Shown here piece after piece: positions 1 through 33,496 of a stretch of DNA of 33,496 nt. The notes beneath the pieces were generated by a model. It ran no database searches. It was not told the origin of the DNA and saw only the letters and a list, made by a program, of their open reading frames with translations. Source of the stretch: Opitutaceae bacterium (GTDB taxonomy: Bacteria > Verrucomicrobiota > Verrucomicrobiia > Opitutales > Opitutaceae); contig CANJNJ010000048.1 in assembly GCA_947474995.1 (NCBI GenBank), positions 1 through 33,496 on the forward strand. The letters are read 5' to 3'. Position numbers and translations under genes: made by a program. Within the stretch, counting starts at the first letter, position 1; the number at the start of each line of letters is the position of its first letter.

Positions 1-2
1 AT

Positions 3-1334
3 CTCGGGATCTGCTTCATCGAGTATGGGTTTCATCGCTATGTTTTGCACCGCCCCGTGGTACCGTTCCTGAGTCGCTTTTACCGACAACACACCCTCCA
101 CCATTCACTTACCCGGATCGGCCGCCGGTTTACCTCCGCCGGACGCGAAGTGCCGTTCGTGGAAAACATCTATCCCGTCACGACTCCGGAGCAGGGCGAG
201 GCATCCTTCTTTCCTTGGTACACCCTCGCGGTGTTTGCCGCCATCCTCACCCCGTTTCTCGTGGTGGGGCAGTGGCTCGCGCCCTCGTTTCCGTGGTTTT
301 TCGGCGGCTATATGGCGGTGGCCTTTTCGATGGCGCTCTACGAAATCTTTCACGCCATCGAGCACTGGGCGTTCGAACGCTGGGCGCCGCTCATCGAGCA
401 TCCGCACCTGGGCTGGTTCTGGCGCGGCGTGTACAGTTTTCACCTGCGGCATCACGCCGTGATCGATTGCAATGAGGCGATCTCGGGCTTCTTCACCCTG
501 CCCGTGTTCGACTGGGTGTTCGGCACTTTTATCCTGCCGAAATCACTCTACGTCGATGGCACGGAATGGGAGGCCTCCGAGTTCACGCGGCCGCGACCCT
601 ATGCGCTCATCCGCTGGTGCGATGAGAAGGCCGACGCCATCGTCAAGAATCGCCGGGCGCAGGCCTCCAGTTCCCGGCCGGCAGCGACCGCCCCGGCGCC
701 CTACACCCGGGGCGAGCAGATCGCGCAATACTGCACTTTCAGCGCGGGCCTGGCCGCCAGCGTCGGCGCGCTCGTGGTGCTGATTACGCTGGCCGCCACG
801 CGCGGCAACGTCTGGCACGTGGTGAGTTCGGTGGTCTTCGGCGTCACGCTCGTACTGCTCTATCTCGCCTTCATCAATTTCAGCGCCGCGCGCCGCACCC
901 AGTGGCAGCAGGGTTTTCACAAATACAATCACGCGGCCGCGTTTCTGCTGATCGCCGGCACCGCCACGCCATTCCTGCTGGTGAACCTGCGCGGCCCCTG
1001 GGGCTGGAGCCTCTTCGGCGTCGTCTGGGGTATCTGTGGCTTGGGGGCCATCGGCCGGCTCGTCGGCACCGAAAAACTACTCATGGCGTCACGGATCGCG
1101 TATCTCCTGCTCGGCCTCGCCGCCTTGGTGGGGGTGAAACCGCTCGTCGCCACTGTGCCGCAAGGTGCGCTCTGGCTGCTGTTCGCTGGCGGTCTTTGCT
1201 ATGCGTGCGGCACCGTGTTTCACGTCTGGCAGCGGGTGCGCTACCACCAGGTTCTGCGCCATGCCTTCGTCCTCGGCGGCACCGCCTGCCACTTGCTCGC
1301 CGTGCTGATTTTCGTCCTGCCGGGCAAGGTTTGA
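3..1334 (+). CDS. Fatty acid hydroxylase / hemolysin III (PAQR-like) fusion protein, 5'-truncated by window edge
   Basis: The reading frame is open to the first base, so the true start lies outside the window; 443 residues are visible. The N-terminal part (visible residues about 1-200) has the histidine clusters of the membrane di-iron fatty acid hydroxylase/sterol desaturase family: HX4H at 11-16, HX2HH at 30-34, HX3H at 117-121 and HX2HH at 147-151, with hydrophobic segments between. After a Pro/Ala-rich linker (about 205-232), residues 235-443 read as a hemolysin III/PAQR domain with about seven membrane spans, including the family phrases LLIAGTATPFLLV and LRGPWGWSLFGVVWG. Several polar residues usually conserved in hemolysin III look replaced (YH by FS, DH by NH, the first His of HxxxWH by Gln), so the second half may not bind metal. 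Both halves belong to lipid-acting membrane families, so a role in membrane lipid modification is inferred. Family assignments are firm; the substrate is unknown. Confidence 0.85.
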   Translation, partial: LGICFIEYGFHRYVLHRPVVPFLSRFYRQHTLHHSLTRIGRRFTSAGREVPFVENIYPVTTPEQGEASFFPWYTLAVFAAILTPFLVVGQWLAPSFPWFFGGYMAVAFSMALYEIFHAIEHWAFERWAPLIEHPHLGWFWRGVYSFHLRHHAVIDCNEAISGFFTLPVFDWVFGTFILPKSLYVDGTEWEASEFTRPRPYALIRWCDEKADAIVKNRRAQASSSRPAATAPAPYTRGEQIAQYCTFSAGLAASVGALVVLITLAATRGNVWHVVSSVVFGVTLVLLYLAFINFSAARRTQWQQGFHKYNHAAAFLLIAGTATPFLLVNLRGPWGWSLFGVVWGICGLGAIGRLVGTEKLLMASRIAYLLLGLAALVGVKPLVATVPQGALWLLFAGGLCYACGTVFHVWQRVRYHQVLRHAFVLGGTACHLLAVLIFVLPGKV

Positions 1335-1341
1335 TCCGGGT

Positions 1342-1365
1342 GGAGGCCAGCGAGGGCTGGCCTCC
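1342..1365. terminator. Hairpin between convergent genes, probable bidirectional terminator
   Basis: A perfect 10-bp stem (GGAGGCCAGC pairing with GCTGGCCTCC) with a 4-nt GAGG loop fills the 33-bp gap between the stop codons of the hydroxylase fusion (plus) and msrA (minus). There is no strong T tract, so intrinsic termination is likely but not certain. Confidence 0.6.
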
Positions 1366-1367
1366 CG

Positions 1368-1958
1368 TCACTTCTTCTCCGCCTGGAGCTGCTGCTCGAG
1401 CTTCTTGATCTTGGGGGCGATGACAAACGAGCAATAGCCCTGGCCGGGGTTACGCCGGAAATAATCCTGATGATAACCCTCCGCCTCCCAGAATTTCGTG
1501 AGCGGCACGATTTGCGTGACGATGGGATCGCGCAAGACCTTGGCCGCCTCGTCGCGCGACTTGGTCGCCGCTTCCCGCTGGGCCTCGTTGGCGTAAAGAA
1601 TGATTGAGCGGTACTGCGGCCCGTGGTCGTTGCCCTGCCCGTCGATTTGTGTCGGGTTGTGCACGTGCCAGAAATAGTCGAGCAACCGCTCGAGCGAGAC
1701 TTTCGCCGGATCAAAATCGATCTTGATGACCTCAGCATGGCCGGTCGTGTGGGCGCAGATTTGCTCGTAGGTCGGGTTCGGCTCCTTGCCACCGGCGTAG
1801 CCGCTGATCACGGATTTTACGCCGGGCAGGAGTTCATAGGCGGCTTCGGTGCACCAGAAGCAGCCGCCTCCCAGCACGAGCGATTCGGTTTTGGGTTCAG
1901 CAGCGTTCATGGAAAGGATTAGCGCGCTCATCGCGGTTAAAAGGGCGAGCGATTTCAT
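1368..1958 (-). CDS. msrA: Peptide-methionine (S)-S-oxide reductase MsrA, exported form
   Basis: MsrA reduces the S epimer of methionine sulfoxide in proteins back to methionine. The catalytic GCFWC motif is present with nucleophilic Cys33 (counted from the chosen start), followed by family segments GYAGG, HTTGHAEV and YRSIILY; 196 residues is normal for a single-domain MsrA. The ATG at 1958 was preferred to the GTG at 1973 because it opens a clean signal peptide: Lys2, a hydrophobic stretch at about 4-18, and a likely cleavage near Asn-Ala-Ala 18-20. The enzyme therefore probably works in the periplasm and would need an exported thiol reductant. The only other cysteines are Cys36 and one near the C-terminus that could act in resolution. 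Stand-alone gene; no msrB is adjacent. Confidence 0.95.
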   Translation of the reverse strand: MKSLALLTAMSALILSMNAAEPKTESLVLGGGCFWCTEAAYELLPGVKSVISGYAGGKEPNPTYEQICAHTTGHAEVIKIDFDPAKVSLERLLDYFWHVHNPTQIDGQGNDHGPQYRSIILYANEAQREAATKSRDEAAKVLRDPIVTQIVPLTKFWEAEGYHQDYFRRNPGQGYCSFVIAPKIKKLEQQLQAEKK

Positions 1959-1999
1959 GCCAGTGGGATGCACGATGGGGCGAAATATTTCCGGCGCAA

Positions 2000-3700
2000 C
2001 TAGTGCCGCGTAAGTTTCCGGTACTTGATCCGCTGCGGCTGGTCCGCCTCCTTGCCCTTGCGACGGCGAAGGTCGTCCTGGTAGCTGGAAAAATTCCCGT
2101 TGAACCAGTGCACGTAACTGTCTCCCTCGAACGCGAGAATGTGCGTCGCCACGCGATCGAGGAACCAGCGATCGTGCGAGACGACCACCGCGCAGCCGGC
2201 GAAATTCTCCAGGCCTTCCTCGAGGGCGCGAATCGAATTCACGTCGAGATCGTTCGTCGGTTCGTCGAGCAGGATGAGATTCGCCCCGCTCTTGAGCAGG
2301 CGGGCCAAATGCACGCGATTGCGTTCGCCGCCGGAGAGCACGCCGACCTTCTTCGACTGGTCGGCACCGGTGAACCCAAACTGCGCGCAGTAGGCCCGGC
2401 TGTTCACCTCGCGGTTGGAGAGTTTCATGATTTCTTCTCCGCCGCTGATCGCCTGCCAGATCGTCTCGTGGTCGGGCAGCGAGTCGCGGGATTGATCCAC
2501 ATGGGCAATCTTCACCGTCGGGCCCACGCGCAACTCGCCGGCATCCGGCTTCTCGACCGCCGTGATTAACCGGAAGAGCGTGGTCTTGCCCGCGCCATTC
2601 GGCCCGATGACGCCCACGATGCCGCCGGGCGGGAGCGAGAAGTTCACGTTCTCAAAGAGCACGTTCTCGCCATAACTCTTCGTGAGATTCTTCGCCTCGA
2701 CCACCAGCGAACCAAGTCGCGGGCCCGGCGGAATCATGATTTCGAACTCCTTCTCCTGCACCGCGACATTCTGCTTCAGCATGTTTTCGTAGGCGCTGAT
2801 GCGCGCCTGCGACTTGGTGACCCGCGCCTTCGCCGACTGGCGAATCCACTCGAGCTCGCGCGCCATCGCCTTCTGGCGCTTGTCCTCCGTGCGCTTTTCG
2901 ACGGCCGCGCGCGCCTGCTTTTGCTCCAGCCACGAGGAATAGTTCCCCTTCCACGGAATGCCGTGACCGGAGGAGAGCTCGAGGATCCACTGCGCGACAT
3001 TATCGAGGAAATAGCGGTCGTGCGTCACCGCGATGACGGTGCCCTCGTAGCGCGCCAAATGTTGCTCGAGCCAGTTCACGCTCTCGGCATCGAGATGGTT
3101 CGTCGGCTCGTCGAGCAGGAGAATGGCCGGCTTCTGCAACAGCAGCCGGGCCAGCGCCACGCGGCGGCGTTCGCCACCCGAGAGTTTGTCGACGGGTTGA
3201 TCACCCGGCGGGCAGCGCAGCGCATCCATCGCCATTTCCACCTGGGGCGTGACGTCCCACGCCCCCAACGCGTCGATTTTCTCCTGCAGTTTCGACTGCT
3301 TGTCGGCGACGGCGTCCTTTTGCGCGTCCGTGGCGGCGGCGCTAAGCTCGTCCCACGTCGCGTCGTAGGCGGTCGTGAGATCGGTGAGATGCTTCACTCC
3401 CTCCTCGACACAGGCGCGCACGGTGGCGCCCGGGGTGAGGTGCGGCTCCTGCTCGAGCATGCCGACATTGTAACCCGGTTCGAAATGCACGCGGCCGTCG
3501 ATGTCCGTGTCGCGCCCGGCCAGGATGCGCAGCAGCGAGGACTTGCCGGAGCCGTTAAGACCGAGGACGCCGATTTTCGCGCCGTAGTAAAACGACAGCG
3601 AGATGTCGCGGAGGATTTCTTTGCGCTCGATTTTCTTCGAGACGCCAAGCATCGAAAAGATGATGGTGGGAGCTTCGTCGGGTTTGGCCACGCGCGCCAC
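2000..3700 (-). CDS. ettA: Energy-dependent translational throttle protein EttA (ABC-F ATPase)
   Basis: A soluble tandem ABC-F protein of 566 residues; E. coli EttA has about 555. It acts at the ribosomal E site and gates entry into elongation according to ADP/ATP. Two nucleotide-binding domains are visible: Walker A GLNGSGKS with signature LSGGERRR and Walker B LLLDEPTNHLD in the first half, then GPNGAGKT, LSGGERNR and LILLDEPTNDLD in the second, separated by the charged linker typical of ABC-F factors. There are no membrane segments. The N-terminal phrase SLSFYYGAKIGVLGLNGSGK resembles EttA more than Uup or YheS. The start is a GTG; another GTG three codons inside is equally possible. It is separated from msrA by only about 40 bp on the same strand, so co-transcription is possible. 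Confidence 0.95.
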   Translation of the reverse strand: MARVAKPDEAPTIIFSMLGVSKKIERKEILRDISLSFYYGAKIGVLGLNGSGKSSLLRILAGRDTDIDGRVHFEPGYNVGMLEQEPHLTPGATVRACVEEGVKHLTDLTTAYDATWDELSAAATDAQKDAVADKQSKLQEKIDALGAWDVTPQVEMAMDALRCPPGDQPVDKLSGGERRRVALARLLLQKPAILLLDEPTNHLDAESVNWLEQHLARYEGTVIAVTHDRYFLDNVAQWILELSSGHGIPWKGNYSSWLEQKQARAAVEKRTEDKRQKAMARELEWIRQSAKARVTKSQARISAYENMLKQNVAVQEKEFEIMIPPGPRLGSLVVEAKNLTKSYGENVLFENVNFSLPPGGIVGVIGPNGAGKTTLFRLITAVEKPDAGELRVGPTVKIAHVDQSRDSLPDHETIWQAISGGEEIMKLSNREVNSRAYCAQFGFTGADQSKKVGVLSGGERNRVHLARLLKSGANLILLDEPTNDLDVNSIRALEEGLENFAGCAVVVSHDRWFLDRVATHILAFEGDSYVHWFNGNFSSYQDDLRRRKGKEADQPQRIKYRKLTRH

Positions 3701-3790
3701 TCAAGCGGACGGCCTAGCCGCCGCAAGCCTGAGCCGCGTCTCTTCCGGAGGCGTGGACGCCTTCATCGGCGCCATGCGCTGCGCTGAAAC

Positions 3791-6700
3791 TTAGGGGTTC
3801 GGGTTGACCACTATCTGTGCCGTCACGTCCACCCCATTCTGCTGCAGGACCCCTTTGTTGGTTTTGGCCGCAAACAAAGTCCCGCCGGAATCACTTCCGG
3901 CCGTATACTTCAGTTGGGTAAGCCCGGTGACCTTTACCGCCTGATTGTTCGCCTGCGCCAAATCACCCCCGGTTATCCGGGTATCGGACGAGGAACCAAT
4001 CATGAGTACCGGCGTGGCCGCATCGAAGGCCGTGATATTGCCGATGAATACCGGACCTTGGAACTGCACCCCGGGCGCATAGATGCCCGTCAGTCCTTTG
4101 GTCGCGAAGCAGTTCCCGTTGGACGCCCGCAGGCCCCCAAACTTGCCGTTCGTGCTGGAGATCGCGATGAAGGCAAAACTGGCAAATCCGTCGTACGCCG
4201 TCGCGCCATGCCCTTGAAACAGCCCGCTGCCGTTGTTTGTCGGATTGTTCGTGGCGCTGACGGGTTGAAGAATGCTGAACCGGCCCGTCGGGTCGAAGGC
4301 CGTAGCGCGACCTACCGTAAAAATGGAAATATTCGTCGTTTCGTCGGCGCCGGCCACGATGATCCCGGCGTGACCTTTCATGTAGCCGACGGTCGGCTGA
4401 TTGTAATTCAACGGCGCAGCCGGCCCCGAAGGATTGTCCAATACGATGGAGAGTGTGCCCGCCCCCGCCAATTCGACCTGCACGATATCGTCGCTGAGAT
4501 CGATGAAAGAGGTGCGTGTGACTTTCCGGCCTTCGGCCGTGATCGTCGCGGCCACCCCCGTGAGGAGCACCTGGTCGAAGATATTCCCATTGGGATGCGT
4601 GATATTGAAGCCGATCGCATCTCCGGCACCGATCACCTTGCTGGTCGAGCTCACGCCAATAATCGAAGCGGCACTCGTAACGCTCCCTGCGGCGGTAGTA
4701 ACCACGTCCGTATAAAGCCCGGCGTTGGCGGGTTGGACATTCGCGATCGCGAGAACGCCCGTGTTCGCACCAGTAACAGCCGAACCGTTCCAAAACCATT
4801 GCTGACTCAGCGCGGCCGGAGCGTCGACGCTGATGACCACCCGGCTACCACTTGTCACGGTTTGTGACTTCGGCTGGGTCGCGATAACGGGATCCGCGTC
4901 GCCCAATTGCGTCAGCGTGATCGGCTGGCTCGCGATCTCGATGGTCGTCGTCCTCGCGGCGCCCGTGTTTCGGCCAAGACTCGCGGTCACGACGCCGGTA
5001 CCGGAGTTTCTGGGACCAACGGTCACGAATGAATCAGCGGCCGTCGCCGAATAAGCACTTCCCGGTTGGGTAATGACCAAAAAAGAAAGGGTGCTGGCCT
5101 GGGGCGGGACGGTGGTCGCACTTGGGCTGACCAGGTAGGTGGCTTGATTGAGGGCCGGAATGTTATCCTGACCGTCGACAAACAACGTCCCGAGATAGGA
5201 CGCGCTTACGGTATGGAGCGTGACAACGGCACCGCCCAGCCCAGCCGTCGCCGGGAGCTGCACATCCAAGGTGTGCGTCGCGGTCGCGACCACCGGCAGG
5301 GGCCACGATTTCCCGTCGGCGTCGGTGAGCGAAATGGCTGGGCTGACAACCGCGCCGAGATTGAAAGCGTTCAGGCGGATGGTGCTGCCGGGGGCGTAGG
5401 CGGCCAGTTCGCGATAGCCGGTATCCGTGACGAATGCGCGCCGGGAAGATTGGTCGATCGTGTTGTTCGTCACCACCGCATCGGGCGACGCCTCGGTTAC
5501 CAGCGGCTGGAGTTCTTGGTTGCGGTAGGGCGCGTAAGCCAGCGCCAGGTTCGGCGCGTTGTTGGGATTGAAGAGATAGTTGGAATATACCTGTCCGCCA
5601 GACGTGTGGCCGAGCCAGATCGCCGAGCGAGCGGGATCCGCGATGAAATTGGCCGCGATGGTAATATTCTGGTGCGGACTCGTGGTCATGGGCGCGCCCG
5701 TGTCCGCCAGCGCCACGGATTGAATACCGGCCAACTGAATGGTCGTGTGGTAGTCGGGTCCGGTGATGGCCCCGTCGATTACGTTGTTGGTAAGCGTGAG
5801 ATTGGCGCTGGGCGGCACGAGCCAGTCCCCTTTGAATAGCTGGTGCTGGATTTCGATTCCCGCAAATGAGGACCGGCGGATATAATTGCCGGAGAACGTC
5901 GCGTTCATCAGTCCCCAGATGCTAATTCCGCGGGCCCAGCCTTGCTGTTGCACGGTGTTGCGCTCCATGAGCAGACCACCGCCGCGCAAACTCGCGTCGC
6001 CGGCATAGATGTAGGCCCCGGTAAGATTGGCCGGCAAATCGCGATCAAAGTTCAACAGTCGCTGCGGCAGACCGCCAAGGGCGGTGGCAGCGGCCTGCGA
6101 GACCAGCGTCGCGGAGCCAAGGATGGCACCGTCCGAGGGACGTTCGAACACCACGGTTGATCCATTGGGCAAGCCGCCCGCGTTAGTGTTTAAGACCGCC
6201 GTAACGTCGCCTTGCACTTGTACACTGCGGGCACTCGCCACGCTTTGCACCGAGGCAAAGACAAATGAGGCCGGCGAGAACCCGTCGTCACAGGTACGAA
6301 TGCTGCGACACAAGCGGATGGTGTTACTCAAGCCCAGGTTCTGGGGCTGGATTCCATCCGCGACGGTGCTGATTAAACGATCGGTTCCCGGCCGCGGGAT
6401 CACCTCGATCCGTTCCAGCAGCGAAGAAGAGCTGGTGATGAGGCGGACGCCGGAACCGAAGGCATAAATCTTGATATTCCGCAACGTGGAACCCGTGAGT
6501 CCTTGCGCCAGGATGGCATTGCTTCCCCCACGCACCTGGAGCACGGCCACATCGCCCGGTCGGATGGCCGCCAGGGTCGCGGTCGAAATGAGATTCGGGA
6601 CTCCGATCGTCGTCGACGTATCGCTGAACGGCTGCGCCACCGGCATGCGGGTGAATCCGACCCAAGGCTGGCCGTTGCGAAAGACGTAGGCGTAGGTTTC

Positions 6701-7249
6701 CGTCGAACCGTTGGCATTGAGGAGCGCGTTGAGCGCCGTCGGATTCTGCCAGCCGGGTTGGACCGTGAACTGGAGCTGGCGTTGGGCGGCGTTGACTGCG
6801 GTCACCAACACCTGCGTGTAAAGCTGCTGCTGGTAGTCCATCGTGAAATTCTGGAGCGTCAGGTTGGTGCCCACCGTCACGAAGAACCCGCCTTTGTCCG
6901 AGCGGGCGAAATAGAGGTCCGAGCCCTGGAGATCGATGGTCAGCGGCACGCTGGTGGGTCCCGGAAAGAGGGCGTGCCAACTCGGGTTCGTGGCGCTACC
7001 GCTGAGAAAATAATATGATCCGGTATCGGCAATGACCCGGCTGAGCCGGTTTGTCACCGCGTACCTGACGCCGGCTTCCAATAGCGGACCCGCGTCGAGC
7101 GCCGTTTGATTTGGCGTCAGGTTGGCCGGCGCGATATTGAGCCGGACCAAGTCCGTGGAAAGATTCAGCGTCGAGGTCTGGGCGGACAACGTCGCCAAAA
7201 AGGCGAAAAACAGGAACGCGAACCGCGAGGGAAGGTGGAGATGACTCAC
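3791..7249 (-). CDS. Large secreted right-handed beta-helix protein with Ig-like domain
   Basis: A predicted exported protein of about 1,152 residues. The GTG at 7249 was chosen because it gives a compact signal peptide (hydrophobic FAFLFFAFLATL and cleavage after LSA); a GTG at 7294 adds 15 unconvincing residues. Residues about 80-610 contain repeated N-rich turns such as NLTLQNFTMDY, LTNNVIDG, ITIAANFIAD and VVTNNTIDQ, the pattern of a parallel beta-helix of the pectate-lyase type. Residues about 795-870 form an Ig-like domain (ATQPKSQTV, QQWFWNG, NAGLYTDVV). The last 270 residues are a Gly/Asn/Thr-rich module with phrases such as GYMKGHAGIIVAG and LFQGHGATAYDGFASFAF. No catalytic residues can be assigned; carbohydrate binding or cleavage at the surface is plausible for the fold. 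It appears to be a single-gene transcript. Confidence 0.8.
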   Translation of the reverse strand: MSHLHLPSRFAFLFFAFLATLSAQTSTLNLSTDLVRLNIAPANLTPNQTALDAGPLLEAGVRYAVTNRLSRVIADTGSYYFLSGSATNPSWHALFPGPTSVPLTIDLQGSDLYFARSDKGGFFVTVGTNLTLQNFTMDYQQQLYTQVLVTAVNAAQRQLQFTVQPGWQNPTALNALLNANGSTETYAYVFRNGQPWVGFTRMPVAQPFSDTSTTIGVPNLISTATLAAIRPGDVAVLQVRGGSNAILAQGLTGSTLRNIKIYAFGSGVRLITSSSSLLERIEVIPRPGTDRLISTVADGIQPQNLGLSNTIRLCRSIRTCDDGFSPASFVFASVQSVASARSVQVQGDVTAVLNTNAGGLPNGSTVVFERPSDGAILGSATLVSQAAATALGGLPQRLLNFDRDLPANLTGAYIYAGDASLRGGGLLMERNTVQQQGWARGISIWGLMNATFSGNYIRRSSFAGIEIQHQLFKGDWLVPPSANLTLTNNVIDGAITGPDYHTTIQLAGIQSVALADTGAPMTTSPHQNITIAANFIADPARSAIWLGHTSGGQVYSNYLFNPNNAPNLALAYAPYRNQELQPLVTEASPDAVVTNNTIDQSSRRAFVTDTGYRELAAYAPGSTIRLNAFNLGAVVSPAISLTDADGKSWPLPVVATATHTLDVQLPATAGLGGAVVTLHTVSASYLGTLFVDGQDNIPALNQATYLVSPSATTVPPQASTLSFLVITQPGSAYSATAADSFVTVGPRNSGTGVVTASLGRNTGAARTTTIEIASQPITLTQLGDADPVIATQPKSQTVTSGSRVVISVDAPAALSQQWFWNGSAVTGANTGVLAIANVQPANAGLYTDVVTTAAGSVTSAASIIGVSSTSKVIGAGDAIGFNITHPNGNIFDQVLLTGVAATITAEGRKVTRTSFIDLSDDIVQVELAGAGTLSIVLDNPSGPAAPLNYNQPTVGYMKGHAGIIVAGADETTNISIFTVGRATAFDPTGRFSILQPVSATNNPTNNGSGLFQGHGATAYDGFASFAFIAISSTNGKFGGLRASNGNCFATKGLTGIYAPGVQFQGPVFIGNITAFDAATPVLMIGSSSDTRITGGDLAQANNQAVKVTGLTQLKYTAGSDSGGTLFAAKTNKGVLQQNGVDVTAQIVVNPNP

Positions 7250-7381
7250 AAGGTTTTGAGAATCGGGAGACCAGCAGACTGCCCCAAGCCCCACAAACTA
7301 CAACAGCCCCCTTGCAATTTCTGGCCACAGACCGTCACCGCCGGTGGTGAATTCCGGCCGCCCCAAAAGCCAGTAACACCA

Positions 7382-7430
7382 TTCGGGCGGTCCATTTAGG
7401 CCCGAAACTCCGACCCGCCTTTGGCGGGTC
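7382..7430 (-). terminator. Paired hairpins at the 3' end of the DUF1552 gene
   Basis: On the minus strand an 8-bp stem (GACCCGCC/GGCGGGTC, loop of three bases, 7412-7430) overlaps the stop codon of the DUF1552 gene and is followed by a second 7-bp inverted repeat (TTCGGGC/GCCCGAA, 7382-7406). No T run is present, so this is a candidate terminator or mRNA-stabilising structure. The remaining 130 bp up to the beta-helix gene show nothing else convincing. Confidence 0.45.
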
Positions 7431-8781
7431 AGGTCATTTCCAGCCCACGACACGTACCCGTCGCGCTCGAGAATTTGTCCCGACTGATTCCCATCCGCTG
7501 CAGCACGGAGAGATAAACGTTAGTCAGCGGATAGGGCCGCTCGGGATCGAAGGCGAGATGCTGGCCGTGCTTCCAGCCGCCCCCGGCGAGGATAAACGGC
7601 AGATTGTTGCTCAAGTGCGCGTTGGCGTCCGACAGATTGGTGCCCCACAGGACATTCGTGCGGTCGAGCAGTGTTTCGCCCTCTTCGGCGGCGCCCTTCA
7701 AACCGGCCAGGAGGTTGTTGAAGGCCTTGAAGTGTTCGCGGTCGAGCGCATGCAGTTGCGCGATCTTCTCCGGCATCTTGCCGTGGTGCGACAGCCCATG
7801 GTATCCCTCCGTGATCGGCACGTCGAACTGGCCCGAGATCGCCGGACTATCGGCCGCATCGATAAATAGGGTAATCGCCCGCGTGGAGTCGGTCTGGAGC
7901 ACCAGCGTGGCGATATCGTACATCACCTTGATCTTCTCGAAGAGCTGGGCGGGATTTTGCGGGTCCACCGGTTCGGCCCGTTTGACCACCGGCTTCGGTT
8001 TGCGCTCCCAGCCCTCGGACGCCTTCAGGCGGCCCTCGAGCGTGCGCACGCTGGTCAGAAATTGATCCATGCGCTCCCGGTCGGGCGCCCCAAGGTTGCG
8101 CTCCAGCGCCTTCAGCTGATGGCCTAGTTTGTCGAGAATACTGCGGCCATTCTCGAGCTCCATCACCTTCTCCTCCACTTCGGCCGGGGAACCTTGCACG
8201 AAGAGCTGGCGGAAGACTTCCGCCGCCTTGTCTTCCGGCGGGATGGCCACGCCCGTGCCGGTAAACGACAGGCTCCAGGAACGCGTGTTGACGGCGAGCG
8301 ATAGGGACGGAAACCGGGTGAGCGTGCCCATGTTATCCGCGACGACTTGATCGAGGGAGATGGTATTGCGGAAACCGCTGCTCGCCGGATTCGGCGCACC
8401 CGTGAGCCAGGCCACCTGGGTGGGATGGCTGCCCTGCACCGCCGGCAAATGGACACCCGAAAACACCGTGAAGTCGTGGCGGTGCTGCTTAATCAGCTCG
8501 AGGTATTCGGAAGGCTGGTAGTCACGACCCGTGCCCGTCGGGAAATAATTTGAGACGAGGTAGCCGAGGTTATTGATGATCCCGAGCATCCGGCGCGGCT
8601 TGGCCGCCGGGTCCAGCGGCGACGACGACGCCTGACCTCGCGCCCCACGCGGGCTCATGACCTCGAGCATCGGCAGCGAGAGGGCCACGCCCGCGACGCG
8701 CAGGAAATGGCGGCGGCCCATCGGCACCCGGGTGGAGATATACGGGGCCTGGGTAAATTGGGCGGGGAATTTAATTTTCAT
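7429..8781 (-). CDS. DUF1552 family protein with Tat signal
   Basis: About 450 residues. The ATG at 8781 was chosen over one 24 bp upstream because it starts a short basic leader before the twin-arginine motif GRRHFLRVAGVALSLPMLEV, a typical Tat signal for DUF1552 proteins. Family-like phrases include LGYLVSNYFPTG near residue 75, WLTGAPNPASSGFRN, SLDQVVADNMG, and the C-terminal HAHLSNNLPFILAGGG type block (here DANAHLSNNLPFILAG). The function of DUF1552 is not established; it is usually encoded beside DUF1592/1588/1587 cytochrome-c-like proteins in Planctomycetes, Verrucomicrobia and Myxobacteria. Here it follows such a gene on the same strand after about 80 bp, so the two are probably one operon acting in the periplasm. 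Tat export suggests it folds, perhaps around a cofactor, before transport. Confidence 0.9.
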   Translation of the reverse strand: MKIKFPAQFTQAPYISTRVPMGRRHFLRVAGVALSLPMLEVMSPRGARGQASSSPLDPAAKPRRMLGIINNLGYLVSNYFPTGTGRDYQPSEYLELIKQHRHDFTVFSGVHLPAVQGSHPTQVAWLTGAPNPASSGFRNTISLDQVVADNMGTLTRFPSLSLAVNTRSWSLSFTGTGVAIPPEDKAAEVFRQLFVQGSPAEVEEKVMELENGRSILDKLGHQLKALERNLGAPDRERMDQFLTSVRTLEGRLKASEGWERKPKPVVKRAEPVDPQNPAQLFEKIKVMYDIATLVLQTDSTRAITLFIDAADSPAISGQFDVPITEGYHGLSHHGKMPEKIAQLHALDREHFKAFNNLLAGLKGAAEEGETLLDRTNVLWGTNLSDANAHLSNNLPFILAGGGWKHGQHLAFDPERPYPLTNVYLSVLQRMGISRDKFSSATGTCRGLEMT

Positions 8782-8863
8782 TTGTAAGGTGCTTTGGCCG
8801 GTCATTCGGAGCGCCAGCGAAGCATGACAGGCGGAAGGGCATGGAGGGGTTGGTTTCGCGCGA

Positions 8864-11764
8864 CTACTTATTCAGGAACAGATCGCTCTGGACGATCTCG
8901 TTGAGGATGCTTTGCACTCCGTACTCGCTCGCCCTCGTCCGCTTGAGGATCGCCTCGATCTTCGGGCGGTCACTGAATCGAATCGGAGCCCCGGTGGCGT
9001 AGACCATGAGCTGGCGGGTGAGATTCCGCGCGATCTGCTCCTCATTTTGCAGCAGGATTTTCTTAAACTCACGCACGTCGGCGAACGCGCGACCATCGAC
9101 GGTTTGGCCGCTGGGATCGACCGGCAGGGCAAAATAGTAGGTTTTCGGCCAGCCGTTCTTTCCAAAGCCGACCTCGGGATCCTGCCCCTTGGCAATACCC
9201 CGGTAGCGATCCCGCCAGGCGCCGAGCACGTCGAAACTCTCCAGCGCAAAACCCGGCGGATCGATGTTGCGGTGACACATGGCACAACTTTCGTCGGCGC
9301 GGTGTTTGTCGAGCTGGGCACGAATCGTGGTGGCGCCGCGCACATCGGGCTCGACGGCCGGCACGGCGGCCGGCGGCGGGGGAATTTCGTAGCCGACAAT
9401 CCGCTCCATGATCCATTTGCCCCGGAGCACCGGCGACGTCGTCGTGCCATTGGCCGTCAGCTTGAGCACGCTGGCCTGGGTCATGAAACCACCGCGTGCG
9501 CTATCGGCCGGCAAGGCGACCTTGCGCAACGCCGCCCCCTGAACGCCCTTGATGCCGTAATGCGCGGCCAGGCGCTCGGTCAGAAAGGTGAAGTCGGAAT
9601 CCACGACGTTCCGCGCCGGCAGGTTTTTCTGCAGCAACTCGGTGAAGAACGCCCGCGACTCCTCGACGGCATTTTCCACAATGACGTCTTCGTTGAAATA
9701 ATCCCCGTAGAGGACCATGTCCGGCGTGGTGTCCAGGACCTTCCGCAGATCGAGCCAGTAATCCAGGAACGCCCGCACGAAACGCTGTGACTTGGGGTCG
9801 GCCAGCAACCGCGCGGTCTCCGCCCGCAGCACCTCGGGCCGGTGCAGTTCGCCCTTCGCGGCGAGGGCCCGCAATGGGTCGTCGGGCGCCGTGTTGCTCA
9901 GGAACAACGCGAGTCGGGTGGCGAGGGCAAAGTCATTCAGCCGGCCACTCGGTCCCTCGTCCAGATAGACGAACTCCGGCGATGAGAGAATGCCGGTGTA
10001 AGTGGTCATCATCGACGCGGCAAAACCAATGCCGCGTGCATAGCGTTCCTTGAACAGGCCCAGGTAATCCTGCACATCGGCGTCCTTCACGAGGCGGCGA
10101 TAGGCCTTCGTCAGGAATGTCCGCAGCAGCCGCTCGGCGTCGGCGGCGGGATTTTTCGACTCCACCTCGATCAGCACCGGCTGCTTCTTGCGCGTATACA
10201 CGCCATCCGCGCCATTGGTGTAAAAGCCCTGCGGCGGAACCGGCGGGGGGATATCCAGCCGAATCCCGGCTCCCGGGATGGCGCCTTCCAGTTTCTTCAT
10301 CGGCAGATCGCCGAACAACACCGTGTAGCCCGGATGAACCGGCGCGTCATAGAGCGGACCCTCGACTTCCATCCAACGAAACGCGACGCCGGGCTGGCCA
10401 TCCCGCTGGGACATCGAATTCGTGAATTGCTCGTTGCCCGTCAGGCCGGGACGGGAGCGGAAGAAGCGAATGGAATCGGTGATGACGTACTCGTCCGCCA
10501 GCAATTGAACATCCTTCAATTCCTGGATGCCCGGTTCGGGGGTGACGTCGAAGGCGCCCAACTTGGCCCCCGGCAGCGGCGGCGAGCGGGAATAGACATG
10601 AATGGCTTCGTCCCGCCGACCGGTGGAGACATCGGCCTGATTGGCCGTATGCCACTCGGGCGGCAGCAACTGCGTCACCCGCGGGCCGCGACCCGGGCCC
10701 GCGGCGCCACCGCGCCCACCCTTGGCCGCCTGGTCCGGAGCGCGCGCGAGTGGCGGTTTCCAATTCAAATGATCCGGCAGGTAGAAAATCTTTCGCACCG
10801 CGTCCCGCTGGCCGAAGGGCCCGATCCAAATCGTATAACCGCTGAACCGCAAATTGTACCGGCCCGTCACCGGCGCGCGGAACTTCAACCACGTCGAACT
10901 GAAGGCGGGGCCATAAACGCTATGGGACCACGCCATCGCCTCGACCTCGCGCTTCACCGGATCGGCGTCGCCCACGGTGATGGGCGCGACCCGCGTCAGC
11001 GCTGGGACATCAGGACCGGAGCCGAACACCGGGAAGCGACCGCGCTCGGGCACGCCGTTGTTATTTCTGAAGTCGATGCTCTCGCGGGCGTAGAAGCGCT
11101 GGATGGTGGTCGGGGATTTCGCGTATTCCGTCGCCATCGCCTCGCGAATCGCCATCTGCGCCGCGCTCATGTACCGCGCCACGTGCACGTGGGAAACGTC
11201 GAGGGCCTTGCTGATCTTGTTGAAGAGGGCCACCTCGCCGTCTTCCGGCAGTTGGTCGCCGACGACCAACCGGGGCAGGGAAAGAAGGTCCCGCACCGTG
11301 TTTTCATACTCGCTGCGATTCATCCGGCGGCGCTGCACCCGGCCGAATTGCGCCGCGACGCGGGTTTCCTCGGCGACGAGGCGGCCGCTGATCGCCTGCA
11401 AGGCCGCCGCGGCGTCCGCGGCGACGGGGCGCTTCTTTTCCTTGGGCGGCATTTCGCCGTTTTGCACGCGATCGTGGACCTTAATCCACGTCAGGAAATT
11501 CGCCGGGTCGGCGGGAGCAAAGTCGAGCGTCGTCAGGTCGAGTCCGCCTTCCTTGTCGACGTCGTTGTGGCACGTGGAGCAATAACGATCCGTGAACGCC
11601 GCCACCTCGCCCCACGCCTCCGGCTGGGCCCCGGGTAGTTTATCCCCACCGAAATTCATCCAGCACAGCGCCACGGCCGCCAGGGGCCACCGGCGATGAC
11701 GACCAAGGACCGACGAAAGGCCCCGACAATCGCAACCAGGGATAGGATTTTCTAAGAAGCGCAT
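8864..11764 (-). CDS. Planctomycete-type cytochrome c protein with DUF1587/1592/1588/1585 domains
   Basis: A 966-residue predicted periplasmic protein. The N-terminus is basic then hydrophobic (about 23-42), followed by a cytochrome-c-like module with CSTCH at 62-66 and the phrase NGEMPPKEKKRP typical of planctomycete-type haem domains. Next come a DUF1587-like region (RRMNRSEYENTVRDLLSLP, about 145), a long beta-rich region (about 280-480) that may be carbohydrate-binding, DUF1595 and DUF1592 regions (about 550-740, with DYWLDLRK), DUF1588 with a second CAMCH at 827-831 followed by NIDPPGFALESFD, and DUF1585 at the end (LTRQLMVYATGAP). The family is widespread in Planctomycetes and Verrucomicrobia with no settled biochemical role. 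It leads the operon with the DUF1552 gene. The start is an ATG; 159 bp separate it from the divergent gene at 11924. Confidence 0.92.
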   Translation of the reverse strand: MRFLENPIPGCDCRGLSSVLGRHRRWPLAAVALCWMNFGGDKLPGAQPEAWGEVAAFTDRYCSTCHNDVDKEGGLDLTTLDFAPADPANFLTWIKVHDRVQNGEMPPKEKKRPVAADAAAALQAISGRLVAEETRVAAQFGRVQRRRMNRSEYENTVRDLLSLPRLVVGDQLPEDGEVALFNKISKALDVSHVHVARYMSAAQMAIREAMATEYAKSPTTIQRFYARESIDFRNNNGVPERGRFPVFGSGPDVPALTRVAPITVGDADPVKREVEAMAWSHSVYGPAFSSTWLKFRAPVTGRYNLRFSGYTIWIGPFGQRDAVRKIFYLPDHLNWKPPLARAPDQAAKGGRGGAAGPGRGPRVTQLLPPEWHTANQADVSTGRRDEAIHVYSRSPPLPGAKLGAFDVTPEPGIQELKDVQLLADEYVITDSIRFFRSRPGLTGNEQFTNSMSQRDGQPGVAFRWMEVEGPLYDAPVHPGYTVLFGDLPMKKLEGAIPGAGIRLDIPPPVPPQGFYTNGADGVYTRKKQPVLIEVESKNPAADAERLLRTFLTKAYRRLVKDADVQDYLGLFKERYARGIGFAASMMTTYTGILSSPEFVYLDEGPSGRLNDFALATRLALFLSNTAPDDPLRALAAKGELHRPEVLRAETARLLADPKSQRFVRAFLDYWLDLRKVLDTTPDMVLYGDYFNEDVIVENAVEESRAFFTELLQKNLPARNVVDSDFTFLTERLAAHYGIKGVQGAALRKVALPADSARGGFMTQASVLKLTANGTTTSPVLRGKWIMERIVGYEIPPPPAAVPAVEPDVRGATTIRAQLDKHRADESCAMCHRNIDPPGFALESFDVLGAWRDRYRGIAKGQDPEVGFGKNGWPKTYYFALPVDPSGQTVDGRAFADVREFKKILLQNEEQIARNLTRQLMVYATGAPIRFSDRPKIEAILKRTRASEYGVQSILNEIVQSDLFLNK

Positions 11765-11923
11765 GGGGAAGGCGTGCCACGGCGCAGAACGCCTCGGCCC
11801 GGAGGGTAACGAATACAGGTAATCGCCAAGAAATCGAGTGCGGGTGCTAGATCAAGGTGCATCTTCCCGCTTTCGGCTCGCCTGCGCAAGGCTCCCCGAC
11901 ACAAGCTTTGCCCCCCAACCGCT

Positions 11924-12511
11924 ATGACCACCCCAGTCAGCAAGTGCTGTTACCTTGGCGTCGCCATCGCCACCCTTGGATTTGTCCAGCCGGCGCCCGC
12001 CGTCGAGAAGGCCCCGGCCGTCGATCCCGCGGTCGCCGAAATGGCCGTCGTCGACTCCGATCTCGCGCGCTTCGAGCGTTTCCTCAAACAATACGACCAC
12101 CCCCGCGACAAGGAATATGTGGGGGAGATCTTTGGCGTCCTGCAGGAGCGCGTCGAAACGCTGCGAAAGAACTTTGATCAGCTGAAAGCCGACGACCTCC
12201 GCTTCGACATCAACACCCAGGCCCAGCGGCTAGCCCTCGCCATGGCCCCGCTGGTCACGCCTCCAGCCAACCAGGAAATCCGGCTTGAACTCGAGGACCT
12301 GAATCCCAATCCCACCAAGAAGGCCGAGGTTGCCGCCGCCCTGGCCGCCCTCGATCACGCCATCGCCCGCCGGGAGAAGCAGGCCAAGGCGCAGACCGCG
12401 GGCCGTGAGGCCGCCGTGGCGCGAGTCGAGAGCCTCAAGAAAAAGCGCGCGGACCTCGCTTCGAACTTTACCACCGCCGGCTGGCTGGCTGCGGTGATGG
12501 AATTGAAATAG
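11924..12511 (+). CDS. Hypothetical exported coiled-coil protein
   Basis: 195 residues, family not recognised. The first 26 residues form a plausible signal peptide (CCYLGVAIATLGFVQPAPA); the Cys-Cys pair is early in the hydrophobic stretch and does not make a clean lipobox. The mature part is acidic and helical: residues about 45-105 (FERFLKQYDHPRDKEYVGEIF...) and 125-180 (KKAEVAAALAALDHAIARREK..., VARVESLKKKRADLASNF) are heptad-like and rich in Ala, Glu, Lys and Arg, as in a coiled coil. Its upstream 159 bp is shared with the divergent DUF1592 gene, so shared control is possible but unproven. Codon usage looks like its neighbours, supporting a real gene. Confidence 0.7.
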   Translation: MTTPVSKCCYLGVAIATLGFVQPAPAVEKAPAVDPAVAEMAVVDSDLARFERFLKQYDHPRDKEYVGEIFGVLQERVETLRKNFDQLKADDLRFDINTQAQRLALAMAPLVTPPANQEIRLELEDLNPNPTKKAEVAAALAALDHAIARREKQAKAQTAGREAAVARVESLKKKRADLASNFTTAGWLAAVMELK

Positions 12512-12615
12512 GAGCAGGTTCGCGCCGGCGAATCAGGGGAGTCACGCGTTCGTTCCTTTACTTTGTCCGCCATCGCCGTCCCCGCGGAACCCCATTCTCG
12601 TCGGTTGACGTCCGT

Positions 12616-12876
12616 TCAAGGGGTGGGACGCGTTGCGAGTTCGAGCCGACTGAGAAAATTCAAGGCCTCGTCACGGTCGGCCCCGCACATGTTCGCTGAA
12701 GGGCGTAAGCTGACGCACACCGCGGGGCGCTCCGGCTTCCCGAAAAGCGCACAACGCAGATCGGGGAGCAGTTGCACACAAGGGATGCCCGCCGGCTTGC
12801 CCTGCGGCATGCCAGGGATCGCCGACGAAATGGAAGGCGCGATGCAACAGGCACCACAGTGGGAACGACATTCCAT
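12616..12876 (-). CDS. YkgJ-family cysteine-cluster protein
   Basis: 86 residues beginning MECRSHCGACCIAPSIS, the CxxxCxxCC pattern of YkgJ-type (UPF0153-like) cysteine-cluster proteins, which are predicted to bind zinc or an iron-sulfur cluster. Further cysteines follow in PCVQL, RCALF, VCVSLRPS and MCGADRDEA, in the order usual for the short members of the family. The ATG at 12876 was chosen because the conserved region starts at once; the 66 codons open upstream have unusual composition and run through heptamer repeats, so they are unlikely to be translated. Cytoplasmic, function unknown. The 104 bp to the preceding convergent gene show no further structure. Confidence 0.85.
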   Translation of the reverse strand: MECRSHCGACCIAPSISSAIPGMPQGKPAGIPCVQLLPDLRCALFGKPERPAVCVSLRPSANMCGADRDEALNFLSRLELATRPTP

Positions 12877-12925
12877 GGGAGATGGGTCGGGCCGAGATCG
12901 ATGGCCGCTAAGACGGAAAAATACC

Positions 12926-12953
12926 GTTGAGAGTTGAAGGTTGAAAATTGAAA
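12926..12953 (+). repeat. Heptamer tandem repeat, four units
   Basis: Four back-to-back 7-bp units: GTTGAGA, GTTGAAG, GTTGAAA, ATTGAAA. The reverse complement, (TCTCAAC)n-like, is the same motif found inside gcvP. It lies in the 226-bp gap (12877-13102) between the YkgJ-type gene and the permease, which otherwise shows no gene. Confidence 0.75.
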
Positions 12954-13061
12954 GCCAGAGCAGGCAAAAGTTAACTGCGGTGTAGACCGCGAAAGGGGAG
13001 TCACGGATCCGTTTGCCTCGAACCCAGCCAAACAGAGCGATTTCGCCCCGGCGTTTATCGC

Positions 13062-13089
13062 TTTCAACGTCCACCGCTCAACTTTCAAC
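13062..13089 (+). repeat. Heptamer tandem repeat, four degenerate units
   Basis: TTTCAAC, GTCCACC, GCTCAAC, TTTCAAC in exact 7-bp register, just after the permease stop codon. It is related to the inverted tract at 12926 and to the two in gcvP. Confidence 0.6.
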
Positions 13090-13102
13090 GGCAAGCGTCC
13101 GG

Positions 13103-14518
13103 CTAGGCCCGGGCGGCGAAAGGCCATTTGTGCGTCACCCTCGCCCAACCGGTATAGCCCGCCACGCCGAACGCCAGCGCGCCGAGCGCAAACACGATCA
13201 CCTTGGGCGGCGTGGTGGCGAAGACGAGCAGCCAACCCAGTCCCGCCACCACGAGGGGCAGCGGATACAGCCAGACGCGATACGGACGCTCGAGCATCGG
13301 CCGGTGTTTCCGCAGGAGCCACAGCGCCGCAATCTGGCCGATGAATTGGATCAGGATGCGCGCGCCGATCAACGCGTCGATGACGAGGCCCAGCGACGCA
13401 AAGCTGGCGGCGATGGCCAGCAGTCCGATCACGACCAGCGCCACGTGCGGAAAATGGCCGCGCGGGTGCACGCGCCCAAAAATCCGGAAGAACGTCCCGT
13501 CTTTCGCCGCCGCGAAGGGGATGCGCGAATAGCCGAGCAGCAGCGCAAATACGGAGCCGAGCCCCGTCCACACCACCAAGAGCGTAAAGACCTCCGCCGC
13601 CGTCCGGCCCCAAAGCCGCTCGACAAAGACCGAACCGATATAGTTGGCGATCTCGGGATGGCTTTCGGCTGGCACGAACTCCCGCCAGGAAATCACGCCA
13701 TTGATGCTGAGATTGATTCCCAGGTAGATGACCGCGACGACGATCAGGCTGGTCAGGATGGCGCGTGGAATCGTCCGACCGGGATTCTGCACCTCGTCGC
13801 CCAGGTAGCAGATGTCATAGTACCCAAGGAAATCGTAGATGCCGATGCGCGTGGCCGTGCCCAGCCCCAGCAGAAAACCCATCGAAAAGGCGAACGGCTG
13901 CGGCGGAAAATCGAAGGCCTTGCGCGCGTCGAAATGCAGCACGCCACCGACGAGAATCACCGCCACCGTCAACATCGCGCCGATCCAAAGCGCGATGGTC
14001 AGCCGGCCCACACTGCGAATCGGACGATACAACAAGACGATATTGGCGAGGCCGAACACGATGACGACCACACCCCCGCGCAGCGTCAGTCCGCCGGAGG
14101 CCTGAGTCATGCCCGGCCAAATGTAGTCGAGGTAGTTCGCGATGCCGATGTAACCGGACGCGATTTCCATCGGACCGCTCAGGATAAACTGCCAGATGAA
14201 GAGAAAGGCCATCAGTCGACCCCACGTCTGGGCGCCGAATCCTTCGCGCAGCCAGCGATAGGTGCCGCCCGAGCCCGGGAGCGCGGCGCCAAGTTCACTC
14301 CAGACCAGGGCGTCCGGCAGGGTGATCAGCAGCGCGACGAACCAGCCGAGCAAGGACTGAGGCCCGCCCAGGGCCGACATCAGCAGCGGGATGGTAATGA
14401 ACGGCCCGACGCCGATCATGTTGGCCATGTTCAGCGCCGTGGCGGGCAGCAGCGTCAGGCGCCGCTCCAAGGCGGGGGGGGTGGGGAGAGGGTCCGGGCG
14501 GCTCACACGGGTCAGCAT
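13103..14518 (-). CDS. APC-family amino acid permease
   Basis: A 471-residue inner-membrane transporter with about twelve hydrophobic segments. The first helix has the APC-superfamily helix-break motif in the context NMIGVGPFITIP, and helix 2-3 carries ALVWSELGAALPGSGGTYRW, the usual APC consensus with the conserved Glu and the PGSGG turn. These support amino acid uptake or exchange driven by a proton or by substrate gradient; the substrate cannot be read from sequence. The C-terminus is short and cytoplasmic (THKWPFAARA). ATG start. It lies 67 bp downstream of the FkbM-family gene on the same strand, so co-transcription is possible although no functional link is obvious. Confidence 0.92.
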   Translation of the reverse strand: MLTRVSRPDPLPTPPALERRLTLLPATALNMANMIGVGPFITIPLLMSALGGPQSLLGWFVALLITLPDALVWSELGAALPGSGGTYRWLREGFGAQTWGRLMAFLFIWQFILSGPMEIASGYIGIANYLDYIWPGMTQASGGLTLRGGVVVIVFGLANIVLLYRPIRSVGRLTIALWIGAMLTVAVILVGGVLHFDARKAFDFPPQPFAFSMGFLLGLGTATRIGIYDFLGYYDICYLGDEVQNPGRTIPRAILTSLIVVAVIYLGINLSINGVISWREFVPAESHPEIANYIGSVFVERLWGRTAAEVFTLLVVWTGLGSVFALLLGYSRIPFAAAKDGTFFRIFGRVHPRGHFPHVALVVIGLLAIAASFASLGLVIDALIGARILIQFIGQIAALWLLRKHRPMLERPYRVWLYPLPLVVAGLGWLLVFATTPPKVIVFALGALAFGVAGYTGWARVTHKWPFAARA

Positions 14519-14585
14519 AGGGCTTCAACGATCCGGGCTCGAACCTTTTCCGTGCCTGGGGGCCGGATCGGATCGAACCGCTCCT

Positions 14586-15434
14586 TCAGCTGGTCTTGTT
14601 GGTCAGGGAATCAATATAGGCCTGAAACACGTTGGTGCCCTCTTTTTCATCGTAGGCCTTGAGCGCCACTGAGGCGAGATCCACCGAGCGGTAGTTCCAG
14701 TGCAAAATTGCCGCGATCTTCAAAAGCTGGGTCGACGTCAGCTCAGGGAATTTCATGAAGTCTTTGACGTAAACGAAGTCGCCCCAAAGCTTCTGGCTAA
14801 AGCTGGCATTGACGTCGTTATTCACGATGAGGGGCTTGAAGGTGCGACCCATCGTGTGGGTGACGGTGTGAAACGCGAAGCCGTGCTTCCGGAGGCAGAG
14901 GTCGATATCGCTGAACAGGGGCTGGTTTTTGTACAGCGGGACAAACTCGACCTCGGTGTGGACGACGCCGACGTTTTTCAGTGTCTCCATGGCGCCCGCG
15001 AGCACCAACAGCTCCGCGCCTTGCACATCCAGCTTCAGGAAATCCGTGCCCGCGACTTCCGGAATATCGTCCAGCCGGCGCGTCGTCACCTCGGTCTTCC
15101 TCACTACCCGAGAAAGCGGTGCGAATCGCTGAAATTTTTCCAGAAGCGGAAGATTGGGTTCAAAGAGCGACGACGTGGCACCGGCACCGTAAGCACACTC
15201 ATGAAAGGTATGCCGCGCCCCGTCGCCAATGAACCAAGCCAGAAACGTGTGCCCCGGATGGTTAAGGGCGGAAAGCTTGGCGCATTCCTGCTCCTGCGGT
15301 TCGAAGCCAATCACCTCGCACGGGGTCGCTTTCAGGAGCGCGGTGTACAGTGCGTCCGTGTTGTCCACGGCCATGGCGCCGACGTCGACGATCTTAATTT
15401 TGGGGATTTGGGGCAGGCGGCCGGTGGCACTCAC
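14586..15434 (-). CDS. FkbM-family SAM-dependent methyltransferase
   Basis: 282 residues. The N-terminal half is an FkbM-type Rossmann methyltransferase: motif I region IKIVDVGAMAVDN (about 13-25), acidic loop CEVIGFEPQEQE (about 39-50), and DFLKLDVQGAELLVLAGA (about 131-148), the most diagnostic block of the family. The last 90 residues are not recognised. FkbM proteins O-methylate sugars or secondary metabolites; the lack of glycosyltransferase neighbours gives no clue to the substrate. The GTG start is constrained by an in-frame TGA seven codons upstream. A 314-bp non-coding stretch precedes it. Confidence 0.88.
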   Translation of the reverse strand: MSATGRLPQIPKIKIVDVGAMAVDNTDALYTALLKATPCEVIGFEPQEQECAKLSALNHPGHTFLAWFIGDGARHTFHECAYGAGATSSLFEPNLPLLEKFQRFAPLSRVVRKTEVTTRRLDDIPEVAGTDFLKLDVQGAELLVLAGAMETLKNVGVVHTEVEFVPLYKNQPLFSDIDLCLRKHGFAFHTVTHTMGRTFKPLIVNNDVNASFSQKLWGDFVYVKDFMKFPELTSTQLLKIAAILHWNYRSVDLASVALKAYDEKEGTNVFQAYIDSLTNKTS

Positions 15435-15748
15435 CTTTTCGTTGGCGTGAAATCATCTGGAATTCACCGCAATGCCAAAGCAGGTGGTGCCCCGCCCCGA
15501 GCGCACTAGACAGGCTTGTCGGGTCGAAGCTCGCGTTATTGGGCTCTCCCCGTCTCCGCCCGCTGAACATCGGCTCCTGCCGCCGCGGCGCTTTGGCGGG
15601 CAAGTCGCCGCGGCATTCTTCCTGCCGCTATCGCGGTGAGCGAAGACCGGACGTCCCATCCCCAGCCTGGCTGCCGGCGTGAGCGGGGCCCTCCTACGCC
15701 AAGGCTTCGGAGGGCATCCCTTCGCCTCCGCTACGCGGCGGTAAAAGA
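15435..15748. other. Non-coding gap with inverted repeats between tRNA-Val and the FkbM gene
   Basis: No credible gene was found in these 314 bp. Two inverted repeats stand out: GCCGCGGCG/CGCCGCGGC (9 bp, 15582-15614) and GCCCTCC/GGAGGGC around a CCAAGGCTTC core (15688-15715). The base composition is patchy and unlike flanking coding DNA. It may hold the FkbM promoter and decayed repeat elements. Confidence 0.5.
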
Positions 15749-15825
15749 TGGTGGACGCTGGCGGACTCGAACCGCCGACCCCCTGCGTGTGAAGCAGGTG
15801 CTCTAACCAACTGAGCTAAGCGTCC
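15749..15825 (-). tRNA. tRNA-Val (anticodon CAC), CCA encoded
   Basis: On the minus strand a full cloverleaf can be folded: acceptor stem GGACGCT/AGCGTCC, D arm with AGTTGGTTAGAGC, anticodon stem CCTGC/GCAGG with loop TTCACAC giving anticodon CAC (reads GUG valine codons), T arm with GGTTCGAGTCC, discriminator A and genomic CCA. GUG is the favoured Val codon in high-GC genomes. Confidence 0.97.
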
Positions 15826-15930
15826 AATCAGGAGGCGAGAACGTGGCGAGCGCCCACGGGCGAATCAATCTTGTTTTCACGGTTCCGAACGACACGGGCG
15901 CATAAGCGAGTTTTTAGTGGCTTCCCCCAT

Positions 15931-15950
15931 CCCGCTTCTCTCGAAGCGGG
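15931..15950 (-). terminator. Hairpin downstream of nth
   Basis: A perfect 8-bp stem CCCGCTTC/GAAGCGGG with a TCTC loop, 39 bp past the nth stop, inside a longer imperfect pairing (GTGGC/GCCAC). No immediate T run; candidate terminator. The rest of 15826-15989 shows nothing else. Confidence 0.45.
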
Positions 15951-15989
15951 CCACAAGAGCACACCCAAACTTTCCGCCCGCGCTCCCAG

Positions 15990-16640
15990 CTACTTATGCG
16001 TCTCCACCGGCTTTTTCCGCCGCGGAAAAAGCGTGCGGCAAATCTCGCAAACCGTGCCATCACAGCCCCGCGCCGGGCAATGTTCGCGGCCATAGAAGAT
16101 GATTCGCAGGTGCAGTTGATTCCAATGCTCCCGGGGGAACAGCGCCTTCAAGTCCCGCTCCGTCTGCTCCACGCTGCGACCGCTGCTCAGCTTCCAGCGC
16201 TGCGCCAGCCGATGGATATGCGTGTCGACCGGAAATGCCGGCACGCCAAACGCCTGCGCCATCACCACGCTCGCCGTTTTATGGCCCACGCCAGGCAAGG
16301 CCTCGAGTTCCGCAAACGTCCGCGGCACCGCGCCACCGTACTGTTCCACCAGGATCCGTGAAAGCCCGGCGATCGCCTTCGCCTTTTGCGGGGACAAGCC
16401 GCACGGGCGGATGATGGCCTGGATCGTTTCCACGGGCACAGGCGCCATCTTTTCCGGCGTGTCGGCCAGCGCAAAAAGGGCCGGCGTGACCAGATTCACG
16501 CGTTTGTCAGTGCACTGAGCCGACAACAGCACGGCCACGAGCAGGGTGTAATCGTCCTTGTGGTCGAGGGGAACCCGCGTCTCCGGATAAAGCTCCGCGA
16601 GACGACGATCGATTAAGGCAGCGCGCTCGGCTCTGGTCAT
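15990..16640 (-). CDS. nth: Endonuclease III (DNA glycosylase/AP lyase)
   Basis: 216 residues; removes oxidised pyrimidines and cleaves abasic sites in base excision repair. The helix-hairpin-helix is [12 protein letters not shown] with catalytic Lys121, followed by VDTHIHR with catalytic Asp139, matching E. coli Lys120 and Asp138. Four cysteines at the C-terminus (188, 193, 198, 201) should hold the 4Fe-4S cluster, but their spacing is C-X4-C-X4-C-X2-C rather than the E. coli C-X6-C-X2-C-X5-C. The ATG at 16640 was chosen because homology begins there; the frame stays open upstream but the extra residues overlap the divergent gcvP and look non-coding. The gene is divergent from gcvP with 109 bp between starts. 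Confidence 0.95.
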
Positions 16641-16749
16641 ACGAACCACAACAGTGCGGCTTCGCCCGCGGAAACAAATCCTTAATTGCCGCCGGATCGC
16701 CAAATCGCCATTGCGCACCTGCGGACCTCGCCTAGCGTCCGCCAAACTC

Positions 16750-19637
<2,888 letters not shown>

Positions 19638-19638
<1 letters not shown>

Positions 19639-19679
19639 TTTTAGGTTTTGGATTCGAAGTTTTGAGTTCGGAGTTCCGA
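19638..19679 (+). repeat. Degenerate heptamer array after gcvP
   Basis: Six 7-bp units starting at the last base of the gcvP stop codon: GTTTTAG, GTTTTGG, ATTCGAA, GTTTTGA, GTTCGGA, GTTCCGA. A weak CCCC/GGGG hairpin with a TATTTT loop (19681-19694) follows and could end gcvP transcription. Confidence 0.55.
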
Positions 19680-19740
19680 GCCCCTATTTTGGGGTTCCTC
19701 GCTCCGTGACATCCATTTTCGCCGTCAAGAGCATGGGCCA

Positions 19741-20376
19741 ATGGAACTTCGAAAGACCGATCCACTCGCTGGCGCTCGTGGCCACCCGGCATTGGCCAAG
19801 CCCGTTGAGCCTGGTAGCCACGAGCGCCAGCGAGTGGACAAGCGCCATCTACCCCGGCTCGCGCCCGAGTACTACCGCGGCCGCGCTGGGGTTCACTGGA
19901 CCCTCACGATCGCAAGTCGAGAGACTGGCTGGCTTGACATGGCGTTTCACCACGAGTGGCGGCACCTCCTGCTGCACGCATGTGCACGCTACTCCCTCGC
20001 CAGCCCCACCTACACCCTCATGCCCGACCACATGCATCTACTTTGGCTCGGGCTGCAGGAGAACGGCTCGGATCAACGTATCGCGATGGAATTTCTTCGG
20101 AAACAGCTGCGCCCGCATCTCGCACCGGCCGTCTGGCAGCCGCAGTCCTACGATCACGTTTTGCGGGAGCACGAGCGCGAACGAGGTGCATTTCAAGCGG
20201 CCGCCCAATACGTCCTCGAGAATCCGGTGCGCGCCGGGTTGGCCTCACGTTGGCAGACCTACCCCTATGTCGGCTGCTGCATTCCGGGCTACCCGGATTT
20301 GACTCCTCGCACGCCAGATTACTGGGACCGGTTTTGGCGATGTTACAACTACCTGGTCGACAGACGCTGCTCCTGA
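19741..20376 (+). CDS. REP-associated tyrosine transposase (RAYT1)
   Basis: A Y1 (HUH) transposase-like protein of the RAYT class, which cuts single-stranded REP hairpins. The HUH motif is in YTLMPDHMHLLWLG (residues 92-105 region), the catalytic Tyr is expected in QSYDHVLREHERERG, and the family tail QYVLENPVRAGL follows. Up to 211 residues if the only ATG (19741) is used, but residues about 7-33 are then encoded by the REPIN-like inverted repeat 19761-19838; the recognisable domain starts at HLPRLAPEYYRGRAGVHW (from about residue 35). A GTG at 19834, inside the right arm of that repeat, would give a 180-residue protein closer to family size. The start is therefore uncertain. A second copy of the inverted repeat follows the stop codon. 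It is probably a single-copy, domesticated-type RAYT, not an active IS200 element. Confidence 0.85.
   Translation: MELRKTDPLAGARGHPALAKPVEPGSHERQRVDKRHLPRLAPEYYRGRAGVHWTLTIASRETGWLDMAFHHEWRHLLLHACARYSLASPTYTLMPDHMHLLWLGLQENGSDQRIAMEFLRKQLRPHLAPAVWQPQSYDHVLREHERERGAFQAAAQYVLENPVRAGLASRWQTYPYVGCCIPGYPDLTPRTPDYWDRFWRCYNYLVDRRCS
19761..19838. repeat. REPIN-like inverted repeat overlapping the 5' end of RAYT1
   Basis: Two perfect 22-bp inverted arms (19761-19782 and 19817-19838; left arm begins TCCACTCGCTGGCG) enclose a 34-bp spacer. Each arm contains an imperfect small hairpin (CAC..CGC/GCG..GTG), so the whole resembles two REPs in inverted order. GTAG lies at 19814-19817 at the base of the right arm. 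Confidence 0.85.
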
Positions 20377-20381
20377 ATTTC

Positions 20382-20439
20382 TCCACTCGCTGGCGCTCGT
20401 GGCGACCTGGCAGTGTGGCCACGAGCGCCAGCGAGTGGA
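20382..20439. repeat. REPIN-like inverted repeat after RAYT1
   Basis: Arms identical to those at 19761-19838 (20382-20403 and 20418-20439) with a different 14-bp spacer, 5 bp past the RAYT1 stop. The two copies bracket the transposase gene. It may also act as a terminator. Confidence 0.85.
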
Positions 20440-20502
20440 TTCCCAAAAAAATATTCAAAAAAGCGGTGCCTTTCACGCCGACCCTCGCCACACAGATTCC
20501 CG

Positions 20503-21306
20503 ATGAAAATCATCCGCCACCTCACCCCGGCCGGTCCGGCCCATGCCGCCCTGCAACCCGACGGTTCCGCCCGTGCCATCGAGGGCGACATCCTCGGCGA
20601 TTTCCGCGCGACCGATCGCGTGGTCCAGCTCGGCAAGCTCCTCGCGCCGCTGGAGCCGACCAACATCATCTGCATCGGGCTGAACTACAAACTGCACGCT
20701 GCCGAGAGCGGGAAAGACGCGCCGCAGTGGCCGGTCGTGTTCATGAAGAACAGCTCCGCCTTGCTGAGCCCGGGCGACGCGATCGAGATTCCGGTGAAGA
20801 ACGCTTCGACGATGGTCGATTTCGAGGCCGAGCTCGTCGTCGTGATCGGCAAGCGCGGCAAGAACATCGCCAAGGCGGACGCGCTGAACTACGTCCTCGG
20901 CTACACCTGCGGCAACGACGTCTCCGCCCGCGACTGGCAGCGCACCTTCGGCGGCGGCCAGTGGTGCCAGGGCAAGGGCTTCGACACCTTTTGCCCCCTC
21001 GGCCCCGTGCTCGTGACCCGGGACGAAATCCCCGATCCGCAAAATCTCCGCGTCCGCTCCCTGCTGAACGGCGAGACGATGCAGGATCAAAATACGAAGG
21101 AGATGATCTTCAGCGTCGCCACCTTGATCGAGTTTCTGAGCGCCAGCAAAACCCTCGTGCCGGGAACGATCATCATGACCGGCACCCCGCACGGCGTCGG
21201 CTTCGCCCGCACCCCGCCCGTTTACCTCAAGGCCGGCGACACCATCACGGTCGACATTGAAAAAATCGGCGTGCTGACGAACCCGGTGATCAACGAACCG
21301 GTGTGA
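20503..21306 (+). CDS. Fumarylacetoacetate hydrolase family protein
   Basis: 267 residues with the FAH-family beta-roll domain: IICIGLNYKLHAAESG near residue 51, PVVFMKNSSALLSPGD, the metal-binding DFEAELVVVIGK, then YTCGNDVSARDWQ, KGFDTFCPLGPVLV and the C-terminal LVPGTIIMTGTPHGVGFAR. These glutamate and aspartate positions bind the divalent metal used for hydrolysis, decarboxylation or isomerisation of 2-oxo or beta-diketo acids. The precise substrate (for example acylpyruvate or 2-hydroxyhepta-2,4-diene-1,7-dioate) cannot be told. The ATG at 20503 was chosen because homology starts there; upstream codons fall in the REPIN. It sits between two RAYT genes and upstream of a cupin on the same strand, with which it may once have formed an operon. 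Confidence 0.93.
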   Translation: MKIIRHLTPAGPAHAALQPDGSARAIEGDILGDFRATDRVVQLGKLLAPLEPTNIICIGLNYKLHAAESGKDAPQWPVVFMKNSSALLSPGDAIEIPVKNASTMVDFEAELVVVIGKRGKNIAKADALNYVLGYTCGNDVSARDWQRTFGGGQWCQGKGFDTFCPLGPVLVTRDEIPDPQNLRVRSLLNGETMQDQNTKEMIFSVATLIEFLSASKTLVPGTIIMTGTPHGVGFARTPPVYLKAGDTITVDIEKIGVLTNPVINEPV

Positions 21307-21316
21307 GGTCTTTCCC

Positions 21317-21344
21317 GGTAGGGACGCCTCTCCGAGGCGTCCGC
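21317..21344 (+). repeat. REP hairpin with GTAG, left of RAYT2
   Basis: GTAG at 21318-21321 immediately precedes a 9-bp stem GGACGCCTC/GAGGCGTCC with a 3-nt loop. This is the layout of RAYT-recognised REPs. Its inverted partner is at 21798-21825. Confidence 0.85.
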
Positions 21345-21359
21345 GTCTGGACGCATGTC

Positions 21360-21854
21360 ATGTCCCTACCAAAACGGAGCTGGCTTCATCACACCCCACC
21401 CCCGTGGGTTCGGGATGCGACGTATTTCGTAACGGTTTGCTGCCAAGAACGTGGTCGTAATCAACTCTGCGTTCCAGCCACTGCCGGGAAATTATTCGTC
21501 GCCGTGCAGCACTACCATCAAAGTCGGCGCTGGTACGCTTCGATCTGGCTTCTTATGCCCGACCACGCTCATGCACTGGTCGCATGCCCCAGCACCGAGG
21601 ATTTGGGGACGGTCATGGCAGCATGGAAGCGCCACACTGCGCGACACACGGGAGTCACTTGGCAAAAAGGGTTTTTCGATCACCGGCTGCGGGGCGACGA
21701 GAGCTTCGATGAAAAGGCTTCCTACATCCGCATGAATCCGGTGCGAAGCGGCCTGATCGCGAGATCCGAAGAATGGCTGTACGTGTGGCGGCCCGATGCG
21801 GACGGCTCGGAGAGCCGTCCCTACCTTTCGGAGCGGAACCCAACTTCGAAATGA
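21360..21854 (+). CDS. REP-associated tyrosine transposase-like protein (RAYT2), catalytic Tyr apparently replaced
   Basis: 164 residues from the ATG at 21360; a GTG at 21303 overlapping the FAH stop is possible but its extra residues are encoded by the left REP. Family blocks: YFVTVCCQERG near the N-terminus, HUH motif LMPDHAHALV, then WQKGFFDHRLRGDES and SYIRMNPVRSGLI. Where RAYT1 has S-Y-D-H this protein has F-F-D-H, so the expected nucleophilic Tyr is Phe. Residues about 147-155 (DADGSESRPYL region) are encoded by the right REP, giving a repeat-derived tail. The stop overlaps the cupin start as ATGA, so translation of the two may be coupled. It may still bind REP DNA even if it cannot cut. 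Confidence 0.8.
   Translation: MSLPKRSWLHHTPPPWVRDATYFVTVCCQERGRNQLCVPATAGKLFVAVQHYHQSRRWYASIWLLMPDHAHALVACPSTEDLGTVMAAWKRHTARHTGVTWQKGFFDHRLRGDESFDEKASYIRMNPVRSGLIARSEEWLYVWRPDADGSESRPYLSERNPTSK
21798..21825 (-). repeat. REP hairpin with GTAG, right of RAYT2
   Basis: Inverted partner of 21317-21344: 26 of 28 bases are identical on the opposite strand. The two differences are a C-G to G-C swap of one base pair in the 9-bp stem, so the hairpin is kept. GTAG abuts the stem on the minus strand. It lies inside the 3' coding end of RAYT2. Confidence 0.85.
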
Positions 21855-22327
21855 ATAAAACCCACATCCCCTCACTCCCCTGGGAGGAGGCCAAATCGCC
21901 GACGGGCAAGTTTCACTCGTACTGCCGCAATATTTCCCTCGCGCTGGGCGGCAGCCGCAACGCCGGGACGTGGGCGGGCGGCCATCCGTTTGATCTGCAG
22001 ATTCGCCACGTTCCCCCGGGGGCGGCCATCTGTCCGTTTCACTCCCATCTCGCGCAGTGGGAAATGTTCGTCGTCCAAAGCGGCGCCGGGACGGTGCGGG
22101 CTGGCGCGGCCTCCTACCCCGTCGCGACGGGCGAGGTCTTCGTTCATCCGCCCGGCGAACCGCACCAGCTTATCAACACCGGCACGGTTGATCTCGAAGT
22201 CCTGATTATCGCGGACAACCCGCCGCTCGACGCTTTCCACTATCCCGACTCGGACCAATGGGGGATCCGCGCGCCGCGAAAATTCTTTCGCATGGGCGAG
22301 ATCGATTACTGGGACGGCGAGGAGTGA
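21851..22327 (+). CDS. Cupin-domain protein
   Basis: 158 residues with one cupin_2 barrel at about 50-115: motif 1 reads CPFHSHLAQWEMFVVQSGAGTV (His, His, Glu metal ligands) and motif 2 VFVHPPGEPHQLINTG (His ligand). Small single-cupin proteins bind a divalent metal and act as dioxygenases, isomerases or sugar binders; nothing here fixes the substrate. The N-terminus (MNKTHIPSLPWEE) has no signal, so it is cytoplasmic. The ATG overlaps the RAYT2 stop by 4 bp, and the 3' end overlaps the convergent MbnP-MbnH gene by 22 bp. It may have belonged to an operon with the upstream FAH-family gene before the RAYT2/REP unit entered. Confidence 0.88.
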   Translation: MNKTHIPSLPWEEAKSPTGKFHSYCRNISLALGGSRNAGTWAGGHPFDLQIRHVPPGAAICPFHSHLAQWEMFVVQSGAGTVRAGAASYPVATGEVFVHPPGEPHQLINTGTVDLEVLIIADNPPLDAFHYPDSDQWGIRAPRKFFRMGEIDYWDGEE

Positions 22328-24051
22328 GCCGGTGCCGCCGCGAAGTTCGCGTCTGTCAGGGTCCGCAGGAACGCCACCAGCGCGGCTTGGTCCGCGGCGC
22401 TGAGTTCCAGGCCCTTCCTCGGGTGCTTGGCCAGGTTGGGATCGGTCGTCGCACTGAGTTGCACGCCATGATCATAGTGGGCGACGGTTTCCTCCAGCGT
22501 GGCGAAACGCCCGTCGTGCATGTACGGCCCGGTCACCGCCACGTTGCGCAGCGAGGGCGTCTTGAATTTTCCCGCGTCGTCGGGGCTCGCCGTGACCTTT
22601 TCCCGTCCGGGTTCGTCGCTCGCCAGGCGAAGACCGTTGTTCTTGTAGGCAAAGTCGCTGAAGAGCGGTCCCCCGTGGCAATGAAAGCAATCGGCGCCGC
22701 GGCGGTTCCGCGCCGGATCGTACTCGGTCAGAAAGAGCTCGAAGCCACGCTGCTCCTCCGGCGATAGCGGGGCCGCGCCGGAGAGGGCGCGATCGAACTT
22801 CGAGTCACGGGAGACCTGCACGAGCAGAAATTGCTCGAGCGCCAGGCTGAGACGCTCCGCGGTTATCTCCGGCGTGCCGAACACCGTCGCGAATTCCCGA
22901 CCGAGCAGGGCGTCGCGGGCGAGTTCCGCCACCACTTGCTCCGGCTCGGCGTGCATCTCGATGGGGTTGCGCATCGCGGCGAGGCTCTGGTCGCGAATGC
23001 GCGGCTGGCTGCCATCCCAAGCGTACGCCGGATGCCACGCGAGATTCACCAAGGGCTGGGCATTGCGCCTCCCGGGTTTTCCGTCCGCGCCGAGGCTCAC
23101 GGCCACCCCGTCGCTGAAGGCCCGCTCGGGCGCGTGGCAACTCGCACAGCTTTGCGAGCCGTTGCCCGACAGCCGCCGATCGCGGAAAAGTTTTTCCCCC
23201 AGGGCGACACCCTCGATGGTCAGCGGATTGTCCGCCGGCAGATCGGGCTGGGGCCAGCCCGTGGGCACGACGAAGGCGCGCGGCGTGGACGTGCTCTGCG
23301 GAATTTTTTCGTCGCTCCGGATAGCGGCCACCGGCTCCGGGCTCGGTTTCGACTCGAGCCAGTACCACGCGTGCTCGGCGGCCGTCCCCAGGCGGGCCGC
23401 AAGTTCGTCGCCGGAGCTGGAGTGCGTGGTTTCGCTGCCGTCATCGGCCGCGAGGTGCTGGGAACCGAGAAGGCGCGAAAGATCGAGTGCGAGTGCGATG
23501 GTGGTCGCCCGCTCGACGCGATAGTTGGCCAGAAAGCGCGCCGTCATTACGCGTTCGTCGGTCGCCAGGTGATAGGAAAAGCCGCGCTCGTCGCCGGCCG
23601 CGCCACTCCACCGGCCCTCCAGCGCGAGAAAGACGTAGCCCCCGGACCAGTTCCAGTGGAGACCATTGACGAGCGGGTTCAACGGATGACCCGCCGGCCA
23701 CGCGTCCGGCGAGGCGTGATTCACCGTCGGCGGCAGTCCCAGACGAAACTCCATCGCCGTGTAGTCGCCGTCGGGCACGTCGCGCAAGGAAACGTCGAGT
23801 CGCCCCGCGGCGGCATCGATGAACCCGTACTGCCCGTCGAGCCGCACCACAGATCCATCGACCCGGGTCAGCACGACCCCGGCCACCAGGGCCGCGAGCC
23901 GCGTGACGCGGAGCGACTGGCCGCTCTGATTCTCCAGCGGGGCCGAGGGTACCCGCAGCGCTGCGCCCTGCCAGACCGGCGCGATGGCCAGGGTGAGGTC
24001 AGCCGCCGCCAGTCGGACGGCAAAACAAAGCAGGATGACGACAAAACGCAC
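22306..24051 (-). CDS. MbnP-MbnH-like fusion: copper-binding domain joined to di-haem cytochrome c peroxidase domain
   Basis: About 581 residues. The GTG at 24051 gives a clean signal peptide (MRFVVILLCFAVRLAAA, cut before DLT); the GTG at 24096 lies inside the proposed promoter and is disfavoured. Residues about 20-235 resemble MbnP: YTAMEFRLGLP, NHASPDAWPAGHPLN and HWNWSGGYVFLALEG, with two Trp residues in the WNW block where MbnP carries the Trp converted to kynurenine. Residues about 275-560 are a MauG/CCP-type di-haem domain with CASCH and CFHCH haem motifs, GVALGEKLFRDRRLSGNG, NLAWHPAYAWDG, TPSLRNVAVTGPYMHDGR and a C-terminal ALVAFLRTLTD. In described systems MbnP and MbnH are separate proteins, MbnH oxidising a Trp of MbnP. 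Here enzyme and substrate domains share one chain. Expected location: periplasm. It overlaps the convergent cupin gene by 22 bp. Confidence 0.88.
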   Translation of the reverse strand: MRFVVILLCFAVRLAAADLTLAIAPVWQGAALRVPSAPLENQSGQSLRVTRLAALVAGVVLTRVDGSVVRLDGQYGFIDAAAGRLDVSLRDVPDGDYTAMEFRLGLPPTVNHASPDAWPAGHPLNPLVNGLHWNWSGGYVFLALEGRWSGAAGDERGFSYHLATDERVMTARFLANYRVERATTIALALDLSRLLGSQHLAADDGSETTHSSSGDELAARLGTAAEHAWYWLESKPSPEPVAAIRSDEKIPQSTSTPRAFVVPTGWPQPDLPADNPLTIEGVALGEKLFRDRRLSGNGSQSCASCHAPERAFSDGVAVSLGADGKPGRRNAQPLVNLAWHPAYAWDGSQPRIRDQSLAAMRNPIEMHAEPEQVVAELARDALLGREFATVFGTPEITAERLSLALEQFLLVQVSRDSKFDRALSGAAPLSPEEQRGFELFLTEYDPARNRRGADCFHCHGGPLFSDFAYKNNGLRLASDEPGREKVTASPDDAGKFKTPSLRNVAVTGPYMHDGRFATLEETVAHYDHGVQLSATTDPNLAKHPRKGLELSAADQAALVAFLRTLTDANFAAAPAHSSPSQ

Positions 24052-24071
24052 GGGGGCAGGATGGCCGGAGG

Positions 24072-24121
24072 GTGTTAGCGCGATGTGAGCGGTCACCGGA
24101 AAATTGTTAAGAGTCCGTTAA
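24072..24121 (-). promoter_or_regulatory. Shared promoter-like element, copy 1 (mbnPH-like gene; divergent regulator gene)
   Basis: Minus strand: TTAAC, 6 bp, TTAAC, then AATTTTCC and, 19 bp after the second half-site, ACATCG followed by CTAACAC. It aligns with three other upstream regions in the block. On the plus strand it reads GTTAA-N6-GTTAA, ending 51 bp before the response-regulator start. The half-site repeat resembles E. coli CpxR boxes (GTAAA-N5-GTAAA) with one extra base. Confidence 0.65.
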
Positions 24122-24172
24122 GCCAAGCGCGGGATTGCGCCGGACGCGGCGAATCCCCACATCTGTCGGCCA

Positions 24173-24910
24173 ATGAACGCCGACGCTCCCGCCTCCGGCC
24201 GCACGCAGCTGCTGATGATCGACGACGACAAGAAGCTTTGCCGTCTCGTCATGACGTATCTCGAGCCACTCGGCTTCGATGTGACCGCCGCCCACACGGG
24301 CCCGGACGGAGTCGAGCGCGCCACGGCGGCCGAAGCGGCGTGGCACGCGATCATCCTCGATGTCATGCTACCGGGCATGGACGGCTTCGAGGTGCTGAAG
24401 AAAATCCGGGCCAAGAGTCACGTGCCCGTGCTCATGCTCACGGCCCGGGGCGAAGAGACGGATCGAATCGTCGGGCTGGAGGTCGGCGCCGATGATTACC
24501 TGCCGAAGACTTTTTCCACGCGCGAGCTCCTGGCCCGGCTGCGCGCCGTGCTCCGCCGCAGCGCCGCCTCCGCCAGCGCCGGGCCGGCCGCCGGGGCGCC
24601 GCCGGTCGAGATTGTGGTCGGCGACCTGCGCGTGAACCTCGACGCCCGCGCCGCGGTCCTGGGCGCCACCCCTCTCGTGCTGACCCCGGTGGAATTCGAT
24701 TTGCTCGCCAGCCTCGCGAAAGCCAAGGGCCGGGTGAAAACCCGCGAGTCGCTGCTCGATGAGATCCGCGACCGCAACTACGACGTGTTCGATCGCTCGA
24801 TCGACGTGCATATTTCTTCGCTGCGCAAAAAGCTGGGGGACGACGCGAAAGAGCCGCGCTTTATTCGCACGGTCCGCTCGGCCGGTTACATGATTGCCGT
24901 GCCGAGCTGA
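24173..24910 (+). CDS. OmpR/CpxR-type response regulator
   Basis: 245 residues. The receiver domain (about 11-125) has the acidic pair in LLMIDDDKKL, phosphoacceptor Asp63 in IILDVMLPGMDG, the Thr in MLTARGEE and Lys112 in DDYLPKTFS. The usual Pro after this Lys is Thr. The winged-helix domain (about 145-243) has LTPVEFDLLASLAKAKGRV and FDRSIDVHISSLRKKLGDD, closest in memory to CpxR. It should bind tandem GTAAA-like half-sites, and such a site lies 51 bp upstream, suggesting self-regulation. Its likely partner kinase is 2.5 kb downstream on the same strand, separated by the oppositely oriented YHYH gene. ATG start. Confidence 0.95.
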   Translation: MNADAPASGRTQLLMIDDDKKLCRLVMTYLEPLGFDVTAAHTGPDGVERATAAEAAWHAIILDVMLPGMDGFEVLKKIRAKSHVPVLMLTARGEETDRIVGLEVGADDYLPKTFSTRELLARLRAVLRRSAASASAGPAAGAPPVEIVVGDLRVNLDARAAVLGATPLVLTPVEFDLLASLAKAKGRVKTRESLLDEIRDRNYDVFDRSIDVHISSLRKKLGDDAKEPRFIRTVRSAGYMIAVPS

Positions 24911-24942
24911 CGCGGGGTCGGCGGTCACGTCTTTCCGCCCGC

Positions 24943-27276
24943 TCAGGGAATAACGTAGAGTTCCACCAGCACGTTGCCGCTGGTGTTGCCGACGCCGCTC
25001 ACGATCGCCGTGTATTGTCCGGCCGGAAGCGTCGCCAGCAGCGCGGCATCCTTGCTGCCGGACGCAAAGGCAAACGCGCCCGCGTTGGTCGCCACCTCGG
25101 CGATCTCGGCGGCGTTGGCGGCGGCACTCCAATTGTCATTGGACCCAACGACCGTCGCGCCCGCGTAGAGGGTAATCTGCGGATCGGCGAGCGCCCCGTT
25201 TTCGCCGAATTGCCCGAGCGCGGGACCCGCGGCCCGGAGCAAGAGCTTCACGCTGCCGGCGCCGCTGACGACAAAGCCCGGAATGAGCACGCTGTCACCC
25301 GTCCCGACAAAGGCGCGCGTCGAGGCGTTGACGAGAGCCGCGCCGCCGGCGGACTCAGGTGAGTACACCTCGAGCAGCGTCACGCCACTGCCACCGCCGG
25401 CGCCGATGACCGCCGAATACGCGCCGGCCGGGAGGAGGGCCGAGAGCGCCGCGTCCTTGCTCCCCGCTTCGAGGGCAAACGCACCGGCCGCGGCAAACGT
25501 CGCGCCGACCGCCATGGTCCAGTCGTCGTTGCCCGCGACGGTCGCGCCACCCGACACGAGCGAGAGGCTCGGATTGGCGAGCACGCCCTGCACCTGAAAC
25601 GCGTTGAGCCCGGGACCGACGGCCCGCAGGAGAATTTCTTTCGCGCCCTCGCCCGCGAGCACGAAGCCGGCGGTCGGCGTGCCGGCGCTGCCACCGACCT
25701 GGACCCGGGTGGCGAGATTGACGAGCCGCGCCGTGCCGTTCGTCCCGACCGGGGTGGTGGCGGTCGCCGCGTTGCCCACTCCGGTAAGTCCGCCTGCGCC
25801 GCGGGTATCGTAGACCGCCAGCGCGGTGAGGGTCACGCGGTAGTGGGTCGCGACTGTCGAGGTCGAATAGGTCGTCGTGTCACCACCACGGCTGAGCACG
25901 GCCGCGGCCAGCGTGGTCCAGACGGACGCATCGGGGGAGGATTCGACGCGGTAGGTCGCACCTTCGACGGATGACCACACGACGGCCACGGTGCCGCCCG
26001 CGTTGGTGGCGCTCACGCGGAGCGGCGAGGCCTGGCTCGCGCGGACAAACTCCGTGACCGATTCACTGATGGCGTTGACGCTGCCACCGGTCGGGTTGCC
26101 GTAGAACCAACGGCCGATGATGAAAGGAAACTTCGGCGTGCCATCGCTCTCGATGGTCAGGAAGTAGGCATAGGTCCCGTTCGGAAACTCGGGCGTCACG
26201 CAAAAGCGCACGTTGCATTCATTCAAATCGAAGTCGGCGCCCTGCACCTTGCCGAGGTCGCCGAGGTAATCGTAGTCCTCGATGAAGTGTCCAAGAATAT
26301 AGTCGGCGTTGACCGCCGGGCCGTAGACGTTCGCCGCCAGCGTCGTGGAGCGGTTCTGCGCGCGGGCGGCCCAGGCGGGCAGCGTGGTGCGGCCGGTCGC
26401 CGCGAGATTGGTGGTGCCATTGGTGCCGTCGCGCTTCCCGTAGCCGGGAACCATCCGGCGCACCCCGCTCGCGGCGTTCAGCGGCGAGGAGTAGCCATAG
26501 GGACCGTACACCGGAAACCCGTCGGCCATCCAACCGAGAATGGGCGAGTGCGCCGCGGCGGGCGCGGCATTCTCGGTATAGTTCCTGGTCGTGGCGTTGA
26601 AGTCCACGTGGTCACCGAGTTGAAAACGGAGCGCCGGCGTATTGGCGTGATAGTGGTAGTTGGAGCCGGCCTGATGGGCGAAGGCCGCATCGAACGTCAT
26701 GCCTTCGTTGACGTAGGCGTCGCGATTCCACACGCCGTCGCCGCGCGCCCCATTGCCCGGATCCGCGTCGGCCCCGCGGGCGTTCGAATAGGAAAACGTG
26801 TCGCGGTTATCGAACACCGAGACTCCATCCACAAAATAGCCAATTGGGCCGCCGGGGGTCAGGGTCCGCGTAGTCGCGACCACCGGCGCGCGCGGAATCC
26901 GGTAAAGCACGCCGGTGTTGGCGGGAAAGTTGGGAAAATTCTGCGTATGCGCGGCGTTGAGGTACCACGGGCCCATCACGTGGTAGCCCAGTCCCGACGA
27001 ACGGAGGTAAACCCAGTTCGCCGACGAAGACACCTGGATGACCCCCGCGTAGCTCGGGGTGGACTGCACGCCCTGTCCGCGGCTCCACGTCGTGACGGCC
27101 GTCCCGACGCTCTTCGCGGCGTCCGTTTCATAGAGACGGGCGTAGCGGCGGGAACTTCCGGTCTGCCAGGATTCAAGCTGCGGATCGGCGGCGCGCGCGA
27201 GGGTCAAGGTCAAGGCCAGGCCGATGCAGGCCAGGCCGAGGGTGCGGATGTGCGATCGGCAAAAACAGATTTTCAT
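24943..27276 (-). CDS. Secreted YHYH-domain protein with tandem C-terminal repeats
   Basis: 777 residues. The ATG at 27276 opens a signal peptide (basic MKICFCRSHIR, then LGLACIGLALTLTLARA). Residues about 60-400 match the YHYH domain: NYHYH at about 204-208, followed by ALRFQLGDH and ILGWMADGFPVYGPYGY, with many His/Tyr/Asp residues that could bind metal. A short fibronectin-like stretch (about 415-505) leads to two copies of a roughly 130-residue module (about 513-640 and 645-777) with the pattern VN.(S/A)TR, LLRA.GP.L..F, NDNW, GSKDAAL and LPAG.Y.A.(V/I). The same module ends the protein at 30905. The function of YHYH proteins is not established; metal handling is inferred from context. 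The gene sits between the regulator and kinase genes in the opposite direction and has its own copy of the shared promoter element. Confidence 0.88.
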   Translation of the reverse strand: MKICFCRSHIRTLGLACIGLALTLTLARAADPQLESWQTGSSRRYARLYETDAAKSVGTAVTTWSRGQGVQSTPSYAGVIQVSSSANWVYLRSSGLGYHVMGPWYLNAAHTQNFPNFPANTGVLYRIPRAPVVATTRTLTPGGPIGYFVDGVSVFDNRDTFSYSNARGADADPGNGARGDGVWNRDAYVNEGMTFDAAFAHQAGSNYHYHANTPALRFQLGDHVDFNATTRNYTENAAPAAAHSPILGWMADGFPVYGPYGYSSPLNAASGVRRMVPGYGKRDGTNGTTNLAATGRTTLPAWAARAQNRSTTLAANVYGPAVNADYILGHFIEDYDYLGDLGKVQGADFDLNECNVRFCVTPEFPNGTYAYFLTIESDGTPKFPFIIGRWFYGNPTGGSVNAISESVTEFVRASQASPLRVSATNAGGTVAVVWSSVEGATYRVESSPDASVWTTLAAAVLSRGGDTTTYSTSTVATHYRVTLTALAVYDTRGAGGLTGVGNAATATTPVGTNGTARLVNLATRVQVGGSAGTPTAGFVLAGEGAKEILLRAVGPGLNAFQVQGVLANPSLSLVSGGATVAGNDDWTMAVGATFAAAGAFALEAGSKDAALSALLPAGAYSAVIGAGGGSGVTLLEVYSPESAGGAALVNASTRAFVGTGDSVLIPGFVVSGAGSVKLLLRAAGPALGQFGENGALADPQITLYAGATVVGSNDNWSAAANAAEIAEVATNAGAFAFASGSKDAALLATLPAGQYTAIVSGVGNTSGNVLVELYVIP

Positions 27277-27315
27277 GGGAGGGTTAGGTTCCATGCCCCA
27301 TTTGGCCACCAGCCG

Positions 27316-27363
27316 GTTAAGCGCGTGTGTGCCACATCAGGATTTTTGTTAAGTCGGAGTAAA
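27316..27363 (-). promoter_or_regulatory. Shared promoter-like element, copy 2 (YHYH gene; divergent kinase gene)
   Basis: Minus strand: TTTAC, 6 bp, TTAAC, then AAAAATCC and, 19 bp after the second half-site, ACACGCGCTTAAC. On the plus strand it is GTTAA-N6-GTAAA ending 53 bp before the kinase ATG. Position and spacing match copy 1. Confidence 0.65.
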
Positions 27364-27416
27364 CGTTGCAGATTTTTCCCGTGACTGGTGTAGCTTGCCG
27401 GGCGTCCTGCTCCTCA

Positions 27417-29087
27417 ATGAAAGTCTCCTACCCACTTTCGCTCAAGGTTTCGGTGTGGCTGCTGCTCAATTTGCTGCTGCTGGCCGGGCTGGGCATGGGG
27501 TTTTTTGTGGTCCAGGGCGGCTTGGGCTGGGATGCGCTCATGGCTGGACCCAGTGGGGAACGGGCGCAGGCCACGGCCAACCTGATCGCCAGTGAAACCG
27601 CCACCGCGACGGCCGAAACCCGGGAGGCGGTGCTGGCCCGGCTGAGCACCGCGTACCAAGCCGAATTTTTTATTTTTCGCCCGGGCGACGTGAAGGTGGC
27701 CGGCCCGAGCGTCGACCTGCCACCGGAAGTTCACAGTCGGCTGGAATTTGGGCTGCCCGGCCGGGGATTCAGGGAATTTGCCGGGCGCGGCGAATTCGGA
27801 CCGGGGCGCGGAAATTTCAAAGGCCCACGGGGCGAAGCACGCCGGCCCGAAGCGGAAGAAGCCACTGGCGCGCCGCGCCGCAGTTTCAACGATTCCGTTC
27901 GCCCGGATAATTTTGATCCGACCCGACCCGACCCAACCGCCGGGGCCGAGCCTGACAAAGGCCCGCCGCGCCACGACCCCGGCGAAAAAACAGGCCGCGA
28001 GCCGCCTGAATTTGGCCGCAGCCGGGGACCGTTTGATCCTAACCGCGAAATCGAGCGTGGCCGTTTCATCGTCCGGGCCGGTACGCCGTCGGCCTTTTGG
28101 GTCGGCCTCCGGGTGCCCTTTGCCGCCGTCGAACGAAATCGCTTTCCCGGCCCCTCGATGCTCGTCGCACGGGTGGACTCCCTCTGGTCCCTGCTCCGTT
28201 TCCTTGACCTCCATGTCTGGCTGCTCGTCGGCACCTGTGTACTGGCTCTCTCCGTCCTCTTTTGGCTGCCCTTGATGAGCGGGATCACTCACGCGGTGGG
28301 TCAACTGACGACCGCCACCGAGCAGATCGCGGACGGGCGGTTCGACACCCGCGTTCCGACCAAGCGCCGCGATGAACTCGGCAAACTCGGGGAATCCGTC
28401 AACCGGATGGCCATCCGCCTCGACACCCACATGACCGGGCAAAAGCGTTTCCTGGGCGACGTCGCCCACGAACTGTGTTCTCCGCTGGCGCGCCTGCAAA
28501 TGGCGACCGGCATTTTGGCGGAACGTGCGCCGGCTGATTTGCATGCCACTGTCGCCGACGTACGCGAGGAGGTTCAGCAGATGAGCACCCTCGTCAACGA
28601 GCTGCTCGAATTCACCAAGGCAGGCCTGCAGCGGCGGGAAGTGGCTCTGCGGAAGCTCGAACTCGCACCGCTCGTCCAGGAAGTGATGGTGCGCGAGGAC
28701 TCCCAGAATCGCGCCACCGTCACGATTCCCGCGGATCTCAGCATTCTCGCCGAACCGGAGCTGCTTTCCCGCGCTCTCGGCAATCTCATCCGCAACGCGG
28801 TTCGCTACGCGGGCGCCGCCGGTCCCATTCAGGTGACGGCTCGCCGTGAGGCCAATCGCGTGATCCTCGCGGTCGAGGACGAGGGACCGGGCGTGCCGGC
28901 GGACGCCGTGGATCGCCTCGGTGAACCTTTTTTCCGGCCCGAAGCGGCCCGGACCCGCGAGCTCGGAGGCGTCGGCCTTGGCCTCGCCATCGTGCGCAGC
29001 AGCATGCTGGCCTGTGGGGGCGAGGTTCGCTTTGCCAACCGCACCCCGCGCGGCTTTCGCGCCGAGTTGCTGGTCAGCGCGGCGTGA
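27417..29087 (+). CDS. CpxA-type sensor histidine kinase with low-complexity periplasmic region
   Basis: 556 residues from the ATG at 27417, which begins MKVSYPLSLKV just before the first membrane span (about 9-34); codons upstream add nothing recognisable. The periplasmic part (about 35-260) contains a Gly/Pro/Arg/Asp-rich stretch (about 115-225; GFREFAGRGEFGPGRG, PDPTAGAEPDKGPPRHDPG) that looks disordered. A second span (about 262-288, WLLVGTCVLALSVLFWLPL) leads to a HAMP domain, a HisKA domain with phospho-acceptor His351 in DVAHELCSPLARLQ, and an HATPase with N box LGNLIRNAVRYA, G1 VEDEGPGVP and G2 GGVGLGLAIV. It is the probable partner of the CpxR-like regulator at 24173. Confidence 0.95.
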   Translation: MKVSYPLSLKVSVWLLLNLLLLAGLGMGFFVVQGGLGWDALMAGPSGERAQATANLIASETATATAETREAVLARLSTAYQAEFFIFRPGDVKVAGPSVDLPPEVHSRLEFGLPGRGFREFAGRGEFGPGRGNFKGPRGEARRPEAEEATGAPRRSFNDSVRPDNFDPTRPDPTAGAEPDKGPPRHDPGEKTGREPPEFGRSRGPFDPNREIERGRFIVRAGTPSAFWVGLRVPFAAVERNRFPGPSMLVARVDSLWSLLRFLDLHVWLLVGTCVLALSVLFWLPLMSGITHAVGQLTTATEQIADGRFDTRVPTKRRDELGKLGESVNRMAIRLDTHMTGQKRFLGDVAHELCSPLARLQMATGILAERAPADLHATVADVREEVQQMSTLVNELLEFTKAGLQRREVALRKLELAPLVQEVMVREDSQNRATVTIPADLSILAEPELLSRALGNLIRNAVRYAGAAGPIQVTARREANRVILAVEDEGPGVPADAVDRLGEPFFRPEAARTRELGGVGLGLAIVRSSMLACGGEVRFANRTPRGFRAELLVSAA

Positions 29088-29100
29088 TGGCGGGTCCGGA

Positions 29101-29180
29101 GTTGGTAGTCCCGCCTTCAGGCGGAAGGGTTGCCGCGGCGGCCAGGGCGTCGGATTCCGCCTAAAGGCGGAACTACCAAC
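29101..29180. repeat. REPIN-like pair of hairpins
   Basis: GTTGGTAG (29101-29108) and its exact inverse CTACCAAC (29173-29180) frame two hairpins: CCGCC-TTCA-GGCGG (29111-29124) and TCCGCC-TAAA-GGCGGA (29156-29171). GTAG stands next to each stem in inverted order, as in REPINs. It lies 13 bp after the kinase stop; no RAYT is adjacent. Confidence 0.8.
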
Positions 29181-29230
29181 GAAGTCAGCCCGCCGGATCC
29201 GAGGGTCCAGCGTTACGCCTGACCCCCGCC

Positions 29231-29280
29231 TTTACACGAGCTTAACAATTCTCCCTCGCGGCGACACGAACGGCTAACAC
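29231..29280 (+). promoter_or_regulatory. Shared promoter-like element, copy 3 (ECF sigma gene)
   Basis: TTTAC, 6 bp, TTAAC, then AATTCTCCC and, 17 bp after the second half-site, ACACGAACGGCTAACAC. It is most similar to copy 4; the first 25 bases differ at five positions. The sigma gene starts 74 bp after the end of the element. Confidence 0.65.
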
Positions 29281-29354
29281 GCGGACCCCTAAATTCGGGT
29301 AAATGCGGGAGGGACATCGCTCCCCGTCCCCCCGACAAATCCCTTCTCCGTCCC

Positions 29355-30059
29355 ATGATCCTGCCAAACCCCGACCATTTTTCCACGGCCGCTTCGTCCC
29401 CAAGAATTGCCGCCGGCCAGTCCGCCCAGGAACGCCCGACAACGAGCGCCGGCCTGACCTCGACGGAACGCGCGGCGCTCGCCGATCTCGTGATTCGCGC
29501 CCGCACGGGTGAAGCCGCGGCGCAATCCGAGCTGGTGCGCAAATACACCCGCCGCATTTCCGGCCACGTCCGCATCATTATCCACCAACCCGACGCTGTG
29601 GAAGACGTGGTTCAAACCGTGTTCATCAAGATGTTTCGCCGCCTCAACCGGCTGCGCGATCCGGGTTCGTTCGAATCCTGGCTGTTCCGTCTGTCCCGGA
29701 ACACCGCCCTCGATTTCATCCGGCGCCGCCGCTGCCGTCCGATCACGGTGCCCGTCGAGAATGAGCTGTTTGAAATTCCCGATCCCGCGAACGCCGGCGC
29801 CACGAACGAGATCATCGACGCCCTCGAGGCCGCCCTCGCCCACGTCAGCCCCAAGGACCGCGACCTCCTGAACCTTTTCATTGCCGGCAACAGCTATCGC
29901 ACCCTCGCGGACCGCGAGGGCCTCACGATGGGAGCGGTCAAGGCCCGGCTCCATCGCATCCGGCCGTTCCTCCGGTCGTTTGTGGGTGGCGTCACCGAAA
30001 CGCGTTTGCCCGGGGCCGCCCACTGGCGCGAGACAGGCAGTTCCCACCTCGCCGCCTGA
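29355..30059 (+). CDS. ECF-type RNA polymerase sigma factor
   Basis: 234 residues. Region 2 lies at about 45-110 (ELVRKYTRRISGHVRIII, DAVEDVVQTVFIKMFRRLNRLRD, SWLFRLSRNTALDFIRRRR) and region 4 at about 150-210 (ALAHVSPKDRDLLNLFIAGNSYRTLADREGLTMGAVKARLHRIRPFLR), with the short linker of ECF factors. The 40-residue N-terminal extension is Ala/Ser/Pro-rich. No gene resembling an anti-sigma factor is next to it; the following gene encodes a secreted EF-hand protein. The upstream region shares a long block with that of the EF-hand gene, so the factor may recognise this promoter and its own. Confidence 0.94.
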   Translation: MILPNPDHFSTAASSPRIAAGQSAQERPTTSAGLTSTERAALADLVIRARTGEAAAQSELVRKYTRRISGHVRIIIHQPDAVEDVVQTVFIKMFRRLNRLRDPGSFESWLFRLSRNTALDFIRRRRCRPITVPVENELFEIPDPANAGATNEIIDALEAALAHVSPKDRDLLNLFIAGNSYRTLADREGLTMGAVKARLHRIRPFLRSFVGGVTETRLPGAAHWRETGSSHLAA

Positions 30060-30071
30060 TGCCGCCAGTCG

Positions 30072-30090
30072 CGCCGGTCTCTGACCGGCG
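30072..30090. repeat. REP-like hairpin after the sigma gene
   Basis: CGCCGGTC-TCT-GACCGGCG, an 8-bp stem with a 3-nt loop, 12 bp past the sigma stop. The same hairpin with one compensated base pair is at 32680-32698. It may double as a terminator. Confidence 0.75.
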
Positions 30091-30156
30091 TCGGGGCGAC
30101 CACGCACCCGGGGACCGCCCCGCGCCTGTCGCTCACGTATCAGAGTTTTTCGCACC

Positions 30157-30206
30157 TTTACACGGGTCTAACAATTTTCCCGTCCGCGTACATCGAAGCG
30201 AAACAC
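30157..30206 (+). promoter_or_regulatory. Shared promoter-like element, copy 4 (EF-hand gene)
   Basis: TTTAC, 6 bp, CTAAC, then AATTTTCCC and, 17 bp after the second half-site, ACATCGAAGCGAAACAC. It ends 91 bp before the chosen EF-hand start (19 bp before an alternative upstream ATG at 30226). Confidence 0.65.
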
Positions 30207-30297
30207 GGAAGGCGTCTAATCAGGCATGTTCACTTCACCGTCCGATTATATCGCCACCCCGTCGGGCGGCGACGGTCGCCGGAGTGAACGACTCTCC

Positions 30298-30831
30298 ATG
30301 AATATCGTTTCTCGTCTCTTCGTCCTCGGCGCACACCTGCTGCTCACGGTTGCCCTTTCCGCCCAGCCCACCGGCCATTCCACTCGCGGTCCGGGTGGTC
30401 ACGGTCGCGGCAACCCCATCATTCGCGTGCTCGACAACGATCAGGATGGCGTGATTTCCGCTGAGGAAATCGCCAACGCTCCGTCGAACCTCAAGTCGCT
30501 GGACGTAAACGGCGACAGCAAGATCACCGTCGACGACTGCAAGTTGCTGCCGCGGCCCGCAGGCGCCCCGATGCCTCCAGCCGATCGTCCGGCGCCACCC
30601 GCGGACACCGATCATCCGCGCCCGCTCAATCCGATCATGCTGGCGCTGGACGCGAACCAGGATGGCGAACTGTCGGCCGCCGAGATCGCCAACGCCACGA
30701 CTAGCCTCAAGGCGCTGGATCTGAACAAGGACGGCAAGCTCACGCCCGATGAGTACCGTCCGCTGCCGCCGGAAGGCGCTCCGGCCGAAGGTGCCGGTCG
30801 TCATTTCGGACGGCCTCCGTCCGGTGGTTAA
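30298..30831 (+). CDS. Secreted protein with four EF-hand loops
   Basis: 177 residues from the ATG at 30298, which opens a signal peptide (MNIVSRLFVLGAHLLLTVALSA); an ATG at 30226 would add 24 residues that spoil it. Four 12-residue EF-hand loops are visible: DNDQDGVISAEE (46-57), DVNGDSKITVDD (69-80), DANQDGELSAAE (118-129) and DLNKDGKLTPDE (141-152). The second ends in Asp, not Glu. The protein is an internal duplication: EIANAPSNLKSLD and EIANATTSLKALD link the loops in each half, separated by a Pro-rich spacer (about 85-110). The mature N-terminus is Gly/His/Arg-rich. It should bind calcium or a similar cation outside the cytoplasm. It has copy 4 of the shared promoter element and follows the ECF sigma gene. 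Confidence 0.9.
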   Translation: MNIVSRLFVLGAHLLLTVALSAQPTGHSTRGPGGHGRGNPIIRVLDNDQDGVISAEEIANAPSNLKSLDVNGDSKITVDDCKLLPRPAGAPMPPADRPAPPADTDHPRPLNPIMLALDANQDGELSAAEIANATTSLKALDLNKDGKLTPDEYRPLPPEGAPAEGAGRHFGRPPSGG

Positions 30832-30847
30832 AAATTCGTTATAATGG

Positions 30848-30873
30848 TAGCGCCGGTCAGATAACCGGCGCTA
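30848..30873. terminator. Hairpin after the EF-hand gene, REP-like
   Basis: A perfect 10-bp stem TAGCGCCGGT/ACCGGCGCTA with a 6-nt loop, 16 bp past the stop. It starts with GGTAGCGCCGG, the same as the minus-strand hairpin at 32732-32754, so it may be a REP that also terminates transcription. Confidence 0.6.
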
Positions 30874-30904
30874 TTCACGCCAATCAGGGTCGCACGTGAC
30901 ACAC

Positions 30905-32668
30905 ATGAAGTTTTCCCGCTGGTTCAACTGTTCCGCCGCCTGGCTGGTGCTGCTATTGCAGCGCACCCCGGTTATTTCCGGTTTTTTTAGCTCCGCCGAA
31001 TTTTCGACTCCGCCCCGGGCGGTCAGTCTCCTCCAATCAGCCGTGGCCACCGCCGCGGCCCTCGGCGCGGTACATACCCTGGCCGGTGCGACAAAATTCG
31101 TCGTCAGCAACTCCAATGTGATCGGCACCGTTGGCACACCGATCGCGCCGGTCGGATTTACCGTCACAGGAGCCCAGTCCGCAGCTGGTTCGTATTCAAT
31201 CTCTGGCACCGTGCCGCCCGGCTTGAGTGTCACCGGCATGAACAGCAGCCGCATCGTCAACACATCCACGGGCAGTATCACGGGGACGCCAACGACCAGC
31301 GGCGTTTATACGGTATCGATTCTCGCGTGGGAGAACACCAACGCCAAAGGCACGAGCTTTGGCCCGACCACGATCCGATTCACGATCGCCGATGGCGCCG
31401 CCGTGGTTCCCTCCCTCACTTCGCCACCGACCGGCCAGTCGGTAGTCGTGGGCGCTAGCGCTACCTTCGCCGTCACCGCCACCGGGACGGCACCGCTTAC
31501 CTATCAGTGGTTCAAGGATGGCGGCGCCATCTCCGGCGCAACTTCGCCCACGCTCACCCTCACGAACGTCCAGGCCACGACCGTGTCGCCGCCTTTGCTC
31601 ACGGTCCAGCCGGCCTCGCAATATGCCACCAGTGGGGCCACCGTGGTTCTGGCCGTCGCCGCCACCGGAACCGGACTCGGCTACCAGTGGAGCAAGGACG
31701 GTGTCGCCATCACGGGCGCCGTTGGGCCCACGCTCACGCTTGCTCAAGCCAGCGCGGCCACCATGGGATTTTATTCCGTGACCGTGACCAACTCGGTCGG
31801 AACGGCCACCTCCTCCTTCGCGACGGTGACCATCAGCACCGGTGGCGCCAGCCGGCTGATCAACGTGGCGACGCGCGGCTATGTGTCCGCGGGGTCCGCC
31901 TTGACTCCGGGTTTTGTGCTTCAGGGCACGGGCACCAAACCGCTGGTGATTCGCGCCATCGGACCGACGCTCAACGCTTTCGGGCTCGGCGGCGCCCTCG
32001 CGGATCCCATGCTCGAAGTCATCCCGCTGGGGAGCAGCACCGCCATCGCGACGAACGACAATTGGGGCGGTTCGACCACGCTCTCAACCGCGTTTTCCAA
32101 TGTCGGGGCATTTCCGCTGGACCAACCGGCCTCGAAAGACGCCAGCGTCGTCGGCTCATTTTCTTCCGCTGGTGCCACGGGGTATTCGGCCCGGATCACC
32201 TCGGCCGCGATTGGCGGCGCCGGCCTCGCCCTCGCCGAAATCTACGACGACGGTCCGCTCAATGCTCCCGTGCGCCTCGTCAACGTCTCGACCATCGGTT
32301 TCGTCGGGATTGGTGAACAAGCACTCATCCCCGGCTTCGTCATCGGCGGCAACGCCCCGAAACAGGTGCTGATCCGAGCCGTCGGGCCCGGCCTCCAACC
32401 GTTCGGCGTTCCCGACCTCCTCGCGAATCCGCAGCTTTCCGTGGTGCCGCTGGGCAAGGATTTTTCCATCGCGACCAACGACAACTGGGGTGGCACAGCG
32501 GAGTTGCAGGCAGCATTCAATCAAGCCTCCGCGTTCGCCCTGTCCCCCGGAAGTACCGACGCCGCGGTGCTGCTGCGACTGCCTCCCGGCGGATACTCCG
32601 TCGTGGTCTCCGGAGTAGGCAACACGACCGGCACCGCCTTGGTGGAGGTTTACGATTTGGATCCCTGA
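30905..32668 (+). CDS. Secreted Ig-like protein with tandem C-terminal repeats
   Basis: 587 residues from the ATG at 30905; a GTG three codons earlier is also possible. The N-terminus is basic then hydrophobic (FNCSAAWLVLLL), probably a signal or anchor. Residues about 60-160 resemble a putative-Ig (He_PIG) domain (SISGTVPPGLSVT, GTPTTSGVYTVSI). Two I-set-like Ig domains follow, with YQWFKDGGAISGA and YQWSKDGVAITGA; the first lacks its last strands, passing directly from LTLTNVQA to the next domain. Residues 315-452 and 455-587 are two copies of the module also found in the YHYH protein (NVATRGYV, IRAIGPTLNAFG, NDNWGG, LPPGGYSVVVSGVGNTTG, EVYDLDP). No catalytic residues seen; probably a surface adhesion or scaffolding protein. 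Confidence 0.82.
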   Translation: MKFSRWFNCSAAWLVLLLQRTPVISGFFSSAEFSTPPRAVSLLQSAVATAAALGAVHTLAGATKFVVSNSNVIGTVGTPIAPVGFTVTGAQSAAGSYSISGTVPPGLSVTGMNSSRIVNTSTGSITGTPTTSGVYTVSILAWENTNAKGTSFGPTTIRFTIADGAAVVPSLTSPPTGQSVVVGASATFAVTATGTAPLTYQWFKDGGAISGATSPTLTLTNVQATTVSPPLLTVQPASQYATSGATVVLAVAATGTGLGYQWSKDGVAITGAVGPTLTLAQASAATMGFYSVTVTNSVGTATSSFATVTISTGGASRLINVATRGYVSAGSALTPGFVLQGTGTKPLVIRAIGPTLNAFGLGGALADPMLEVIPLGSSTAIATNDNWGGSTTLSTAFSNVGAFPLDQPASKDASVVGSFSSAGATGYSARITSAAIGGAGLALAEIYDDGPLNAPVRLVNVSTIGFVGIGEQALIPGFVIGGNAPKQVLIRAVGPGLQPFGVPDLLANPQLSVVPLGKDFSIATNDNWGGTAELQAAFNQASAFALSPGSTDAAVLLRLPPGGYSVVVSGVGNTTGTALVEVYDLDP

Positions 32669-32679
32669 TTTCCCAGGTG

Positions 32680-32754
32680 CGCCAGTCTCTGACTGGCGAT
32701 GGAACGCGAAGGGTCCGCCAATCCCGAAAAACGCCGGCCGGAGGCCGGCGCTAC
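32680..32754. repeat. REPIN-like pair of hairpins before lutC stop
   Basis: CGCCAGTC-TCT-GACTGGCG (32680-32698) and CGCCGGCC-GGA-GGCCGGCG (32732-32750) followed by CTAC (32751-32754), i.e. GTAG at the base of the second stem on the minus strand. This GTAG contains the lutC stop codon. The element fills the gap between two convergent genes and may terminate both. Confidence 0.75.
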
Positions 32755-33365
32755 CCGACCACGAGCGCGATTTGCGCTCCCGGCCCGTGCACGCCTTCAA
32801 TCAAGATGCCCTCGACATCGGCCGTCTTGGACGGGCCGGTGCACCAGATCACGTTGCGATCACTGCCGAGCCTCGCGATCGCTTCGGAAATATTCGCGGA
32901 GATGGTCGCCCGCTCCACGACGGCGACATGCACCCACGGGGCGAGCGCGGCGAGCCGCCGCACCGTCGTGGCGTCGTTCAAGATGATCGTGCCTGACTCG
33001 GCAATCGCCCCGGCAGCCCGGGTGATCCCAAAGGCGTAATCGTCGATCCGCGCGCGGTCGAATTCCAGCTCCACCGTGAAGTCCGCCGCGAAGTGCGGCG
33101 CGAGGTGCGGCCACAGTACGGGATCGCAGTAGCCACGCATCCAGCCCCCAGCGCGCAGGTGCTCCACGAGGACCGTGGGCGATGTCACCGCCAGCCCGTT
33201 CACCCGCTTGATGCGCTCCGCGAACAATTCCACGCGATCGCGCCCGGCGATCATATTTTCCATCACCGCGATTCCGGGTTCCGGCGGCGGCAGCGCGGCT
33301 CGCGTCGCCAGCGGCGTCAACGCGCGGCGCACGCGGGACAGGATCATTTCTCGTTCGTCGGTCAT
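32751..33365 (-). CDS. lutC: LUD-domain protein, LutC-like
   Basis: 204 residues of the LutC/YkgG family, part of the LutABC iron-sulfur L-lactate oxidation system. The diagnostic C-terminal block is TGPSKTADVEGILIEGVHGPG, preceded by GITRAAGAIAESGTIIL and a family-typical N-terminus (MILSRVRRAL). No lutA or lutB is visible in the window; they could lie beyond the right edge. A membrane-protein gene ends 36 bp upstream on the same strand, so the two are probably one operon. The TAG stop is inside the GTAG of a REP-like repeat. ATG start. Confidence 0.88.
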   Translation of the reverse strand: MTDEREMILSRVRRALTPLATRAALPPPEPGIAVMENMIAGRDRVELFAERIKRVNGLAVTSPTVLVEHLRAGGWMRGYCDPVLWPHLAPHFAADFTVELEFDRARIDDYAFGITRAAGAIAESGTIILNDATTVRRLAALAPWVHVAVVERATISANISEAIARLGSDRNVIWCTGPSKTADVEGILIEGVHGPGAQIALVVG

Positions 33366-33401
33366 GAGAGATTTTGGCGAGGTGGAATCGGACTGAATCG
33401 T

Positions 33402-33496
33402 TCAGGTGGAGCGCCGGGTCACGAGCATTTTTTCGCGGCCCACCAGGTACAGCACCACGCAGATTACGAAAAAGGGAATCAACGAGAGCCAATCGG
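33402..33496 (-). CDS. C-terminal end of an unidentified membrane protein, truncated by window edge
   Basis: About 30 residues are visible: DWLSLIPFFVICVVLYLVG, a transmembrane helix, then REKMLVTRRST and a TGA stop. The basic tail suggests a cytoplasmic C-terminus. The protein family cannot be told; its place before lutC would suit a transporter or a membrane component of the same operon. Confidence 0.5.
   Translation of the reverse strand, partial: DWLSLIPFFVICVVLYLVGREKMLVTRRST

Follow-up and report, generated by a model that had tools for sequence, protein, structure and literature searches.

Response regulators of the OmpR family bind direct repeats with an 11-bp period. For BqsR of Pseudomonas aeruginosa, a published case of such binding, activation is reported through the operator TTAAG-N6-TTAAG, with four pentamers at one promoter, the last overlapping the -35 region (PMC4682146). 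The CpxR box is GTAAA-(N)4-8-GTAAA, the N4-8 spacing being that given for P. aeruginosa (PMC5063474). MbnP and MbnH occur as a pair in methanobactin producers and other bacteria (PMC3621798).

Here, we describe a two-box element in a regulatory block within a 33,496-nucleotide stretch of Opitutaceae DNA, the whole of which is referred to as the window. The original prediction was of four copies, and their positions and strands were all confirmed. The element is indeed common to the gene set, oriented toward its genes and built of half-sites one helical turn apart. In the list that follows, exact matches are to the box-1 24-mer TTWAC-N6-YTAAC-AAWWHTCC, second boxes come from a separate scan and -10-like hexamers are placed by a logo of 49 sites.

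24098..24121, minus: copy 1, box 1, TTAACGGACTCTTAACAATTTTCC; exact match, faces the MbnP-MbnH gene
24074..24089, minus: copy 1, box 2, CTCACATCGCGCTAAC; offset 32
24058-24063, minus: copy 1, weak -10-like CATCCT; 10 bp past box 2
27340..27363, minus: copy 2, box 1, TTTACTCCGACTTAACAAAAATCC; exact match, faces the YHYH gene
27316..27331, minus: copy 2, box 2, CACACACGCGCTTAAC
27300-27305, minus: copy 2, weak -10-like CCAAAT
29231..29254, plus: copy 3, box 1, TTTACACGAGCTTAACAATTCTCC; exact match, faces the ECF sigma factor gene
29263..29278, plus: copy 3, box 2, GACACGAACGGCTAAC
29289-29294, plus: copy 3, -10-like CTAAAT
30157..30180, plus: copy 4, box 1, TTTACACGGGTCTAACAATTTTCC; exact match, faces the EF-hand gene
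30189..30204, plus: copy 4, degenerate box 2, TACATCGAAGCGAAAC; 6/9 letters
30215-30220, plus: copy 4, -10-like TCTAAT
24173..24910, plus: OmpR-family response regulator, proposed binder (Pfam Response_reg and Trans_reg_C above cut-off; co-occurrence with the element)
27417..29087, plus: sensor histidine kinase, proposed partner of the regulator (Pfam HAMP, HisKA, HATPase_c)
22306..24051, minus: putative target, MbnP-MbnH fusion, an MbnP domain and then a di-haem MauG/CCP domain (Pfam/NCBIfam)
24943..27276, minus: putative target, YHYH protein (Pfam PF14240)
29355..30059, plus: putative target, ECF sigma factor (Pfam; NCBIfam TIGR02937 above cut-off)
30298..30831, plus: putative target, exported EF-hand protein (Pfam EF-hand)
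17358-17381 of another contig of the same genome (G000:C55), minus: 24-mer copy with one mismatch, upstream of a di-haem oxidoreductase gene; both boxes present

The previously given distances of 51 and 53 bp between box 1 and the start codons also hold, the regulator starting at ATG 24173 and the kinase at ATG 27417. GTG 24051 is the likely start of MbnP-MbnH, because GTG 24096 falls inside the element. The YHYH protein likely starts at ATG 27276, which lies downstream of the -10 and yields a signal-peptide-like N terminus, and the EF-hand protein likely at ATG 30298 rather than at 30226, 5 bp after the -10. The regulator has the receiver domain and winged-helix C-terminal domain of the OmpR/PhoB family, and a kinase homologue lies immediately 3′ of the regulator in many related loci.

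The four-copy element is genuine and far above chance. The exact 24-mer occurs four times in the 5.24-Mb genome, always inside the block, and no further copy was found in the window at up to three mismatches (mean of 0.04 in dinucleotide shuffles). Genome-wide, the 16-mer core TTWAC-N6-YTAAC occurs six times, four of them in the block (backwards control, 13), and inexact 24-mers comprise one copy with one mismatch and 13 with three (backwards control, 12 in total at up to three). The expectation that sites would be confined to this gene set was borne out for exact matches; the sites are nevertheless not strictly confined to the block, since the contig C55 copy carries both boxes. Nor is the 24-mer found at random frequency across relatives: the 150 family genomes contain 24 exact matches and 81 with up to one mismatch, far above the backwards control (0 and 9, respectively).

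The element also proved to be larger than first described. The ACAY block noted earlier is present, as is the A/C-rich (C)TAAC or GAAAC, and in each of the four copies they make up the halves of a second box, at offset 32. Box 2 matches TNCAC-N6-YTWAC at 8/9 letters in copies 1 to 3 and at 6/9 in copy 4 (TACAT-N6-GAAAC), and in most sites it lies 32 or 33 bp after box 1. When box 2 was sought independently of box 1 in the 81 sites, at least 8/9 letters were found at offset 32 in 24 sites and at offset 33 in 9, any other offset between 20 and 89 giving at most 2. Together, the boxes therefore provide four half-sites in an 11-bp register (positions 1, 12, 33/34 and 44/45 of the element). A sigma70-like -10 (TWTnnT), weak in copies 1 and 2, lies 10 bp downstream of box 2. 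Two-box sites, defined by box 1 with up to one mismatch and box 2 with at least 7/9 letters, number 56; in the logo of the 49 that remained after removal of near-copies, a -10-like hexamer with its final T stands 10 bp past box 2 in 45. Because sites were picked by their boxes, the logo letters within the box patterns are partly given by selection, while those of the -10 are free of this. We found no separate -35 in two-box sites, the downstream box occupying its place. This arrangement, tandem direct repeats with a period of about 11 bp beside a -10, is that of OmpR/PhoB-family operators.

Conservation upstream of orthologues, as predicted, was found in many relatives when the 150 family genomes and the regulator loci were scanned. 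A regulator orthologue (E <= 1e-75) is present in 38 of these genomes. The element (up to one mismatch) occurs in 34 of the 38 versus 11 of the 112 others (Fisher p 9e-20) and two-box sites in 32 versus 5 (p 2e-21), p values that are only a guide because the genomes are related. Two of the five regulator-negative genomes with two-box sites (G091 and G146) do have the regulator, cut by contig ends; in the other three (G022, G043 and G109) it is absent at E <= 1e-40. Two-box sites (up to one mismatch) were not found in 6 of the 38 regulator-positive genomes, nor any element at that threshold in G020, G044, G064 and G088. More than 150 bp precedes the regulator ORF in 77 of 80 regulator loci (the other three gave no match there). 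Of these 77, 35 have the element (up to two mismatches) next to the regulator, pointing away from it in 35/35; no site beside the regulator was found in 42 at that threshold or in 28 at up to three mismatches. In density, this amounts to 35 matches in 39 kb beside the regulator versus 11 in 953 kb of the remaining sequence of the loci. Box 1 with up to five mismatches plus box 2 gave 49 matches in the 80 loci versus 7 in letter-shuffled copies. Among the 30 regulator loci from the 150-genome search, 9 had no site at up to three mismatches within the stretch examined and only 12 had a two-box site, so that 9 have a site beside the regulator without box 2. In many Verrucomicrobiota, and in some Acidobacteriota and Desulfobacteraceae, the element is found in the divergent promoter of the regulator itself.

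The genes behind the 56 two-box sites are mostly of the four families seen in the window (39 in all: YHYH, 18; EF-hand, 9; MbnP-MbnH, 8; ECF, 4), with 17 outside them; 4 of the 25 sites without the two-box form precede such genes. Labels were assigned to ORFs starting within about 300 bp, by an EF-hand pattern and by phmmer searches (E <= 1e-4) with the proteins of the window, so some of those outside the four families may be wrong. Pfam coverage of other loci extended to 28 downstream proteins.

From the sequence evidence, we consider it highly probable that the block's two-component system uses the element as its operator-promoter, with the response regulator binding there as a class II activator. 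The phosphorylated regulator (24173-24910) would bind the two direct-repeat boxes (TTTAC-N6-YTAAC-AAWWHTCC and, starting 32 or 33 bp later, YWCAY-N6-YTWAC) as two tandem dimers. With box 2 standing in for the -35 and a -10 of sigma70 type (TWTnnT) 10 bp downstream, it would bring in the housekeeping polymerase to activate four genes of the block (MbnP-MbnH, YHYH, ECF and EF-hand), as well as the di-haem oxidoreductase gene elsewhere in the genome. The copies before the divergent regulator and kinase genes may confer feedback. We infer activation rather than repression; as to the signal, envelope, metal or redox stress is our guess.

Another possibility, albeit one we think unlikely, is that the boxes are bound by a different transcription factor of these genomes, for which the two-component genes are just some of the targets. 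That the block's own regulator is the binder is something we only infer, and the three regulator-negative genomes G022, G043 and G109 have two-box sites. However, the element co-occurs with the regulator and lies in the regulator's own divergent promoter at many loci, its 11-bp-period direct repeats are sites of the OmpR-family type, and the C-terminal helix of the regulator is close to that of CpxR. Less probable still is the alternative first raised with the element, that its A/C-rich parts serve as the -35 for the block's ECF sigma factor in an autoregulated ECF regulon. The ECF gene does have an upstream copy, and the element is found in 12 of 16 genomes with an ECF homologue (E <= 1e-52) versus 33 of 134 others (p 1e-4). 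Against this, 25 of 29 regulator-positive genomes lacking an ECF homologue have the element, as do 3 of 7 ECF-positive, regulator-negative (at the cut-off) genomes, two of the three having a contig-cut regulator. Moreover, it lies upstream (up to three mismatches) of only 5 of the 16 ECF homologues, all in one genus, and of none of 9 weaker homologues examined, and in L080, L088, L092 and L107 (Acidobacteriota and Desulfobacteraceae) it stands beside or near the regulator with no ECF homologue detected in the stretch examined. Because it is the regulator, not the ECF gene, that the element follows, and the conserved hexamer at fixed spacing after box 2 is sigma70-like (TWTnnT), an ECF -35 is not supported.

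A MITE- or REP-like repeat, mobile or duplicated, could have placed one promoter before several genes that share no regulator, and several copies do cluster in one genome. Yet spacers and flanks vary while half-sites, spacing and -10 are kept, the same architecture precedes homologous genes in several genera, and there are 4 exact copies genome-wide versus 212 places for a REP-like palindrome of the same genome. Conserved half-sites with variable spacers, together with low copy number, rule out such a repeat for practical purposes.

A two-box operator bound by the block's regulator would yield a testable regulon with a defined operator; to our knowledge, the signalling of Verrucomicrobiota is little charted. 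Our literature search found no description of a regulon with this membership. It is possible, although we hold this only tentatively, that the locus represents an undescribed envelope-response regulon widespread in Verrucomicrobiota and neighbouring phyla, in which a CpxAR-like two-component system, acting through a two-box promoter lacking a -35, drives exported metal- and haem-dependent proteins (EF-hand, YHYH, MbnP-MbnH and di-haem oxidoreductase) in place of the proteobacterial CpxP/Spy chaperones, an ECF sigma factor having been captured as a second tier in at least one genus. The proposed operator would tie YHYH, MbnP-MbnH and short-linker EF-hand proteins, whose role here is uncertain, to one regulator and so offer a direct handle on what they do.

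The resemblance to CpxR noted at the outset stood for the half-site and layout; the regulator and kinase fall below the CpxAR family cut-offs. Like that of CpxR, the half-site is TTTAC (GTAAA on the other strand) in direct repeat, and the C-terminal helix, which we take to be the recognition helix, is close (FDRSIDVHISSLRKKL versus FDRAIDMHISNLRRKL). As at E. coli cpxP, divergent from cpxRA (L155) and preceded by TTTAC-N5-TTTAC in the same orientation, the regulator gene is divergent from an exported-protein target to which the box points. Box 1 reads TTTAC-N6-TTTAC in the distant orthologue loci L077, L078, L088 and L092, and L080 and L092 have an LTXXQ (CpxP/Spy-type) protein as the divergent target; among 20 downstream proteins of other loci scanned, LTXXQ was found in these two only, and the window has MbnP-MbnH in that position instead. 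Unlike the CpxR box, the element usually has YTAAC as its second half-site, a spacing of N6 and a second tandem box 32/33 bp on (in the window, the first half-site fits GTAAA in 3/4 copies and the second is YTAAC), and unlike those of the Cpx regulon, the targets are EF-hand, YHYH, MbnP-MbnH and ECF proteins. The regulator scores 188 bits versus a CpxR equivalog cut-off of 341, and higher with the OmpR model (204 bits versus a cut-off of 331); the kinase reaches 160 bits versus 486 for CpxA, its best match. A kinase sensor profile (alignment of the window and 21 loci, the profile omitting L088 and L116) had no significant match among 11 E. coli kinases (CpxA, 1.3 bits; RstB, 3.4). A tree was built from the regulator of the window, those of 25 of the 80 loci and 12 from E. 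coli. One group in it (93/87) holds 24 of the 26 locus rows, including the window's; outside this group, E. coli CpxR pairs with L123 (96/90), and the pair meets OmpR, L124 and the CusR/BasR/QseB group at an unresolved fork. The tree carries a long-branch warning. Neither the family models nor the sensor profile nor the tree establishes membership in CpxAR proper.

A literature search for a PmrA class II promoter gave no match, the regulator does not reach the PmrA equivalog cut-off (142 bits versus 330), and C is the last letter of 8/8 half-sites of box 1 in the window, in contrast to the PmrA/BqsR half-site TTAAG. Like the BqsR operator, the element is a pentamer direct repeat with an N6 spacer; in the window copies, its half-sites end in C rather than G, and its target genes are different. 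Finally, unlike the MbnP/MbnH pair, the window has both fused in one protein, behind a proposed operator of the two-component type.

We found all four copies of the element that the original prediction had described, each at the predicted place and strand; they are listed here together with the regulator and kinase genes:

24072-24121, minus strand: copy 1, facing the MbnP-MbnH gene; -10-like hexamer CATCCT (weak)
24173-24910, plus strand: OmpR-family response regulator
27316-27363, minus strand: copy 2, facing the YHYH gene; -10-like hexamer CCAAAT (weak)
27417-29087, plus strand: sensor histidine kinase
29231-29280, plus strand: copy 3, facing the ECF sigma factor gene; -10-like hexamer CTAAAT
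30157-30206, plus strand: copy 4, facing the EF-hand gene; -10-like hexamer TCTAAT

No fifth match to the 24-mer TTWAC-N6-YTAAC-AAWWHTCC (box 1) occurs in the window at up to 3 mismatches (shuffled sequence mean, 0.04), and a scan of the genome (5.24 Mb, 261 contigs, 96% complete) returned exact matches solely at these four places. Sites had been expected to be confined to this gene set. That holds for the exact 24-mer, but the next best place in the genome, with 1 mismatch, lies on another contig (C55; L011) before a di-haem oxidoreductase gene (Pfam DHOR), with a second box matching in 8/9 letters at offset 33; the set is therefore not strictly confined to the block. A site precedes the same oxidoreductase family in G129 (L227), where the second box is weaker (6/9). 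At 3 mismatches the genome holds 13 places (backwards control, 12 in total), and the 16-bp core by itself has 6 matches, 4 of which are in the block (backwards control, 13).

The architecture emerged from 81 sites identified with box 1 as the only query (at most 1 mismatch) across 150 family genomes. Matches of at least 8/9 letters to a second pattern, TNCAC-N6-YTWAC (box 2), are concentrated at offset 32 (24 sites) and offset 33 (9 sites), with no more than 2 sites at each of the other offsets between 20 and 89; at a threshold of 7/9 the pattern is present in 56/81. The "ACAY block" and the "(C)TAAC or GAAAC" originally listed as separate parts are real, but together they make up box 2, one half each. 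In a logo of 49 non-redundant two-box sites, whose letters within the search patterns are partly dictated by site selection, box 1 is TTTAC-NCNNNC-YTAAC-AAWWHTCC and box 2 is YWCAY-ANNNNC-YTWAC, with half-sites in an 11-bp register (positions 1, 12, 33/34, and 44/45). After box 2 come a 10-bp spacer and T-W-T-n-n-T, the final T being present in 45/49 sites; this -10 region played no part in site selection. No -35 hexamer is visible in the logo 17 bp ahead of the -10, a place occupied by box 2. Class II activator sites of OmpR-family regulators have this layout. If the -10-like hexamers are right, three of the targets would begin at starts downstream of those of the longer ORFs: GTG at 24051 for MbnP-MbnH, ATG at 27276 for YHYH, and ATG at 30298 for the EF-hand protein.

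The element follows the regulator. Orthologues at E <= 1e-75 occur in 38/150 family genomes, and the element (at most 1 mismatch) is found in 34/38 of these versus 11/112 others (p 9e-20); for two-box sites the counts are 32/38 versus 5/112 (p 2e-21). As the genomes are related, both p values are indicative only. Two of these five genomes (G091 and G146) in fact carry a regulator cut by the contig end; G022, G043, and G109 have two-box sites and no regulator at E <= 1e-40. Four regulator-positive genomes (G020, G044, G064, and G088) lack any site at up to 1 mismatch. The alternative that the element is the -35 of the ECF sigma factor fits these distributions poorly, as the element is present in 25/29 genomes with the regulator and no ECF homologue (such a homologue, at E <= 1e-52, being present in 16/150 genomes). 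It occurs in 9/9 genomes with both, in 3/7 with the ECF homologue only (two of the three being the contig-cut cases), and in 8/105 with neither. Only 5/16 ECF homologues, all from one genus, and 0/9 weaker homologues have the element upstream; a site also lies ahead of the ECF gene of L047, a locus outside the 150-genome sample. Judging from these sequences, the ECF gene appears to be a target in some genomes and is unlikely to encode the binder.

Binding by the regulator is also consistent with where sites lie around its relatives. The 80 relatives kept from a search of genome contigs are, going by their titles, chiefly from Verrucomicrobiota, with some from Acidobacteria, Desulfobacteraceae, Melainabacteria, and others; L046, L047, and L048, among the four nearest, are 84-86% identical to the window's regulator. 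Upstream sequence made 77 of the 80 loci usable. At up to 2 mismatches a site adjoins the regulator in 35/77, pointing away from it in 35/35, with 35 matches in 39 kb beside the regulator versus 11 in 953 kb elsewhere in the loci. At up to 3 mismatches, 49/77 loci have such a site and 1/53 matches is in the opposite orientation; among regulator loci from family genomes, 21/30 have a site and 9/30 have none. A two-box site is present in 12/30 of these loci, so a site next to the regulator does not always include box 2.

Genes downstream of the 56 two-box sites encode YHYH (18), EF-hand (9), MbnP-MbnH (8), ECF (4), and other proteins (17), the last including the L011 oxidoreductase and a TonB_C protein (L211); the remaining 25 sites precede EF-hand (3), MbnP-MbnH (1), and other (21) genes. 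Sites before the L227 oxidoreductase and a GSDH-like protein (L214) fall below the box 2 threshold (6/9). Among the more distant loci, L080 and L092 have a gene for an LTXXQ/CpxP-Spy-like protein, and L096 one for a haem peroxidase, as the divergent gene behind the site; in L088 the site lies after the kinase gene, ahead of a YHYH gene. The exported EF-hand protein of the window (30298-30831) has adjacent loops beginning 23 residues apart, a short linker reminiscent of lanmodulin; its score of 31 bits is below the 135 that the LanM model requires, and by this measure the protein does not qualify as LanM. The MbnP and MbnH domains form one fused protein in the window (22306-24051) and in the two relatives checked (L046 and L201), whereas PMC3621798 describes a pair of genes.

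In genus g2 (L026, L027, and L213), short ORFs with a common membrane-helix-like N terminus (e.g., MTHLSNKTLLAAVTCAWLLTAAVLV) follow two-box or near two-box sites and seem to be a small target family that lacks annotation; a second short ORF recurs behind two-box sites (L200, L221, and L223) and shares NAFNWLLVLGFP or a similar stretch. L041 and L042 have an exact box 1, no box 2, and similar downstream sequence (TGCATCC, then TCGGTCGGAAG) before lamin-tail-domain proteins, and may represent a repeat or promoter class of their own. Between the kinase and ECF genes lies a REP-like palindrome, TTCCGCCTAAAGGCGGAA (29155-29172), with a variant at 29111-29124; TTCCGCCTNNAGGCGGAA occurs at 212 places in the genome (backwards control, 0).

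We propose that the kinase, whose extracytoplasmic loop is variable in the kinase alignment, would phosphorylate the regulator, and that two regulator dimers on boxes 1 and 2 would bring sigma70 polymerase to the -10. The outcome would be production of exported EF-hand, YHYH, and haem proteins, activation being the presumed direction of control. Copies 1 and 2 sit, as predicted, 51 and 53 bp ahead of the regulator and kinase start codons and could provide feedback. The families of the target proteins, and the CpxP-like neighbours at the distant loci L080 and L092, lead us to guess that the signal is envelope stress involving metal or redox.

A likeness to CpxR boxes had been suggested, and it stands for the half-site and the layout. 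The published CpxR site (PMC5063474) is GTAAA-(N)4-8-GTAAA; at E. coli cpxP, divergent from cpxRA, TTTAC-N5-TTTAC is oriented to its target as the element is, some distant regulator orthologues have TTTAC-N6-TTTAC boxes, and the C-terminal helix of CpxR resembles that of the window regulator. Other comparisons lend no support to family membership: regulator and kinase fall under the CpxR and CpxA model cut-offs, the kinase sensor region has no significant match to CpxA, and CpxR falls outside the regulator's group in the tree, at a fork without resolved order (identity to E. coli OmpR, 41%; CpxR, 42%). BqsR, as described in PMC4682146, recognizes TTAAG-N6-TTAAG, and one promoter has four pentamers, the last overlapping the -35. 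By analogy, the element would resemble CpxR and BqsR promoters in its working, with CpxAR membership supported by neither the family models nor the sensor match. The literature searched, judged mostly from search results, yielded no description of a regulon of this membership. We regard the element and its targets as a new instance, well backed computationally, of a known OmpR-family operator and regulon type.
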